In this document: positions 1 through 64,000 of the stretch, piece by piece
Layout of the letters: the number at the start of each line of letters is the position of its first letter
Numbering within the stretch: position 1 is the first letter of the stretch
Assembly (NCBI RefSeq): GCF_003031265.1
Contig: NZ_CP019966.1
Span: 3,038,001 to 3,102,000, forward strand
Direction: 5' to 3'
Length of the DNA: 64,000 nt
Origin: Rhodopseudomonas palustris
Lineage (GTDB): Bacteria > Pseudomonadota > Alphaproteobacteria > Rhizobiales > Xanthobacteraceae
The notes under the pieces: generated by a model
Database searches by the model: none
Seen by the model: the letters and a program-made list of their open reading frames with translations, nothing else
Told to the model about the DNA's origin: nothing
Program-made: the position numbers and the translations under genes

Positions 1-2
1 CC

Positions 3-1493
3 AAGTCGAGCCTGTTCATCGGCACCAACAACACCACGCTGTCGAACCAGCAGCTCGGCGACATCAACGCCCAGCTCGCCAACGCCCGTGCGCTGAAGTC
101 CGATGCCGAAGCCAAGTCCCGGCTGATCAAGGAGATGCTGAAGAGCGGCGGCCCGATCGAAGCTTCCGAAGTGCTGAATTCCGAACTGATCCGCCGGCTG
201 TCGGAGCAGCGGGTCACGCTTCGCGCGCAGCTCGCCGAACAGAGCTCGACGCTGCTCGGCGGTCATCCGCGGATCAAGGAACTGAAGGCGCAGCTGTCCG
301 ACCTCGATCAACAGCTCCGCGATGAAGCGGTGAAGCTGTCGCGCTCGTTCGAGAACGATGCCCGGATCGCCAGCAGCCGGGTGGAGAACCTCTCGGCCAG
401 CCTCGATCAGCTGAAGAAGCAAGCCTCAGCGACCAACGGCCAGGACGTGCAGCTCCGCGCGCTGGAACGCGAAGCCAAGGCGCAGCGCGATCTGCTGGAG
501 TCCTATCTGGCGAAGTATCGTGAAGCGACGACGCGCGAGACGATCGACCAATCGCCGTCGGATGGCCGCATCATCTCGCGTGCGATCGTCTCCAATACGC
601 CCGACTATCCGAAGAAGTTGCCGATCGTGCTGATCGCCACGCTGGCGACGCTGCTCTTGACCTCGGGCAGCATCGCGACCGGCGAACTGCTGCGGATGAC
701 CCAGCCGCGAGCTCGTGAGGTGGCTGCGCCGGCGGTTGTCGAGCCGGATCTGGTGCCGGTTGCGGCAGCGGCTCCCGTCGTGCGCCCCACACCGGCAGCA
801 CCGCCGACCTTTGCTGCGCCGGCTACACCCGCGCCGAGCCTCGAGCAGGCTCCGGTCGAGACTGCGCCCGTTGCTGCGGCCGCCGCTGCGCCGGTCGGAG
901 AAATCGAAGCGCTGGTGCAACGTTTGCGCACGGCCGGTGAGGGCGGGAGGAAACTCACCGTGCTTGGCACTGGCGACACCGACTCGGTTACCACGACGGC
1001 GCTGGTGCTGGCCCGCCGGCTCGCCCAGGATGCCAAGGTTGTGCTGATCGACCTGTCGGAATCCTCCGCGATGCTGAAGGTCGCGTCGATCGATCCCTCG
1101 GCACCCGGTCTTGCCGAATTGATGCTGGGTGAGGCGGCGTTCGGCCAGATCATCACCCGCGACCGCTCCTCGTCGCTGCAATTGGTCAGCGCCGGCAAGC
1201 CCGGCTTCGACCGGATGCTGCTGCATTCGCCGCGGCTGTCGCTGGCGATCGATGCACTGATGCGGGTGTATGACCACGTGCTGCTTGATGCCGGCACCGC
1301 GTCGGACCTGCCGGCAGAGCTGCTGACGTCGCAGGCCCAGGCCGCCGTCGTGCCGGCGCCCACGATGACCAGTGAGGCGCGCGCCAAAATGGCCGAGCAG
1401 CTCGTTGCGGTCGGCTTCTCCGAGGTGACGATGCTGCGCGCCGCCGAGCCGATTGATCCGATCGAGCCGGGACAGCGATCCGCAGCGGCGTAA
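3..1493 (+). CDS. Polysaccharide chain-length/export protein (Wzz/GumC type, BY-kinase-like C-terminus), 5' truncated by window edge
   Basis: The frame is open from the first bases, so only the C-terminal 496 residues are visible. They comprise a long periplasmic coiled-coil region, a second membrane segment (about residues 206-229), an Ala/Pro-rich linker, and a cytoplasmic ParA/BY-kinase-like domain (about 314-474). In the family, Wzz/GumC/ExoP proteins set polymer length and drive export of exopolysaccharide across the inner membrane. The nucleotide-binding part looks decayed: the Walker A position reads GTGDTDSVTTT without lysine, and there is no C-terminal tyrosine cluster. It is therefore probably a structural co-polymerase, not an active kinase. 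The two neighbours to the right also look like polysaccharide genes. Confidence 0.8.
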   Translation, partial: KSSLFIGTNNTTLSNQQLGDINAQLANARALKSDAEAKSRLIKEMLKSGGPIEASEVLNSELIRRLSEQRVTLRAQLAEQSSTLLGGHPRIKELKAQLSDLDQQLRDEAVKLSRSFENDARIASSRVENLSASLDQLKKQASATNGQDVQLRALEREAKAQRDLLESYLAKYREATTRETIDQSPSDGRIISRAIVSNTPDYPKKLPIVLIATLATLLLTSGSIATGELLRMTQPRAREVAAPAVVEPDLVPVAAAAPVVRPTPAAPPTFAAPATPAPSLEQAPVETAPVAAAAAAPVGEIEALVQRLRTAGEGGRKLTVLGTGDTDSVTTTALVLARRLAQDAKVVLIDLSESSAMLKVASIDPSAPGLAELMLGEAAFGQIITRDRSSSLQLVSAGKPGFDRMLLHSPRLSLAIDALMRVYDHVLLDAGTASDLPAELLTSQAQAAVVPAPTMTSEARAKMAEQLVAVGFSEVTMLRAAEPIDPIEPGQRSAAA

Positions 1494-1514
1494 AGCCACC
1501 GAACAGATCAACGA

Positions 1515-1547
1515 GAAACGCCCGGGCTTAGTCCCGGGCATTTCGTT
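1515..1547. terminator. Hairpin between convergent genes
   Basis: GCCCGGG - 6 nt - CCCGGGC is extended by GAAA/TTTC on the outside and followed by a short T run. The sequence is nearly symmetric, so it can serve both the gene ending at 1493 and the gene on the other strand ending at 1573. Confidence 0.65.
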
Positions 1548-1572
1548 TGGGCAATCTGAAGGAACTTTGATT

Positions 1573-2766
1573 TCAGCGCGGCAGCACGCTTCGCACGCGT
1601 TGCACCAATTGCATCATCGCCGGACTGTGCTTGACCGCGTGCTTGCCGCGGCCGATCGCCGACAGCGCCGCACCAGCGACCTGTCCGCGCGGTGTCAGCG
1701 GGATGAAGCTGTCGAAGATCGGCTCGAGGTCCTTGCAGAACATCTTCTTGTAGTCATCCGAGCCGATGCCGAGGTCGATCCAGCGATAGCCGCAGGCGGC
1801 GTAGTGATCGATGATATGGCGCATCAGGATCAGGCCGGGGCTGTAGCGCGCCGCGTCCGACAGCGTGTAGGTGTTGAACATCATCGAGTAGCGGCTGCCG
1901 TCGGCGACGCCCGCATACATCGCGATCATCTCGTCGTCGCATTCCAGCGCGTGGATTTCGATCGCACGGCCGCCGCCGCTGAGCTCCGTGGAGCAGGCCT
2001 GCCGGATGAAATCGGCGACGCCGGGTTCGGCGAACACGTTCGGCAGATTCTGCGCCGCCATTCGCACCGGCTTGATCCGGAAGAACGCCTCGAGCAGGCG
2101 GTCGACATCGGCTTGCGTGCGAGCTTGGGCATAGCGATAGCCAGGCAGCTCCTGCAGCTTGCGTTCCTTGCCCTTGAGCCGGCGGCGCATCGAGTTGCTG
2201 ATCAAGTCGCTCGGGGCCGCACCGGGCGGCAGCACCAGCACCGGGCAATCATTGACCGACGGCTGGTGGGGAAGGCGGGCCAGCGGATTGGCGAGATCGT
2301 TCCAGCGCGCCGGCTGCTGTTCGAATGCGAGCAGATCGGCTCCGCCAATATCCCGCATCCGCCTGATCAGCTCGGCGATGTCGGCTTCACCCGCGCTGGC
2401 CGCGAAATCACGGCGCCATAACGGCATGTTGAAGGTCGAGTGTTTACCGCCGAGGAATCCCGCCACGCGGACGCCGAATTTGCGTTCGAGACCCAGCGGC
2501 AACAGCAGCAGCGGCCGGCGCTCGACGTCGCGCGCAACCACAATGAACGGCTGTCGGCCCTCGGCGCGGCCGACATGGCGCTGCCAGGCACTGAGGAAGT
2601 CGAACCGCTGATAGGGCGAACAATGCTGACCGGTCTGCTCGAGCGCGCGCCAGATTGGTTCGGCGGAGTCGATGTCGGGGATGATCTCGACGTCGGCGAT
2701 CCGGCTCTGCGCGGCCGCCATGCGATCGGCGGTCCGGGCCTCGATCAGCTCGGCCATCATCGTCAT
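1573..2766 (-). CDS. GNAT/FemAB-like acetyltransferase (BioF2-like, CelD family)
   Basis: This 397-residue protein has the BioF2/CelD-like acyltransferase layout. An N-terminal half is followed by a C-terminal GNAT-like fold containing a segment around KYRWIDLGIGSDDYKK-type residues (here YRWIDLGIGSDDYKKMF), which is the hallmark seen in proteins annotated as cellulose biosynthesis protein CelD. Family members are thought to acylate polysaccharide or cell-envelope precursors; the substrate here is unknown. I chose the ATG at 2766 over an upstream in-frame TTG at 2829. It is convergent with the Wzz-like gene and divergent from the NodB-like gene. A paralogue lies at 55722-56855. Confidence 0.75.
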   Translation of the reverse strand: MTMMAELIEARTADRMAAAQSRIADVEIIPDIDSAEPIWRALEQTGQHCSPYQRFDFLSAWQRHVGRAEGRQPFIVVARDVERRPLLLLPLGLERKFGVRVAGFLGGKHSTFNMPLWRRDFAASAGEADIAELIRRMRDIGGADLLAFEQQPARWNDLANPLARLPHQPSVNDCPVLVLPPGAAPSDLISNSMRRRLKGKERKLQELPGYRYAQARTQADVDRLLEAFFRIKPVRMAAQNLPNVFAEPGVADFIRQACSTELSGGGRAIEIHALECDDEMIAMYAGVADGSRYSMMFNTYTLSDAARYSPGLILMRHIIDHYAACGYRWIDLGIGSDDYKKMFCKDLEPIFDSFIPLTPRGQVAGAALSAIGRGKHAVKHSPAMMQLVQRVRSVLPR

Positions 2767-2896
2767 CCGGCGATCCAATGAGAATAAACTAGGCGTGACT
2801 AGCGCAACGCTGCGGACCTTTACAAACAAATCTCAACAAAGCGTAATGATGACCCACGAAACCGCTGCCGGTCCCGGCGCCGCAAAGGACTGAACC

Positions 2897-3940
2897 TTGT
2901 CGACGAACGGCTGGTGGACGGCGGCGCGGCTGCAGCTTGCTTATGCGAGCGGTGCTGCGCGCTTCTCGGAATGGAAGGGCGGCGGCTGCGGGGTGATCCT
3001 ACGGTTCGATCGGGTGCGTCCGGGGCGCCGCGACCGGTTTCAGCCGCTGCGCGCTCGCGAGATTACACCGCAGTTTCTCGACCGCCTGTTGCGCGCGCTG
3101 AAACGCTGGAATTGTCCGGTCATCTCGCCCGCCGAGGTTTGCACCCGGATCGCTCAAGGGGGCCCCCCGGGTCGGTTCGTCTGCCTGACCTTCGACGGTG
3201 GCTCCCGCGATATCACCACTTTCGCTTATCCGATCCTGGCGCGGCACGCTGTACCGTTCGCGGTGTATCTGCCGACGGCGTTTCCGGATGGGATCGGTGA
3301 AGCCTGGTGGCTGGCGCTGGAGCAGGTGATCGCGCGCACCGAACGGATCACGCTGCTGATCGATCACAACGAACGCCGGTTCGACACTGCGACGGTTGCC
3401 GACAAGGCGCAGGTATTCCATTTCCTCGCGAGCTGGCTGCGCACCATGACGCCCGGGGCACTCACCGCGGCGATCCAGGATCTATGCAAGCGCTATGCGG
3501 TCGATCTCGCGTCAGTCACGCGCGAGGCTGTGATGGACTGGGACGAAATTGGCCGGCTCGCCGTCGATCCGAAGGTGACGATCGGCAGCGCAACGGTGAA
3601 CTATCCGGTGCTGGCCAATCTGCCGGACGCGGCGGCACAAAAGGAAATCGCAATGGGCCGCGCGGTGCTGCAGGCCGCGCTCGGCCGCGACGCCTCGCAC
3701 TTCGCGTATCCGTTCGGTGAGCGCAGCAGCTTCGGTCCGCAGCATGTCGCGATGGCCAAGGAGGCGGGGGTCGCCGGGGCGATGACGTCGATCCCCGGCG
3801 TGATCGGGGCAGGCCCGATCGATCCGCTAGCCCTGCCGCGGATCGCCTGGGACGGCCGGGAGAGCTCGCTGCGAGATCTGCGCGTGATCCTGTCCGGCCT
3901 GATGCCGGATGCGGCACGGGGCATCGGGCGGAGCAGCTAG
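2897..3940 (+). CDS. NodB-homology (polysaccharide deacetylase-like) protein with degenerate active site
   Basis: This is a 347-residue protein with a TTG start, preceded by AAAGGAC about 7 nt upstream. The NodB core is recognisable: TFDGGSRD matches motif 1 (normally TFDDG), IGSATVNYP matches motif 2 (normally GSHTxxHP), and FAYPFG matches motif 3. The metal-binding Asp of motif 1 is Gly, and both metal-binding His of motif 2 are Ala and Tyr. Classical zinc-dependent deacetylation is therefore unlikely. It probably works as a carbohydrate-binding or scaffold protein in the polysaccharide locus, or uses different chemistry. No signal peptide is evident. Confidence 0.75.
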   Translation: MSTNGWWTAARLQLAYASGAARFSEWKGGGCGVILRFDRVRPGRRDRFQPLRAREITPQFLDRLLRALKRWNCPVISPAEVCTRIAQGGPPGRFVCLTFDGGSRDITTFAYPILARHAVPFAVYLPTAFPDGIGEAWWLALEQVIARTERITLLIDHNERRFDTATVADKAQVFHFLASWLRTMTPGALTAAIQDLCKRYAVDLASVTREAVMDWDEIGRLAVDPKVTIGSATVNYPVLANLPDAAAQKEIAMGRAVLQAALGRDASHFAYPFGERSSFGPQHVAMAKEAGVAGAMTSIPGVIGAGPIDPLALPRIAWDGRESSLRDLRVILSGLMPDAARGIGRSS

Positions 3941-3949
3941 CGCGCGAGT

Positions 3950-5095
3950 TCACGGCGCTGGCGCGACGTCCTTGGCATGGTTCTGCAAGTAAGCGCGGAG
4001 CAGGGCGACTTCCTCCCCGTCGAGCGCGGTCAGCCGCTTCATGGCGTTGAGATGGCCGATCCAGGCGTCCGCCTTGGCACTACCCGGCGGCTTCAACGCA
4101 TGACACAGGGTGCAATTATCGTCCTCGATCCGCGCCGCCAGAGTCCATAGCGGAGCGCGCGAACCGACGAACCGGCCCGGCGCCGCGCCGACCAAGAGCC
4201 GCACCTGCGTCCATTGATCACCGGTGTCGTCATCCGTCGCGGTCTCCAGGCTCTCAAGCCGCGCGCGTGCCGCCTCGGTCAACGTCGCGGCGAGGATGCG
4301 TTTGCCGAAGCGCTGATACAGAAGTTCGGGAGAGCCCTCGCGCTGCCAGCCGGTCAACTCAAGCGTGAGTCGCCCTTGATCGACGGCGCGAACTGTGACC
4401 GCGGTGCTGGCCGCGAGTTCGCCGGCGCTTTCGTTGGAATCGCCGAGCAGCAGGGGCACGGATCCGATCGCATACAGCGTCGCGCTTGGTGCCGCAGCCA
4501 GCTTGCCGGCGTCGACCTGCAGCGCCGCAAACGCCTTGCGGTGACCTGCTGTGACGTCCGGCATCTTGTGGGCGATGCCCTTGTGGCAATCGATGCAGGT
4601 CTTGCCGGCCCTGCTGGCCTCCTGCATCGCGGCTGCCGCCTTCGCTGTCTGCTTGTGGAAGTCCATCGCTTCGAAGGCGTGGCAGTTGCGGCATTCGCGG
4701 CTGCCGTTGGCGCGCATCCGCTGCCATTCGTGACGCGCGAGTTCGTGACGCTTGGCCTCGAACTTCTCGCGGGTTGCGATGCTGCCGATCGCCCAGTGAT
4801 ACAGCTCCTTGGTGGCCGTCACCTTGCGGATCAGCATGTGACTCCAGTCGCGCGGAACGTGACAGTCGGAACAGACGGCGCGAACGCCGGTACGGTTGGT
4901 GTAGTGCGCGGTGGTCTTGTATTCTTGATACACGTTGTCGCGCATCGCGTGGCACGACGTACAGAACGCCAGGCTGTTGGTTGCGTGCATCGCGGTGTTG
5001 AGACCACCCCAGGCAACCGCGCCGCCAATGGCGGCCAGCACAAGGGCGAGCGCCAGCCGGCCGGGCCGCGCCAGTCGGCTCCAGATCGACGTCAT
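3950..5095 (-). CDS. Membrane-anchored pentahaem cytochrome c, NapC/NirT-TorC type
   Basis: The 381-residue protein has an N-terminal membrane anchor (about residues 13-31) and four CXXCH motifs in a NapC-like domain (C45, C75, C135, C167). A fifth, CTLCH, lies in a C-terminal domain (C328). This NapC domain plus a monohaem C-terminal domain is the TorC layout (E. coli TorC is about 390 residues). Family members take electrons from quinol and pass them to a periplasmic reductase. No torA-like molybdoenzyme is in the window. The gene lies 85 bp downstream of ccpA on the same strand, so the peroxidase is a possible partner. Confidence 0.8.
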   Translation of the reverse strand: MTSIWSRLARPGRLALALVLAAIGGAVAWGGLNTAMHATNSLAFCTSCHAMRDNVYQEYKTTAHYTNRTGVRAVCSDCHVPRDWSHMLIRKVTATKELYHWAIGSIATREKFEAKRHELARHEWQRMRANGSRECRNCHAFEAMDFHKQTAKAAAAMQEASRAGKTCIDCHKGIAHKMPDVTAGHRKAFAALQVDAGKLAAAPSATLYAIGSVPLLLGDSNESAGELAASTAVTVRAVDQGRLTLELTGWQREGSPELLYQRFGKRILAATLTEAARARLESLETATDDDTGDQWTQVRLLVGAAPGRFVGSRAPLWTLAARIEDDNCTLCHALKPPGSAKADAWIGHLNAMKRLTALDGEEVALLRAYLQNHAKDVAPAP

Positions 5096-5180
5096 GAGTT
5101 AGTTCCGTCGTGCCAGACTATCGGTGGCGTGCGGACGGCGTGTCAGCTCCGCCGTCCGCAATGCGCCTGGTTGGCCGAGA

Positions 5181-6182
5181 TCAGTCGAACGGCTTCGGAG
5201 GAGCGGTCTTGTCGCTCGACGGCGGCAGGATCGGCAGCTTGAAGTTGGGCTGGTCACCGGTCAGCGTCTTGAGGAAGGCGACGATCTTGGCGTTCTCCTC
5301 CGGCGTAAAGGTTTTGCCGAGCTGGATCCGTCCCATGGTCTCGACGGCGTCAGACAGCTTCTGCGCCGCGCCGTCGTGGAAATAGGGATAGGTCAGTTCG
5401 ACGTTGCGCAGCGTCGGCACTTTGAAGTTGAAGCGATCGGCTTCCTCCTTAGTGACCGCGAAGCGGCCCTCGGCCGGATTGTCGGTCTTGTACGGCTCGA
5501 CGACGCCCATCTTCTGGAAGGTATTGCCACCGACCGCTGCGCCGTTGTGGCATCCGGTGCAGCCGGAGTCCTTGAACAGCTCGTAGCCGGCCCGTTCGGT
5601 CGGCGTCAGCGCCTTCTTGTCGCCCTGCAGCCATTTGTCGAACCGCGAGTTCGGCGTCACCAGCGTCTCTTCGAACGCGGCGATGGCGCGCGTGACTTCG
5701 TCGATGTCGACTGTGCTGTTCTGTCCGAACACCGATTTGAACTCGGTGACGTAGCCGGGGATCGACTTCAGAAGGTCAACCGCGAGCGCGTGGGTGAACG
5801 CCATCTCGCCCGGGTTGGCGATCGGCCCGCCGGCTTGATCCTTCAAGGTCAGCGCGCGGCCGTCCCAGAATTGCGCGACATTGAGGCTGGCGTTGAGCAC
5901 GGTCGGCGCGTTGATCGGCCCCTTCTGCCAGTTATGGCCGATCGACGTCTTCAGATTGTCCGAGCCGCCCATCGACAGGTTGTGGCACGAGTTGCAGGAG
6001 ATGAAGCCCGACTTCGACAGCCGCGGATCGAAGAACAGCTTCTTGCCGAGCTCGACCAGGTTCGGATCTTTCACCACGGCCGGCTTGATCGGAGAGATCG
6101 GCTCGTCGGTGGCGGCACGGGCCGGGAGCGACAACGAGACGGAGAGCGCCGTCGCCAAGAGCAACACTTGTGCGGTTTTCAT
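5181..6182 (-). CDS. ccpA: Dihaem cytochrome c peroxidase
   Basis: The 333-residue protein has a cleavable Sec signal peptide (about 1-23, ending PARA) and two CXXCH haem sites, C63-H67 and C208-H212. Their spacing matches the bacterial CCP/MauG family. It is expected to reduce periplasmic hydrogen peroxide to water with electrons from small cytochromes. The residues between the haems (INAPTVLNASLN, FWDGRA) fit the CCP branch. It precedes the pentahaem cytochrome gene on the same strand and follows dps. An FNR/FixK-like box lies about 105 bp upstream, consistent with oxygen-dependent control. Confidence 0.9.
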   Translation of the reverse strand: MKTAQVLLLATALSVSLSLPARAATDEPISPIKPAVVKDPNLVELGKKLFFDPRLSKSGFISCNSCHNLSMGGSDNLKTSIGHNWQKGPINAPTVLNASLNVAQFWDGRALTLKDQAGGPIANPGEMAFTHALAVDLLKSIPGYVTEFKSVFGQNSTVDIDEVTRAIAAFEETLVTPNSRFDKWLQGDKKALTPTERAGYELFKDSGCTGCHNGAAVGGNTFQKMGVVEPYKTDNPAEGRFAVTKEEADRFNFKVPTLRNVELTYPYFHDGAAQKLSDAVETMGRIQLGKTFTPEENAKIVAFLKTLTGDQPNFKLPILPPSSDKTAPPKPFD

Positions 6183-6286
6183 GAGAACCCCCAGGGGCAG
6201 GATGGCATCGCAGAGGGGGGACCGACGGTCGCTCCGCGACGATGCGGAAGGGTCTCTAGAGTAATTCTTATTCGCAGCAGCGATCT

Positions 6287-6300
6287 TTGATGCGGGTCAA
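6287..6300. promoter_or_regulatory. FNR/FixK-like box upstream of ccpA
   Basis: TTGATGCGGGTCAA matches the FNR/FixK consensus TTGAT-N4-ATCAA at nine of ten conserved positions. It is centred about 111 bp upstream of the ccpA start. A plausible AT-rich -10 region lies at about 6259-6268 on the minus strand, compatible with class II activation. Confidence 0.55.
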
Positions 6301-6464
6301 TCGCAAGACTGCCGGATAACCTTCACAAACGACGAAAAGTAACTGCAACACAGGGCTTTTTGAGTTCGGTCGTCGCGCCTTGAGACGAAAGTCGATAGCG
6401 GTTCTCACAAGCAAAGGCGGTCCGCAGCGTCGCTGCAAACCGCCCAAGTCGACTTGGTGGCTGA

Positions 6465-6947
6465 TCAGTCTTCCAACAGGCTGCGCAGCATCCAGGCGGT
6501 CTTTTCGTGGACGTCGAGACGCTGAGTCAAAAGGTCGGCCGTCGGCTGGTCGTTGGCGTCTTCGACCAGCGGGAACAGCTCGCGCGCGGTGCGCGCGGTG
6601 GCTTCCTGCGCGGTCACCAGATGCCGCACCATCTCCATCGCCTTGGGCTGGCCTTCGACTTCGGCGATCGAGGCGAGCTTGACGAACTCCTTGTAAGTGC
6701 CGGGAGCCGGGAAGCCGAGGGCGCGGATCCGCTCCGCGATCTGGTCGAGCGCGGTCCACTGCTCGGTGTATTGCGTCATGAACATCGCATGCAGGGTGTT
6801 GAACATCGGCCCGGTGACGTTCCAATGGAAATTGTGCGTCATCAGATACAGCGTGTAGGAATCGGCGAGCAGCCGGGACAGGCCGTCGGCGATCTTCTCG
6901 CGCTTGTCTTCCGGGATACCGATGTTGATCTTGGCAGGCTTGGTCAT
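6465..6947 (-). CDS. dps: Dps/ferritin-like DNA-protection protein
   Basis: The 160-residue protein has the Dps ferroxidase signature THNFHWNVTGPMF followed by the Asp/Glu-bearing helix MTQYTEQWTALDQIAERIRALG. It should form a 12-mer that oxidises Fe(II) with hydrogen peroxide, stores iron and shields DNA. The ATG at 6947 is preceded by AAAGGACC at good distance, so I reject the longer frame starting at 7019. It sits upstream of ccpA on the same strand, giving a cytoplasmic and a periplasmic peroxide defence side by side. The 282 bp between them includes the FNR-like box, so ccpA probably has its own promoter. Confidence 0.9.
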   Translation of the reverse strand: MTKPAKINIGIPEDKREKIADGLSRLLADSYTLYLMTHNFHWNVTGPMFNTLHAMFMTQYTEQWTALDQIAERIRALGFPAPGTYKEFVKLASIAEVEGQPKAMEMVRHLVTAQEATARTARELFPLVEDANDQPTADLLTQRLDVHEKTAWMLRSLLED

Positions 6948-7141
6948 GTCCGGTCCTTTGCAGCGTGCCGGCACGGATGCCGGCGGTCGTAGATGAGTAC
7001 CGCTTCGGCAACATTGCACCGCCGACGTCGCTCAAGGTGCTGATCGTTAGCCGGCTGCGGCGTCCGTCGCGGAACGTTGCCATCCTGCCGCGGTACGCAA
7101 CTACTAATCATTGTCATCGATCAATTTTCAGACGCCTCGCA

Positions 7142-7158
7142 TTTACAGGGCCTGTAAA
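7142..7158. promoter_or_regulatory. Perfect 17-bp palindrome in the dps/outer-membrane-protein divergent region
   Basis: TTTACAGGGCCTGTAAA has 8-bp perfect arms around a single centre base. It lies about 70 bp upstream of the gene at 7229 and 195 bp upstream of dps. Its shape is that of a dimeric regulator's operator; the regulator is unknown. Confidence 0.45.
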
Positions 7159-7228
7159 CAAAAGGCTTTGACCGAGAGGCATTCGCAATTGCAATTAGTA
7201 GACCGATGGAATTCATCGGGGGCGACTA

Positions 7229-8236
7229 ATGATTGCGCGTATTGCCAAGTGGCGCGGCCGTTGCGGCCGAATTTCCGATTGTAAGACGACGCTGACTGCA
7301 GCGATGGCGACGTTGTTCACCGCGGCGCTGGCGATGCCGGCGGCGGCCGCGGAGGAACTGCCGGGCTGGCTGTCCTATACGGCCGCCCCATCCGCAAGGG
7401 TTGCGGTACCGGCGTTGGAGCAGGGGATTGTCGCCAAGGCCGACCATGACGATGTTGATACCGAGCACATCTTCGGCTTCAGCATGGGTTCGGACATCGG
7501 GAAGAAGGGCGAGATCGAACTCGAGATCGAGAACGTCGGGCGGTTCGGCCGGCGGTTCGGCTCCTACACCGGCGTCGGCGTGCTGTCGCAGTTCAAGTTC
7601 ACGCTGACCGACAATTTCCGCGTCGCTCCCGGCGTCAGCTTCGCTTCGACCCAGATCAGCGGCGTGCCCGACATGATCGATAACCGGCGCAACGCGATCG
7701 CCGGCGCGTCGATGGAGTTCCGCTACAAGGTGCTCGATCGCGACGAGATGCCGTTCGGGCTGACGCTGCACGCCGCGCCGGGTTGGAACCGAGTCGATGA
7801 ACTCACCGGTTTCGACGCGCAGATCTACGGCACCGAGTTCGCCGCGCTGATGGACAAGGAGCTGATCCGCGGCACGCTGTTCGCGGCGTTCAACCTCTGG
7901 TACTCCGGCGGCGCCTCGCGCGATCTCGCCAATGCTTGGTCGCACGATTCCGAATTCGCCGTGCAGGGCGCGCTGTCCTATAAGCTCAATCCGACGCTGA
8001 TCCTCGGCGTCGAGGCACGCTACGTGCGGGCCTATGAGGGCCTCGGGCTCGACCGGTTCTCCGGCGATGCAGTGTATATCGGCCCGACGTTCTCGGCACA
8101 TCTGACCGAGAAGATCGGTCTGTCGGGCACCTGGAGCACGCAGGTCGCCGGCCAGGCCTGCAACGATCCGCGCCACCTCGATCTCGACGATTTCGAACGC
8201 CACCAGGCGATGCTGCGGTTCAACTACCTGTTCTGA
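7229..8236 (+). CDS. Outer-membrane beta-barrel protein, unknown function
   Basis: This 335-residue protein has a signal peptide (basic N-terminus, hydrophobic stretch, AMPAAAAEE cleavage region near residue 38). It then shows alternating aromatic/polar strands (FRYKVLDR, FAAFNLWYSGG, LILGVEARYV) and ends in NYLF, with the C-terminal Phe typical of barrels recognised by BamA. I do not recognise a specific family. A GGGGG-containing ribosome-binding site lies just before the ATG. Transcription probably starts in the 281-bp region shared with dps and ends at the hairpin at 8265. Confidence 0.7.
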   Translation: MIARIAKWRGRCGRISDCKTTLTAAMATLFTAALAMPAAAAEELPGWLSYTAAPSARVAVPALEQGIVAKADHDDVDTEHIFGFSMGSDIGKKGEIELEIENVGRFGRRFGSYTGVGVLSQFKFTLTDNFRVAPGVSFASTQISGVPDMIDNRRNAIAGASMEFRYKVLDRDEMPFGLTLHAAPGWNRVDELTGFDAQIYGTEFAALMDKELIRGTLFAAFNLWYSGGASRDLANAWSHDSEFAVQGALSYKLNPTLILGVEARYVRAYEGLGLDRFSGDAVYIGPTFSAHLTEKIGLSGTWSTQVAGQACNDPRHLDLDDFERHQAMLRFNYLF

Positions 8237-8264
8237 TCCGAGCTTCTCATCTCTGAAACAACAA

Positions 8265-8297
8265 CGCCGCCACCGTTGCACCGGTGGCGGCGTTTCT
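8265..8297. terminator. Rho-independent terminator between convergent genes
   Basis: CGCCGCCACCG - 5-6 nt - CGGTGGCGGCG is followed by TTTCTGTTTT. It sits 29 bp after the barrel gene and 23 bp before the end of the opposite-strand DUF2842 gene. Confidence 0.75.
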
Positions 8298-8319
8298 GTT
8301 TTGAATTGCAGCGGCTCGG

Positions 8320-8532
8320 TTATTCGGTCGGATCGGGACGCGACATCCAAGTGACCAGCGGCATCGCCGGCAGCACCCAGCCGAGGCCGGCGACCACGTA
8401 GTACACCGCCTGCAGCCATTTCGATTCTGCGATCACCGGCGCCTGCGCGAACGCCATCGCGGTCAGCGACCATACGATCGCCAGCAGCAGCAGGCCGACG
8501 GTTCCAATCAATTTGCGGGTTCGAATATTCAT
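8320..8532 (-). CDS. DUF2842 small membrane protein
   Basis: The 70-residue protein has two hydrophobic helices (about 8-28 and 41-63) and the N-terminal signature MNIRTRKLIGT typical of the alphaproteobacterial DUF2842 family. The function is unknown. It is divergent from ctaA, with under 100 bp between starts. Its proximity to haem A synthase may hint at a link to cytochrome oxidase assembly, but that is inference. Confidence 0.75.
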   Translation of the reverse strand: MNIRTRKLIGTVGLLLLAIVWSLTAMAFAQAPVIAESKWLQAVYYVVAGLGWVLPAMPLVTWMSRPDPTE

Positions 8533-8628
8533 GCCTCGCTCACACGCCGTTGATGCGTTCTCGCAACGCCTTGCGCGTAAGAACGGCCGGACTATAGAGT
8601 GCGGAAAAATCCGTTCAAGGGATGCTTT

Positions 8629-9735
8629 ATGACCATCGCCGCGGCGCCGCCATCGTCCCGAGTTCGCGCCGTACGGATTTGGCTGACCCTGGTGGCGGCC
8701 CTGATCGCCGTGATGGTTCTGGTCGGCGGGGCGACGCGGCTGACGGAATCCGGGTTGTCGATCGTCGAATGGAAGCCGGTCACCGGCACGCTACCGCCGC
8801 TCACCGATGCGCAGTGGCACGCCGCGTTCGCCGGCTACAAGCAGATCCCGCAATATCGCGAACTGAACGCCGGCATGACGCTCGATCAGTTCAAGACGAT
8901 CTTCTGGTGGGAATGGAGCCACCGGCTGCTCGGCCGGGTCATCGGCATCGTCTATTTGCTGCCGTTCCTCTGGTTCCTGTGGCGCGGCGCGATCGGCCCG
9001 CAGTGGAAGCGGGCGCTGTGGATCATCTTCGCGCTCGGCGCGCTGCAGGGCGCGGTTGGCTGGTGGATGGTGGCATCCGGCCTGTCGCAGCGGACCGAAG
9101 TGTCGCAGGTGCGGCTCGCCACGCATCTGTCGTTGGCGCTGCTCATCTACGCCGCAATCGTCTGGACGTTGCGCCGGCTGTCGGACCGGGCGCGCGCGAC
9201 CGCCCCGACGCGGCTGAAAGCGACCGCACTGCTGCTGCTCGGGCTGACCTTCGTGCAGCTCTACGCCGGCGCGCTGGTCGCCGGCCTGCGCGCCGGGCGG
9301 GTGTACAACACCTGGCCAACGATCGACGGCGCGCTGATCCCGGACGCGGCGCGGCTGTGGTTCGAAAGCCCGTGGTGGAAGAACCTGTTCGACAATCATC
9401 TCACCGTGCAGTTCGATCATCGCATGCTGGCCTATGCACTGTGGACATTGGCGGCGCTGCACATGATCGACGCGCTGCGCACGCGGGCAGGGGCCGCGGC
9501 ACGCGGCGCGGTGCTGCTGTTCCTGGCGCTGACCGCACAGGCCGCGCTCGGTATCTTCACTGTGCTGTACGCCGCGCCGATCGACCTCGCCCTCGCACAT
9601 CAGGCGATGGCACTGGTGGTGCTGACGCTGGCCGTGCTGCAGGCTGAACGGCTGACGGCGACAAGCGACCATCAAACCGCGCTTGATCGCGGTGCTGCTG
9701 AGCGGCTTCCATCCAAGCCAGTCCTATCGGCATAG
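8629..9735 (+). CDS. ctaA: Haem A synthase (COX15/CtaA)
   Basis: The 368-residue inner-membrane protein has about eight helices. Conserved CtaA segments include the N-terminal [32 protein letters not shown] with a haem-ligand His, and QFDHRMLAY and ALAHQAMAL in the second half. It converts haem O to haem A for aa3-type cytochrome c oxidase. The ATG at 8629 follows CAAGGGA at good spacing and gives the usual length; an in-frame GTG at 8599 would add ten residues. ctaB and oxidase genes are not in the window. Confidence 0.93.
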
Positions 9736-9748
9736 CCGCGGCGGCCGA

Positions 9749-10426
9749 CTACGACTTGGCAGTCCGGCTCGTTCGTGCAGGCTTTCGCACGCTGGTCCGG
9801 CGCGACGATGCGAATTTAGCAGCAATCCGGCTGCGAGCCGTTTTGGTGACCACGCCCAGCAGCAGCAGGCGCGTCGCCAAATGCATCTCCTGGGCGAAAC
9901 GCTTCCGGCTCCAGTTCACGGCTAGCCAGGCTTCCGTGGTTGAGGCCATCGCGCGCAGCAGCACCTCGGTGAAAGCTTCGTCATCGACGACGCGCTCGAT
10001 TTCGCCGGCGTCCACTGCGGCGCGCACCATCGCGCACCACAATTGCTGCCCTTCGGCGAGCATCATCCCGCGCAGCTCGGCGGCGTGCTCGCCCTGCATC
10101 GCGGCGTAAAGACCGCGATAGAACGCCGGCTCTGCACAATAGTGCTTCACCACCAGATCGATCGCCGCTTCGAGTTGGGCGAGCGGCGATCCCGGGGGCC
10201 GGGTGGCGAGGCGGGTTTCGAACGCGGCGAACTCGTCGCGCACGACCAGCCGCAACAGGTCGGCCTTTGTCCCGACCAGATTGTAGGGCGTCGCCGGGCT
10301 CACTCCCGCTCGCTTGGCGAGCTGAATCATCGAAAACCCGGCACCGCCGGATTCGCGGATCAAGGCGTGCGCGGCTGTCACCAACCCGCGCCGCCGGGAT
10401 TCCAGAGTGCTCGTCGATAGCGTCAT
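9749..10426 (-). CDS. TetR/AcrR family transcriptional repressor
   Basis: The 225-residue protein has an N-terminal TetR helix-turn-helix (about residues 12-58: GLVTAAHALIRESG, then FSMIQLAKRAGVSPATPYNLVGTKADLL). A variable ligand-binding domain with a WHG-like region follows. Its start is 1 bp after the stop of the upstream ThDP-enzyme gene (TGAGATG), so the two are translationally coupled. It probably autoregulates the divergent cluster through the palindrome at 12204-12221, responding to the cluster's substrate or product. Confidence 0.88.
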   Translation of the reverse strand: MTLSTSTLESRRRGLVTAAHALIRESGGAGFSMIQLAKRAGVSPATPYNLVGTKADLLRLVVRDEFAAFETRLATRPPGSPLAQLEAAIDLVVKHYCAEPAFYRGLYAAMQGEHAAELRGMMLAEGQQLWCAMVRAAVDAGEIERVVDDEAFTEVLLRAMASTTEAWLAVNWSRKRFAQEMHLATRLLLLGVVTKTARSRIAAKFASSRRTSVRKPARTSRTAKS

Positions 10427-10427
10427 C

Positions 10428-12167
10428 TCAGGCCGTATCTGCTGGGATATTCTCGTAATAGGGGATCAACACGTCGTTGCTGCCTTCCTGAACCTGACCG
10501 AGCATCGCCACCGTCACAGGATGCACCACGTCAGCATCCGTCATCACCTCGATAAACGCCGGGCCGCCACTGGCGAAAGCGCGTCCCAGAGCCGGCGCGA
10601 TGTCGGCAAACCGGGTCACACGCTCGGCATGACAGCCGAAAGCCTGGGCGATGTTGGCAAAGTGCGTCCCGCCCAGCTTCGAGATCACATGATAGTTGCT
10701 GCCGAACATGATTTGCTGCCCGTGGATCGACATTCCCCAGACTTCATTGTTGAGAACCACGGTGACGATCGGCAAGCGGTGCCGCACCATGGTGTCGAGT
10801 TCCTGCAGGTGGAAGCCGAGCGCGCCGTCGCCGGTCAGATGGATCACACGCCGCTCCGGAGCGGCGAGCTGGGCGCCGATCGCGAACCCCGGTCCGATCC
10901 CCAGGCAGCCGAGATAGCCGTGACTGAGCAGCGCTCCCGGGCGGTCGACGACCGCTGCAGCTGCGCCCCATGACGCCGCTTCCCCGCCATCGAACACATA
11001 GGTCGCCTCCGGCCCTGCCGCGTCAGCCACGGCGCGGGCCGCGTGATACGGATGGATGCCTCGTGTCGTTTCCTGTTCTGGAAACATCGTTGCGAACAGC
11101 CCGGTTGCCGAGACGGCCTGCGCTCGCCAAGCCTCCATTTCCTTGAACTGGGCGTCTTTCACGGCAGCGTCGAGCGCGCGCGTTGCCTCGGTGCAGTCCG
11201 CCAGGATGGCCAGATCGACGTCGCGGATCCGGCCCATCTCGGCCGCATCGCCGTGGATCTGCACCAGCGTTGCGCCGTGCGGCACCAGCACGCCCGAACG
11301 CCCGCCAAGCAGCAGGCCGAGCTTGCCGCCCAGCAGGATGACCAGATCCGGCCGTTCGATCCCCAGCATCGGCAGTAAGGCGAGGTTGCCGGCGGCACCG
11401 CCATTGCAGAGGTGGCCCGGCGGCAGGATGCCTGACGCAAGTGACTTGGTGAACACCGGAAGTGGCACTCTGGCACACAATGCCCGCAGCGCCTCCGCGG
11501 TTTCGCGATTAGCTGCGCCATTGCCGGCGATCAGCACGGGACGCTTGGCCGCCTGCAGCAGTTCAGCCAATCGCGCAACCTCAGCCGGGGCAGGCGCGGG
11601 GCGCGGATTGACGCCGACACCGGCCGGTGGAGTGGCACGCCCAGCCGCGACGCTCATGTGCAACACGTCGATCGGTACTTCGAGCAGAACGGCGCCGCGC
11701 GGCAGTGTCATCGCCTTGCGGATCGCCATCGCGGTGAGATCGGCGATCCGCTCCGTGCTGGGAATCGAGAACGCCCATTTTACGGCCGGCCTCGCAATCG
11801 CGACCTGATCGATCCCGCCCTGAAGCGGATTGGTTTCGATCTCGCGCAGCGGCGGCGCACCGACGATGAACAGGACCGGTGAACCATCGAGCTGCGCATT
11901 GGTCATCGCCGACAGCGCGTTGGTGAAGCCGGGCCCGGCTGTGACGATGCAGACCCCGAGCTTGCCGGTCGCACGCGCATACGCATCGGCAGCGTGGCCG
12001 GCCGACGACTCGTGACGGAAATCGATCAGGGCGATGTCTTCCTCGATGCATCCCTTGAGCAGCGCTTCGAGATGTCCGCCGTGCAGCGCAAACGCCTGGC
12101 TGACCCCAGCGGCCTTCAGCGTCTTTGCCAGTAATTGTCCGCCGACCAGGCGATCCTGTTCTGCCAT
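10428..12167 (-). CDS. Thiamine diphosphate-dependent enzyme (acetolactate synthase/2-hydroxyacyl-CoA lyase-like)
   Basis: The 579-residue protein has the three-domain ThDP-enzyme layout: a Pyr domain with the catalytic Glu in FRHESSAGHAADAYAR (about 50), a central domain, and a PP domain with the GDG...NN ThDP/Mg motif (TGDGALGF ... VLNNEVWG). AGGGAGGA lies just before the ATG at 12167, so the longer frame to 12230 is rejected. The family includes acetolactate synthases, decarboxylases and acyl-CoA lyases; the substrate cannot be read here. The neighbouring SDR and MDR dehydrogenases suggest C-C cleavage or ligation in a catabolic route, with the dehydrogenases handling carbonyl/alcohol steps. 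Confidence 0.85.
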   Translation of the reverse strand: MAEQDRLVGGQLLAKTLKAAGVSQAFALHGGHLEALLKGCIEEDIALIDFRHESSAGHAADAYARATGKLGVCIVTAGPGFTNALSAMTNAQLDGSPVLFIVGAPPLREIETNPLQGGIDQVAIARPAVKWAFSIPSTERIADLTAMAIRKAMTLPRGAVLLEVPIDVLHMSVAAGRATPPAGVGVNPRPAPAPAEVARLAELLQAAKRPVLIAGNGAANRETAEALRALCARVPLPVFTKSLASGILPPGHLCNGGAAGNLALLPMLGIERPDLVILLGGKLGLLLGGRSGVLVPHGATLVQIHGDAAEMGRIRDVDLAILADCTEATRALDAAVKDAQFKEMEAWRAQAVSATGLFATMFPEQETTRGIHPYHAARAVADAAGPEATYVFDGGEAASWGAAAAVVDRPGALLSHGYLGCLGIGPGFAIGAQLAAPERRVIHLTGDGALGFHLQELDTMVRHRLPIVTVVLNNEVWGMSIHGQQIMFGSNYHVISKLGGTHFANIAQAFGCHAERVTRFADIAPALGRAFASGGPAFIEVMTDADVVHPVTVAMLGQVQEGSNDVLIPYYENIPADTA

Positions 12168-12203
12168 CTCATTCCTCCCTGTTGCAGCGTCTGCCGCGCT
12201 GTT

Positions 12204-12221
12204 ATTATAGTCCACTATAAT
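12204..12221. promoter_or_regulatory. Palindromic operator in the divergent promoter region
   Basis: ATTATAG-TCCA-CTATAAT has 7-bp perfect arms and is strikingly AT-rich for this genome. It lies between the divergent ThDP-enzyme gene (start 12167) and SDR gene (start 12251). It is the probable site of the TetR repressor encoded at the end of the left operon. Confidence 0.6.
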
Positions 12222-12250
12222 TATAAGCATCGAACAGGGAGGACAAGAGG

Positions 12251-13060
12251 ATGAATGAGCGCACGCGCTTTGGCGGCAAAGCCGCGGTGATCACAGGTGG
12301 AGCATCCGGCATCGGCGCGGCGACCGCGCGGCTCCTTCATGCCGAAGGCGCGAGCGTGGTGATCGGCGACCTCGATGCGGCGGCGGGTAATGCCTTGGTG
12401 GCTGAACTCGGCGCCGAGCGCACACGGTTCATCACCACCGACGTGTCCGATTTCGCATCGGTGACTGCACTGATCGACGGTGCGGTAGCGGCCTTCAGGC
12501 GGATCGATGTGCTGGTCAACAACGCTGGGATTGGCAGCCTGTCATCGATTGCTGCACTGCCGGTCGAAGACTGGAAGAAGGTGCTCGCGATCAATCTCGA
12601 CGGCGTGTTCTTCGGCTGCAAGGCGGCGCTTCCGGTGATGGTGGCCCAGCGGGCAGGGGCCATCGTCAACACCGCCTCGGCTTCGGGCCTCGCCGGCGAC
12701 TTCGGATTCGCGGCTTACAACGCTGCGAAGGCCGGCGTCATCAATTTCACCCGCACCGCAGCAATCGATCATGCGCGTGATGGAATACGGGTCAATGCGG
12801 TGTGCCCTGGTCCGGTCGACACGCCGATCCTCGCAGGCGTTCAGGGTATCCCGGGTCTGCGCGCCGATTGGGAAGATCGTGTGCCGATAGGGCGGTTCGC
12901 GAGCCCAGCGGAGATCGCGCAAGTCATCGCCTTCCTCGCCTCCGATGCCGCGTCATATGTCACCGGCGTTGCCATGCCGGTCGATGGCGGACTGACCGCG
13001 CACACTGGGCAACCCAATCTGCCGCGCGTCATGAACGCTCTGGCGGGAGGTGTGCAATGA
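12251..13060 (+). CDS. Short-chain dehydrogenase/reductase (SDR)
   Basis: This 269-residue classical SDR has the dinucleotide motif GGASGIGAAT (about residues 16-25), NNAG near 93, a catalytic Ser region (NTASASGLAG), and YNAAK with the active-site Tyr and Lys. An Asp at the end of beta-strand 2 (IGDLDAA) favours NAD(H). GGGAGGACAAGAGG precedes the ATG. It overlaps the next gene by ATGA and is divergent from the ThDP-enzyme gene, so it probably acts in the same pathway. Confidence 0.9.
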   Translation: MNERTRFGGKAAVITGGASGIGAATARLLHAEGASVVIGDLDAAAGNALVAELGAERTRFITTDVSDFASVTALIDGAVAAFRRIDVLVNNAGIGSLSSIAALPVEDWKKVLAINLDGVFFGCKAALPVMVAQRAGAIVNTASASGLAGDFGFAAYNAAKAGVINFTRTAAIDHARDGIRVNAVCPGPVDTPILAGVQGIPGLRADWEDRVPIGRFASPAEIAQVIAFLASDAASYVTGVAMPVDGGLTAHTGQPNLPRVMNALAGGVQ

Positions 13061-14136
13061 AGGCTGTCGTCAGGCGTGCCGGCCAGCTGGTCGACACAGA
13101 CATCGCCGAAGTCACACCGGGCGACGGCCAGGTGTTGGTGAAGACGCTGGTTTGCGGGATTTGCGGATCGGATCTTCACGCGCTTCATCATCTCGATCAC
13201 ATGATCGCGCTCACCCGCCGCGCCGGCGGGCGACCCAGCCTCGACCCATCCCAGGACGTCGTGTTCGGCCATGAGTTCTGCGCCGAAGTGATCGATCACG
13301 GTCCTGGCTGCAACAAAACCCTTGCTCCGGGCACCAAGGTGGTTTCGGTGCCGGCCGCATTCGGCCCGGCGGGCAGCGAACTCGTCGGCTACTCGAACCG
13401 CTTTCCCGGCGGCTTTGCCGAACGAATGGTGCTGCAAGAGGCGCTGCTGCTCGAGGTGCCGAATGGGCTTGACGACGTGCGCGCTGCGCTCACCGAGCCG
13501 ATGGCGGTCGGCGCACATGCCGTTGCCAGTGCTCCGCTGACACCGCGCAGCGTGGCCTTGGTGATCGGCTGCGGACCGGTCGGTCTGTCGGTGATCGCCG
13601 CGCTCAAGGCGCGGGGGATTGGTCCGGTCATCGCCAGCGACTTCTCACCGCATCGCCGCGCCGCCGCCGTGGCGCTCGGTGCCGATGTGGTGATCGATCC
13701 AGGCGAGCACTCGCCACACGATCGCTGGGAGGCTCTCGACGTTCCCGCGACCTTGGCGAGCTTCGGCGCCGCGACGCTGCAGGGCCGCACGATCCGCGAT
13801 GCCGTGGTGTTCGAATGCGTGGGCGTGCCGGGTATGCTGCAGCAGCTGATCGAGAAATCCCCGCCGACGGCGACCATCATCGTGGTCGGCGTCTGCATGG
13901 AAAGCGATACGATCGAGCCGTCGCTGGCGATCAACAAACAGCTCTCGTTGCGGTTCGTGTTCGGCTACAGCCCCGCCGAATTCGCCGACACGCTGCACGC
14001 GATCGCGGAGGGACACTGCGACGTCTCTCCCCTGATCTCGGGGACAGTCGGACGCGGGGGCGTGGCTGCTGCCTTTTCGACGCTGTCGAAGGCGGACGCC
14101 TGCATCAAACTCCTGGTCGATCCCGGCCGGGCTTAG
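13057..14136 (+). CDS. Zinc-binding medium-chain alcohol dehydrogenase
   Basis: The 359-residue MDR protein has catalytic-zinc residues in CGICGSD (about 35) and GHEFC (about 70), and a Rossmann motif GCGPVGLSVIAAL (about 175). The four-cysteine structural-zinc lobe usual after the GHE motif is missing. The start overlaps the SDR stop as ATGA, which excludes the longer frame from 12802. It should oxidise an alcohol or reduce a carbonyl with NAD(P), together with the SDR and ThDP enzyme. Confidence 0.88.
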   Translation: MKAVVRRAGQLVDTDIAEVTPGDGQVLVKTLVCGICGSDLHALHHLDHMIALTRRAGGRPSLDPSQDVVFGHEFCAEVIDHGPGCNKTLAPGTKVVSVPAAFGPAGSELVGYSNRFPGGFAERMVLQEALLLEVPNGLDDVRAALTEPMAVGAHAVASAPLTPRSVALVIGCGPVGLSVIAALKARGIGPVIASDFSPHRRAAAVALGADVVIDPGEHSPHDRWEALDVPATLASFGAATLQGRTIRDAVVFECVGVPGMLQQLIEKSPPTATIIVVGVCMESDTIEPSLAINKQLSLRFVFGYSPAEFADTLHAIAEGHCDVSPLISGTVGRGGVAAAFSTLSKADACIKLLVDPGRA

Positions 14137-14469
14137 TCTCTGAGAGCCTGATCGGAAATGCGGGCAGCAAATTCAACAGCTTTCCTAAGCCGTTCAATTG
14201 ACGATTAGTTTTGTCATGGCCGGGCTCGTCCCGGCCATCCACGCCTTGCTTGCTGTTTTCGCTGCAAGACGTGGATGCCCGGCACAAGGCCGGGCATGAC
14301 GGGTTGAAACGAAAGTGCTTGATTTCATTGCCCGCATTTCAAGTCAGGCTCTGAGGGGCCTTGGTCAGTCCGTTCTTCGAATGGATCTGCGTCACGGTCC
14401 TCGGGGCCGCCAAGTTACGGCGGCTGCGGCGACTTCGATCGCGGCAACGAATGCCGTCATGAAGAGTTG
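14137..14469. repeat. MITE-like element: nested inverted repeats in a non-coding stretch
   Basis: This gene-free stretch holds two nested inverted repeats. The outer pair (14141-14166 and 14329-14354) are 26 bp and match at 22 positions. The inner pair (about 14213-14245 and 14268-14300) is a GTCATGGCCGGGC...GCCCGGGCATGAC-type palindrome of the kind scattered in Bradyrhizobium-group genomes. No transposase or target duplication is seen. The right end (14355-14469) runs into the 3' end of the next gene and holds nothing I recognise. Confidence 0.55.
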
Positions 14470-15045
14470 CTATCGCCGCTTCTCGCTCCACGCGCTGATT
14501 ACGGGCGACAGGAACGCCAGCGGCCAGATGAATTTCGGCCAGTGCGGTTCGACCAGACAGACCAATGTCGCGAAGCTGAACAGCACAAACGAAAATGCCG
14601 GCGTCGCCAGCTTCAGCCAGTCGCCGCGCGGCGCGACCGCCATGGCCCAGAGCGCGGTGTTGAACAGCGCGATCAGCCACAGGTTGAAGCCGTACAGCGT
14701 GGTGACGTTGGGCGAGTCGTAGTTGTTGCCGTAAAGGCCGCAGGTCACCGGCAGCAGGATGATCGACAACAGGAAGAACAGATTGCCGATCACCTCGCTG
14801 CGGCCGGCGTGAGTGGTGTAGGCCAGCCGCTGCTGGTGGCTGTACCAGAACATCCCGGCGACGATGAAGCTGAGCAGCAGCGTCGAGACAAAGGCACCGT
14901 AGACGTGCCAGATCTCGTGCCACTGCGGATCGCCGCCGGCGAACTTCTCGCGCGGCGCCTGGTAGGCGAGCAGCGTCATCGCGACGCCGAACACGGTGTT
15001 GCTGAGCGCTTCCAGCCGCCGCAGTTCGAAATGGCCGCTACTCAT
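14470..15045 (-). CDS. TMEM175/DUF1211-family membrane protein (putative potassium channel)
   Basis: This 191-residue protein with about six hydrophobic helices starts with RLEALSNTVFGVAMTLL, aligning to the TMEM175 signature RxxxFSD at the pore-lining helix. It has a second conserved segment, SFIVAGMFWYSHQQRL. Bacterial TMEM175 proteins are tetrameric potassium-leak channels. Here the signature FSD is LSN, so selectivity or gating may differ. It lies 40 bp downstream of metY on the same strand but is functionally unrelated. Confidence 0.75.
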   Translation of the reverse strand: MSSGHFELRRLEALSNTVFGVAMTLLAYQAPREKFAGGDPQWHEIWHVYGAFVSTLLLSFIVAGMFWYSHQQRLAYTTHAGRSEVIGNLFFLLSIILLPVTCGLYGNNYDSPNVTTLYGFNLWLIALFNTALWAMAVAPRGDWLKLATPAFSFVLFSFATLVCLVEPHWPKFIWPLAFLSPVISAWSEKRR

Positions 15046-15084
15046 CGCCGGCTCCTCGACGACGCTGCTCCAGTGTTTTCCCGG

Positions 15085-16365
15085 TTAGCCGCCGAGCGCC
15101 TGGTCGAGATCGGCGATCAGGTCATCCTTGTCCTCGATGCCGATCGACACCCGCACCATGTTGGGCGCGGCACCAGCCGCGGTCTTCTGGGCGTCGTCGA
15201 GCTGGCTGTGGGTGGTCGAGGCCGGGTGGATGATCAGCGACCGGGTGTCGCCGACATTGGCCAGATGCGAGAACAGCTTCAGATTGGCGACGAGATCGAC
15301 GCCGGCCTGGTAGCCGCCCTTGAGGCTGAAGGTGAACACTGCGCCGGCGCCCTTCGGCGCGTATTTGCGGGCGAGGGCGGCGTATTTGCTGGAGGCGAGG
15401 CCGGAGTAGTTGACCTCATCGACCGCCTTGTGGGTGGAGAGAAATTCGGCGATCGCCTTGGCGTTTTCGCAGTGCTTCTGCATCCGCAGTGGCAGCGTCT
15501 CGATGCCGGTCAGCAGCATGAAGGCATTGAACGGCGACAGCGCCGGACCGAGATCGCGCAGGCCGAGCACGCGGCAGGCGATCGCGAACGAGAAGTTGCC
15601 GAACGTCTCCTGGATCTTCAGGCCGTGATATTCGGGCCGCGGCTCGCTCAGCATCGGATACTTGCCGTCCTTCGACCAATCGAAGGTGCCGGCATCGACG
15701 ATGATGCCGCCGAGCGAGTTGCCGTGGCCGCCGAGGAACTTGGTGAGCGAATGCACCACGATGTCCGCGCCATGGTCGATCGGGCGGATCAAATAGGGCG
15801 TCGCCAGCGTATTGTCGACGATCAGCGGCACGCCGGCATTGCGCGCGACTTCCGCAATCGCCTCGATGTCGGTGATGCTGCCGCCCGGATTGGCGATCGA
15901 CTCGATGAAGATCGCCTTGGTCTTCGGCGACACTGCGCGCTGGAAGCTGGCGACATCGTCGGTGTCGGCCCACACCACGTTCCAGCCGAAGCTCTTGAAG
16001 GCGTGGGTGAACTGATTGATCGACCCGCCATAGAGTTTTCGCGCGGCGATAAATTCATCGCCGGGCTGCATCAACTGCTGCAAGGCAACCAACTGCGCGG
16101 CGTGGCCCGACGCCGTGGCGAGCGCGGCGGTGCCGCCTTCCAGCGCGGCGACGCGCTCTTCGAGCACCGAGGTCGTCGGGTTGGTGATGCGGGTGTAGAT
16201 GTTGCCGAACGCCTGCAGGCCGAACAACGAGGCGGCGTGGTCGGCATCGTTGAACACGTAAGACGTGGTCTGATAGATCGGCGTCGCGCGCGCACCGGTG
16301 GTGGGATCGGGCTGGGCGCCGGCATGGACCGCGAGTGTCGCGAATCCCGGGTTGCGTTCGGTCAT
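15085..16365 (-). CDS. metY: O-acetylhomoserine sulfhydrylase (aminocarboxypropyltransferase)
   Basis: The 426-residue PLP enzyme of the Cys/Met metabolism family begins FATLAVHAGAQPDPTTGARATPIYQTTSY. It has the TNPT and ALEGG motifs, and the Schiff-base Lys in VVHSLTKFLGGHG (about 205). Its length and the long insertion after the lysine are typical of MetY, not MetB or MetZ. It makes homocysteine from O-acetylhomoserine and sulfide. GGAGGGATCGACC precedes the ATG. A candidate promoter is annotated upstream. Confidence 0.92.
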   Translation of the reverse strand: MTERNPGFATLAVHAGAQPDPTTGARATPIYQTTSYVFNDADHAASLFGLQAFGNIYTRITNPTTSVLEERVAALEGGTAALATASGHAAQLVALQQLMQPGDEFIAARKLYGGSINQFTHAFKSFGWNVVWADTDDVASFQRAVSPKTKAIFIESIANPGGSITDIEAIAEVARNAGVPLIVDNTLATPYLIRPIDHGADIVVHSLTKFLGGHGNSLGGIIVDAGTFDWSKDGKYPMLSEPRPEYHGLKIQETFGNFSFAIACRVLGLRDLGPALSPFNAFMLLTGIETLPLRMQKHCENAKAIAEFLSTHKAVDEVNYSGLASSKYAALARKYAPKGAGAVFTFSLKGGYQAGVDLVANLKLFSHLANVGDTRSLIIHPASTTHSQLDDAQKTAAGAAPNMVRVSIGIEDKDDLIADLDQALGG

Positions 16366-16400
16366 GGTCGATCCCTCCGTACTCTGGCTGATGGTTGAGC

Positions 16401-16429
16401 TATCTGATCGGAACCCCGGATCAGGTCAA
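16401..16429 (-). promoter_or_regulatory. Candidate sigma-70 promoter of metY with overlapping inverted repeat
   Basis: On the minus strand, TTGACC (16429-16424), 17 bp, then CAGATA (16406-16401). The inverted repeat CTGATC-N9-GATCAG (16404-16424) overlaps the spacer and could be an operator. The -10 match is weak. Confidence 0.3.
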
Positions 16430-16457
16430 GCGCGGGCGGGCAGCCGCGCTGCGGCGT

Positions 16458-17042
16458 TCAGCCCGCCTCGTTGCGGCTTTTCACGGCGCGGTCGGACGCG
16501 GCGGTATTGGCACCGGCGACGCTCTGACGATCGAGCGACAGCCGCATTCCCTTAACCGGAATCGGCGCGCGCTTGGCGCTGAGGGTGCGCGAATTCACCC
16601 CCATCCAGGAAATCTCCGACGACAGCCGGCCGTATTCGATCTTCGGGCAGCGATCCATCACCACCTTGAGGCCGGCGGCCTCGGCCTTTGCGGCGGCTTC
16701 GTCGTTGCGCACCCCGATCTGCATCCAGATCACTTTCGGCAGCGGCGACAGCGACAGCACCTCGTCGACGACCGGCATCACATGCGCGGAGCCGCGGAAC
16801 ACGTCGACCATGTCGATTGGCCGGTCGATGTCCTTCAGTGACGCCACGAACGGCTTGCCGAGCAGGCTCTTGCCGACCTGTCCGGGGTTGATCGGAATGA
16901 CGTCGTAGCCGCGCTCGGTGAGATATTTGAACACGAAGTAGCTCGGCCGCACGTTGAGCGGCGATGCCCCGACCATCGCAATCGTCTTCACACCATTCAG
17001 GATCGCGCGGATGTCGTTGTCGGGGTAGCTGTCGTGGTTCAT
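16458..17042 (-). CDS. CoA-binding domain protein (YccU-like)
   Basis: This 194-residue Rossmann-fold protein has the CoA_binding_2 signature: IAMVGASPLNVRPSYFVFKYL (about 20-40), DVIPINPGQ, and VIWMQIGVRNDEAAAKAEAAGLKVVMDRC. Homologues bind CoA or a nucleotide, but no reaction is established. It lies 92 bp upstream of metY on the same strand. The C-terminal ~40 residues are basic and low in conservation signal. Confidence 0.82.
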   Translation of the reverse strand: MNHDSYPDNDIRAILNGVKTIAMVGASPLNVRPSYFVFKYLTERGYDVIPINPGQVGKSLLGKPFVASLKDIDRPIDMVDVFRGSAHVMPVVDEVLSLSPLPKVIWMQIGVRNDEAAAKAEAAGLKVVMDRCPKIEYGRLSSEISWMGVNSRTLSAKRAPIPVKGMRLSLDRQSVAGANTAASDRAVKSRNEAG

Positions 17043-17052
17043 CTTACAAGTC

Positions 17053-17134
17053 CGTCATTGCGAGGAGCGAAGCGACGAAGCAATCCAGCTTCCGGTGCTT
17101 GGCCCTGGATTGCTTCGCTTCGCTCGCAATGACG
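17053..17134. repeat. Intergenic palindromic repeat (GTCATTGCGAGGAGC family)
   Basis: CGTCATTGCGAG.../...CTCGCAATGACG form an 82-bp inverted repeat with a second inner match, GCAATCCAG/CTGGATTGC. This belongs to a dispersed intergenic palindrome type common in Bradyrhizobium/Rhodopseudomonas genomes. It sits between two minus-strand genes and may act as a transcript hairpin. Confidence 0.8.
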
Positions 17135-17155
17135 GGGCATGGTCGAAAGAGCTAA

Positions 17156-17983
17156 TCAACGATCCTTCCATTCCGGCGGGCGCTTTTCCAGGAAGGCGCA
17201 AATGCCTTCTTCGGCATCGGCGGCCATCATATTCTCGGCCATCACCTGGGAGGCGTAGTGATAGGCGTCGGCCAAGTTGAGCTCGGCCTGGCGGTAGAAC
17301 GCTTCCTTGCCGATCTTGATGGTGTGGGCCGACTTGCCGGCGATCTGCTCGGCGAGCGCCACTGCTGCGGCGCGCTCGGTGCCGTGCGGCACCACGCGAT
17401 TGATCAGGCCGATCTGCCGGGCCTCTTCGGCGCCGACCGGCTCGCCGGTCAGCAGCATGTGCATCGCATTCTTGCGCGGCACGTTGCGGGACAGCGCCAC
17501 CATCGGGGTGGAGCAGAACAGTCCGATATCGACGCCGGGCGTCGCGAAGGTCGCCTGCTCGGACGCGATGGCGAGATCGCAGCTCGCGACCAGCTGACAG
17601 CCCGCCGCGGTGGCGACGCCTTGCACCGCTGCGATCACAGGCTTGGGCAGCTTGACGATCGCCTGCATCATCGCGCTGCAGGCGGTCATGATCCGGGTGA
17701 AGCTGGCACGGCCGCGATCGGCGTCGTTGCGATGCGCGGTCAGCTCCTTGAGGTCGTGGCCGGCGCAGAACGCGGGTCCATTGGCGGCGATCACCACGAC
17801 ACGCACGCCGTCATCGCGGCCGATCAGATCCAGCGCCGCGTGCAGATCGTCGATCATCTCCAGCGACAGGCTGTTGCGCGCCGCAGGGCGGTTCAACGTC
17901 AGCACTGCAACACCGCCGTCGACGGTCTCACGCAACAGAATCGGTGAAGGCTGGGTCGCAGCGAAAGCGGGCAACACGGTCAT
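17156..17983 (-). CDS. Enoyl-CoA hydratase/isomerase family protein
   Basis: The 275-residue crotonase-fold protein has the oxyanion-hole segments PAFCAGHDLKEL (about 65) and VQGVATAAGCQLVASCDLAIA (about 110-130). The position of the second catalytic Glu is occupied differently from classical EchA (GVDIGLFCSTPMVALSR), so hydration versus another crotonase reaction is open. I chose the ATG at 17983 over an in-frame TTG at 18001. It is divergent from the PaaI-type thioesterase, 90 bp away. Confidence 0.85.
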   Translation of the reverse strand: MTVLPAFAATQPSPILLRETVDGGVAVLTLNRPAARNSLSLEMIDDLHAALDLIGRDDGVRVVVIAANGPAFCAGHDLKELTAHRNDADRGRASFTRIMTACSAMMQAIVKLPKPVIAAVQGVATAAGCQLVASCDLAIASEQATFATPGVDIGLFCSTPMVALSRNVPRKNAMHMLLTGEPVGAEEARQIGLINRVVPHGTERAAAVALAEQIAGKSAHTIKIGKEAFYRQAELNLADAYHYASQVMAENMMAADAEEGICAFLEKRPPEWKDR

Positions 17984-18073
17984 GGCGACGTCCGGGAACA
18001 AAATGAAGCGCTGGGAACGAGCGTCACCTTATTGTAACAAGCCGAACGAAGCGAGAGCAGGGGCGGGAACGAC

Positions 18074-18502
18074 ATGACACATGCGAGGATGGGCGTAGCC
18101 GAACTCGAAGAATTTCTGCAGCGCGAGTTCCCGCAGGCGTTCAGCCACGGTGACATTTCGATCGAGACCGCCGATGGTCGCACATCTCTATTACGGCAGC
18201 GCTACAGCGACCGGATGTTGCGCCCCGGGGGCACCGTTTCGGGGCCGACCCTGATGGCTCTGGCGGATTTTGCCATGTACGTCGTGCTGCTGTCGGCGAT
18301 CGGTCCCGTCGCGCTCGCCGTCACCACCAATCTCAACATCAACTTCCTGCGGAAGGGCCAGCCCGGCCAGGACGTCGTGGCGGTCGCCAAGCTGTTGAAG
18401 CTCGGCCGGCGGCTGGCGGTCGGGGAGGTGACGCTGCTGTCCGGCACCTCGCCGGATCCGATCGCCCATGTGACGTCGACCTATTCCATTCCAGTCGCTT
18501 GA
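18074..18502 (+). CDS. PaaI-family hotdog thioesterase
   Basis: The 142-residue hotdog-fold protein has the PaaI-type core RPGGTVSGPTLMALADFAMY (about 50-70) followed by VTTNLNINFLRKG. The family hydrolyses acyl-CoA thioesters, often aromatic. GGGCGGGAACGAC precedes the ATG. It is 155 bp upstream of rplM; a link to translation is not implied. Confidence 0.87.
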   Translation: MTHARMGVAELEEFLQREFPQAFSHGDISIETADGRTSLLRQRYSDRMLRPGGTVSGPTLMALADFAMYVVLLSAIGPVALAVTTNLNINFLRKGQPGQDVVAVAKLLKLGRRLAVGEVTLLSGTSPDPIAHVTSTYSIPVA

Positions 18503-18657
18503 TGTTTTAGAAGGTATTATTGCACCTTATTTGTAACCATCTGGTTTAACAAGCGAAATTCAGACCGAGAGGGATTGACGCGAAAGCGGTGCTTCTCTAC
18601 AAGCGCCCGCAGTCCGGTGCTTCGTGCACCGAATTCCCCCTGTCATGGATCATTCTC

Positions 18658-19122
18658 ATGAAGACGTTTTCGGCCAAGCCCGCCGAAGTCACGAAGAAGT
18701 GGGTCATTATTGACGCCACCGGTCTCGTGGTCGGCCGGCTCGCCACGCTGGTCGCGATGCGCCTGCGCGGCAAGCACCTCCCGACCTACACCCCGCACGT
18801 CGACTGCGGCGACAATGTCATCATCATCAACGCCTCGAAGGTGGTGCTGACCGGTCGCAAGCGCGACAACAAGGTTTACTACCATCACACCGGCTTCATC
18901 GGCGGCATCAAGGAGCGCTCTGCGAAGGCGATCCTCGAAGGTCGTTTCCCGGAGCGCGTGGTTGAGAAGGCGATTGAGCGCATGATCCCGCGCGGTCCGC
19001 TCGGCCGCGTCCAGATGGGCAACCTGCGCGTCTATCCCGGCGCCGAACACCCGCACGAAGCTCAGCAGCCCGAGAAGCTCGACATCGGTGCGATGAACCG
19101 CAAGAACATGAGGGCCGCATAA
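18658..19122 (+). CDS. rplM: Large ribosomal subunit protein uL13
   Basis: The 154-residue L13 is recognised by [19 protein letters not shown], the [14 protein letters not shown] stretch and [30 protein letters not shown]. It binds 23S rRNA early in 50S assembly. The ATG at 18658 matches the family N-terminus; the longer frame from 18589 is leader. rpsI follows after 1 bp, the usual L13-S9 operon. The 155-bp leader is AT-rich around 18510-18550 and probably holds the promoter. Confidence 0.97.
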
Positions 19123-19123
19123 G

Positions 19124-19606
19124 ATGTCCGAGACCATGCAGTCTCTCGACCAGCTCGCCGCGCTGAAGACCACCGTCGCTGCCGCGGACGCGCCGACCTA
19201 CACCAAGAAGGTCGACAAGTTCGGTCGCGCCTACGCCACCGGCAAGCGCAAGGACGCGGTTGCCCGCGTCTGGATCAAGCCGGGCGCCGGCAAGATCACC
19301 GTCAACAGCCGTGAGGTCGAAACCTACTTCGCCCGTCCGGTGCTGCGCATGATGATCCAGCAGCCGCTGGTCGCCGCGGCCCGTGCCGGCCAGTACGACG
19401 TGATCTGCACCGTCGCCGGCGGCGGTCTGTCCGGCCAGGCCGGTGCGGTTCGTCACGGCATCTCCAAGGCGCTCACCAATTTCGAGCCGGAGCTGCGCAG
19501 CGTGCTGAAGAAGGGTGGCTTCCTGACCCGCGACAGCCGCGTCGTCGAACGTAAGAAGTACGGCAAGGCCAAGGCCCGCCGCTCCTTCCAGTTCTCGAAG
19601 CGCTAA
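19124..19606 (+). CDS. rpsI: Small ribosomal subunit protein uS9
   Basis: The 160-residue S9 has an alphaproteobacterial N-terminal extension (about 30 residues). The core follows: [46 protein letters not shown], and the terminal [17 protein letters not shown] that reaches the P-site tRNA. It starts 1 bp after the rplM stop and ends before a strong terminator. Confidence 0.97.
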
Positions 19607-19632
19607 TCTTTCCCGGTCTCACCGGTCGATCC

Positions 19633-19661
19633 AAAGGGCGCCCTGCGGGGCGCCCTTTTTT
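19633..19661 (+). terminator. Rho-independent terminator of rplM-rpsI
   Basis: AGGGCGCC - loop - GGCGCCCT is followed directly by TTTTTT, 27 bp after the rpsI stop. Confidence 0.9.
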
Positions 19662-19884
19662 ATTGCCGTTTGGAATGGTGCAAGCGGCCGGGGGCAGGCT
19701 TACCGGCGAGCGTGGCTTTGCACGCAAATTGTCGGCAATTTCCAGCGAGTTATCGGACAAATCGGACCTGTCGAACAAACGCGATTTCAATTCACCCGGA
19801 GTCAAATCGCCTGCATGAGGGGATCAGCGCCGCGCCCGCGGTGTTGAAATGCCATCACCGGAAGCCACCACCGAGTACCCCACC

Positions 19885-21120
19885 ATGTCGCTCGATATCT
19901 CGACACTGTTCCTTGTTGCGACTCTGATCTGCGCGCTGCTCGGTGTGATGCTGCACTATTTCGGCCGCCAGGAGAAAATCCCGGCCCTGAACTGGTGGGG
20001 AAACGCCTACCTACTCGGAGCCATCACGGTGGCGCTATGGACCATCCTCACTCCGGTATTCGGCGAGGTGATCACGCTGGCGATGGCCAGCCTCGGCTTT
20101 ATCGCCTGCGGCATGATGTGGAACGCAGCTCGGGTGTTCCACGGCCTGAAGCCGAGCTGGCCGGGCCTGTTCCTCGGCGCGCTCGCCTGGCTCGCCGCTG
20201 TCACCAGTCTGCCGCCTGAGCAGGACGCGCTGCGGATGACGATCGGCGCCGCGATCGTCGCCGCCTATGCGGGGCTGACCGCCAGCCAGCTCGCTGCCGA
20301 GCGTCGCAAAGCGATGCATCGGCGCTGGCCGACGATGGTGGTGCCGCTGCTGCATGGCGCCGTGCTGATGCTGCCGATCGTGCTGGCCGACCTGTGGCCG
20401 TCGCCGCATTCCGGCTTCGCCGGCAACGTCTGGGTGGTGCTGTTTGCCGTTGAACTGGTGTTGTACGCGATCGGCACCGTGTTCGTGATCTTTATGCTGG
20501 TGTCCGAGCGTTCGGTCAGCTTGCACAAGACCGCCGCGTCGCTGGACCCGCTGACCGGCATGCTCAACCGCCGCGGCTTCTCCGAAGCGTGCGCCCGGAT
20601 GATCGAGCGCGAAGCGATCGCCGGCCGGCCGGTGTCGGCGCTGATCTTCGACATCGACCACTTCAAGTCGATCAACGACCGGTTCGGTCACCCGGCCGGC
20701 GACGAAGTGCTGAAGCTGTTTGCCGCCATCGTTACCAATTCGCTACGCATATCGGACCTGTCGGGCCGGATCGGCGGCGAGGAGTTCGCCGCGCTGCTGC
20801 CGTGCCCGATCGACGAGGCGGTCACCGCGGCCGACCGCGTCCGCGAGGCGTTCCAGAATTGCGGTATCGAGGTCGACGACGCGCCAGTGGCGACCACGGT
20901 CTCGATCGGCGTCGCCGGCGGCCCGGCGGGTGTCGAGCTCGAGGTGCTGCTCGCCGCGGCCGACACCGCGCTGTATCAAGCCAAACGCGGCGGCCGGAAT
21001 CGCGTGGTCGCAACGGTGGAGCAGCCGGTGTCGCTCGAGGAGAGCCGGCGCAAGGCCGCGCAGGCACGCGAGCATCAGGTTGTCGCACGAGGCGGCGAGG
21101 TCGGGCAGGCGGTCGCCTAA
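19885..21120 (+). CDS. Membrane-bound GGDEF diguanylate cyclase
   Basis: The ~411-residue protein has six or so N-terminal helices (about 1-205) and a C-terminal GGDEF domain with FDIDHFKSINDRFGHPAGDEVL and the active-site GGEEF. RISD sits exactly where the inhibitory I-site RxxD should be, so product feedback is expected. It makes cyclic di-GMP, probably in response to a signal sensed by the membrane part. An in-frame ATG at 19849 would add 12 residues. No EAL domain is present. Confidence 0.9.
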   Translation: MSLDISTLFLVATLICALLGVMLHYFGRQEKIPALNWWGNAYLLGAITVALWTILTPVFGEVITLAMASLGFIACGMMWNAARVFHGLKPSWPGLFLGALAWLAAVTSLPPEQDALRMTIGAAIVAAYAGLTASQLAAERRKAMHRRWPTMVVPLLHGAVLMLPIVLADLWPSPHSGFAGNVWVVLFAVELVLYAIGTVFVIFMLVSERSVSLHKTAASLDPLTGMLNRRGFSEACARMIEREAIAGRPVSALIFDIDHFKSINDRFGHPAGDEVLKLFAAIVTNSLRISDLSGRIGGEEFAALLPCPIDEAVTAADRVREAFQNCGIEVDDAPVATTVSIGVAGGPAGVELEVLLAAADTALYQAKRGGRNRVVATVEQPVSLEESRRKAAQAREHQVVARGGEVGQAVA

Positions 21121-21198
21121 GCCGCCGCTTCCGACCGCTTCAATTGCGCCGCCCGGTGCGATAAGACGCTCGTCCCATCACGGACGAGGCGCACGCGC

Positions 21199-21501
21199 AT
21201 GATCACCGAAATCGCACAGATCGACGTCAAACCCGGCAGCGAGGCCGACTTCGAAGCCGCGGTCGCCAAGGCGCGCGAGGCGTTCGGCCGCTCCAAAGGG
21301 TTCTGCGGCTTCGAGCTGCACAAGTCGATCGAGAAGCCGCAACGCTACCGCCTGATGGTGAAGTGGCAGACGCTGGAGAACCACACCGTCGACTTCCGCG
21401 GCTCGGAGAACTTCACCGAGTGGCGCGGCCTCGTCGGCGGCTTCTTCGCCGCGCCGCCGGATGTCGAGCACACCGAGACGGTGCTTACGTCTCAGGGGTA
21501 A
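21199..21501 (+). CDS. Antibiotic biosynthesis monooxygenase (ABM) domain protein
   Basis: The 100-residue single-domain ABM protein has ITEIAQIDVKPGSEADFEAAV, GFCGFELHKSIEKPQRYRLMVKWQTLENHTVDF and FTEW. The family forms ferredoxin-like dimers acting as small monooxygenases or haem-degrading enzymes; the substrate is unknown. Its 3' end overlaps that of the convergent AI-2E-type permease by 17 bp. Confidence 0.82.
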   Translation: MITEIAQIDVKPGSEADFEAAVAKAREAFGRSKGFCGFELHKSIEKPQRYRLMVKWQTLENHTVDFRGSENFTEWRGLVGGFFAAPPDVEHTETVLTSQG

Positions 21502-22636
21502 TCGCCAGAGGTGCGGCGCCGGCCGGAGCGATCAGCTCGGCCGGTTCCTCGCCGCGCAGATGGTCGAGCACGACCCGGCCGATCGCCATCAGCGGCAACG
21601 CCAGCGCCAGCCCCCACAGCCCGAACACGATGCCGAGCAGGATCTGCATCGCGAACAGCGTGGCCGGCGGGATGTCGATCGCCTGACGCTGGATCAACGG
21701 CGTCAGGATGTAGCTTTCGAGCGCGTGGACGCCGAGGAAGAGCACGAAGGCGCTGACCACGGCGATCCAGCCGGAGCCGATCGCGGCAAGCACGATGATC
21801 AGCCCGCCCAGAATGGCGCCCACGGTCGGGATGAAGGCGAGCAGACCAGCCTGGATGCCGAGGATGAACGCTCCAGGAATTCCGATCAACGAAAGACCGG
21901 TCGCGGTCACGGCGAACACCGCCATCATGGTGATCAGCTGCGCCAGCAGCCAGCGTTTCAACATCTCGCCGGTGTCGGTGACGATGACATCTGCCTGCGC
22001 CCGATAGCGCCGCGGCACCATCCGCACCAATCCGTTGCGATACACCGACGGCTGCGCCGCGAAGGCCAGCCCGAGAAACATCACGATGAAGAAGTTGCCG
22101 ACGGCACCGATGGTGCCGAGGATCAGCTTCAGGGTCTGGCTGACGATCGCGCCGCCGCCGGAAGCGATCTCGCCGGCGCTCGGCAGGTTGCGTGGCTGAA
22201 CGGGCGTTGTGGTTTCGGGGTGCGCTGCGCTTGGCGTGGTGTTGAGCTCGAGGAAGCCGGTGTCGACGCCATTGCGCTCGAGGAACGCCTTCACGTTGAC
22301 GATCTGGGTCTTGATCGTGCCGGACAGCGCCTTGGCCTGCTGGCTGATGGTGTTGCCGCCAAGAAACGCCACGCCGATCGTCAGGCTGGTCAGAACCAGG
22401 CAGATCAGCGCCAGACGTAGGCCATGTGGCCCGCCGACCAGCTTACCCGTGAGCTCGGTCAGCGCATTGAGGAAGACGCCGAACAGCACGCCCGCAAAGA
22501 TCAGGAATAGCGTGCCGGCGAACTGCCACGAAGCATAGAGCAGCGCCGCGAACGACACGGTTGCAATGCCCCCGAGGGCGATCGCCCAAGCGAGATCTGT
22601 ACGGGACGGAGTGCGATCGAGAAGGGGGGCGGTCAC
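21485..22636 (-). CDS. AI-2E family (PerM/YdiK-type) permease
   Basis: This ~383-residue membrane protein has about eight helices. It carries the family pattern FGVFLNALTELTG near the N-terminus and the C-terminal GIPGAFILGIQAGLLAFIPTVGAILGGLIIVLAAIGSG and LIQRQAIDIPPATLFAMQILLGIVFGLWGLALALP. The central soluble region is Pro/Thr-rich. Members have been linked to autoinducer export or ion/proton antiport; the substrate is uncertain. A GTG at 22636 preceded by AAAGGA is preferred to the GTG at 22651. Confidence 0.85.
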   Translation of the reverse strand: MTAPLLDRTPSRTDLAWAIALGGIATVSFAALLYASWQFAGTLFLIFAGVLFGVFLNALTELTGKLVGGPHGLRLALICLVLTSLTIGVAFLGGNTISQQAKALSGTIKTQIVNVKAFLERNGVDTGFLELNTTPSAAHPETTTPVQPRNLPSAGEIASGGGAIVSQTLKLILGTIGAVGNFFIVMFLGLAFAAQPSVYRNGLVRMVPRRYRAQADVIVTDTGEMLKRWLLAQLITMMAVFAVTATGLSLIGIPGAFILGIQAGLLAFIPTVGAILGGLIIVLAAIGSGWIAVVSAFVLFLGVHALESYILTPLIQRQAIDIPPATLFAMQILLGIVFGLWGLALALPLMAIGRVVLDHLRGEEPAELIAPAGAAPLAITPET

Positions 22637-22898
22637 AGGCGGTCCTTTCACTCTGCGGCGCAGTGTTCCGCGAATCGGCGTGCGGGGGCAAGCGTGCGAT
22701 GAAGAGCGTTGAGTGCGGCGGCGGCGGCTGGTGGACCGAAAAAGCCTTAACCATCAATCGATCAAGTTTGAGCGGTCCCATTTTCGCCGTGTTCGCTGTG
22801 CGATATGGTCCCAACCGATGCCGGAATGGGCGTGCATCGGTCGCGGCTGGGGAAGCGCCGAGTTGGGCGCGGGCTGCGGGAATGGTATTCGGGGACTC

Positions 22899-23846
22899 AT
22901 GGGGATTCGCGAGCGAGATTCCAAAGGCCGTGCCGCGCGTGTCGTGGTCGCTGCGGGTGCCTGCCTTGTCCTTGCCAATTGTGCCCAGAACGGCCAATTC
23001 AGCCGGCTTGATCCGAAATACGGCGTGTCGTCGAGCCCGCGCGTGGTTGCTTTCGGCGAGCCCGTGCCGAAGGGCGGCGGCACCTATCGGGTCGGCAAGC
23101 CATACGTGGTTGCCGGCCGCACCTACGTTCCTGAAGAGAATCCGCATTACCGCGCCGAAGGCTTGGCCTCTTGGTACGGCGATGACTTTCATGGCCGGCT
23201 GACGGCCAACGGCGAAGTGTTCGACATGGCGTCGCTGTCGGCGGCGCATCCGACCCTGCCGATCCCGAGCTACGCCCGGGTGACCAATATGGCCAACGGC
23301 CGGTCGCTGATCGTGCGGATCAACGACCGCGGCCCGTATCACGGCAACCGGCTCATCGACGTTTCGAACAAAGCCGCCGAACTGCTTGAATTCAAACACA
23401 GAGGCACCGCGAAGGTGCGGGTCGAATATGTCGGCCGGGCGCCCCTCGAAGGCTCCGACGACCGGCAGTTGATCGCGACGCTGCGTCAGGGCGAACCGGC
23501 CCCGGCGCCCACAGGCGTCCGCATCGCGTCGGCCAAGCCGTTCGTGCCGGACTTCGGCAGCGCGAGCGCCAGCAGCGGAGGCGGCCGGATCCGCGGCGAC
23601 ATTCCGCTGCCGGAAGGGCGCCCATACTCGCTCGGCAACACCTCGATGGACGTCGCCTCAGTCGGCGCCACCACCGAAGTCTCGGCCTCGCGCAGCAGCC
23701 GCTCGAACCGGCAGGCGCTGGCGCCGAACCCGCGGGCGGTCTCTTACAATGTCGGCTCCGAAGAAGCCGATGCAGAACCGGCCAGCGCCCCGGTCCGCCG
23801 CAACGACGAGATCGGCAACCTGCTGTCGGCCCGCGGCCTGTACTGA
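22899..23846 (+). CDS. rlpA: RlpA-family septal lytic transglycosylase-like lipoprotein
   Basis: The 315-residue protein has a lipoprotein-like signal (VVVAAGACLVLANC, with an unusual Asn before the Cys). Its double-psi barrel core has GLASWYGDDFHGRLTANGEVFDM and the catalytic-region IVRINDRGPYHGNRLIDVSNKAAELL. RlpA proteins cleave denuded glycan strands at the septum. A C-terminal SPOR domain is not evident; a low-complexity tail (about 190-315) replaces it. GGGGAC lies just before the ATG at 22899. Confidence 0.88.
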   Translation: MGIRERDSKGRAARVVVAAGACLVLANCAQNGQFSRLDPKYGVSSSPRVVAFGEPVPKGGGTYRVGKPYVVAGRTYVPEENPHYRAEGLASWYGDDFHGRLTANGEVFDMASLSAAHPTLPIPSYARVTNMANGRSLIVRINDRGPYHGNRLIDVSNKAAELLEFKHRGTAKVRVEYVGRAPLEGSDDRQLIATLRQGEPAPAPTGVRIASAKPFVPDFGSASASSGGGRIRGDIPLPEGRPYSLGNTSMDVASVGATTEVSASRSSRSNRQALAPNPRAVSYNVGSEEADAEPASAPVRRNDEIGNLLSARGLY

Positions 23847-23866
23847 GCGGCTCGATCCAGCCGCTC
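23845..23866. terminator. Hairpin between convergent rlpA and hydrolase genes
   Basis: GAGCGGCT-CGATCC-AGCCGCTC has an 8-bp perfect stem overlapping the rlpA stop. The opposite-strand gene ends 9 bp beyond it. There is no strong T run. Confidence 0.5.
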
Positions 23867-23874
23867 CAATCGTC

Positions 23875-24822
23875 TCAGTAATTTTCCTTCAGAAACGCGA
23901 TCAGCGCCGCATTCACTTCATCGGGCTTTTCCTGCTGGATCCAATGTCCGGCGCCGTCGATGATCAGCTTCTGTTTCAGATTCGGCAGCACCCGCTCGAT
24001 CGCGGCCAGATGCTTCCCGCTCATCTTGTCGGAAATCACCGGGTCGTTGCTGCCGGCAATGAACGCGGCGGGCTGGCGAATCTGAGCGCCTTGCCAGGGC
24101 GCGGTCAGCTCCCAGTTGCGATCGATATTGCGGTACCAATTGAGGCCGCCGCGGAAGCCGCTCTCTTTGTATTGCTCGGTGAAGAAGGCGAGTTCGGCCT
24201 CGGTCAGCCAGCTCGGCAGCGGCAGCGTGGCGGCTGACCGGCCGACGAAGCCGCGCCCTTCCGGCACGAACAGCGAGCGCGCCGGGTCGGCGAAGCCGCC
24301 GCACAGCATGCCCCGCATCGTTCCGGCGACATCGCGCTCGAATTCAGCCTCGGCGACCCCGGGCTTCTGGAAATACTGCCAATAGAAGTTGGTGATGCCG
24401 GCGGCGCGCAAGAGGTCCAGCGGCCGGCCTTTACCGCGCCACGGCGGCGGCACGCTGAGGCCCGCGACCGCCGCGAACAGATCTGGCCTAAACTGCGCCG
24501 CGTGCCAGGCGACCGGTGCGCCCCAATCATGGCCGATGATCGCGGCGCGAGTTTCGCCGAGTTCGGCCACCAACGCCACCATGTCGCCCACCAGATCGAA
24601 GATGCTGTAAGCCTCGACCGCTTGGGGAGCCGAGGAACGGCCGAAGCCGCGCATGTCCGGCGCCACCACGTGATAGCCCGCGTCCGCGAGCGCGCCGATC
24701 TGGTGCCGCCACGAATACGACAGCTCCGGCCAGCCGTGGCACAGGACCACCAGCGGACCTTCACCCTGTTCACGCAGGAACAGCTCGATGCCATTGACGG
24801 TGACGGTGCGTGTGGAAGCCAT
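23875..24822 (-). CDS. Alpha/beta-hydrolase, epoxide hydrolase-like
   Basis: The 315-residue protein has the oxyanion motif HGWPELSYSWRHQ, and GHDWGAPVAWH with Asp as nucleophile as in epoxide hydrolases. Lid tyrosines lie in YFQKPG and NWYRN, and the acid/His pair in GSNDPVI and GAGHWIQQEKPDEVN. These fit soluble epoxide hydrolase, which opens an epoxide to a diol; haloacid or fluoroacetate dehalogenation is an alternative. The ATG at 24822 follows AGGGCGG. It is divergent from the D,D-carboxypeptidase gene. Confidence 0.82.
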   Translation of the reverse strand: MASTRTVTVNGIELFLREQGEGPLVVLCHGWPELSYSWRHQIGALADAGYHVVAPDMRGFGRSSAPQAVEAYSIFDLVGDMVALVAELGETRAAIIGHDWGAPVAWHAAQFRPDLFAAVAGLSVPPPWRGKGRPLDLLRAAGITNFYWQYFQKPGVAEAEFERDVAGTMRGMLCGGFADPARSLFVPEGRGFVGRSAATLPLPSWLTEAELAFFTEQYKESGFRGGLNWYRNIDRNWELTAPWQGAQIRQPAAFIAGSNDPVISDKMSGKHLAAIERVLPNLKQKLIIDGAGHWIQQEKPDEVNAALIAFLKENY

Positions 24823-24965
24823 GGTGTATCCGCCCTGATTGTTATTGAGTTTGTGTGGAAGCGAGCTTGCGCTCACGGTAGGATTGATCGTCCGTCACCA
24901 CAATCGAAAACGGCCGCGCCGGTTGCACGGCCGGCGGTCGTAACGCTGCCCTGGAAATCCCGTCG

Positions 24966-26207
24966 ATGGCCGTCCTGACTTCGCTGCTTTCTCCGCGCTC
25001 GTCCCTTTGGCGCGGCCTGTTGGCGGGCCTGATCGCCATTGCGATTGGGGCAGGGCCGGTGACCGCCGCCAACCAGAGCGTGCAGGGCGCCAAGAAGGAC
25101 GATTCCGGTTTCGAGGCGCAGGCGCCGAGCGCCATCCTGGTCGATGCCGAGAGCGGCAGCGTGCTGTTCGAGAAGAACGCCGACGAACTGCGCGCGCCGT
25201 CCAGCATGATGAAGCTGATGACGGTCGAAACCGTGTTTCATCTGCTCAAGGCCGGCGAACTCCAACTCACCCAGGAATACCGGGTGAGCGAGAATGCGTG
25301 GCGCAATGGCGGCGCGCCGGCCGGCGGCTCGACGATGTTCGCCGAGATCCACAGCATCATCTCGGTCGACAATCTGCTGCACGGCGCGATCATCCAGAGC
25401 GGCAACGACTCCTGCATGGTGCTGGCCGAGGGCATCGCCGGCAGCGAAGCGGCGTTCGTCGAGCTGATGACCAAGCGGGCGCGCGAGATCGGGCTGACGC
25501 AATCGACCTTCGCCAATTCCACTGGGCTGCCGAACCCCGACAACAAGATGAGCGTGCGCGAGCTGGCGAAGCTCGCCCGCCACATCATCCTGACCTATCC
25601 CGAATACTACCCGCTGTTCGGTGAGAAGGAGTTCACCTGGAACAAGATCCGCCAGACCAATCGTAATCCGCTGCTGAACGCGATGCCGGGCGCCGACGGC
25701 TTCAAGACCGGCTACACCAAGGAGGGCGGCTACGGCATGGTCGGCTCGGCGGTGCAGAACGGGATGCGGCTGATCGTAGTGGTGAACGGTCTCGAGGATG
25801 CTGATGACCGTGCCAGCGAAGCGAAGAAGCTGTTGGAATGGGGCTTCCGCAATTTCGAGTCGCGGTCGCTGTTCGCCAATGATGCGACGATCGGTTACGC
25901 GCGGGTGTTCGGCGGTGAGAAGCGCTACGTCCCGCTGACGCCGGCCGAGCCGGTCCGCGTGATGGTGCGCAAGAACGGCAGCGACAAACTGATCGCGCGG
26001 ATCGTGTATCAGGGGCCGGTGCCGGCTCCGGTCGAATCCGGCCAGCGGGTTGGGATGGTCCGGGTGTGGCGAGGCCCCAATCTGGCAGTCGAGGTGCCGC
26101 TGAAGGCGGCCGAGGCCGATCCGGTCGGCTCGACCATGCGTCGCGCGCTCGACGGCGCCAGCGAGCTGGCGATCGGCCTGGTGCGGGCCGGCATGGCAAA
26201 GCTCTGA
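24966..26207 (+). CDS. D-alanyl-D-alanine carboxypeptidase (PBP5/6 type)
   Basis: The 413-residue protein has a signal peptide (about 1-34) and a transpeptidase-fold domain with SxxK in PSSMMKLM (about 79), SGN (about 142) and KTG in GFKTGYTKE (about 245). A C-terminal PBP5-like domain and an amphipathic tail (LIRAGMAKL-like end) could anchor it to the membrane. It trims the terminal D-Ala of peptidoglycan stems. tmk starts 2 bp after its stop. Confidence 0.93.
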   Translation: MAVLTSLLSPRSSLWRGLLAGLIAIAIGAGPVTAANQSVQGAKKDDSGFEAQAPSAILVDAESGSVLFEKNADELRAPSSMMKLMTVETVFHLLKAGELQLTQEYRVSENAWRNGGAPAGGSTMFAEIHSIISVDNLLHGAIIQSGNDSCMVLAEGIAGSEAAFVELMTKRAREIGLTQSTFANSTGLPNPDNKMSVRELAKLARHIILTYPEYYPLFGEKEFTWNKIRQTNRNPLLNAMPGADGFKTGYTKEGGYGMVGSAVQNGMRLIVVVNGLEDADDRASEAKKLLEWGFRNFESRSLFANDATIGYARVFGGEKRYVPLTPAEPVRVMVRKNGSDKLIARIVYQGPVPAPVESGQRVGMVRVWRGPNLAVEVPLKAAEADPVGSTMRRALDGASELAIGLVRAGMAKL

Positions 26208-26209
26208 CC

Positions 26210-26902
26210 ATGGTTCAAAAGAAGCCGACAAATCGTTCATTGCGCGGGCGCTTCATCACCTTTGAAGGTGGAGAGGGAGCCGGCAAATCGACTCAGATCA
26301 GGTTGCTGGCGAAGCGGCTGGAGAAGGCGCGGCTGCGCGCGCTGGTGACCCGCGAACCCGGCGGCTCGCCGGGCGCGGAAGCGATCCGCAGCGCGCTGCT
26401 GGCGGGGATCGGCAAGCTGATCGGCGGCGCCGATGCCGAGGCGCTGCTGTTCGCCGCCGCCCGCGACGACCATGTTCGCACCCTGATCGAGCCGGCGCTG
26501 GCCCGCGGCGAATGGGTGCTGTGCGACCGCTTCTACGATTCAACCCGGGCGTATCAGGGCAAGCTCGGCGCCGTGAGCCTGGATCTGCTCAACGCGCTGC
26601 AGCAGGTGACGATCGGCGACATGAAACCGGACCTCACCGTGATCCTCGATATTCCGGTCGAGATCGGGCTGGCGCGCGCCGCGGTGCGCCGCGGCAGCGA
26701 GACGCCGGACCGGTTCGAATCCGAGGCGATCGATTTCCACCGTGGCCTCCGCGAGGTATTTCGCCAGATCGCCGCGCAGGAGCCGGAGCGCTGCGTGCTG
26801 ATCGATGCCAACGCCGAGCCGGAGGAGGTCGCCGACCGGATTTGGCAGGCGGTACGGCTGCGTCTGCTGGAGCCAGCCCGCAGCGGGGCGAAATCGGCAT
26901 GA
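26210..26902 (+). CDS. tmk: Thymidylate kinase
   Basis: The 230-residue kinase has the P-loop GGEGAGKSTQ (about 20), the DR[YF] motif CDRFYDSTRAYQG and RAAVRRGSETPDRFE in the lid. It phosphorylates dTMP to dTDP. The ATG at 26210 follows the dac stop by 2 bp; the upstream extension to 26066 lies inside dac. It overlaps holB by ATGA, giving translational coupling of two DNA-synthesis genes. Confidence 0.96.
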   Translation: MVQKKPTNRSLRGRFITFEGGEGAGKSTQIRLLAKRLEKARLRALVTREPGGSPGAEAIRSALLAGIGKLIGGADAEALLFAAARDDHVRTLIEPALARGEWVLCDRFYDSTRAYQGKLGAVSLDLLNALQQVTIGDMKPDLTVILDIPVEIGLARAAVRRGSETPDRFESEAIDFHRGLREVFRQIAAQEPERCVLIDANAEPEEVADRIWQAVRLRLLEPARSGAKSA

Positions 26903-27954
26903 GCGCCCGCAAGGCCGCCTCGAAGGCAGCGGCGCCGGAAAACACCGTCCGGCATCCGCGCGAGACCACCGAGCTGTACGGTCACCACGCCGCCGAACAA
27001 GCGCTGCTCGACGCTTATCGCGGCGGCCGGATTGCCCATGCCTGGCTGATCGGCGGCGCGCAGGGAATCGGCAAGGCGACGCTGGCGTACCGGATGGCGC
27101 GGTTCGTGCTGACGCATCGCGAGCCGCAATCGGACGCGGTGCGGAGCGCAGCCTCGCTGGCGATCGACCCCGATCATCCGGTGGCGCGCCATATCGCGGC
27201 CGAGGCCCATGGCGGGCTGCTGACGCTGGAGCGTTCGGTCAACGACAAAGGCGTGCTGCGCAACGTCATCACCGTCGATGAGTCGCGCGAGACGATCTCG
27301 TTCTTTGGCGCCACCGCGGCGATCGATGGCTGGCGGGTGTGCATCGTCGACACCGTCGACGACCTGAATGCCAATTCGGCGAACGCGCTGCTCAAGGTGA
27401 TCGAGGAGCCGCCGCAGCGCTCGCTGTTCCTGCTGCTGTCGAACGCGCCGGCGCGCGTGCTGCCGACCATCCAGTCGCGATGCCGCAAGCTGATGCTGCG
27501 CCCGCTCGCGACCGCTGACGTGATCGCCGCAGCGGCGGATGCGGCCGGTCTCGAGCGCGATGATCCGCAGCTCGGCGAAGCGGCCGCGGCGTCCGAAGGC
27601 AGCGTCGCGCGCGCGCTGATGCTGATGGGCGGCGGCGCCTTGTCGCTGCAGCAGACCACGACCGCGCTGCTCGACAGCCTGCCGAATGTCGATCCCCGCG
27701 CGCTGCACGCGCTTGGCGATGCGATCGGCGGCACCGATCGTGCGACGCTGCAGGCCTTTGTCGATGGGGTCGACCGCTGGGTCGCGGCGCGGCTCCGCAC
27801 GCCAGATCCGAACGCGGAACTGCCGCGCCTTGCACGGCTGGCGGAGGTATGGGAAAAGATCGGCCGCGCCGCACGCGACACCGAAGCCTACAATCTCGAG
27901 CGGAAACCGCTGGTATTTTCGGTGTTCGGGCTTCTCGCGGAGGCGGTGCGCTGA
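26899..27954 (+). CDS. holB: DNA polymerase III delta' subunit
   Basis: The 351-residue AAA+ clamp-loader subunit has LYGHHAAEQALLDAYRGGRIAHAWLIGGAQGIGKATLAYRMA, with a P-loop-like GAQGIGK. It also has VDTVDDLNANSANALLKVIEEPP, and LPTIQSRCRKLMLRPL, the SRC sensor-1/arginine-finger region. The start overlaps the tmk stop (ATGA). The zinc-binding cysteines of E. coli delta' are not seen. It loads the sliding clamp with DnaX and delta. Confidence 0.94.
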   Translation: MSARKAASKAAAPENTVRHPRETTELYGHHAAEQALLDAYRGGRIAHAWLIGGAQGIGKATLAYRMARFVLTHREPQSDAVRSAASLAIDPDHPVARHIAAEAHGGLLTLERSVNDKGVLRNVITVDESRETISFFGATAAIDGWRVCIVDTVDDLNANSANALLKVIEEPPQRSLFLLLSNAPARVLPTIQSRCRKLMLRPLATADVIAAAADAAGLERDDPQLGEAAAASEGSVARALMLMGGGALSLQQTTTALLDSLPNVDPRALHALGDAIGGTDRATLQAFVDGVDRWVAARLRTPDPNAELPRLARLAEVWEKIGRAARDTEAYNLERKPLVFSVFGLLAEAVR

Positions 27955-28034
27955 CGCCGATCCGGCGATCGATCGCCCGGCATGGTCAGCGCCGCCGCGC
28001 TCAACCGATCCAGATTTGAAAGGCGTCCGCGCAG

Positions 28035-29579
28035 ATGGCGCAGCGAAATTCATTCTACATCACCACGGCGATCTCCTATCCGAACGGCGCGCCGCATATC
28101 GGTCACGCCTATGAGGCGATCGCGACCGACGCGCTGGCCCGGTTCCAGCGGCTCGACGGCAAGGATGTGTTCTTCCTGACCGGCACCGACGAGCACGGCC
28201 TGAAGATGATCCAGACCGCGCAGCGCGAGGGGATGACGCCGGCTGAGCTTGCCGCCCGCAATGCCGGCCGCTTCCGCGACATGGATGATCGCTTCGGCAT
28301 CTCCTACGACCGCTTCATCCGTACCTCCGAGGAGCAGCATCACGCGTCCGTCCAGGAAATCTGGAAGCGCATGCAGGCCAGCGGCGACATCTATCTCGAC
28401 AGCTATTCCGGCTGGTACTCGGTCCGGGACGAAGCCTATTACGCCGAGGATGAAACCGTCGTCGGCGAGGACGGCGTTCGCCGTGGCCCGCAGGGCACGC
28501 CGGTCGAGTGGGTCGAGGAGAAGAGCTACTTCTTCAAACTGTCGGCCTATCAGGACAGACTGTTGAAGCTCTACGAGGAGCAGCCGGACTTCATCGGCCC
28601 GGACGCGCGCCGCAACGAGGTGGTCAGCTTCGTCAAGGGCGGGCTGAAGGATCTGTCGGTGTCGCGCACCACGTTCGACTGGGGCGTCAAGGTGCCAGGC
28701 GATCCCGAGCACGTGATGTATGTCTGGGTCGACGCGCTGACCAACTACATCACCGGCGTCGGCTTCCCGGATGAATCCGACAAGAACTGGCATTACTGGC
28801 CGGCTGACGTTCACGTCATCGGCAAGGACATCATCCGCTTCCATGCGGTGTACTGGCCGGCGTTCCTGATGTCGGCGGGAATCCCGATCCAGAAGCGCGT
28901 CTACGCCCACGGCTTCCTGTTCAACAAGGGCGAGAAGATGTCGAAGTCGGTCGGCAACATCGTCGACCCGTTCAATCTGGCCGACCAGTACGGCGTCGAT
29001 CAGGTGCGTTACTTCTTCCTGCGCGAGGTGCCGTTCGGTTCTGACGGCAGCTACAATCACGAGGCGATCGTCAACCGCATCAACGCCGATCTCGCCAACG
29101 ACCTCGGCAATCTGGCGCAGCGTTCACTCACCATGATCGCCAAGCAGTGCGACGGCAAAGTGCCCGAGCATGGCGCGTTCAGTGAGACCGACAGCGCCAT
29201 CCTGGCGATGGCCGACGGCATGATCGCGCAGGCGCGGACCGCGATGGCGACGCAGCAGATCCATCAGGCGCTCAACGCGGTGTGGGCGGTGGTGGCGGAA
29301 GCCAACCGTTACTTCGCCGGCGAAGCGCCGTGGGCGCTCGCCAAGACCGACCCGGCGCGGCAGAAGACGGTGCTGTACGTCACCGCCGAAGTGCTGCGGC
29401 AGATTGCGATCCTGGCACAGCCGGCGATCCCGACCTCGGCGGCGAAGCTGCTCGACATCCTCGGCGTTGCGGAAGGTTCGCGCGACTTCGCGGCGCTGCC
29501 GACCCGGATCGTGCCGGGCACGCCGCTGCCGGCCCCTGCGCCGATTTTCCCGCGCTACGTCGAGCCGGCGGCAAGCTGA
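28035..29579 (+). CDS. metG: Methionyl-tRNA synthetase
   Basis: The 514-residue class I synthetase has HIGH as PHIGHAYEA (about 20) and the KMSKS loop as [10 protein letters not shown] (about 300). It is the short form, without the zinc-knuckle cysteines and without the C-terminal EMAP/Trbp111-like tRNA-binding domain, as usual in rhizobia-type alphaproteobacteria. It lies 80 bp after holB and 4 bp before the tatD-like gene. Confidence 0.97.
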
Positions 29580-29583
29580 CGCC

Positions 29584-30372
29584 ATGCTGGTCGACAGCCA
29601 CTGCCATCTCGACTTCCCCGACTTTGCCGACGATCTCGCCGGCATCGTCGCCCGCGCCGAGGTGAGCGGGGTGGGGCGGATGGTGACGATCTCGACACGG
29701 GTCAAGAAGCTGCCGGACCTGGTAGCTATCGCGGAGCGGTTTCCCAACGTGTACTGCTCGGTCGGCACCCATCCGCATCATGCCGACGAGGAAGACGGCA
29801 TCACCACCGATGAGCTGGTGAAGCTGGCGCAGCATCCCAAGGTGGTGGCGTTCGGCGAGGCCGGGCTCGATTACTTCTACGAAATGGGCTCGCGGCCTGC
29901 GCAGGAGCGCGGCTTCCGCGCCCACATCGCGGCGGCGCGCGAGACCGGGCTGCCACTGGTGATCCACACCCGCGAGGCGGACGATGACTGCGGCAAGATC
30001 CTCGAAGACGAAATGGGGAAGGGAGCTTTTCGCGCGGTGCTGCATTGCTACACCGGCGGTCGCGATCTCGCGATGAAGGCCATCGACCTCGGACTGATGA
30101 TTTCCTTCACCGGCATTCTCACCTTCAAGAAGTCGCAGACGCTGCGGGATCTCGCCGCCGAACTGCCGGCCGACCGTGTCATGGTCGAGACCGACTCGCC
30201 GTATCTGGCGCCGGGCAAATATCGCGGCAAGCGCAACGAGCCTGCCTATGTGGTCGAGACCGCCAAGGTGCTGGCCGAGGTCCGCGGCGTGTCGCTCGAC
30301 GAGATCGCCCGCCAGACGACCGAGAACTTCTTCCGCCTGTTCGGCAAGGTGCCGGCGCCCGCCGCCGCATGA
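29584..30372 (+). CDS. TatD-family metal-dependent hydrolase
   Basis: The 262-residue TIM-barrel protein has the metal-ligand motifs DSHCHLDF (about 4-11), GEAGLDYFY (about 95), HTREAD (about 128), HCYTGG (about 155), and ETDSPYLAPGKYRGKRNEPAYV (about 203). It is a TatD-type 3'-5' DNase/D-aminoacyl-type hydrolase. The metG-tatD-MBL order is widespread in bacteria. Its stop overlaps a 10-codon mini-ORF by ATGA. Confidence 0.93.
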   Translation: MLVDSHCHLDFPDFADDLAGIVARAEVSGVGRMVTISTRVKKLPDLVAIAERFPNVYCSVGTHPHHADEEDGITTDELVKLAQHPKVVAFGEAGLDYFYEMGSRPAQERGFRAHIAAARETGLPLVIHTREADDDCGKILEDEMGKGAFRAVLHCYTGGRDLAMKAIDLGLMISFTGILTFKKSQTLRDLAAELPADRVMVETDSPYLAPGKYRGKRNEPAYVVETAKVLAEVRGVSLDEIARQTTENFFRLFGKVPAPAAA

Positions 30373-30401
30373 CGCCTTTGACAATCGGGGTCGCCGCATG
30401 A
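30369..30401 (+). CDS. 10-codon mini-ORF bridging tatD and the MBL hydrolase gene
   Basis: ATG ACG CCT TTG ... GCC GCA TGA encodes MTPLTIGVAA. Its ATG overlaps the tatD stop as ATGA, and its stop overlaps the next gene's ATG as ATGA. It could carry terminating ribosomes across a 28-nt gap for translational coupling. Whether it is translated is unknown. Confidence 0.3.
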   Translation: MTPLTIGVAA

Positions 30402-31201
30402 CGCTGACGCTCACCATCCTCGGTTCGGGCTCCTCCGCCGGCGTGCCGCGCCCGGCGCTCGGCTGGGGCGCCGCGGACCCGTCCAACCCGAAGAACCGGC
30501 GGCTGCGCTGCTCGCTGCTGGCCGAGCGCATCACGCCGGACGGCGGCATCACCCGCGTGCTGATCGACACTTCGCCTGACCTGCGCGAGCAACTGATCAG
30601 CGCCGACGTCGATCATCTCGACGCGGTGTTCCTCACCCACGAGCACGCCGACCAGACCCACGGCATCGACGATCTGCGCTCCGTGGTGATGGCGATGAAG
30701 CGGCGCATCCCGGTGTATCTCAACCAATCGACCGGCGAGCACGTACTGTGCCGTTTCGCCTACTGCTTCAAGCAGGCGCCGGGCAGCTCATATCCAGCGA
30801 TCCTGAAATCGCGCGAGATCGAGGCCGGCGACAGCAAGACGATCGCAGGCGCCGGCAGCGACCTGACGCTGACCGCGTTTCTGCTGAAGCATGGCGATAT
30901 CCCCGCGCTCGGCTATCGGATCGCCGGGGCGGCCTATACGCCCGACGTCCATGATATTCCGGAAGCGAGCTTCGGCGCCCTTGAAGGCCTCGACCTGTGG
31001 ATCATCGACGGCCTGCGCTACAAGCACCACGCCAGCCACTTCAACATCGAAACCGCGCTGAAATGGATCGAGCAGTTCAAGCCGAGGCGCGCGGTGATCA
31101 CCAACATGAGTGCCGACATCGATTACGAGACGCTGCGCAAGGAACTACCGGAGGGCGTAGTGCCGGGGTTCGATGGGATGCGGCTGGAGATCGCGGGCTG
31201 A
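30398..31201 (+). CDS. MBL-fold metallo-hydrolase (PhnP-like)
   Basis: The 267-residue metallo-beta-lactamase-fold protein has the metal motif THEHADQTHGID (about 78-89), VPRPALGWG near the N-terminus, and HHASHFNIETALKWIEQFKPRRAVITNMS near the C-terminus. The family includes PhnP phosphodiesterases; homologues beside metG-tatD are common but their substrate is not established. The start is at the ATGA overlap with the mini-ORF. Confidence 0.88.
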   Translation: MTLTLTILGSGSSAGVPRPALGWGAADPSNPKNRRLRCSLLAERITPDGGITRVLIDTSPDLREQLISADVDHLDAVFLTHEHADQTHGIDDLRSVVMAMKRRIPVYLNQSTGEHVLCRFAYCFKQAPGSSYPAILKSREIEAGDSKTIAGAGSDLTLTAFLLKHGDIPALGYRIAGAAYTPDVHDIPEASFGALEGLDLWIIDGLRYKHHASHFNIETALKWIEQFKPRRAVITNMSADIDYETLRKELPEGVVPGFDGMRLEIAG

Positions 31202-31227
31202 GGCCGCCACGCGTCCGGCCTTCTTTT

Positions 31228-31378
31228 GTCATTCCGGGGCGCGCGAAGCGCGAACCCGGAATCCATAACCCCTGCGGTTAGTTACTTGGTAAGGTAGATC
31301 GACGAGCGCCCGACGTAATCGCACTGCTGCGGCGTATGGATTCCGGGTTCGCTCGCTTTGCGAGCGCCCCGGAATGAC
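31228..31378. repeat. Intergenic palindromic repeat (GTCATTCCGGGGCGC family)
   Basis: A long inverted repeat runs from GTCATTCCGGGGCG at the left to CGCCCCGGAATGAC at the right, with inner arms CGGGTTC/GAACCCG-type and ATCCAT/ATGGAT flanking a ~70-bp centre. It is a third dispersed-palindrome type in this window. It lies between the MBL hydrolase and the convergent acyl-CoA ligase and may act as a two-way transcript hairpin. Confidence 0.8.
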
Positions 31379-31430
31379 AAACGCGAGGTATCCCGGGCGG
31401 TGCGGCTCGCGCCCGGAATGATGGGAAGTA

Positions 31431-33080
31431 TTACTCCAAAATCGCCTTCGCCGATTTCACCTGATCGCGCAGCATGAATTTTTGGATCTTGCCGGTCGAG
31501 GTTTTCGGGATCGACGAGAACACGATGCTCTTCGGGGTCTTGAAGCCGGGGAGGTGTTCGCGGCAATAGGCGATGATCTCGGCTTCAGTGGCGGTGGCGC
31601 CGTCTTTCAGCTCGACGAAGGCGCAGGGGACTTCGCCCCATTTCGGGTCGGGCTTGGCGACCACGGCGGCGAACAGGATCGCCGGGTGCTTGTACAGCAC
31701 GTCTTCAACCTCGACCGATGACACGTTCTCGCCGCCCGAGATGATGATGTCCTTGGAGCGATCCTTGATGATGACGTAGCCGTCGGCGTCGAGCACGCCG
31801 AGGTCGCCGGTGTGAAACCAGCCGCCGGCGAGCGCTTCTTTGGTGGCCTTTTCGTTCTTCAGATAGCCCTTCATCACGATGTTGCCGCGGAACATCACCT
31901 CGCCGATGGTCTCGCCGTCGCGCGGCACCTCCTGCATCGTCTCCGGATCGAGCACGGTGACGGCTTCCTGCATCGGGTAGGGCACGCCCTGGCGGCGCTT
32001 AAGCTTGGCGCGCTCGGCGACCGGCAGATCGTCCCAACCGGGCTGCTCGGCGCAGACCGACGCCGGGCCGTACACTTCGGTGAGGCCGTACACATGGGTC
32101 AGCTTGATGCCGATGGTCTCGGCGCCGGCCAGCACCGCCATCGGCGGCGCCGCGCCGGCGATCAGGCCGACGACGGGCTTCGTCGCAGCGCCCTTCGGCG
32201 CCTCCGGTGCATTGATCAGCGCGTTATAGACGATCGGCGCGCCGCACATGTGGGTGACGCCGTGCTTCGGGATCAGCTCGAAGATCTTGGCCGGATCGAC
32301 CTTGCGCAGGCAGACGTTGATGCCGGCCGCGGCCGCGATCGTCCACGGGAAGCACCAGCCGTTGCAGTGGAACATCGGCAGCGTCCACAGATACACCGGA
32401 TGCTGGCCGAGATTGCCGGCGAGGATGTTGCTGACCGCGTTGAGATACGCGCCGCGATGATGCGTCACCACGCCCTTCGGATTGCCGGTGGTGCCGGAGG
32501 TGTAGCCGAGCGAGATCGCGTCCCACTCGTCCTCGGGGCGATGGCCGGCGAAGGTCGGATCGCCGGACGCGACCGCATATTCGTATTCGAGCTCGCCGAT
32601 CCGGTGGCTGCCGGGAAACATCTTGTCGTCGACGTCGATCACCAGCGGCTTCGGCTTGGTCATCAGCTTCAGCGCTTCGGCGACGACGCCCGAAAACTCC
32701 GGATCGACCAGGATGATCTTGGCGCCGCCGTGATCGAGCTGGAATGCGATCGCCGCGGCATCGAGCCGGATGTTCAGCGCGTTCAGCACCGCGCCAGCCA
32801 TCGGGACCGCGAAGTGAACTTCGACCATCGCCGGCACGTTGGGCAGCATCACCGCCACGGTGTCGCCGCGGCCGATGCCGCTACGGGTCAGCCAGGAGGC
32901 GAAGCGGCGGCAGCGCGCGCGGGTTTCTTTCCAGGTGTAGTGCCGGCCTTCGTACACCACGGAGGTCAGCTCCGGATAAACGTTGGCGGTGCGCTCCAGG
33001 AAGCTCAGCGGTGACAGCGGCACGAAGTTGGCCGGGGTCTTGTCCAGACCGATGCTGTAATGACCTTGCGGGGTGCTCAT
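31431..33080 (-). CDS. AMP-forming acyl-CoA synthetase
   Basis: The 549-residue ANL-superfamily ligase has the P-loop-like YTSGTTGNPKG (about 193), the A5 motif region VYGLTEVYG, the A7 GEVMFRGN, the hinge A8 YVIIKDRSKDIIISGGENVSS, and the catalytic Lys near the end in PKTSTGKIQKF. It activates a carboxylate with ATP and CoA. The sequence type is that of medium/long-chain or dicarboxylic acid ligases. It is 54 bp downstream of the TRAP permease, suggesting it activates what that transporter imports. Confidence 0.9.
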   Translation of the reverse strand: MSTPQGHYSIGLDKTPANFVPLSPLSFLERTANVYPELTSVVYEGRHYTWKETRARCRRFASWLTRSGIGRGDTVAVMLPNVPAMVEVHFAVPMAGAVLNALNIRLDAAAIAFQLDHGGAKIILVDPEFSGVVAEALKLMTKPKPLVIDVDDKMFPGSHRIGELEYEYAVASGDPTFAGHRPEDEWDAISLGYTSGTTGNPKGVVTHHRGAYLNAVSNILAGNLGQHPVYLWTLPMFHCNGWCFPWTIAAAAGINVCLRKVDPAKIFELIPKHGVTHMCGAPIVYNALINAPEAPKGAATKPVVGLIAGAAPPMAVLAGAETIGIKLTHVYGLTEVYGPASVCAEQPGWDDLPVAERAKLKRRQGVPYPMQEAVTVLDPETMQEVPRDGETIGEVMFRGNIVMKGYLKNEKATKEALAGGWFHTGDLGVLDADGYVIIKDRSKDIIISGGENVSSVEVEDVLYKHPAILFAAVVAKPDPKWGEVPCAFVELKDGATATEAEIIAYCREHLPGFKTPKSIVFSSIPKTSTGKIQKFMLRDQVKSAKAILE

Positions 33081-33134
33081 GACGACCTGCCTCTCACTTC
33101 ACGACGGCGCCGCTGCGTTCTCCCCGCAGCGCCT

Positions 33135-35018
33135 CTACAAGAATCCAATCGAGATCCACGGGATCGCCGCGACCACGATCAAGCCGATCAGCAGCGCCAG
33201 CATATATCCCCAGATCGGGCGCATGCCTTCGGCGGGATCGACGCGGCCGATCGCGCAGGCCGCATAATAGCCGACGCCGAACGGTGGCGCGAACAATCCG
33301 ATGCCCATCGCCAGGATCACCACCATGGCGTAGTGCACCTCGTGGATACCGACGGCGCGGGCGATCGGAAACAGCAGCGGCCCGAACAGCACGATCGCCG
33401 GGATGCCTTCCAGCACGCTGCCGAGGATCACGAAGGCAACGATCGACACTGCCAGGAACGTGGCGGAGCCACCGGGCAGGCCGGTCATCGCCGCCGCCAG
33501 CGCCCGCGAGAAGCCGGACTGCGTCAGGCCCCAGGCCATGCCGGTGGCGGTGCCGATGATCAGCAGAATGGCCCCCGACAGCGCCGCGGTCTCGACCAGC
33601 ATCGGCCGCAGCCGGCGCCAATCGAACTTGCGGTACACCAGGATGCCGACCACCACGGCATAGACGATGCCGATGGTCGAGACTTCGGTGGCGGTGGCGA
33701 CGCCTTCGACCACGGCGGCGCGGATCACGAACGGCAGCGCCAGCGCGGGTAGGGCGACGATGAAGGCCTTGCCGATCTCGCTGCCGCGCGCGCGTTTGAC
33801 GTGGCTAAGGTCTTCGCCGCGATAGCGCCACCACACCAGGCCGCACAGCATGATCGCCAGCACCACGCCGGGTAACAGGCCGCCGGTGAACAGTGCCGAG
33901 ATCGACACGCCGGTGACCGAGCCGATGGTGATCAGCACCAGGCTCGGCGGAATGGTTTCAGTCTGGGCGCCGGTGGCGGAGAGCAGGGCGACCAGATCGC
34001 CCGGCTTGGCGCCGCGCTCCTTCATCTCGGGAAACAGCACCGGCGCCACCGCCGCCATGTCGGCGGCCTTGGAGCCGGAGATGCCGGAGACCAGATACAT
34101 CGCACCGACCAGCACGTAATGCAGGCCGCCGCGGACATGGCCGAGCAGGCTGGCGAGAAACGCCACCATCGCCCGCGCCATCCCGGTCATCTCGATCAGC
34201 AGACCAAGGAAGACGAACAGCGGCACCGACAGCAGGATGAGGTGGCTCATGCCCTCGTCCATCCGGCCGACCAGGATCAGCAGCGGTGTCGTGGTGGTCA
34301 GCGCCAGGTAGCCGTAGATCGCCAAGCCGAAACCGAACGCGATCGGCACGCCGGCGAACACGCAAGTGGCCACCACGCCGACGAAGAAGATCACCAGATT
34401 GAGGTTGCCGAGCGGCTTGAACAGCGGCTGCGCCAGCCAGAACGCGCCGATCAGCAGCGCGACGGTCAGCGCAGCGCCGAACACCAGCTTGAGATCGCCG
34501 AACCGGATCAGCCGGAGAGCTGCGAACAGCGCCATCAGCGCGATGCCGACCGGCAGCGCCGCGGCGCGCCAGCTGTTGGCAAGCGACAGCGCCGGCGTGG
34601 TGATGTAGCTCTCTTCGTAGGCGTATTCGTAGGCCGGCGCGGCGATCAGCAGCAGGAACGCCAGTGCCGCGCAGATGCCGACCAGATCGAGCCAGGCGCG
34701 CAGGCGCGGGGAGGCCCCCGCCACCATCGCTGTCATCCGCATGTGTTCGCCGCGACGGAATGCGACCGCCGCGCCGAACATCGCCAGCCACAGAAACAGG
34801 ATCGACGCCAGTTCGTCGGACCAGATCAGCGGACTGTGGAAGACGTAGCGAGATACCACGCCGGCAAACAGCACGACGACCTCGACGACGACCAGGATCG
34901 CCGCCGGAATCTCGACCATCAGGCCGAGCCCAGCCTCCAGCGCGCCGATCAGCGTCTTACGCTGCGGCGCGTGGAGCCGTTCACCGGCGGTGAGCTGGGA
35001 AGCGTCGGCGCTCGCCAT
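33135..35018 (-). CDS. TRAP transporter permease, fused small and large subunits (DctQ-DctM)
   Basis: The 627-residue membrane protein has an N-terminal DctQ-like four-helix part (about 25-180) with VVSRYVFHSPLIWSDELASILFLWLAMFGAAVAF. A linker helix is followed by a DctM-like large domain (about 200-625) with VPLFVFLGLLIEMTGMARAMV, SGISGSKAADMAAVAPVL and GSVLEGIPAIVLFGPLLFPIA. It transports carboxylates with sodium or protons, using the DctP protein encoded 12 bp upstream. Confidence 0.93.
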   Translation of the reverse strand: MASADASQLTAGERLHAPQRKTLIGALEAGLGLMVEIPAAILVVVEVVVLFAGVVSRYVFHSPLIWSDELASILFLWLAMFGAAVAFRRGEHMRMTAMVAGASPRLRAWLDLVGICAALAFLLLIAAPAYEYAYEESYITTPALSLANSWRAAALPVGIALMALFAALRLIRFGDLKLVFGAALTVALLIGAFWLAQPLFKPLGNLNLVIFFVGVVATCVFAGVPIAFGFGLAIYGYLALTTTTPLLILVGRMDEGMSHLILLSVPLFVFLGLLIEMTGMARAMVAFLASLLGHVRGGLHYVLVGAMYLVSGISGSKAADMAAVAPVLFPEMKERGAKPGDLVALLSATGAQTETIPPSLVLITIGSVTGVSISALFTGGLLPGVVLAIMLCGLVWWRYRGEDLSHVKRARGSEIGKAFIVALPALALPFVIRAAVVEGVATATEVSTIGIVYAVVVGILVYRKFDWRRLRPMLVETAALSGAILLIIGTATGMAWGLTQSGFSRALAAAMTGLPGGSATFLAVSIVAFVILGSVLEGIPAIVLFGPLLFPIARAVGIHEVHYAMVVILAMGIGLFAPPFGVGYYAACAIGRVDPAEGMRPIWGYMLALLIGLIVVAAIPWISIGFL

Positions 35019-35030
35019 ATCGGCCAGCCG

Positions 35031-36050
35031 TTACGCCAGCTTGCCGACGGACTTCTCGAGCAGCGACCACGCCTGATCGCCGTATTTGCCTTTCCACTCG
35101 GCGTAGAAGCCGGCGCTGCGCAGCTTGTCGCGGAACGGCATCACCGGCGGCTGATTGAACAGCAGGCCCTTGGCCGTCAGCTCTTCCTTGACCGTGGCGT
35201 TGAGCTTGGCGGTGTCTTCGCGCTCCTTCACCGCGGCGGCATTGATGTGCTTGGCGACGATCGTGCGCACGTCCGGCGGCAGCTTCTCCCAAGCGCGACG
35301 GTTGGCCAGGAACCAGAAGCCGTCCCACATGTGGTTGGTCAGCGAGCAGTACTTCTGCACTTCGTACAGCTTGGCGGTCGAGATCAGCGCCAGCGGGTTT
35401 TCCTGGCCTTCGACCACCTTGGTCTGCAGCGCCGAATAGACTTCGCTGAAATTGATCGAGGCGGGGGCTGCATCGAACGCCTTGAACATCGAGGTCCACA
35501 GCGGCGACACCGGCACGCGGATCTTGAAGCCCTTGAAGTCGTCCGGGCCGTTGATCGGCTTGGTCGAGGACGTGGTCTGGCGGAAGCCGTTGTCCCAGAT
35601 CTTGTCCATCACCATCAGGCCGGCCTTCTGGATTTCGCCGCGGACGTAGCCGCCGAGCTCGCCATCCATGGCCTTCCAGACCGTCTCATAGTCCGGGAAT
35701 GCGAAGCCGATGCCGTTGATCGATGCCGCCGGCACCAGGGTCGACAGGATCAGGCCTGACAGCGTGAAGAACTCGACGCCGCCGGCGCGAATCTGGCTCA
35801 GCATGTCGGTGTCGGAGCCGAGCTGGTTGTTCGGGAAAACGTCGATCTGGACCTTGCCGTCGGTCTCGGCCTTGATCGCTGCCGACATCTCGCGGGCGCG
35901 AACATTGAGCGGATGGGTGTCGGGCAGGTTGTTGGCGTATTTGTACTTGAATTCGGCCTCAGCGGCCCGTGCCACCCAAGGCGCACCGATGCCACCGATC
36001 GCGGCTGCCGCCGCCGACGCCTTCAACAAGCTCCTGCGTGAAAAACTCAT
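35031..36050 (-). CDS. TRAP transporter periplasmic substrate-binding protein (DctP family)
   Basis: The 339-residue protein has a Tat-like signal (SFSRRSLLKASAAAAAIGG ... ARA) and the TRAP-P core YANNLPDTHPLNVRAREMSAAI. It has the carboxylate-binding Arg region FKGFKIRVPVSP, and SEVYSALQTKVVEGQENPL. AGGAGGAAGCGAG precedes the ATG at 36050, so the long in-frame extension to 36626 is not coding. It captures the substrate for the fused permease downstream. Confidence 0.93.
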   Translation of the reverse strand: MSFSRRSLLKASAAAAAIGGIGAPWVARAAEAEFKYKYANNLPDTHPLNVRAREMSAAIKAETDGKVQIDVFPNNQLGSDTDMLSQIRAGGVEFFTLSGLILSTLVPAASINGIGFAFPDYETVWKAMDGELGGYVRGEIQKAGLMVMDKIWDNGFRQTTSSTKPINGPDDFKGFKIRVPVSPLWTSMFKAFDAAPASINFSEVYSALQTKVVEGQENPLALISTAKLYEVQKYCSLTNHMWDGFWFLANRRAWEKLPPDVRTIVAKHINAAAVKEREDTAKLNATVKEELTAKGLLFNQPPVMPFRDKLRSAGFYAEWKGKYGDQAWSLLEKSVGKLA

Positions 36051-36505
36051 CTCGCTTCCTCCTGCCCGCGTGGTCTTTTTGTGAGAACGCACCCGAAATG
36101 TCGACGCGCCCTTGGTCATCATTTCGGCTGGTCCGGTCAAGCGATTTTGAGCCGCCGGTGGATGGCCGGGCCATCGACCGGACCAGGTTGTGGCCGGACG
36201 CCATGGCGCGCTGGGACGAGACGGACCGATCGGCACCGGAGCCTGCGGACGCCCCAGGTCCGAGCGATGCACGACCGGCGGACGGCTTGGGGCGACGGTC
36301 GCGCAGGCGTCCAGAGGCACGGCTGAGCCTGCCGGAAGGCCGCGCCGTGACCGAGCCGAGCGCATGACCGCGCGCTGTAACTTGGCCGCGGCGTCGATGC
36401 TGCAGCGATCATTCGGAGACCAAGGTCTAGATGCTCGCGGCTTCGAGGCGTCGACTAAACGGAAACCCAGAGCCATGAAGCGTTGCGCACGCAGAACTTT
36501 GTGTA

Positions 36506-36525
36506 TGCCAGACAAGCATCTGGCA
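36506..36525. promoter_or_regulatory. Palindrome, candidate operator (TRAP operon upstream region)
   Basis: TGCCAGA - 6 nt - TCTGGCA has 7-bp perfect arms and sits 15 bp from a second, AT-rich palindrome. Confidence 0.4.
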
Positions 36526-36540
36526 AATCTCACGTATCGA

Positions 36541-36556
36541 TATATTCCATAATATA
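36541..36556. promoter_or_regulatory. AT-rich palindrome, candidate operator (TRAP operon upstream region)
   Basis: TATATT-CCAT-AATATA has 6-bp perfect arms. It is exceptionally AT-rich for this genome and resembles sites of GntR- or TetR-type regulators. Confidence 0.4.
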
Positions 36557-36899
36557 CCTTATGCGAATTACGGATTGGGGAATACGACCAGCCGGACGCT
36601 GCAATGTGTTGCTGCTGCCCGATCAAATCGCGCCTTCAAGCTCCACCAGTCTCGACGTCCGAACCTGCGCCATGCGGCGTCGCCGGCTGGATCTGGCTGT
36701 CGCGAACGACCGCCCGGCCAGCGGCGGAAGCCCAGCCATCAGGTCCATGCCGGACTCGAGAGCGACGACGGAAGCTGCTCCTTCGATCGGCGGCCGGTAG
36801 CCCAGACGCGCGGACCGCTTGGAGGCCCCTCGCCGGATTTCCCCGGGCTTGGCTCACGGCAGTGCAACCGCTTTGGGCTGGAAGCCGATCGAGGCTGGC

Positions 36900-37646
36900 T
36901 CACCGAGCCATCAGCGCAAACACGCCCCAGCCGAGGTAGTCGCGGCCGTACCGCGTGTAGCGTTCCGGCGACGTGGTCAGCTCGGCACGGACTTCAGGCG
37001 CGAACTCGTCGTCGGGATTGGCATCGAGCCATCGCCGCATGGTGAGCCACTTGGCGGCCTCGTACCGGTCCCAGCTGTCCTGACTGGCCAGCATCATTTC
37101 GACGACGTCGTAATTCAGCGCGTCGAACGACGCGATCAGATCCGGAAGCAGCAGGAAGTCCGAGCTCGCCTGGGCACGGCAACCCTGGGCGACCTCCTCG
37201 GTCGGCGGCAATCGCAGCCAGTAGGGCTCGCCGATCAGGATGAGGCCGCCGTCCTGTAGGCTCTTCGCGAGCAGCTCGATCGTGCCCCCGACGCCTCCGC
37301 CGACCCAGGTGGCGCCGACACAGGCCGCCACGCCGACTTTCGCATCCGCGACATAGCCGGCGGCATCGCCATGAACGAACGTAACCCGATCGGCGACGCC
37401 GAGTTCGCGGGCGCGGAGCTGCGCTTGCGCGGTGAACAACGGACTCATGTCGATCCCGGTGCCGCTGATCCCGTGATCGCGGGCCCAGGTGCACAACATC
37501 TCGCCCGACCCGCTGCCGAGGTCGAGCACGCGGGTCCCCGGCTCCATCCGCAGCGAAGCGCCGAGCGCCGCGAACTTCTCCGCCGTGAACGGATTGTGGA
37601 TGCGATGCGCGCTTTCGCTGACGGTAAAGATCCGCGGAATGTCCAC
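36900..37646 (-). CDS. SAM-dependent class I methyltransferase
   Basis: The 248-residue protein has SAM-binding motif I VLDLGSGSGEM (about 38-48), GTGIDMSPLF, VTFVHGDAAGY, and a post-motif region GGLILIGEPYW. The small-molecule or lipid acceptor is unknown. GTG at 37646 is preceded by AGGAG at 8 nt and is preferred to the GTG at 37667. It sits alone between the TRAP operon upstream region and the Mrp operon, which is divergent. Confidence 0.85.
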   Translation of the reverse strand: MDIPRIFTVSESAHRIHNPFTAEKFAALGASLRMEPGTRVLDLGSGSGEMLCTWARDHGISGTGIDMSPLFTAQAQLRARELGVADRVTFVHGDAAGYVADAKVGVAACVGATWVGGGVGGTIELLAKSLQDGGLILIGEPYWLRLPPTEEVAQGCRAQASSDFLLLPDLIASFDALNYDVVEMMLASQDSWDRYEAAKWLTMRRWLDANPDDEFAPEVRAELTTSPERYTRYGRDYLGWGVFALMAR

Positions 37647-38091
37647 TCGAGAAGCTCCTTCATTCACTCATTCATCGACTGCGGCGCCCTCGCCGCTGCC
37701 GACAATCCACACCGACTCGCGGTGCGGTCTCACTGTGCAGTGATCGCCTGCGGACGTCTTTGCGCCGACAGCAGCGAGCCTGCCGTCGGACCGGCGAAAC
37801 GTGGGGTAAAACGTCGCACCGACGTCGGACCAACGAATGTCCGCGCAGTCACCAAACTACGAAGCCTCCCGAGCACGGGCCCTGTCAGGACGGGCGCACC
37901 GCGGTATCAGTCCACGCAGGCTTGGTGCGACGTTTCGGACCGCCGGCGGCGGGCCTGAATGGTTATCGCGGCCAGCCAATCTGGCTCATTGGTCTTGCTC
38001 CGGGCGCCTTCGAACCCCATAAAATGAATCGTGACCAAGAACGTTGCCGAAAGGGCTGCGGAGCGACGAACAGGATTGGAAGGACCGAGGA
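37647..38091. other. 445-bp divergent intergenic region (methyltransferase / Mrp operon)
   Basis: No gene is visible. It contains a 12-bp perfect inverted repeat with far-apart arms (AAACGTCGCACC at 37809-37820 and its complement at 37924-37935). A candidate Mrp promoter lies at 37995-38023, with GGACCGAGGA as ribosome-binding site just before the mrpA start. Confidence 0.5.
37995..38023 (+). promoter_or_regulatory. Candidate sigma-70 promoter of the Mrp operon
   Basis: TTGCTC, 17 bp, CATAAA, about 70 bp upstream of the mrpA start. The spacing is ideal and the hexamer matches are moderate. Confidence 0.35.
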
Positions 38092-41019
38092 ATGCCGCAG
38101 AACGTCTTTCTTCTCGCGGTGATCCTTCTCCCGTTCGCCGGCAGCCTGCTTGCGGCGCTGCTGCCTGCCAACGCGCGTAATGCCGAGGCTTGGCTCGCGG
38201 CGGCCGTCGCGCTTGGCTGTCTGTTCCTGCTGGTGCCGCTGTATCCCGGTGCCGATGCTGCGCCGATCCGCTATCAGCTCGACTGGCTGCCGCAGTTCGG
38301 CCTGAACTTCACGCTGCGGCTGGACGGCTTCGCCTGGGCGTTCGCGTGCCTGATCACAGCGATCGGTGCCCTCGTCGTGCTGTACGCGCGCTACTACATG
38401 TCGCCGTCCGACCCGGTGCCGCGGTTCTTCTCGTTCCTGCAGGGCTTCATGGGCGCGATGCTCGGCATCGTGCTGTCCGGCAATCTGATCCAGCTGGTGT
38501 TCTTCTGGGAGCTCACCAGCCTGTTCTCGTTTCTGCTGATCGGCTACTGGCACCACAACGCCGCGGCGCGTGAAGGCGCCCGCGTCGCGCTGACCATCAC
38601 CGGCACCGGCGGGCTGTGCCTGTTCGCCGGCGTCGTGGTGCTCGGCCATATCGTCGGCAGCTACGACCTCGACGCCGTCCTGGCAGCCGGCACCGAGGTC
38701 CGCGCCCACGCGCTGTACGTGCCGACGCTGATCCTGATCCTGCTCGGCGCGCTGACCAAGAGCGCACAGTTTCCGTTCCACTTCTGGCTGCCGCGGGCGA
38801 TGACGGCGCCGACGCCGGTCTCCGCCTATCTACACTCCGCCACCATGGTGAAGGCCGGCGTGTTCCTGCTGGTGCGGCTGTGGCCGGTGCTCGGCGGCAC
38901 CAATGAATGGCTGTGGATCGTCGGCACCACCGGCCTCGCCACCTTCATCGTCGGCGCCTACCTCGCAGTGTTCCAGCGCGACCTGAAGGGCTTGCTCGCC
39001 TACTCGACCATCAGCCATCTCGGCCTGATCACGCTGCTGATCGGCCTCGACCGCCCGCTGGCGCTGGTGGCCGCGATCTTCCACGTGTTCAACCACGCGA
39101 CCTTCAAGGCGTCGCTGTTCATGGCGGCCGGCATCATCGACCACGAGACCGGCACACGCGATCTGCGCCGGCTCAGCGGTCTCTGGAAATTCATGCCGAA
39201 GACCGGCGCACTGGCGATCGTCGCCGCCTCGGCGATGGCCGGCGTGCCACTTTTGAATGGCTTCCTGTCCAAGGAAATGTTCTTCGCCGAGACGATCGAA
39301 ACCCACGACGGCTCGCTGCTCGACGACGCCCTGCCCTATATCGTCACTCTCGCCAGCATGTTCACGGTGGCGTATTCGCTGCGCTTCATCCGCGAAGTGT
39401 TCTTCGGCCCGCCGCCGGTCGACCTGCCCCGCACGCCGCACGAGCCGCCGCGCTGGATGCGGTTTCCGGTCGAACTGCTGGTGCTGACCTGTCTGGTGGT
39501 CGGTATCGTGCCGTCGCTGACGATCGGGCCGTTCCTGCAGCTCGCGGTGCATGCGGTGCTCGGCGCGGCGACGCCGTATTACAGCCTCGCGGTCTGGCAC
39601 GGCTTCAACTGGCCGCTGCTGATGAGCGTGATCGCGCTGATCGGCGGCGTTCTGTTGTACGTGATGCTGCGCGAGCCCTTGCAGCAGGGGCTGACGAGTT
39701 CGCTGTTCGCCGGCCGCTTCAAGACCCAGCGGGTGTTCGACCTGGTGCTTGTGACGGTGTCGTGGCGCTGGGCCCGCGCGATCGAGCGCGTGTTCGGCAC
39801 CCGCCGGCTGCAGCCGCAATTGCTTTTGCTGGTTTGCGTCGCGTTGATTGCAGCCGCAGTTCCAGTGCTGATGCGCGGTCTCAGCCTCGCGCCGGTCGCG
39901 TTCAACGATATCGATCCGGCGCTCGCCGTGGTGTGGGCGGTCGGCATCGCCTGCGCGCTCGGCGGCACCGCCGTGGCCAAATTCCACCGGCTGGCGGCAC
40001 TGATCCTGATCGGAGGATCGGGGCTGACCACCTGCCTCACCTTCGTGTGGTTCTCTGCACCGGACCTGGCGCTGACCCAGATCGGCGTCGAGATCGTCAC
40101 CACAGTGCTGTTGCTGCTCGGGCTACGCTGGCTGCCGAAGCAGCTCGAGACCGGCGAGATCACCGCCAACCGCAGCGTGCTCAAGCGTGTGCAGCGGATC
40201 CGCGACCTCGCGATCGCAGCGGCCGCCGGCATCGGCGTCGCGCTGCTGGCCTATGCGGTGATGACCCGCGCCGCGCCGGATAGCATCGCCCAGTTCTTCA
40301 TGCGCCATGCCTACGCGGACGGCGGCGGCACCAACGTCGTGAACGTCATCCTGGTCGACTTCCGCGGCTTCGATACGCTCGGCGAGATCACCGTGCTGGC
40401 AGTGGTGGCGCTGACGGTGTTCGCCCTGCTCCGCCGCTTCCGCCCCGCCGCCGACAGCATCGACATCCCCGAGCAGCAACGGCTGCAGGACGAACACGAC
40501 GACGCCGATGCCGATCGCCGCAAGGGCGACACCATCGCCGATTATCTCGCAGTGCCGGCGATGATCATGCAGCTGTTGTTTCCGTTCATCTTCATCGCGG
40601 CGATGTATCTGCTGCTGCGCGGTCATGATCAGCCCGGCGGCGGCTTCGTCGCCGGCATCGCGATGGCGGCCGCTCTGATCCTGCAATACATGGCGGGCGG
40701 TGCCCGCTGGATTGAAGCGCGGCTCCGCATCCATCCGCTGCGTTGGATCGCCATCGGGCTATTGCTGGCGCTGTTCACCGGCGCCGCGGCGCTACCGCTG
40801 GCCCGCCCGTTCCTCACCTCGGCCTTCGCCTATGCTGAGATCCCCTTGATCGGCAAGGTGCCGCTCGCCAGCGCGGCACTGTTCGACCTCGGGGTATTCT
40901 CGCTGGTGGTCGGCGCGACCGCGCTGATGCTGCTGGCCTTGGCCCACCAATCGATCCGCGGCCATCGCCGCCCCTCCGGCGGCCGCGCCGCAACGCCCGA
41001 GGCCAGCCGATGGAACTGA
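38092..41019 (+). CDS. mrpA: Mrp-type Na+(K+)/H+ antiporter, fused A and B subunits
   Basis: This 975-residue membrane protein has an N-terminal NuoL-like ion-translocating part, with the conserved Glu/Lys region LVFFWELTSLFSFLLIGYW and FPFHFWLPRAMTAPTPVSAYLHSATMVKAG. A membrane-embedded MrpA C-terminal domain follows. A fused MrpB domain comes at about 825-960 (MIMQLLFPFIFIAAMYLLLRGHDQPGGGFVAGI). No separate mrpB exists; the A-B fusion is the PhaAB layout known from rhizobia. The ATG at 38092 follows GGACCGAGGA. It overlaps mrpC by 10 bp. Confidence 0.95.
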   Translation: MPQNVFLLAVILLPFAGSLLAALLPANARNAEAWLAAAVALGCLFLLVPLYPGADAAPIRYQLDWLPQFGLNFTLRLDGFAWAFACLITAIGALVVLYARYYMSPSDPVPRFFSFLQGFMGAMLGIVLSGNLIQLVFFWELTSLFSFLLIGYWHHNAAAREGARVALTITGTGGLCLFAGVVVLGHIVGSYDLDAVLAAGTEVRAHALYVPTLILILLGALTKSAQFPFHFWLPRAMTAPTPVSAYLHSATMVKAGVFLLVRLWPVLGGTNEWLWIVGTTGLATFIVGAYLAVFQRDLKGLLAYSTISHLGLITLLIGLDRPLALVAAIFHVFNHATFKASLFMAAGIIDHETGTRDLRRLSGLWKFMPKTGALAIVAASAMAGVPLLNGFLSKEMFFAETIETHDGSLLDDALPYIVTLASMFTVAYSLRFIREVFFGPPPVDLPRTPHEPPRWMRFPVELLVLTCLVVGIVPSLTIGPFLQLAVHAVLGAATPYYSLAVWHGFNWPLLMSVIALIGGVLLYVMLREPLQQGLTSSLFAGRFKTQRVFDLVLVTVSWRWARAIERVFGTRRLQPQLLLLVCVALIAAAVPVLMRGLSLAPVAFNDIDPALAVVWAVGIACALGGTAVAKFHRLAALILIGGSGLTTCLTFVWFSAPDLALTQIGVEIVTTVLLLLGLRWLPKQLETGEITANRSVLKRVQRIRDLAIAAAAGIGVALLAYAVMTRAAPDSIAQFFMRHAYADGGGTNVVNVILVDFRGFDTLGEITVLAVVALTVFALLRRFRPAADSIDIPEQQRLQDEHDDADADRRKGDTIADYLAVPAMIMQLLFPFIFIAAMYLLLRGHDQPGGGFVAGIAMAAALILQYMAGGARWIEARLRIHPLRWIAIGLLLALFTGAAALPLARPFLTSAFAYAEIPLIGKVPLASAALFDLGVFSLVVGATALMLLALAHQSIRGHRRPSGGRAATPEASRWN

Positions 41020-41351
41020 TCGTCTCATTGGCCATCGCCGTGCTGACCGGCTGCGGGGTCTGGCTGCTGCTGCGACCGCGCACCTTCCAGGTGATCATCG
41101 GCTTGGCGCTGCTGTCCTACGCGGTGAACCTGTTCATCTTCAGCATGGGACGCCTCAAGGTCGGCGCCGCCGCCGTGCTGGAGAAGGGACAGATCGTCGA
41201 TCCTCAAGCGTTCGCCGATCCGCTGCCGCAGGCGCTGGTGCTCACCGCCATCGTCATCAGCTTCGCCACCACGGCGCTATTCCTGGTGGTGCTGCTGGCG
41301 TCGCGCGGCCTGACCGGAAATGACCACGTCGACGGCCGGGACCACGAATGA
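41010..41351 (+). CDS. mrpC: Mrp antiporter subunit C
   Basis: The 113-residue, three-helix NuoK-like subunit has GVWLLLRPRTFQVIIGLALLSYAVNLFIFSMG and DPLPQALVLTAIVISFATTALFLVVLLA, the conserved MnhC signature. It overlaps mrpA by 10 bp and mrpD by 4 bp (ATGA), so translation is coupled. Confidence 0.95.
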   Translation: MELIVSLAIAVLTGCGVWLLLRPRTFQVIIGLALLSYAVNLFIFSMGRLKVGAAAVLEKGQIVDPQAFADPLPQALVLTAIVISFATTALFLVVLLASRGLTGNDHVDGRDHE

Positions 41352-42982
41352 CAAGCTGGACCGACCATCTGATCATCCTGCCGATCCTGCTGCCGCTGTT
41401 CGTCGGCGCGGCGATGCTGCTGATCGACGAGCGCTATCAGCAGATCAAGGCGTTCGCCAATCTCGCCTCGATCGCGATCATGGGCATCATCGCGCTGCTC
41501 TTGATGCGCGCCGCGGATCTTCCGACCGCGACCGGCGCGGCGCCGATCGCGGTGTACCGGCTCGGAGATTGGCCGGCGCCGTTCGCGATCGTGCTGGTAG
41601 CGGACCGGCTGTCGGCGCTGATGCTGGCGCTCACCAGCCTGCTCGCCTTCGCGTCGACGATCTTCGCGACGGCGCGGTGGCACCGGGTCGGCGCACATTT
41701 CCATTCGCTGATGCAGTTCCTGCTGATGGGGCTGAACGGCGCCTTTCTGACCGGCGATCTGTTCAACCTGTTCGTGTTCTTCGAGCTGCTGCTGGCCGCG
41801 TCCTACGGCCTGGTCCTGCACGGCTCGGGGCAGGCGCGGGTGCGGGCCGGGCTGCAATACATCGCCATCAATCTGACGGCTTCTGTGCTGTTCCTGATCG
41901 GTGTCAGCCTGATCTACGCCGTCACCGGCACGCTCAACATGGCCGATCTGGCGATCCGGATTACCGAGGTGCCGGCGCAGGACCGGGCGCTGCTCGAAGC
42001 CGGCGCTGCCGTGCTCGGCGTCGCCTTCATGGTCAAGGCGGGGATGTGGCCGCTGTGCTTCTGGCTGCCGACCACCTATGCGGCCGCAGCGGCCCCGGTC
42101 GCGGCGATCTTCGCGATCATGAGCAAGGTCGGGATCTACATCCTGCTGCGGCTGTCGCTGCTGTTCTTCGGCGCCGGCAGTGGCGCTTCGGCGCTGTTCG
42201 GCAGCGAGTGGCTGATCGCCGCCGGCATCGCCACCATTCTGTTCGGGTTGATCGGCGCGCTGGCATCGCAGGAAATCTCGCGGCTCGCCGGCTACGCGGT
42301 GCTGGTGTCGTCCGGCACCGTGCTGGCGGTCGCGGCCGCATCCGGCAAGCCTGCGGTCACAGCCTCGGCGCTGTTCTATCTGGTGAGTTCGACACTCGCG
42401 ATCGCCGCGTTCTTCATGCTGATCGAGCTTTTGGAACGCGGCCGCGATCCAGGTGCCGACATGCTGGCGGTGACGCGCGAAGCCTACGGCGAGGACATGC
42501 CTGACGATCCGGACGCCGAGGAAGTCGGGATGGTGATCCCCGCCTCGATGGCGATCCTCGGCTGGTGCTTTGTGGGTTGCGCCGCGGTAATCGCCGGCCT
42601 GCCGCCGGTGTCCGGCTTCATCGCCAAATTCGCGATGCTGACAGCACTGCTCGGCGAAGACACCGGCAGCAGCATCTCGCCGCTGCACTGGACGCTGCTG
42701 GCTCTGCTGATGGCGTCCGGTCTCACCATGCTGATCGCGATGACCCGCGCCGGCATCCGCACGCTGTGGACGCCCAGCGAGCGGGCCGATCCGCGGGTGC
42801 GGCTTGCGGAGATCGTCCCGATCGCACTCCTGCTCCTCGGCTGTGCGGCGATGACCGTGCAGCCGCAGGCGGCGATGACCTACATGCAGGGCGCGGCCAA
42901 TTCGCTCCATGCGCCGGCCGCCTATACCGACAGCGTGCTGGCGCCGGTTGCGACGCGGGTGAAGACCGGAGGCGGCTCATGA
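41348..42982 (+). CDS. mrpD: Mrp antiporter subunit D
   Basis: The 544-residue NuoN/M-like antiporter subunit has the key Glu in LFNLFVFFELLLAASYGL and a Lys in VLGVAFMVKAGMWPLCFWLPTTYAAAAAPVAAIFAIMSKVGIY. With MrpA it forms the proton/cation channels. ATGA overlaps on both sides. Confidence 0.95.
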   Translation: MTSWTDHLIILPILLPLFVGAAMLLIDERYQQIKAFANLASIAIMGIIALLLMRAADLPTATGAAPIAVYRLGDWPAPFAIVLVADRLSALMLALTSLLAFASTIFATARWHRVGAHFHSLMQFLLMGLNGAFLTGDLFNLFVFFELLLAASYGLVLHGSGQARVRAGLQYIAINLTASVLFLIGVSLIYAVTGTLNMADLAIRITEVPAQDRALLEAGAAVLGVAFMVKAGMWPLCFWLPTTYAAAAAPVAAIFAIMSKVGIYILLRLSLLFFGAGSGASALFGSEWLIAAGIATILFGLIGALASQEISRLAGYAVLVSSGTVLAVAAASGKPAVTASALFYLVSSTLAIAAFFMLIELLERGRDPGADMLAVTREAYGEDMPDDPDAEEVGMVIPASMAILGWCFVGCAAVIAGLPPVSGFIAKFAMLTALLGEDTGSSISPLHWTLLALLMASGLTMLIAMTRAGIRTLWTPSERADPRVRLAEIVPIALLLLGCAAMTVQPQAAMTYMQGAANSLHAPAAYTDSVLAPVATRVKTGGGS

Positions 42983-43467
42983 ACAGGGTGCTGCCCTTCC
43001 CGCTGATTTCGCTGTGCATGCTGGCGATGTGGCTGTGGCTGAGCCAGAGCATCGCGCTCGGACCGATCCTGCTCGGCAGCCTGTTCGCGTTGATCGGCGG
43101 CTGGCTACTCAGCCTGCTGCAATCGGACTCCGATCGTGTCCGCAATCCAGGCGCGATCATCCGGCTGACCGGTTTGGTCCTGATCGACGTGGTGCGGTCC
43201 AATATCGCGGTCGCCAGCATCATCCTCGGCGGCCAGCGCGACAACATCACCTCCGGCTTCGTCGATATTCCGCTCGATCTGCGCAGCCGTCAGGGGCTCG
43301 CGGTGCTGGCCTGCATCATCACCTCGACGCCCGGCACGCTGTGGGTGAACTTCACCCGGGAGACCGGCGTGCTGCAGCTTCACGTGCTCGATCTGGTCGA
43401 CGAGAGCGAGTGGGTCGAACGCATCAAGGGACGCTACGAGCGTCTGCTGTTGGAGATCTTCGAATGA
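42979..43467 (+). CDS. mrpE: Mrp antiporter subunit E
   Basis: The 162-residue MnhE protein has two or three N-terminal helices and a cytoplasmic C-terminal domain with LACIITSTPGTLWVNFTRETGVLQLHVLD, the family signature. It starts at ATGA with mrpD and ends at ATGA with mrpF. Confidence 0.95.
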   Translation: MNRVLPFPLISLCMLAMWLWLSQSIALGPILLGSLFALIGGWLLSLLQSDSDRVRNPGAIIRLTGLVLIDVVRSNIAVASIILGGQRDNITSGFVDIPLDLRSRQGLAVLACIITSTPGTLWVNFTRETGVLQLHVLDLVDESEWVERIKGRYERLLLEIFE

Positions 43468-43745
43468 GCAGTCTGGTGCTGACCTGGTCGGTCGTGATTG
43501 CGCAGGTGATGCTCGCCCTCGCCATGGCCTGCGCTGCCTATCGGATGCTGGTTGGACCCCGCGCGCAGGACCGCGTGCTTGGGCTGGACACACTGTACGT
43601 CAACGCCATGCTGCTGATGCTGACCGTCGGCATCCGCACCGGCACCGACGTGTATTTCGAAGCGGCGCTGATCATCGCCCTGCTCGGCTTCGTCGGCACC
43701 GTGGCCCTGTCGAAATTCCTGATGCGCGGCGAGGTGATCGAATGA
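43464..43745 (+). CDS. mrpF: Mrp antiporter subunit F
   Basis: The 93-residue, three-helix protein has the MnhF signature YRMLVGPRAQDRVLGLDTLYVNAM and ALLGFVGTVALSKFLMRGEVIE. ATGA overlaps with mrpE and mrpG. Confidence 0.95.
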   Translation: MSSLVLTWSVVIAQVMLALAMACAAYRMLVGPRAQDRVLGLDTLYVNAMLLMLTVGIRTGTDVYFEAALIIALLGFVGTVALSKFLMRGEVIE

Positions 43746-44119
43746 CCCACGCGGCGGATCTTCCAGCTTGGGCGGCTTGGATCGTAGCGCTGCTGCTGCT
43801 GTTCGGCGCCGGCATCACGCTGATCGGATCGATCGGACTGCTGCGGCTGCGCGGCTTCTACCAGCGCGCCCATGCGCCGACGCTGGGGACCACACTCGGC
43901 ACCGCCTTCATCGTCGCCGCGTCGATGCTCTGCTTTTCGCTGCTGCAGATGCGGCCGCTGCTGCACGAGGTGCTGATCCTGGGCTTCGTCACCATCACCA
44001 CGCCGGTGACGCTGATGCTGCTGGTCCGCGCCGCCCTGTTCCGCGACACCGCCGAAGGACGCATCGACGACGTCCGGCAACGCGCCAAGCGCAAGCCGCG
44101 CAAAGAAGAGCCGCGCTGA
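43742..44119 (+). CDS. mrpG: Mrp antiporter subunit G
   Basis: The 125-residue MnhG protein has three helices with GSIGLLRLRGFYQRAHAPTLGTTLGTAFI. A basic C-terminal tail (RQRAKRKPRKEEPR) is cytoplasmic. It is the last gene of the operon, and the convergent yggS ends 17 bp away with no clear terminator between. Confidence 0.95.
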   Translation: MTHAADLPAWAAWIVALLLLFGAGITLIGSIGLLRLRGFYQRAHAPTLGTTLGTAFIVAASMLCFSLLQMRPLLHEVLILGFVTITTPVTLMLLVRAALFRDTAEGRIDDVRQRAKRKPRKEEPR

Positions 44120-44135
44120 GGTTCGGTCTGCCGAC

Positions 44136-44927
44136 CTACCGATCGAAGCTTGCCTGCGGCCAATACAACCTGTCGGTGGTCGACCGTGCGCCAAAGATCG
44201 CCTGTCCGACCCGCACCACGGTCGCGCCCTCCTCGATCGCAACTTCGAAATCGCCGGACATCCCCATCGACAGTTGCGTCAGGTCGGGATGGATCTTCAC
44301 CATGCGATCCCGCAGATCGCGCAGCAGCCGGAAGCAGCCGCGAACACGTTCGGTGTCGGTGCTGAAGACCGCGAGCGTCATCAGGCCGCGTGGCTTGAGG
44401 CGCGGATAGTCGGACAGACGCTCGACAAACGGGACGAGATCACCGGGTGCAAGGCCGTATTTGCTTGCCTCGCCGGAGGTGTTCACCTGCACGAACACGT
44501 CGAGATCCCGCCCCTCCGCATCCAGGCGACGATTGAGCTCGTCGGCAAGCCGCAGACTGTCGAGCGCGTGGAATTCCGACGCGAACCGGACGAGATACTT
44601 CACCTTGTTAGTCTGGAGGTGGCCAATGATCGACCAGCGGATCGGCAGATCCGCAAGCATAGCGCGCTTGTCACGGGCCTCCTGCAGCTTGTTTTCACCA
44701 AACTCGGAGATGCCTGCCGCATAGGCCAGGCGAAGCACATTCGCCGGCACCGTCTTGGTGACGGGCAAAAGACGAACATCCGCAGGGCTGCGCCCGCAGC
44801 GATCGCAAGCGGCCGCGATACGCTCGCGGACCAGCATCAGATTGGCCGCAAAGACAGCGGCGGGATCCGCGCCGAAGCGTGCGATATCGTCTGGGGAAAT
44901 CTCGAGGTTGGTAGGCATCGTATCCAT
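44136..44927 (-). CDS. yggS: PLP homeostasis protein (YggS/PLPBP family)
   Basis: The 263-residue fold-type III PLP protein has the PLP Lys in LLPVTKTVP (about 57), GENKLQEA, IGHLQTNKVKYL, VQVNTSGEASKYGL and LSMGMSGDFEVAIEEGATVVRVGQAIFG, the phosphate-binding end. It has no known enzymatic activity and buffers PLP and amino-acid homeostasis. It lies downstream of pdxR on the same strand (152 bp gap) and close to benE-like and pdxY genes, which together form a vitamin B6 neighbourhood. Confidence 0.93.
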   Translation of the reverse strand: MDTMPTNLEISPDDIARFGADPAAVFAANLMLVRERIAAACDRCGRSPADVRLLPVTKTVPANVLRLAYAAGISEFGENKLQEARDKRAMLADLPIRWSIIGHLQTNKVKYLVRFASEFHALDSLRLADELNRRLDAEGRDLDVFVQVNTSGEASKYGLAPGDLVPFVERLSDYPRLKPRGLMTLAVFSTDTERVRGCFRLLRDLRDRMVKIHPDLTQLSMGMSGDFEVAIEEGATVVRVGQAIFGARSTTDRLYWPQASFDR

Positions 44928-45079
44928 CCGCCTCCGATCAATGAGGCTGGCCGGCAGTCTTCCAATGTGGGTCCGCGGTTACAACCGGTGATCAGTATTT
45001 AGCACGAGCGCGGTCTGGTTCTCCCGGCCATTTCTGGTTGCGACAGCCGGCCAATTCCGGGCAGAGCAACGCGCCGTGG

Positions 45080-46570
45080 TTAGGGTTTGATCGCCGCCCG
45101 AAGCGCTTTGGCGAGCTTCTTCACGGCGCCTTCGATTTCGAGCGGCGTGTACGCAGCAAAGCCCATCAGGAAGCCGGCTTCGCCGTCGCGGGCATGGTGC
45201 AGCCCCGACAGCCCGAGCACTTCGATCCCGACGCGGTGTGCGGCTTCGACCGCAGTTCGCTCCGGCAAGTCACACGTCAGCACACAGGGGAGTTGCAGGC
45301 CGCCGACCGGAACGCGCGGCTCGACAAAGCCGGACAGATGTTTGCGGACGAGGCGGACGAGGACGTCCAGGCGCGTCGCATAGACACCGCGCATCGTGCG
45401 GACATGCGCGCCGAAATGGCCGCCCTCCATGAACCGGGCCAGCGTCAGCTGCGCCATCGAGGCGCTGTGACCATCCAGCAGCGTGCGCGCAACCGTCATC
45501 GGCTTGACGAGTTGCGGCGGCAACACGACGTATCCGATCCGCAAACCAGGAAACAGCGATTTGGTGAAGGTGCCGATGTAAATCGTCCGGTCGTGCGGAT
45601 CGAGACCTTGCACGCACGCCGTCGGCTTGCCGGCGTAATGGAATTCGCTGTCGTAGTCGTCTTCGATGATCCACGCCTGGTGCCGGGCCGCCCATTCGAT
45701 CAGTGCGAGGCGGCGGTCCAGCGCCAATGTCGCACCGGTCGGAAACTGGTGGGACGGCGTCAGGAACACCGCCTTGGCCCGGCGCGGCTGGGCCGTGATC
45801 TGGTCGACGCTGAGACCCTGACGGTCGACCGGAATCGGAACGCACTCCACGCCTGCGGCATCGAATGCTTTGCGCGCGCCGTAATAGGCCGGATCTTCGA
45901 TGAAGATCCGGTCGCCGGGATCGAGCAGCATATTCGCGCACAGCGACAGCGCCTGCTGCGAACTGGTGAGCACCAGGACGCGATCCGCCGAGGCGCGGGC
46001 CCCGCGTTCGAGGTTGACGTAGTCGGCGATGGCGCGGCGCAGTGGCTCGCTGCCCTGCGGATCGCAGTGAAGCAGAGTGTGTGGACCCATCTCCTTGCGG
46101 ACCTGGCGCTCCAGCCGCTCCCAGAGCTGAAGTGGAAACGTCCGCGTTTCCGGCACGCCATGGACGAACGGCCGCGGCAACAGCTGCTCGCGAATGCCGC
46201 CGCTGCCGAACATCGCGGCTCCGCGCTTGCTGAGCTTCGGCGCCCGGTTGCCCAGCAGAGCGTCCCGCTGCGCCAGACGGCGGCCCGGCGTGAACTCCGT
46301 CATCTCCGCGACGAAGCTGCCGCTGCCCACGCGGCGCTCGATGAAGCCCTCGGCGTGAAGCTGGCCATAGGCGACTTCGATCGTATCGCGCGACACTCCG
46401 AGCGATTGCGCAAGGGCGCGCGACGCCGGCAGCGGCTTGCCTGCGCCCAGCGCACCATCGACGATCAGCTGGCGGATGGCACGCTGCACCCGCGCGTGCA
46501 GCGGCATCGCCGCATGAGCCGGATGGGCGACCCACGCTTTGACGGATTCGAGTTGGGAGTGCTTGAACAA
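45080..46570 (-). CDS. pdxR: MocR/PdxR-type GntR regulator with aminotransferase domain
   Basis: The 496-residue protein has an N-terminal winged helix (about 20-90: LHARVQRAIRQLIVDGALGAGKPLPASRALAQSLGVSRDTIEVAYGQLHAEGFIERRVGSGSFVA). A fold-type I aminotransferase domain carries the PLP Lys in GTFTKSLFPGLRIGYVVLP (about 325). MocR regulators of the PdxR type sense PLP and control vitamin B6 genes. The start codon appears to be TTG at 46570; the ATG at 46507 would cut into the wing. It is divergent from the transporter-pdxY pair, with a palindrome in the 106-bp gap, so it probably controls both directions. Confidence 0.88.
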   Translation of the reverse strand: MFKHSQLESVKAWVAHPAHAAMPLHARVQRAIRQLIVDGALGAGKPLPASRALAQSLGVSRDTIEVAYGQLHAEGFIERRVGSGSFVAEMTEFTPGRRLAQRDALLGNRAPKLSKRGAAMFGSGGIREQLLPRPFVHGVPETRTFPLQLWERLERQVRKEMGPHTLLHCDPQGSEPLRRAIADYVNLERGARASADRVLVLTSSQQALSLCANMLLDPGDRIFIEDPAYYGARKAFDAAGVECVPIPVDRQGLSVDQITAQPRRAKAVFLTPSHQFPTGATLALDRRLALIEWAARHQAWIIEDDYDSEFHYAGKPTACVQGLDPHDRTIYIGTFTKSLFPGLRIGYVVLPPQLVKPMTVARTLLDGHSASMAQLTLARFMEGGHFGAHVRTMRGVYATRLDVLVRLVRKHLSGFVEPRVPVGGLQLPCVLTCDLPERTAVEAAHRVGIEVLGLSGLHHARDGEAGFLMGFAAYTPLEIEGAVKKLAKALRAAIKP

Positions 46571-46604
46571 TTGGTCTGCCCTTGTGGCGGAGAATGGCCG
46601 GGCA

Positions 46605-46621
46605 CATCAGGCCACCTGATG
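46605..46621. promoter_or_regulatory. Candidate PdxR operator between pdxR and the transporter gene
   Basis: CATCAGG-CCA-CCTGATG has 7-bp perfect arms in the 106-bp divergent region, 35 bp from the pdxR start and 56 bp from the transporter start. Confidence 0.5.
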
Positions 46622-46676
46622 GCTAGATGTCAATCCATTGAGCTCGCCTCGCTTCCAGCAGAGGATTGTCGACCGC

Positions 46677-47909
46677 ATGCCGTCCCGCCCCACTCCTTCT
46701 CCGATCCGCCTCGGCGACCTCACCCACCCGGTTATCGCCGGCCTGATCTCGGTGATCGTCAACTACGGCGGCACGTTCATCCTAGTGTTTCAGGCTGCCA
46801 AGATCGCGGGCCTCAGTCCCGAGCTGACGGCATCCTGGGTCTGGTCGATTTCGATTGGCGTCGGACTGACCGGGCTGTTGCTGAGCCTGCACTATCGTGA
46901 GCCAATCATCACGGCGTGGTCGACGCCGGCGGCGGCATTTCTGGTGACCGCGCTGGCGACGACGCCCTATGCGGAGGCGATCGGCGCCTACATGATCTCG
47001 GCGGCGGCGTTCGTCCTACTCGGCCTGTCCGGCTATTTCGAAAAGGTGATCCGTCTGATTCCGCCCGGGATCGCATCGGGCCTGCTCGCCGGCATTCTGC
47101 TGCAGTTCGGGATCGGAGCCTTCGGCGGCGCCAGCGTCGATCCGTGGCTGGTCGGCTTGCTGATTGCCGCTTACGTTGCATTCAAGCGCTTCTCCGCGCG
47201 CTACGCCGTGGTCGGCATTCTGCTGCTCGGCCTCACGTTCCTGCTGACGCAAGGTCGCGTCGATCTGTCCGGCCTCAAACTCGTCTTCGCGGCCCCGGTG
47301 TTCAGCATGCCGGAGTTTTCGCTGAATGCGCTGCTGTCGGTCGCGTTGCCGCTGTTCCTAATCACGCTCACCGGTCAATACATGCCGGGGATGCTGGTGC
47401 TGCGGAACGACGGGTTCAAGACCAGCGCCAATCCGATCGTCACAGTCACCGGTCTCGGCTCGCTCATCATGGCGCCGTTCGGTTCGCACGCCTTCAACAT
47501 CGCGGCGATCACGGCTGCGATCGCCACCGGCCGGGAGGCCCACGAAGACCCGACCAAGAGATGGATTGCCGGCATCGCGGCAGGCTGTTTCTATGTGCTG
47601 GTCGGCGTGTTCGGCGTCACTCTCGCTGCAGTGTTCATGGCGTTTCCTGCCACCTTCATCACCACCCTCGCCGGTCTGGCCCTGCTCGGCACCATCGGCG
47701 GCAGCCTTGCCGGGGCGATGGCAGACCCGACCTCGCGCGAGGCGGCATTGATCACGTTCCTGGCCTCGGCCGCGAACATCAAGCTGCTCGGCATCGGCGG
47801 CGCATTCTGGGGCCTGCTGATCGGCGGACTCGCCTATGTTGTGCTCAACGGCCGCATGCCTTATCGCGCGACAGCCGATCGCTCCGCCACCGAGGCGGCT
47901 GCAAAATGA
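46677..47909 (+). CDS. BenE-family transporter; candidate vitamin B6 importer
   Basis: The 410-residue protein has about 12 helices and the BenE (benzoate:H+ symporter) family pattern: VIAGLISVIVNYGGTFILVFQAA near the N-terminus, SWVWSISIGVGLTGLLLS, ITAWSTPAAAFLV and IMAPFGSHAFNIAAITAAIATG. Family founders carry benzoate, and these organisms can use benzoate. Here, however, the stop overlaps the pyridoxal kinase start (ATGA), and a PdxR-type regulator is divergent. Import of a B6 vitamer followed by kinase trapping is the better-supported guess. I chose the ATG at 46677; GAGG lies at about 12 nt. An in-frame TTG is at 46638. Confidence 0.8.
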   Translation: MPSRPTPSPIRLGDLTHPVIAGLISVIVNYGGTFILVFQAAKIAGLSPELTASWVWSISIGVGLTGLLLSLHYREPIITAWSTPAAAFLVTALATTPYAEAIGAYMISAAAFVLLGLSGYFEKVIRLIPPGIASGLLAGILLQFGIGAFGGASVDPWLVGLLIAAYVAFKRFSARYAVVGILLLGLTFLLTQGRVDLSGLKLVFAAPVFSMPEFSLNALLSVALPLFLITLTGQYMPGMLVLRNDGFKTSANPIVTVTGLGSLIMAPFGSHAFNIAAITAAIATGREAHEDPTKRWIAGIAAGCFYVLVGVFGVTLAAVFMAFPATFITTLAGLALLGTIGGSLAGAMADPTSREAALITFLASAANIKLLGIGGAFWGLLIGGLAYVVLNGRMPYRATADRSATEAAAK

Positions 47910-48775
47910 ACCACGGAACGACGCCGATGACGACGTCCATCATCTCGATCCAGAGCCAGGTGGCACACGGCCACGTCGGCAACAGCGCCGCCGTGCTGCC
48001 GATGCAGGCGCACGGGCTGAACGTGGCGGCGGTGCCGACGACGTTGCTCTCCAATCATCCGGGCCTCGGAAGCACGCGCGGCCGGGTGTTGGACGCCGAG
48101 CTGGTCGGCGAACTGCTGCGCGGGATCGAAGAACGCGGGCTGATCGAAACCAGCCGCTACATCGTGTCCGGCTACCTCGGCTCGCGCGCCAACGGCGAGG
48201 TGGTGGCGGCCTTCGTCAAACGCGCCCGACAACTCAATCCCGCCATCACCTACATCTGTGATCCGGTGATGGGAGATTCCCATGTCGGGGTGTTCGTGCC
48301 CGATGACGTTGCCGCTTGCATCTGCAACGAGCTCGTCCCGCTCGCCGATCTTCTGACGCCCAACCAGTTCGAGGCCGGATTGATCGCCGGCCACCCGCTG
48401 GCGACATGGTCAGAGCTCAAGGTCACGGTCGACAGAATGCAGGTTTGGCGGGAAGCCCGTGTCGTCGTGACCAGTTGCAGGCTGGTGGATACGCCTGACG
48501 ACTCGCTCGAGAACATCGTGTTCGAAGGCACGAACTCCACCCGACTGCCGTCGCCGCGCCTGGAGCTGGCGGCGGCCGGCACAGGTGATCTCTACACCGG
48601 CCTTCTGATTGCGGGCCTCGCCCGCAATCTCAGCCTGGTCGATGCCGCCCGCCGCGCCGCCGCCATCGTGCTCGACGTGCTGAAACGCACCATCGCCGCT
48701 GGCGAATGCGAGATGCAGCTTGCCAGCGTCATCGATGCACTGAACCCCGCCTTTGGCGAGCCTCCTCCTCGATGA
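47906..48775 (+). CDS. pdxY: Pyridoxal kinase
   Basis: The 289-residue ribokinase-like kinase has ISIQSQVAHGHVGNSAAVLPMQ near the N-terminus, CDPVMGDSHVGVFVPDDV (about 113-130), LLTPNQFEAGLI, and the catalytic-Asp motif AAGTGDLYTGLLIAGL (about 224). It phosphorylates pyridoxal (and possibly pyridoxine) to retain it in the cell. Overlap ATGA with the transporter gene indicates coupled translation. The convergent gene ends 49 bp further on. Confidence 0.92.
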   Translation: MNHGTTPMTTSIISIQSQVAHGHVGNSAAVLPMQAHGLNVAAVPTTLLSNHPGLGSTRGRVLDAELVGELLRGIEERGLIETSRYIVSGYLGSRANGEVVAAFVKRARQLNPAITYICDPVMGDSHVGVFVPDDVAACICNELVPLADLLTPNQFEAGLIAGHPLATWSELKVTVDRMQVWREARVVVTSCRLVDTPDDSLENIVFEGTNSTRLPSPRLELAAAGTGDLYTGLLIAGLARNLSLVDAARRAAAIVLDVLKRTIAAGECEMQLASVIDALNPAFGEPPPR

Positions 48776-48795
48776 CTCCGGAAGATCCATTATCG

Positions 48796-48811
48796 AGCAC
48801 TTCGGAGTGCT
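48796..48811. terminator. Hairpin between convergent pdxY and the DUF3471-like gene
   Basis: AGCACT-TCGG-AGTGCT has a 6-bp stem closed by a UUCG-type tetraloop, 20 bp after the pdxY stop. There is no T run. Confidence 0.4.
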
Positions 48812-48824
48812 GCCGCTCAGAGCG

Positions 48825-49634
48825 TTACAGCCCCGGCGCGACCCAAGCGGTCGAAACGGCGCCGCGGCCATCGAGGCCGATCCGCCAGTACAGCGGCCGC
48901 CGCTCGTGCTGCACCAGATAGACATCAACGCCGCCATTGCCGACGCCGACGAACTCGACGGTCCGAACCGCGCCGGCCTCCGCGATCTCCTCGTGCAACT
49001 TTGCCAATTGCTGTCTGGTGGCCCTGGCCAGCGCCTCGGTCATCTCGTCGTAGTTGGGCTGACCGGTGTAGATCCCGTCGATCAGTCGGCGCAGCGCAGC
49101 TTCCGTGCCGGGGCTCGGGCGGTTACTCGTCAGTTTCTGGGCGAGCTGCTGTTCGATCCGCCGAGCCTCTTCGGCGTCGATGCGCGGCATCGGGATATCG
49201 AGACCGTTCTGATGCAGCACCAGCGATTGTGCCACGCCTGACGAGTCAGTCACGAAGCTGATCTGCGCGTCGACGACCTTGGCAAAGAACTGTGTGCGGC
49301 TCTCGGCGAACAGCGGCACGTCCGGCTGCCCGGTCAGCCGCGACACCAGCCGTCCGCCCTCTCGGCTGATCGTCATCACGCCCTGATTGGCGAGCTCGTA
49401 GAAACCGACGTAGCGATCCACGATCGCCGCATCGAGCCGAACTTCCTCGCGCTCAGAACTTCGCGTCGGCTGCCCGGCGGACTGGACAGCGGCCGACAGT
49501 ACATTCCAGTTCTGGCAGCCCAGAACCTTGGCAATCAGCTCCAGGCTCTCACTTCGGGTGAGTTCGGCTTTCGGCTTAATGGCCTCGCGCAGTGTTTGCG
49601 CCATGGCCTTTGCGTCGCGGAAATCGCGCATCAT
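48825..49634 (-). CDS. Glyoxalase-related N-terminal domain plus DUF3471-like domain protein
   Basis: The 269-residue soluble protein has an N-terminal ~45 residues, MRDFRDAKAMAQTLREAIKPK...LTRSESLELIAKVLGCQNWNVLSAAV, matching a short helical domain often found at the start of rhizobial glyoxalase-superfamily proteins. The following part (LDAAIVDRYVGFYELANQGVMTISREGGRLVSRLTGQPDVPLF) resembles DUF3471, found after serine-hydrolase domains. No hydrolase or glyoxalase catalytic domain is present. AGAGGG precedes ATGATG at 49634/49631. The function is unknown. Confidence 0.7.
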   Translation of the reverse strand: MMRDFRDAKAMAQTLREAIKPKAELTRSESLELIAKVLGCQNWNVLSAAVQSAGQPTRSSEREEVRLDAAIVDRYVGFYELANQGVMTISREGGRLVSRLTGQPDVPLFAESRTQFFAKVVDAQISFVTDSSGVAQSLVLHQNGLDIPMPRIDAEEARRIEQQLAQKLTSNRPSPGTEAALRRLIDGIYTGQPNYDEMTEALARATRQQLAKLHEEIAEAGAVRTVEFVGVGNGGVDVYLVQHERRPLYWRIGLDGRGAVSTAWVAPGL

Positions 49635-49874
49635 GAACCCTCTGCAGGGCGAACTGATCAGGTCAGATGCTTGCGTTACTGACTCCGTTCGCCTCGGCAA
49701 AGGGGGCACGGGTCGCTCTGATACGTTCACCATACCCCTGAAGGGGCGCAAGCGGCGGGCCGTATCCACCCGCAGAGACACTGGCGCGCGCCGGACTCGA
49801 TGTCAAACGCTGGCCTGCCGCACAGTGCGGCCGCGCGGCGCGATGCCGCGCAGCCGGATCGCATGCAAGCTCGG

Positions 49875-50375
49875 TCAGTTCTTCGGCGCCGCTTCGCCGG
49901 CTTCACCCTTCGGGCCGGCAGGGCCAACGGCGCCTGAGGGACCAGCCGGACCGGCAGGTCCCGCGGGACCGGCAGGACCAACATCCCCCTTCGGACCGGC
50001 GGGACCCGCCGGGCCTGCAGGACCAGCGGGGCCTGCCGGACCTGGAGCGCCGGCGGCGCCCGCTTCGCCCTTCGGACCGCGCGGTCCGCAATTGGCGACC
50101 AGCAGGCCGGTCAGGGTTTCGGTGCCCGACTTCAAGTCGAGCTTGCAGGTCTCGGGGACGTCCGACAGCGAGAATTTGAAACGACGCGACGACGAGCTCT
50201 TGGCCTTGTCGCCGGTACCGACGACCTCGACCTCCTGGCCAGCCTTGGTGGTCTTGCCGGTGATCACCAGCTTGCCGCTCTCGATCGCCAGCGTGTCGAT
50301 CTCCAGCGCCGAGGCCGCGCCGGAGGTCATCGCCAGGATCGCGGCTCCGACCAGAATGGATCGTCTTGCCATCAA
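49875..50375 (-). CDS. Secreted collagen-like protein
   Basis: This 166-residue protein has a signal peptide (about 1-23, ALE after it) and a small non-repetitive domain with Ser-rich SSSSRR and two Cys (about 24-95). It then has 22 uninterrupted Gly-X-Y triplets, mostly GPA, with GPK/GEA/GDV punctuation, and ends in a short APKN tail. Bacterial collagen-like proteins form triple helices with prolines at X but without hydroxyproline. There is no membrane anchor or LPXTG. It is probably a secreted or periplasmic trimer; the role is unknown. Confidence 0.85.
49888..50085. repeat. Coding tandem repeat of 9-bp Gly-Pro-Ala units
   Basis: The Gly-X-Y region is encoded by near-identical 9-bp units (GGACCGGCAG/GGGCCTGCA variants on the opposite strand), a substrate for slippage and length variation. 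Confidence 0.8.
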
Positions 50376-50617
50376 CTTCTCCCCACCTGTTGCAGTGACG
50401 CTTGCGCGTCGTGTCCATCGCCAAGGCGGCCGCCCGCGGTCGCCACAACCGAGGATAGCCTAATGGATGGCGGAGCATAGCCGGGGCAGCGCGACATTTT
50501 TGCTACGAGCCGCACAGTTCGCCGTGGACACCGGTGTGTGACACCTGTGCCATGCCGGGATTGCGAACAAAGCAGGAATCTGGGAGCGTCCATCCTTCAC
50601 CCGACAGGCGCTGATTC

Positions 50618-52684
50618 GTGTCCTTGCCCGCTCCGATCCTCGACGGCCTCAATCCCGAGCAGCGCTGCGCCGTCGAGCACGGCGCGGGGGCAGCTGCCTG
50701 CCCGCCACTTCTGGTGATCGCCGGCGCTGGCAGCGGCAAGACCAACACGCTGGCTCACCGGGTTGCGCATCTCGTCGTCGGCGGCGCCGACCCGTATCGC
50801 ATCCTGCTGATGACATTCTCGCGCCGCGCCGCCGCCGAGATGACCCGCCGGGTCGAGCGGATCGCCCGCAAGGTGCTCGGCGACCGCGCCTCGGCGTTGA
50901 GCGGCGGGCTGCATTGGGCCGGCACCTTCCACGGCATCGGCGCCCGGCTGCTGCGCGATTATGCCGATCGGATCGGGCTCGATCCCGGCTTCACCATCCA
51001 CGACCGCGAAGACTCGGCCGACCTGATGAACCTGGTCCGCCACGACCTCGGCTTCTCCAAGACCGACAGCCGATTTCCGGCCAAGGCGACGTGCCTGTCG
51101 ATCTACTCGCGCTGCGTCAACGCTGGCCAGCCGCTCGATGTCGTGCTCGGCGCCAACTACCCGTGGTGCGCCGGCTGGGCCGCCGAGCTGAAGCAACTGT
51201 TCGCGGCTTATGTCGAAGCCAAACAGCGCCACAACGTGCTCGATTACGACGACCTGTTGCTGTACTGGGCGCAGGTGATGGAGGAGCCGGCCTTCGCCGC
51301 AGAGATCGGCGGCCGGTTCGATCACGTGCTGGTCGACGAGTATCAGGACACGAACGCGCTGCAGGCTCGGGTGTTGCTGGCACTCAAACCAAATGGCGCC
51401 GGCCTCACAGTGGTCGGCGACGATGCCCAGGCGATCTACTCGTTCCGCGCCGCCACGGTGCGCAACATCCTCGACTTCCCGAAGGCCTTCAATCCGCCCG
51501 CTCGCGTGGTCACGCTGGACCGCAACTATCGCTCGACCCAGGCGATCCTGTCGGCCGCCAATGGCGTGATCGATCTGGCGCGCGAGCGTTTCACCAAGAA
51601 CCTATGGACCGATCGGGCCGAAGGTTCGCGGCCGCTGCTGGTCGGCGTTCGCGACGAGGCCGATCAGGCGCGCTATATCGTCGAGCGCGTACTCGACGCC
51701 CGCGAAGGCGGCGCGACACTAAAGCAGCAGGCGGTGCTGTTCCGCACCTCGTCGCATTCCGCTCCGCTGGAGCTCGAGCTGACCCGGCGCAATATTCCGT
51801 TCGTCAAATTCGGCGGGCTGAAGTTTCTCGATGCCGCGCACGTCAAGGACATGCTGGCGCTGCTGCGCTTCGTGCAGAACCCGCGAGACCGCGTCGCCGG
51901 ATTCCGGGTAATGCTGCTGATGCAGGGCGTCGGCCCGGCGTCGGCGCAGAAGGCGCTGGATGCAATGACGGCCGCGGCCGATCCGCTCGGCATGCTGGCC
52001 GCCCTGCCCGCGCCGCCGCGCGCCGGCGCCGACTGGCGCGGCTTTGTCGAGGCGGTCCAGGAGCTGCGCAGCGGCGATGCGGGTTGGCCGGCCGAGATCG
52101 AGCGGGCGCTGATCTGGTACGCGCCGCATCTCGATCGCATTCACGAGGATGCTGAAACCCGCAGGGCCGATCTGGTGCAACTGGCACAGATCGCCTCGGG
52201 CTATCCGTCGCGCGAGCGCTTCCTCACCGAGCTGACGCTTGATCCGCCGGACGCAACCTCCGATCAGGCCGGCGTGCCGACGCTCGACGACGACTATCTG
52301 ATCCTGTCGACAATCCATTCCGCCAAGGGCCAAGAATGGAAGCAGGTGTTCGTGCTCAACGTCGTCGATGGCTGCATGCCGTCCGACCTCGGCACCGGCA
52401 CCTCGGCCGAGATCGAGGAAGAGCGCCGCCTGCTCTATGTGGCGATGACCCGAGCGAAGGACGATCTGCACCTCGTGGTGCCGCAGCGTTTCTTCACCCA
52501 CGGCCAGAACGCCCAAGGCGATCGCCACGTTTATGCGTCACGCACCCGGTTCATCCCCGAGCGGCTGCTGCCACTGTTCGAACGCACCAGCTGGCCGCGC
52601 GTCACGCCTGAAGCCGCAGCAGCGGCGTCGCAGCGCGGCCCGCGTATCGACATCAATTCGCGGATGCGGCGGATGTGGACCTGA
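50618..52684 (+). CDS. UvrD/Rep-type superfamily 1 ATP-dependent helicase
   Basis: The 688-residue SF1A helicase has Q motif LNPEQRCAVEH, motif I AGAGSGKTNTLAHR (about 35), Ia LLMTFSRRAAAEM, II VLVDEYQDTNALQ (about 240), III VVGDDAQAIYSFRAA, IV TLDRNYRSTQAIL, V ILSTIHSAKGQEWKQVFVLN and VI ERRLLYVAMTRAKDDL. It is a 3'-5' DNA unwinding enzyme. It is shorter than the main UvrD (about 720-800 residues), so it may be a second UvrD/Rep paralogue. It has a GTG start. Confidence 0.92.
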   Translation: MSLPAPILDGLNPEQRCAVEHGAGAAACPPLLVIAGAGSGKTNTLAHRVAHLVVGGADPYRILLMTFSRRAAAEMTRRVERIARKVLGDRASALSGGLHWAGTFHGIGARLLRDYADRIGLDPGFTIHDREDSADLMNLVRHDLGFSKTDSRFPAKATCLSIYSRCVNAGQPLDVVLGANYPWCAGWAAELKQLFAAYVEAKQRHNVLDYDDLLLYWAQVMEEPAFAAEIGGRFDHVLVDEYQDTNALQARVLLALKPNGAGLTVVGDDAQAIYSFRAATVRNILDFPKAFNPPARVVTLDRNYRSTQAILSAANGVIDLARERFTKNLWTDRAEGSRPLLVGVRDEADQARYIVERVLDAREGGATLKQQAVLFRTSSHSAPLELELTRRNIPFVKFGGLKFLDAAHVKDMLALLRFVQNPRDRVAGFRVMLLMQGVGPASAQKALDAMTAAADPLGMLAALPAPPRAGADWRGFVEAVQELRSGDAGWPAEIERALIWYAPHLDRIHEDAETRRADLVQLAQIASGYPSRERFLTELTLDPPDATSDQAGVPTLDDDYLILSTIHSAKGQEWKQVFVLNVVDGCMPSDLGTGTSAEIEEERRLLYVAMTRAKDDLHLVVPQRFFTHGQNAQGDRHVYASRTRFIPERLLPLFERTSWPRVTPEAAAAASQRGPRIDINSRMRRMWT

Positions 52685-52690
52685 GCGCGA

Positions 52691-53014
52691 TCAGGCCGCC
52701 GCGCTGGTGGTGATGGTGCCGCCGTCGGCGTTGTCGACGATCACCGGGCTGTCGAACCAGCTCATCACCGGCTCGGCGCCGTACAAGGCGGCGACGCGGG
52801 CGCGCCATTCGCCGCCATAGACGGCGTCGGCAGCCTCGCGGCTTTCCCACAGGTAGATGCCTCCGGCGGTCGCGCCGTCCTCGGAGCGAATGTAATATTT
52901 GCGGATCAGGCCCGGCAGCTTCTGGTATTTCGGCGCACTGCTCTCGAACCGCTTCTTTGCGTCCTCCAGGCTGATCGGCGTCGCCATGTGAAACTGCACG
53001 ACGGTGGTGATCAT
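52691..53014 (-). CDS. YdhR-like putative monooxygenase (dimeric alpha-beta barrel)
   Basis: The 107-residue protein has [41 protein letters not shown] and [45 protein letters not shown], matching the YdhR-type ABM-like family. The substrate is unknown. GAGGAGG precedes the ATG at 53014. It ends 7 bp from the convergent helicase stop. Confidence 0.8.
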
Positions 53015-53086
53015 CGGAACCTCCTCGGATTTTTCCGGCATCTTAGCGCAATCTGCGCCATGCTGTCTCTGCCCGCCGCGGCCCGG

Positions 53087-53824
53087 CTATTTGAACGCTT
53101 CCGGAAACCGCACCGTGGTGCCGAGCGTGATCCAGCGGGCATTTTCCCCGGTGATGTTGTGGCCGACGATCAGGTCCATCGAGAAAATCTCATTGGGCCG
53201 CCAGCGCACGCCCGCCTGCGCGCGGGGCCGAATCTTGCCGGCGCTGTCGTCGGGAGCGCCGGAGAGGCCGAACCCCTCCAGCGTCAGTTGCAGCGTGTCG
53301 GTGAACTTCCAGTCGAAGCCGACGCCGTAGCTGAGATAGTGCTGGTCGATCGTCCGATCCCACAGCCAGCCGGCGTTGAGGTTGACCCGCATCGTCTCGG
53401 ACAGCCGGTAGGTCGCCGGCAGCGTCACGAACGCGACCGTGTTGTTGCGGCTGGCTGCATCGTAGGAGCCGCCCGCCTCGATCGCGAGACCGAACCGGCC
53501 GACCGCAGTCGGCACCAGGACGGTCTTGAGCTTCGGGGACAGTGTCGTGCTCCAGTCGCCGTCGGCGCGCGCCTGGCTCGCCTGCAGCGTCAGCTCGAAA
53601 GGACGACCGAGGTCCACCACGCAGGACGGGTTCGCCACTGCCGAAAAGTCGGCGTTGGTGGCTCGCGACCACCAGCTTTCCAGCTTGCACGAACCGAGTT
53701 CGGAAATGTCGGTGGCATCGACCGCATAGGCGCCGTTCGCCGCCCAGGCTTCGCCCGACAGCAGCAGGGCAAGCCCGATCACGGCGAGCAGCAAAACGGT
53801 CAGGGCGCGGGTCAGCGGAAGCAT
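53087..53824 (-). CDS. Secreted protein, probable outer-membrane barrel, divergent from nitrile hydratase
   Basis: This 245-residue protein has a signal peptide (about 1-26, ending AWAAN). The mature part alternates beta-strands ([55 protein letters not shown]) like small barrels of the Phenol_MetA_deg type. Its start is 63 bp from the divergent nthA, so a shared promoter region is likely; entry of nitriles or amides is a speculative role. The longer frame (to 54697) lies antisense inside nthA and is rejected. Confidence 0.65.
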
Positions 53825-53887
53825 GGAACCAGCCTTAGCAGACGGCCGGCTCGACAGCTTCCGCGACTTCCGCCTATCCTCAACTTC

Positions 53888-54523
53888 ATGGCCGACCATG
53901 AGCATCATCATCACCACGATCACGACCATTCCGAATTGTCGGAGACCGAGCTGCGGGTGCGCGCGCTCGAAACCATCCTCACCGAAAAGGGCTATGTCGA
54001 TCCCGCGGCACTCGATGAGTTGATCGAAACCTACGAGACCAAGGTCGGCCCGCGCAACGGCGCCCGCGTGGTCGCCAAGGCCTGGAGCGACCCGGCGTAT
54101 CGCGAGCGGCTGCTGCACGACGCCACCGCAGCGATTGCCGAGCTCGGCTACACCGGCCGCCAGGGCGAACACATCGTCGCGGTCGAGAACACGCCGGCCA
54201 CCCACAACATGGTCGTGTGCACGCTGTGCTCCTGCTACCCGTGGCCGGTGCTCGGCCTGCCGCCGGTCTGGTACAAATCGGCGCCGTATCGTTCGCGTGT
54301 GGTCAAAGAACCCCGCGCGGTACTGGCCGAATTCGGTGTGACGCTGCCGCAAGACACGGCGATCCGGGTGTGGGATTCCACTGCGGAAATACGTTACCTG
54401 GTCATTCCCATGCGTCCGGTCGGCAGCGACGATCTCGAAGAAGATCAGCTCGCCGACCTCGTCACCCGCGACAGCATGATCGGCACCGGCCTTGCTTGCC
54501 CACCCGCGGAGATCACGGAATGA
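53888..54523 (+). CDS. nthA: Nitrile hydratase alpha subunit, cobalt type
   Basis: The 211-residue alpha subunit has the metal-binding [17 protein letters not shown] at residues 110-126. Thr in CTLCSC marks the Co(III) class (Fe enzymes have Ser). C114 and C116 are expected to be oxidised to sulfinate/sulfenate in the active enzyme. The N-terminus has eight His among residues 4-14 ([11 protein letters not shown]), a natural metal-binding stretch. It converts nitriles to amides with NthB. Overlap ATGA with nthB. Confidence 0.95.
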
Positions 54524-55176
54524 ACGGCGCACACGACATGGGCGGCATGGACGGCTTCGGGCCAGTGATGCCCGAGAGCGATGAGCCGCTGTTTCATGCC
54601 GCGTGGGAGCGCCGTGCCTTCGCGCTGACGCTGGCGATGGGACGTCCCGGCGGCTGGAACATCGACATGTCGCGGTTCGCCCGCGAGAACCGTGCACCGA
54701 TCGATTATCTGTCGAAGAGCTACTATCAGCTCTGGCTCGCAGGCCTCGAAACGCTGATGGCCGAGCGCGGCCTTGTCACCGCGGATGAAATCGATGCGGG
54801 CCGCCCGCTGCATCCGGCAAAGCATGTATCGGTGCTCTCGGCCGCGGACGTGGCACCAATGCTGACGCGCGGTGCACCGACCGAACGTGAAGCCGCGGTC
54901 CCTGCCCGGTTCGGCGTCGGCGATCGGGTCCGCGCCAAGGAGCTGCATCCACGAACCCATATTCGGCTGCCGCGCTACGTCCGCGGCCGGGTCGGCACGA
55001 TCGAATTGGTACACGGCGCGCATGTGTTTCCCGACAGCCACGCGCATGGCGGCGGCGAGCAGCCGCAATGGTTGTACACGGTGGCATTCGAAGCACGCGA
55101 ACTGTGGGGCGACGATGCCGACCCGACCTCACGGGTCTCGGTCGATGCCTGGGATTCTTATCTGGAGCCGGCGTGA
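54520..55176 (+). CDS. nthB: Nitrile hydratase beta subunit
   Basis: The 218-residue subunit starts [16 protein letters not shown], the typical beta N-terminus. The C-terminal SH3-like barrel has [47 protein letters not shown] and [16 protein letters not shown]. It contributes arginines to the alpha-subunit metal site. It overlaps nthA by ATGA and the accessory gene by 1 bp (TGATG). Confidence 0.95.
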
Positions 55177-55598
55177 TGAGCGGCCATTCCGAGGCTGCGG
55201 CGATCGCGGCGCGCAGCGTGCCGGGCCTGCCTCAGGACGATGACGGCCCAGTGTTCCGGGAGCCCTGGGAAGCCCACGCCTTTGCGATGGCGGTGACGCT
55301 GCACAGCCGCGGCCTCTTCACCTGGCCTGAATGGGCGGCGGCGTTGTCGGCCGAGATCCGGCGAGCCCAAGCTGAAGGCGATCCCGACTGCGGCGACACC
55401 TACTACCGCCATTGGCTCGCGACGCTGGAACAGATGGTCGCAGCCAAGGGCGTCGCCAGCCTCGCGACCCAGCATCAATACCGCAACGCCTGGGACCGCG
55501 CCGCCGATCGCACCCCGCACGGCCATCCGATCGAGTTGCAACCCGGCGATTTTCCACAGTCAGAAGCGTTTTCGGCGGCTGAGTCACCGCCGCGTTAA
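55176..55598 (+). CDS. Nitrile hydratase accessory/activator protein
   Basis: The 140-residue protein resembles the N-terminal half of the beta subunit (FREPWEAHAFAMAVTLHSRGLFTWPEWAAALSAEI ... YYRHWLATLEQMVAAKG). This is the P14K/NhlE-type accessory family that delivers cobalt by alpha-subunit exchange. Third gene of the operon. No cobalt transporter or amidase follows. Confidence 0.88.
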   Translation: MSGHSEAAAIAARSVPGLPQDDDGPVFREPWEAHAFAMAVTLHSRGLFTWPEWAAALSAEIRRAQAEGDPDCGDTYYRHWLATLEQMVAAKGVASLATQHQYRNAWDRAADRTPHGHPIELQPGDFPQSEAFSAAESPPR

Positions 55599-55721
55599 CG
55601 CTGATGCGACAAGTTTGGGCTGTGCGTCACTGACGTCAACGAGAACCGAACCGATCGGCGCTAATCTGCAGCCTGCCGACAGATCGCGTATGGCGAGGCT
55701 GCGGCGGCAGCGAGTTGGGTG

Positions 55722-56855
55722 ATGGCGCAGATCGATTTTGATCGACCGATGCGGTGGGCGGCAAATGCCGCCGGCCGCTATCTCGCCGAAGCGACGTGCG
55801 ACTCCGAACTGTTTCTGCAACGTGCCGCGGCGCTCGGCCCTTCCGCGGCGATCACCCCGTTTCAATCTCCCGACTGGTTGAACGCCTGGTTGAGACTGCT
55901 CGGGCCTTCCGCGTCCACCGAGCCCCTGCTGATCACCGTCCGCGACAGCTTCCGCGACGAGATCGCGATGCTGCTGCCGCTGGTGATCCGCCGGGTGTGC
56001 GGCGTAGCGCTGGTCGAATTCGCCGACCTCTCGGTGTCGGACTACAACGTGCCGCTGCTCGGCCCCGCCGCCCCCTCGACGCCGGAAGCGGCTGCCGCGG
56101 CTTTCGCAGCCGCGTTGGCGGCGATGCCCGACGTCGACGTGGTGCGGCTGTGCAACCTGCCGCTGACCGCGGGCGGCAAGGTCAATCCTCTGGCGCTGCT
56201 CGCATCCACGCCCTCTTCGACAGTGCGCAACGTCACCACGCTGCCGCGCTCATGGGACGACTATCTCGAGTCGCGTCCGCGCAAATTCCGCAAGGCGCTG
56301 CGCCAGCACCATCGCACTCTCGACGCGCTCGGCGGCGTGCGGGTTCGGATGATCACCTCGCCCGGCGACGACACCGCAAAGCTGTTCGGTAAGCTCGATC
56401 AGTTTCAACGCGCGCGCATCGCCGCGCTCGGCAAGCGCTACGTACTCGACCGGCCGGCTTATGCACGGTTCTATCGCGAGGTGTTTTCGCGCGGCCAGGC
56501 GATGCTGTCGGTGATGGAGTCCGGCGACTCCGTCGTCGCGGTCGCCTACAGCCTGCTGCATCGGCAGAGCTGCACGACGGTGCGGCTCGGGAACGCCGGC
56601 GCAGAATGGAGCCGCGGATCGCCCGGCATTGTGCTCGCGAGCGAGATCATCCGTTGGCTGATCGACAACGGCATCGAGCAGTTCGATCTCGGCGCCGGAG
56701 GCTACGACTACAAGAAGCAGCTCGGCTGCGAGCCGCAGCCGCTGCTGGTGCTGGAGAAGGCGCTAACGCTGAAAGGCCGAATGGCGCTGTCGGCTTGGTC
56801 GACCTATACGGGCGGCCGCTCGCTGGTTCAGTCGCTGACGGCGAAGGCGTCGTAA
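55722..56855 (+). CDS. GNAT/FemAB-like acetyltransferase (BioF2-like, CelD family), second copy
   Basis: The ~377-residue protein has the same architecture as the gene at 1573-2766: ITPFQSPDWLNAWLRLLG early, RPRKFRKALRQHHRTLDALGGVRVR in the middle, and IEQFDLGAGGYDYKKQLG near the end. It probably acylates an envelope polysaccharide or lipid; the substrate is unknown. ATG at 55722 is chosen over GTG at 55719. Its 3' end overlaps that of the convergent serine hydrolase by 28 bp. Confidence 0.75.
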   Translation: MAQIDFDRPMRWAANAAGRYLAEATCDSELFLQRAAALGPSAAITPFQSPDWLNAWLRLLGPSASTEPLLITVRDSFRDEIAMLLPLVIRRVCGVALVEFADLSVSDYNVPLLGPAAPSTPEAAAAAFAAALAAMPDVDVVRLCNLPLTAGGKVNPLALLASTPSSTVRNVTTLPRSWDDYLESRPRKFRKALRQHHRTLDALGGVRVRMITSPGDDTAKLFGKLDQFQRARIAALGKRYVLDRPAYARFYREVFSRGQAMLSVMESGDSVVAVAYSLLHRQSCTTVRLGNAGAEWSRGSPGIVLASEIIRWLIDNGIEQFDLGAGGYDYKKQLGCEPQPLLVLEKALTLKGRMALSAWSTYTGGRSLVQSLTAKAS

Positions 56856-58132
56856 ACCAGCTTCTTGAACATCGGCACCACCCGGCCGCGTTCAGTCTCG
56901 GTCTGCTGCATCAGGATGTAGATCATGTCGAGCGACGGATCGACGCCGAAATAGGTGCCGCTGCCGCTGTCCCATTTCAGCTCGCCGATCGAGCCCGGCG
57001 CCGGCGGATTGGCCTCACCCGGCTCGACCCGCACGGCGAGACCGTAGCCGTAGCCAAAGCCGTCACCGGGAAAATAGAAGTAGTCGCGTTCGACGCCGGA
57101 GCCGGGACCGATCTGATCGGTGGACATCATCTTGAACGCCGCAGGGCTCAGATAGCGGCGGCCGTCAAGCTCGCCGCCTTCCAGCAGCATCTGGGCGAAC
57201 CGCGCGTAGTCCATGACGGTCGACAACAGTCCGCCGCCGCCCGACTGCCATTCCGGATGCGCACGGCGCTGCCGCTCGGCATCGGCCAGCACGGTATCGG
57301 TGGGAAATACCGCGGCCATCCGCTCCTGCTCCGCCTCGGTTCGCAGCACAAAACTGGTGCTGGTCATGCCGAGCGGATCGAACAGCCGGTGCTTAAGGAA
57401 ATCGGACAGCGGCTCGCCTGACACGATCTCGATGACGCGGCCGAGCACGTCGGTCGAATGGCCGTAGCGCCACAGAGTGCCGGGCTGGCGCGCCAGCGGC
57501 AATCGGGCCATCCGCTCCGCGAACTGGGCGTTGTCGAACCGGCCGGCGAACAGGTTCGCCTGCTGATACGCCGCCATAATCAGTTCGCCGCCGATATACT
57601 CGTAAGTCATTCCCGAGGTGTGGCGCAGCAGATCTTCGATCGTCACCGGCCGATCCGGATCGACCAGCTTCAGCGCCGGCTTGCCGTCTTCGACGGTCTC
57701 GATCCCGACCTTCACGTGCGCGAACGAGGGAACGTACTTCGAAAGCGGATCCGGCAGTCCGAGGCGCCCTTCATCGATCAGCATCATCGCCGCGACACTG
57801 GTGATCGGCTTGGTCATCGAATGCAGCGCAAAGATCGTATCCGGCGTCATCCGGTGACGCCGCGCGGCGGTACGCCAGCCGAAGCACTGCAGATACACTG
57901 GTTTGCCGTGCTGCTGGATCAGCACCACGGCACCCGGCAGCTTTCCGGACGAAACTTCATGATCGAAGAAGGCGCTGAGCCGCGCCAGCTTCTCAGGCTT
58001 GGGAGCCGCCGCGGCGCTACCGGGCGCGGCTGCGAGCCGCACCGTCCCAGCAGGCATGGTCAGCGCCGCGCCGATCGCTTGGAGAATCTGGCGGCGGCGG
58101 ATCGAAACGAAGGAGCGCGGCATGGCGAGCAT
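56828..58132 (-). CDS. Serine hydrolase, beta-lactamase/EstB family
   Basis: The 434-residue protein has a Tat-like leader (SIRRRQILQAIGAAL) and the class C-like catalytic motif SxxK as HSMTKP (about 115). The YxN/YxS position is YGHS (about 225), and the C-terminal box reads WDSGSGTYFGVDP. Family members are esterases, D-aminopeptidases or transpeptidase-like enzymes; beta-lactamase activity is not implied. It is probably periplasmic. An alternative ATG is at 58123. Confidence 0.85.
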   Translation of the reverse strand: MLAMPRSFVSIRRRQILQAIGAALTMPAGTVRLAAAPGSAAAAPKPEKLARLSAFFDHEVSSGKLPGAVVLIQQHGKPVYLQCFGWRTAARRHRMTPDTIFALHSMTKPITSVAAMMLIDEGRLGLPDPLSKYVPSFAHVKVGIETVEDGKPALKLVDPDRPVTIEDLLRHTSGMTYEYIGGELIMAAYQQANLFAGRFDNAQFAERMARLPLARQPGTLWRYGHSTDVLGRVIEIVSGEPLSDFLKHRLFDPLGMTSTSFVLRTEAEQERMAAVFPTDTVLADAERQRRAHPEWQSGGGGLLSTVMDYARFAQMLLEGGELDGRRYLSPAAFKMMSTDQIGPGSGVERDYFYFPGDGFGYGYGLAVRVEPGEANPPAPGSIGELKWDSGSGTYFGVDPSLDMIYILMQQTETERGRVVPMFKKLVYDAFAVSD

Positions 58133-58201
58133 GTCCGTAGCGTCGAGACGCCAGCTTTAGCACGCGCACCGTTGCGGCTCGATGATACGAAAGAGTACGG
58201 A

Positions 58202-58915
58202 TCAGATGCCGGAGGCGTACTCGATCCAGCCCTTGGCGCGCAGCCGGCATGCCGGACATTCGCCGCAGCCATAGCCCCAATCGTGACGTGCCCCACGCTC
58301 GCCGAGATAGCAGGTGTGCGAGTCTTCGCGGATCAGATCGACCAACGCATCGCCGCCGAGCTCTTGCGCGAGCTGCCAGGTGGCGGCCTTGTCGCGCCAC
58401 ATCAGCGGTGTGTGTAGCGTGATATCGCGCGCCATACCGAGCGACAGCGCCGTCTGCAACGCCTGGATGGTATCGTTGCGGCAGTCCGGATAGCCGGAGT
58501 AATCAGTCTCGCACATCCCGCCGACGATGTCGGTGATGCCGCGCCGATACGCCAGCGCTGCCGCGAAATTCAGGAAGATCAGATTGCGGCCGGGCACGAA
58601 CGTGTTCGGCAGGCCATCGGCGCCCATCGCGATCGCGACGTCGCGGGTCAGCGCGGTGTCGGAGATTTGTGCGAGCGTCGGGATCGTCAGGGTGTGATTG
58701 TCGCCGAGCTTGGCGGCCCAATCATCGCTGATGGCGCGGAAGCCGTCGAGCAGCCGCGCGCGGCACTCCAATTCGATCAGATGCCGCTGGCCGTAATCGA
58801 AGCCGATGGTCTCGACGCGGGCGAAGCGCGCCAGCGCCCAGGCCAGACAGGTCGCGGAGTCCTGCCCGCCGGAGAACAGCACCAGCGCGGTCTTGTCGGA
58901 TGAATGGTCGGTCAT
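58202..58915 (-). CDS. queC: 7-cyano-7-deazaguanine synthase
   Basis: The 237-residue ATP-pyrophosphatase has the P-loop [16 protein letters not shown] (about 14), FDYGQRH, and the zinc site formed by HTCYLG plus [13 protein letters not shown] near the end. It makes preQ0 from carboxy-deazaguanine for queuosine. queD, queE and queF are not nearby. The frame continues upstream to 59683 but that part is antisense to mazG. An ATG at 58921 is also possible. Confidence 0.95.
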
Positions 58916-59029
58916 GCGCATGGCTGTAGCACCGTGCGGCGGGCGCGCCAAATGCCGCGATTTTCGCTGGGATGGCGGCGCCGGTTGCGGCATAGGAGAC
59001 AAAGCCTCCTCCTGCCCCGGACCAACGCC

Positions 59030-59854
59030 ATGACCCCTTCCCGCGATATCGCCCGCCTGATCGAGATCATGGCTGCGCTCCGGACCCCGGTGACCGGCTG
59101 TCCGTGGGACCTCGAGCAGGATTTCGCGACGATCGCGCCCTACACCATCGAGGAAGCGTTCGAGGTCGCCGAAGCGATCGCCCGCCACGATCTCGACGAT
59201 CTCCGCGAAGAACTCGGTGACCTGCTGTTGCAGGTGGTGTTCCACGCGCGGATCGCCGAAGAGCGCGGCGCCTTTGCGTTTGGCGACGTGGTCGAGGCTA
59301 TCACCCGCAAGATGATCCGCCGCCATCCGCATGTGTTTGCCGATGCCGAGGGCAATTTGACGCCGTCGCATGTCGAGGGTGTCTGGGACCGGATCAAGGC
59401 GGAGGAAAAGGCCGAGCGCGCCGCCCGCCGTGGCCTCACCGAGCAGCCATCCAGCTCGGTGCTGGCCGGCGTCAAATCCGGCCAGCCGGCGTTGTCGCGG
59501 GCGATGGATCTGCAGCGCAAGGCCGCCAAGGTCGGCTTCGACTGGAACGATCCGCGCGCGGTGCTGGCGAAGATCCGCGAGGAGACCGACGAGATCGAGG
59601 CCGCGCTGGACCGCGGCGATCAGGCGCACATTACCGAAGAGACCGGCGATCTGTTGTTCGCGCTGGTCAACCTTGCCCGCCACGCCAATGCCGACCCGGA
59701 AATCGCGCTGCGCGGCGCCAACGCCAAATTCGAGCGCCGCTTCGCCTATATCGAGCAGGCGCTGGCGGCCCAGGGCCGCTCGCCCGACGACGCCACGCTC
59801 GCCGAGATGGACGCGCTGTGGAACGAGGCCAAGGCGACCGAAGCGACGAAATAA
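59030..59854 (+). CDS. mazG: Nucleoside triphosphate pyrophosphohydrolase MazG
   Basis: The 274-residue protein has two MazG domains. The first (about 8-115) has [27 protein letters not shown] and [22 protein letters not shown]. The second (about 150-240) has [27 protein letters not shown] and [18 protein letters not shown], both with the EExxE/ExxD metal pattern. It hydrolyses NTPs/dNTPs to monophosphates. It is divergent from queC. Confidence 0.95.
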
Positions 59855-59932
59855 CGCCTCCCGGTTCCGATTCCGGCCGCGACTTCCTATCTATGCTTGC
59901 ACGAAAACAATGCAGGGGGTCGCGCGAGCATC

Positions 59933-61228
59933 ATGCTCTCGGTGGAATTGGCAATCGTTGTCGTCCTGATCGTCGTCAACGGTCTGCTGTCGATGTCCGA
60001 ACTGGCGATCGTTTCCTCTCGCCCGGCGCGGCTCTCAATCCTGGCGCAGCGCGGCGTTCGCGGAGCCCGGCAGGCGCTCAAGCTGAGCGAAGATCCGGGC
60101 CGTTTTCTCTCGACCGTCCAGATCGGCATCACCTTGGTCGGCGTGGCGTCCGGCGCGTTCTCCGGCGCGACGCTGGGCCAGCGCCTGAGCGACTGGCTGG
60201 CAGCGACCGGCGTGCCGTTCGCCGATATCATCGGCGTCGGCCTGGTGGTGACGCTGATCACCTACGCGACGCTGATCGTCGGCGAGCTGGTGCCGAAGCA
60301 ACTCGCGCTCCGCGACCCCGAAGCCGTCGCGGTGAAGGTCGCGCCGGCCATGGCGCTGCTCGCCAAGATTTCGCTGCCGGTGGTGGTGGTGCTCGACGTC
60401 TCCGGCAAGGCAATGTTGGCGCTGCTCGGCCAGAGCGGTGAGCCCGAGGACAAGATCTCCGAAGAGGAGATCCATAGCCTGGTGCTGGAGGCTGAGACCG
60501 CCGGCGTGCTCGAGCCAGGCGAACGGCAGATGATCGCCGGCGTGATGCGGCTCGGCGACCGCCCGGTCGGCGCGGTGATGACGCCACGGCCGGAGGTCGA
60601 CATGATCGACGTGTCCGATCCACCGGAGGTCATCCGGGCTGCCTTCGTCGAGAGCCCGCATTCGCGGCTGCCTGCGACCGACGGCGATCGCGACGACCCG
60701 ATCGGCATCATCCAGGCCAAGGACGTGCTGGAGATCTATCTGCGCGGCGACACGCCGGACTTCCGCGCGCTGGTCCGCGACGCACCGGTAATCCCGGCCT
60801 CGGCCGACGCCCGCGACGCCCTGCTAATGCTGCGCAACGCCTCGGTGCATATGGGGCTGGTGTACGACGAATTCGGCGGCTTCGAGGGCGTGGTGAGCAC
60901 AGCCGATATTCTGGAATCGATCGTCGGCGCGTTCAGCTCCGAAGATGGTCCGCCGGAGCCGGCGGCAGTGCGCCGCGACGACGGTTCGTATCTGATCGCC
61001 GGTTGGATGCCGGTCGACGAATTCGGCGATCTGCTCGGCATTCTGGTGCCGACGCCGCGCGATTATCACACCGTCGCCGGCCTGGTGCTGGCCCATCTCG
61101 GCGCGCTGCCTGCCGTCGGCGACAAGTTCGACTTCCAAGGGTGGCGGTTCGAAATCCTCGACCTCGATCACCGCCGGATCGACAAGATCCTGGCGAGCCG
61201 CCTGCCCGACGACGAAGCCTCGCCATGA
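59933..61228 (+). CDS. CNNM/CorC-type membrane protein (DUF21-CBS-CorC_HlyC)
   Basis: The 431-residue protein has a DUF21 membrane domain (about 1-175, with TVQIGITLVGVASGAFSGATL), a CBS pair (about 205-335, VMTPRPEVDMIDV ... VVSTADILESIVG), and a CorC_HlyC transporter-associated domain (about 350-425, YLIAGWMPVDEFGDLLG ... YHTVAGLVLAHLG). It is often called hemolysin-like, but homologues function in Mg2+/Na+ efflux. It overlaps the next gene by ATGA. Confidence 0.9.
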   Translation: MLSVELAIVVVLIVVNGLLSMSELAIVSSRPARLSILAQRGVRGARQALKLSEDPGRFLSTVQIGITLVGVASGAFSGATLGQRLSDWLAATGVPFADIIGVGLVVTLITYATLIVGELVPKQLALRDPEAVAVKVAPAMALLAKISLPVVVVLDVSGKAMLALLGQSGEPEDKISEEEIHSLVLEAETAGVLEPGERQMIAGVMRLGDRPVGAVMTPRPEVDMIDVSDPPEVIRAAFVESPHSRLPATDGDRDDPIGIIQAKDVLEIYLRGDTPDFRALVRDAPVIPASADARDALLMLRNASVHMGLVYDEFGGFEGVVSTADILESIVGAFSSEDGPPEPAAVRRDDGSYLIAGWMPVDEFGDLLGILVPTPRDYHTVAGLVLAHLGALPAVGDKFDFQGWRFEILDLDHRRIDKILASRLPDDEASP

Positions 61229-61587
61229 CGCCACCAGCCACCCGCGGGCGAGGCGACGCGCGCGCCCTCGCCGCCGTGCGGCTGCTGCACACCGCGATCT
61301 GGGCGTTCTTTGCGTCCTCGATCCTGGCGATCCCTGTGACGGTCTGGCTCGGGCAGCTGGTGGCCGCGCTGTGGTTCAGCGTCTTCGTGTGGGGCGAAGT
61401 TTTGGTGCTGGTGCTGAACCGGATGCGCTGTCCGCTGACGACGCTGGCGGCGCGCTACACCGACGACCGCGCCGACAATTTCGATATCTGCCTGCCGCGC
61501 TGGCTCGCCCGCTATAACCAGCGGTTGTTCGGTACGCTATTCGCCCTCAGCCAATTCCAGCTCGGCTGGGCGTTGCTGACAGGCTGA
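61225..61587 (+). CDS. Small hypothetical membrane protein
   Basis: The 120-residue protein has two or three helices (about 22-42, 45-65, 100-118) and a conserved-looking loop NRMRCPLTTLAARYTDDRADNFDICLPRWLARYNQRLFG. It starts at an ATGA overlap with the CorC-like gene, so it probably belongs to the same transcript and membrane function. I do not recognise a named family. Confidence 0.65.
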   Translation: MTPPATRGRGDARALAAVRLLHTAIWAFFASSILAIPVTVWLGQLVAALWFSVFVWGEVLVLVLNRMRCPLTTLAARYTDDRADNFDICLPRWLARYNQRLFGTLFALSQFQLGWALLTG

Positions 61588-61613
61588 GCGGGTCTCTCTC
61601 GGTCCACAAACGA

Positions 61614-61648
61614 CGACGGCCGCCGCGATCGGGGCGCGGCGGCCGTCG
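61614..61648. terminator. Strong hairpin between convergent genes
   Basis: CGACGGCCGCCGCG - 7 nt - CGCGGCGGCCGTCG has a 14-bp perfect GC-rich stem, located between the small membrane gene (ends 61587) and ssb (ends 61705 on the other strand). No T run. Confidence 0.6.
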
Positions 61649-61704
61649 GCTCGTATCCCATTCCCGCCGGCGCGGCCGGAACGGAATGGCTAAGAACGGT
61701 GGAC

Positions 61705-62211
61705 TTAGAACGGAATGTCGTCGTCCATGTCGCTGCGGCCGCCGCCGCTGCTGACCGGCATCGGCCGGCGTCCGCCGCCACCACCCGACGGGCCACTGGA
61801 GCCGAAATCACCGCCGGAATTGTCGTCGCCATAGCCGCCACCACCTCCACCGCCGCCGCTGCGGCCGTCGAGCATGGTCAGGTTCGAGTTGAAGTTCTGT
61901 AGCACAACCTCGGTACTGTAGCGCTCAGCGCCGCTCTGGTCGGTCCATTTGCGTGTCTGCAGCTGGCCTTCGATGTAAACCTTCGCGCCTTTTCTCAGGT
62001 ACTGCTCGGCGACCTTGCACAACCCTTCGTTGAAAATCACGACACGGTGCCACTCGGTCTTTTCCTTACGCTCGCCGGTGGCGCGATCACGCCAGGACTC
62101 CGAGGTGGCAATCCGCAGGTTGGCAATCGGACGCCCATCCTGGGTCCGCTTGATCTCCGGATCGGCACCGAGATTCCCGACCAGGATCACCTTGTTCACG
62201 CTACCCGCCAT
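61705..62211 (-). CDS. ssb: Single-stranded DNA-binding protein
   Basis: The 168-residue SSB has an N-terminal OB fold, [62 protein letters not shown], a Gly-rich linker (about 118-150), and the acidic protein-interaction tip DMDDDIPF. It coats ssDNA and recruits repair and replication proteins. A LexA box lies 214 bp upstream. Confidence 0.97.
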
Positions 62212-62739
62212 CGACGTCTCCTCTCAAAACCATACTGACTGAGCGGCTCCGCAACCGGCCGGCGACCGCCCGCCGTCCTGCTCCGCCGCTGCGGTCGCGC
62301 CCAAGCTGGCGCGAGCCGTCCCAGCCTCAAGCGATTACGCTGTCGCCGCCGCTACGCCCATACGTCCACCAACGAAAACGCCCGTCGGACGGGATTTATC
62401 CACCGGGACGATCTCGGTCAGTTTGTTCTATTTTTGTTCCAAAGTGAAGTGCAAATTTCAATCGCGCTAGAGCGTCCGCATGTCACCCGGCCTGCCGTGC
62501 TGCGGCGACCGTGTCTCAGCGGTGACCCGCAATTACGCGCAACCTCTCTTAGGCGATCTATCCATGGTTTTAGGAATCACATTTCACTCGCGACTGTTGC
62601 ATTTCCGCGACGGCGCGTTGCTCGCATTGCGTGTATGGTCGTCACGTGGAATTTCGAGGGGCGCTCGCGCTTCTCGCTCTGCGGCGGGGACACCGCGGAC
62701 CGAGAGCCGGTGAAGCACAGACGAACCGGGGGGATTGCG
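62212..62739. other. 528-bp divergent intergenic region between ssb and the outer-membrane gene
   Basis: No gene is supported. It contains an exact SOS box (62425-62439) in an AT-rich island (62423-62450), and the ribosome-binding site GGGGGGATT just before the barrel gene at 62740. The 62212-62400 part, next to ssb, is GC-rich with nothing recognised. Confidence 0.6.
62425..62439. promoter_or_regulatory. LexA (SOS) box upstream of ssb
   Basis: GTTC-TATTTTT-GTTC is an exact match to the alphaproteobacterial LexA consensus GTTC-N7-GTTC. It lies 214 bp upstream of the ssb start and 300 bp upstream of the outer-membrane gene. Confidence 0.75.
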
Positions 62740-63483
62740 ATGAAGAAATTTCTGTTGGGGACTATCGGTTTGATCGCGCTAGGCGCTGCGCCGGCGATGG
62801 CTGCCGATCTCGCGGCTCGTCCTTACACCAAGGCACCGCCGATCGTTGCCGCGGCTTACGACTGGTCCGGCTTCTACGTCGGCGCCAACGGCGGCTGGGG
62901 CACCAGCCGCAATTGCTGGGATTTCGCAGGCACCACTGCGCAGCCGCTCGTGTCGAACCTGGGAGAGGGGTGCCACGATGCCTCCGGCGGTACTGTCGGC
63001 GGACAGATCGGTTACAACTGGCAGGTGGGGACGTGGGTGTTCGGCGTCGAAGCGCAGGGCAACTGGGCCGATTTCAAGGGATCAAATGTTAGTCTGCTCG
63101 TCGTTCCAGGGACAACCAACGATACTAAGATCGACGCCTTTGGACTCTTTACGGCGCGTGTGGGCTACGCGTGGAACAATGCACTGCTCTATGTGAAGGG
63201 GGGGGCTGCGGTCACAAGCGACAAGTACACCGTTTATGGCAACAGAACGGGTGCGATTACAGACACCGCTAGTGAAACGCGTTGGGGAGGAGCGGTAGGG
63301 GGCGGTTTAGAATACGGCTTCTCACCAGCATGGACCTTTGGTGTCGAGTACGACCACCTATTCATGGGTAGCCGAGACATTACCTTTGCGACGACTTCGA
63401 TCGACCGTATCAAGCAGGACGTCGACGTCGTCACCGCCCGCATCAACTATCGCTGGGGCGGCCCGATCGTAGCGCGCTACTGA
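62740..63483 (+). CDS. Omp25/31-type outer-membrane beta-barrel protein
   Basis: The 247-residue protein has a signal peptide (MKKFLLGTIGLIALGAAPAMA, about 1-21). The N-terminal mature motif ADLAARPYTKAPPIVAAAYDWSGFYVGANGGWG is typical of rhizobial Omp25/31 proteins. Strands VGGQIGYNWQVGTWVFGVEAQGNW, ARVGYAW, GGGLEYGFSPAWTFGVEYDH and the last strand VTARINYRWGGP follow. GGGGGGATT precedes the ATG. Codon use in the second half (about 63080-63400) is visibly less GC-rich than the neighbours. It sits between ssb and uvrA. Confidence 0.88.
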   Translation: MKKFLLGTIGLIALGAAPAMAADLAARPYTKAPPIVAAAYDWSGFYVGANGGWGTSRNCWDFAGTTAQPLVSNLGEGCHDASGGTVGGQIGYNWQVGTWVFGVEAQGNWADFKGSNVSLLVVPGTTNDTKIDAFGLFTARVGYAWNNALLYVKGGAAVTSDKYTVYGNRTGAITDTASETRWGGAVGGGLEYGFSPAWTFGVEYDHLFMGSRDITFATTSIDRIKQDVDVVTARINYRWGGPIVARY

Positions 63484-63517
63484 GCTTCGCGTCGGCTGAT
63501 TTCAGTCGCGCTTGCGG

Positions 63518-63544
63518 AAGGCCGGCCTTGCGCCGGCCTTTTTG
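63518..63544 (+). terminator. Rho-independent terminator of the outer-membrane gene
   Basis: AAGGCCGG - 7 nt - CCGGCCTT is followed by TTTT, 35 bp after the stop. Confidence 0.85.
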
Positions 63545-63695
63545 CTTTCGAATCGATGCAGCAGCTTCGCGTCGGCCGCGGCAGATTGCGTAGACAGCAT
63601 CGTCCCGGCTCGGCCTCAGCGGAACCCAGCCACCCACGCCCTTATCGCCAACAATCCGGTTGATGGACGCCCGCAGCCTCTGGCAATCGCGTCGC

Positions 63696-63710
63696 GTTCT
63701 TCCTATGTTC
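63696..63710. promoter_or_regulatory. LexA (SOS) box upstream of uvrA
   Basis: GTTC-TTCCTAT-GTTC is an exact match to GTTC-N7-GTTC, 84 bp upstream of the uvrA start. Confidence 0.8.
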
Positions 63711-63793
63711 CAGGCTCAGCCCCAACCGGCGCCAGCCCCGGACGCTCCGGCGCGCGCCCCAACCGGCGCGTTGTCGCGCGTCTGGACACCCGC

Positions 63794-64000
63794 ATGGACG
63801 AAGTGATCAAGGCCAAGCGTCAGACCCCCGCGGCCTCGAGCCGGACCGCCATTACCATTCGTGGCGCCCGCGAGCACAATCTCAAGAACGTCGACGTCAC
63901 CATCCCCCGCGACAAGCTGGTGGTGTTCACCGGCCTGTCCGGCTCCGGCAAATCGTCGTTGGCGTTCGACACCATCTATGCCGAGGGCCAGCGCCGCTAC
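63794..64000 (+). CDS. uvrA: Excinuclease ABC subunit A, N-terminal part (runs off the window)
   Basis: The 69 visible codons (ATG at 63794) encode an N-terminus with the UvrA signature [50 protein letters not shown], containing the first Walker [10 protein letters not shown]. UvrA finds bulky DNA lesions with UvrB. A LexA box lies 84 bp upstream. No clear ribosome-binding site is seen. Confidence 0.95.

Follow-up and report, generated by a model that had tools for sequence, protein, structure and literature searches.

A 2023 survey of bacterial vitamin B6 uptake (PMC9997740) counts three characterized B6 transporters, two of them with a verified substrate, and describes the B6 transporters of most bacteria, including Escherichia coli and Bacillus subtilis, as unidentified. 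It assigns PdxU2/HmpT to PF07155 and P5PA to PF13531. In their 2016 work, Suvorova and Rodionov (PMC5320631) predicted a BenE-family pyridoxine transporter in PdxR regulons. As in the locus described here, those regulons combine BenE, a PdxR-type MocR regulator, pdxK, COG325 (the YggS family), and GlyA. Their operators resemble ours as well, with three boxes (-> -> <-) and TGG among the common cores; this direct-direct-inverted layout is given as the commonest type of MocR operator. The same paper names a BenE-GlyA link separately, places BenE and GlyA in further MocR regulons of unknown function, and reports that characterized PdxRs activate pdxST when PLP is absent. Therefore, at the level of the family, the B6 reading of BenE had already been predicted, and in the literature collection that we searched, this was the one paper to join the BenE family with pyridoxine. 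However, that work is a regulon prediction. New here are an orthogroup with B6/PLP linkage, whose boundary and controls come from this analysis, a two-operator pattern, co-occurrence in the genus, a predicted UraA fold, and mobile copies.

Two described systems each share part of the arrangement. In Streptococcus pyogenes, the PdxR-pdxKU system (PMC11619246) places a kinase and a permease under a MocR-type PdxR for B6 salvage, as we propose here. However, PdxU belongs to another transporter family, COG4720/PF07155 (PMC9997740), and S. pyogenes is predicted to rely on salvage, whereas our organism encodes PdxJ and PdxH as well. BenE-I of Pseudomonas putida (PMC13104614), set beside our protein by its description, is likewise a BenE-family member, but its operon carries aldolase and 4-hydroxy-tetrahydrodipicolinate synthase genes and is linked to fluoride tolerance. 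That paper calls BenE an aromatic acid-H+ symporter and finds that a P. putida BenE alters fluoride tolerance, although its authors' experiments do not support fluoride transport.

The four-gene locus

The window is the whole stretch of Rhodopseudomonas palustris DNA that was analyzed (64,000 nucleotides). The features of interest are as follows.

44136-44927, minus strand: yggS, COG0325 PLP-homeostasis protein (TIGR00044, 179 bits against a cut-off of 106)
45009-45055, minus strand: degenerate, putative second MocR operator some 80 bp ahead of yggS; the corresponding position in relatives lies before glyA-yggS
45080-46570, minus strand: mocR/pdxR, GntR and aminotransferase regulator, divergent from benE (NF052282, 402 bits)
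46570-46616, plus strand: putative main MocR operator, box spacing (23,19), reaching the mocR start codon
46677-47909, plus strand: benE-family transporter, predicted B6-vitamer transporter (PF03594, 429 bits; own orthogroup; UraA fold)
47906-48775, plus strand: pyridoxal kinase gene, pdxY/pdxK (TIGR00687, 211 bits)

Open reading frames and family scans bore out the gene order of the preliminary description, with a MocR/PdxR-type regulator divergent from benE and yggS behind mocR. The benE stop and the kinase start overlap in an ATGA (47906 to 47909), also as described. The best benE start is the ATG at 46677, although the frame stays open as far upstream as a TTG at 46638. Of the 10 flanking ORFs, five make up an Mrp/Mnh antiporter operon, and the others encode DUF3471, collagen-like, and YdhR-like proteins, a UvrD-type helicase, and a nitrile hydratase. 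A scan of these 10 found no benzoate-degradation enzyme, in agreement with the earlier remark that no aromatic-degradation gene is adjacent.

The regulator has PF00392 (GntR) and PF00155 (Aminotran_1_2) domains and scored above the cut-off of the PdxR model (320 bits). The rhizopine-MocR model gave a higher score of 422 bits, which is however below its own cut-off of 650. The regulator also stayed under the cut-offs of the GabR, YczR, EhuR, and PtsJ models. The PLP-lysine motif noted earlier is present: in an alignment with 7pq9, a homologue of known structure, FTKSLFPGLRIGY falls on the FSKSL region; we take the lysine within it to be the PLP-binding residue. The kinase matches pyridoxal kinases with a solved structure. 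It scored over the general pyridoxal-kinase cut-off of 144.5 bits (TIGR00687) but under the PdxY equivalog cut-off (PRK05756, 250 against 292), and by these scores "pyridoxal kinase" is a safer name than PdxY. It is the sole TIGR00687 match over the cut-off in the genome, with two others at 35 and 20 bits. Other parts of the genome encode PdxH and PdxJ. Because both are present, de novo synthesis of PLP is probable too, and B6 import would be dispensable for the organism.

The BenE orthogroup and its gene neighborhood

The transporter belongs to the BenE family by two models (PF03594, cut-off 27 bits; TIGR00843, 393 against 203.4). PF03594 was its sole Pfam match at E ≤ 0.001, and it did not match PF07155 or PF13531, the families of the B6 transporters with verified substrates. 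A scan of named genomes gave at least 596 matching stretches, 571 of which encode a relative, and we kept the best 80 of the 571 loci. The BenE proteins of these 80 are 80 to 89% identical to the window's, and their titles are mostly those of alpha-, beta-, and gammaproteobacteria. Two other titles among them are Cephaloticoccus and Bacillus, the latter probably mislabeled. Among the matches listed, close homologues of the window BenE include proteins of R. palustris. Across 189 distinct proteins, identity to the window BenE runs from 97 to about 75%, then falls to 53% (L077) and then to 49% or less. In a FastTree tree of 151 rows, those at or above about 75% identity form one branch with full support. 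By sequence, the window BenE is a member of a distinct orthogroup (about 75 to 97%, next 53%).

The nearest branch of that tree holds benA-linked, Pseudomonas-type BenE proteins (L095, L187, and L198; support 91, unstarred), and three further benA-linked copies lie on a distant branch. From this placement, the window BenE is outside the benA-linked branches yet closest to one of them. The preliminary description took it to carry a B6 vitamer and not benzoate; the position outside those branches, though next to one, supports this. Of the underlying benA matches, two (L095 and L187) exceed the benA cut-off and four (L198, L202, L203, and L221) fall below it. In 60 BenE-bearing genomes, not counting the window's own, benA matches reached E ≤ 1e-100 in 19 and exceeded the cut-off in 5. 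The BenE proteins of L095 and L187 share the Pfam family of the window BenE at 46 to 49% identity. However, they have benA within 7 kb, no pdxK/Y, yggS, or glyA in the flanking sequence retrieved, F in place of the window's Y235, and S in place of N29.

The structure model of the window BenE has the UraA fold. It shares this fold with the uracil:H+ symporter UraA (PDB 8oo1, 5xls; NCS2/SLC26 fold) at an identity of 16%, and sequence searches of the PDB found no relative, the few matches being at chance level. We rejected a GQY/SQN motif as the NCS2 signature of TM10 because the helix count on the model places it in TM8. Orthogroup-specific residues showed a weak enrichment on the model in four hand-picked core helices (11 of 31, compared with 20%; uncorrected p 0.035).

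In the best 80 of the 571 loci, MocR lies within 6 kb of benE in 77, divergent and upstream in 76 and at most 600 bp away in 72. The constant core of the module is MocR-BenE. The same 6 kb contain yggS in 37 of the 80, glyA in 30, pdxK/Y in 15 (absent in 65), and PdxH in none; at least one of pdxK/Y, yggS, and glyA is there in 48 and none of the three in 32, with shortened flanks in 12 of the 80 loci. When four near copies were left out, 44 of 76 had one or more of the three. Directly 3' of benE we found yggS in 26 of the 80 (18 to 186 bp) and the kinase in 10 (0 to 48 bp). The BenE-pdxY adjacency suggested earlier is thus recurrent, but a kinase directly after benE is confined to those 10. 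Because the arrangement recurs in other genomes, it is not due to chance. We also inspected 60 loci from other BenE subfamilies, about 6 kb on each side of benE. These had no pdxK/Y, no yggS, one weak glyA (31 to 32% identity, about 4 kb off), and MocR-like matches above 55 bits in 7, about 1.3 to 4 kb away. Therefore, the B6/PLP gene link is specific to the window BenE subfamily, as sampled.

The suggestion that pdxY-linked BenE proteins form their own clade did not hold. On a quick tree the pdxK/Y label is scattered, with 13 changes for 20 positive rows, and we rejected such a clade; the yggS label changes 24 times for 43 positive rows and the glyA label 25 times for 38. For loci that lack a downstream PLP gene, we scanned nine ORFs close to benE, and in L105 the ORF that separates benE from glyA. 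These share no family; one, in L136, encodes a class-III aminotransferase.

Within the genus, benE and the kinase are mostly found together. Among 16 genomes (G000 to G015), the orthogroup benE and the pyridoxal kinase are adjacent in 6 and both missing in 8 (Fisher p 0.009 for co-occurrence across the 16, kinship ignored). G009 has benE without the kinase, and in G015 (L256) the kinase, mocR, glyA, and yggS persist but just a remnant of benE is left. The spacing from the mnh genes to the sequence that corresponds to the window beyond about 49.9 kb is about 2.9 kb in G013, 2.2 kb in G009, and 5.1 kb in G011. In these three genomes the gap held no module genes, and the benE of G009 is on a different contig from the mnh site. 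By this comparison the module seems to have entered or left the mnh-adjacent site. The yggS of genus relatives L093, L094, and L256 shows 85 to 87% identity to that of the window. In relatives L082, L091 to L094, and L256, glyA sits between mocR and yggS. We searched 14 genomes, 11 of them of the genus, for glyA copies. The six genus genomes with a mocR-glyA-yggS module have two each, whereas the window genome, G001, G002, and G012 have one each; the second glyA of G009 lies beside its other BenE (53%). Judged from gene order and copy number, the module glyA is lost from the window genome.

Near-identical mocR-benE-glyA segments occur in four loci assigned by title to Extensimonas (L105), Gallionellaceae (L106), Luteimonas (L107), and Solimonas (L108). 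Identity to L105 is 99.9% over 6 kb for L106, and 97.8% and 98.9% over 15 kb for L107 and L108. In L105, two matches exceed their cut-offs, one for the conjugation protein of TIGR03755 and one for a MobH relaxase, and an integrase-like protein stays below its own; L106 is a short MAG contig, too short for most mobility genes. Identity between L105 and L108 stops at a tRNA-Gly. From the conjugation genes, the tRNA-Gly end, and the near-identity, mocR-benE-glyA is, by sequence, cargo of an integrative conjugative element. Such elements often hold accessory cargo, for example resistance genes, near the integrase.

Operator-like sites of the MocR regulator

The main operator consists of the boxes ATTGGTC, AATGG, and inverted CCA, whose starts are 23 and 19 bp apart. 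It has the direct and inverted TGG boxes and the helix-turn spacing of a PdxR-type operator. We compared 71 mocR-benE regions, namely the window and 70 named loci. The best arrangement had A(A/T)TGGTC-like, AATGG-like, and inverted CCATT-like boxes at spacing (23,19) and was found in 57 of the 71; in this first scan, 6 regions had no site. A second scoring put spacing (23,19) best in 62 of 71, against 5 or fewer for any common spacing in letter shuffles.

A whole-genome scan allowing up to two mismatches, with a pattern drawn with the main site in view, returned two sites, the main operator (no mismatch) and the minus-strand site at 45009-45055 (two mismatches). The reversed-pattern control also gave one match in the whole genome, as many as the pattern itself gave at the quality of this second operator. 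With a weight matrix trained on benE-mocR sites alone, the second operator scored -5.8, third best of the 64 kb, where rank 2 overlaps the main site. We then have 16 loci, several of them closely related, in which a second operator was sought. In 15 of these, a site lies on the glyA/yggS strand in the gap behind mocR and outscores everything else outside the benE-mocR site. Its score is above 0 in 13 loci, -2.6 in L116, and -9.6 in L121 (-11.9 elsewhere in L121). The exception is L150, where yggS is about 3 kb away. Since operator-like sites precede both units, benE-pdxY and (glyA-)yggS appear to have a common regulator.

Proposed function and alternative explanations

Gene content, co-conservation, operator-like sites, the orthogroup, and the predicted fold are the layers that support our reading. 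We consider it reasonably likely that this is a PLP-controlled salvage locus, with the window BenE subfamily as a putative B6-vitamer carrier. The B6 link proposed for the transporter agrees with the context, the operators, and the genus pattern. Against it stand the 65 of the 80 loci that have no pdxK/Y within 6 kb, the 32 with none of the three PLP genes, the benA-linked branch nearby, the presence of PdxJ and PdxH, the two genus genomes with one member of the benE-kinase pair, the weak enrichment in the core helices, and the degenerate second operator, whose quality the control pattern equaled. In our model, the PdxR-type MocR would read the PLP level and bind the three-box operator between mocR and benE. 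At low PLP it would turn on benE-pdxY, and also yggS through the second operator; in relatives, the second glyA would precede yggS in that unit. BenE would be a proton-coupled carrier of the UraA fold that imports an unphosphorylated B6 vitamer. The kinase would phosphorylate this vitamer, which would then be retained in the cell, and YggS would serve as a PLP buffer. We infer the PLP signal and the activation on PLP shortage by analogy with characterized PdxRs. We also infer the B6 vitamer as substrate, the proton coupling, import rather than export, and trapping by the kinase. The locus would be one of salvage rather than a lifeline.

Because glyA is nearly as frequent as yggS, the common theme may be a GlyA substrate and not B6. 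The transporter would then carry an amino acid, an amine, or another small substrate for some PLP enzyme, for instance the second GlyA. The kinase and YggS would supply and buffer PLP for that enzyme, and MocR, like GabR, would sense both PLP and the substrate. The 30 of the best 80 of 571 loci with glyA near BenE, the additional glyA in six other genus genomes with mocR-glyA-yggS, and the separate BenE-GlyA link and further MocR regulons of PMC5320631 are consistent with this. However, the window genome has kept benE-pdxY-mocR-yggS without a module glyA, 50 of those 80 loci have no glyA within 6 kb, YggS and a pyridoxal kinase point to B6, and the MocR is over the PdxR cut-off but under that of GabR. 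We regard this explanation as rather unlikely. We think it still less probable that the transporter exports surplus pyridoxal or a toxic PLP antagonist, with the kinase, YggS, and extra GlyA restoring PLP enzymes. YggS and a spare GlyA would suit PLP stress, and export would also be compatible with near-identical copies on an integrative conjugative element near an integrase-like gene and with the effect of the P. putida BenE on fluoride tolerance (PMC13104614), for which fluoride transport is unsupported. Yet the symporter description in that paper, the activation of pdxST by characterized PdxRs without PLP (PMC5320631), and a kinase joined by an ATGA overlap, which suits trapping after entry, all argue against export.

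An ordinary benzoate or aromatic-acid transporter with chance neighbors is very improbable in our judgment, even though the protein is a BenE-family member whose nearest branch includes benA-linked BenE and whose close homologues, among the matches listed, are named benzoate transporters. The linkage to PLP genes across alpha-, beta-, and gammaproteobacteria (in the best 80 of 571 loci), the common operator, the separate orthogroup, and the 10 flanking ORFs free of benzoate-degradation enzymes speak against it.

For the salvage reading, the regulon guess of 2016 becomes a testable candidate through a sharply bounded orthogroup with its constant operator and partner kinase. We also raise, as an unlikely extension, that MocR-BenE with the kinase, YggS, and a spare serine hydroxymethyltransferase may form a modular, partly mobile PLP-resilience cassette, with a UraA-fold transporter of B6 vitamers that travels even on an integrative conjugative element. 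If so, a host whose PLP is depleted or poisoned could restore its PLP through the cassette and exchange a PLP enzyme that is sensitive. Among 120 homologues listed, in which many rows are nameless and long names are clipped, the names shown are benzoate or BenE, with one "hypothetical protein." If the B6 reading is true, many "benzoate transporter" entries in the databases would be misnamed.

Gene content of the locus

Comparison of loci revealed that the second glyA copy is gone from the mocR-yggS gap of the window (44928-45079), the place that it occupies in relatives. The putative MocR operator, which lies 5' of glyA in those relatives, stands before yggS in the window. In one genus genome (G015, locus L256), mocR, glyA, yggS, and the kinase gene are retained, and only a remnant of benE is left:

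7792-7932 (L256): benE remnant

The window, part of a bacterial chromosome, also contains two further genes:

49875-50375, minus strand: collagen-like protein (PF01391)
53888-54520, plus strand: nitrile hydratase alpha chain

Near-identical copies in distant records

Four distant records (L105, L106, L107, and L108) carry almost the same mocR-benE-glyA segment. L105 has conjugation and relaxase genes along with an integrase-like gene, and a tRNA-Gly is located at the break point in both L105 and L108. Separately, the locus of L121, a record titled Bacillus subtilis, resembles that of Pseudochrobactrum (L116); the title probably reflects contamination or mislabelling.

BenE proteins outside the orthogroup

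Five loci (L182, L183, L185, L186, and L193) form a separate BenE branch with 44-47% identity, and a MocR-family gene is found about 1.3-2.3 kb from BenE in this branch. Genus genome G009 encodes a further divergent protein:

7880-9115 (L077): BenE, 53% identity

Here the MocR is distant (24%), and glyA lies about 3 kb downstream of benE. The L077 BenE is an outlier, intermediate between the orthogroup and the remaining BenE proteins.
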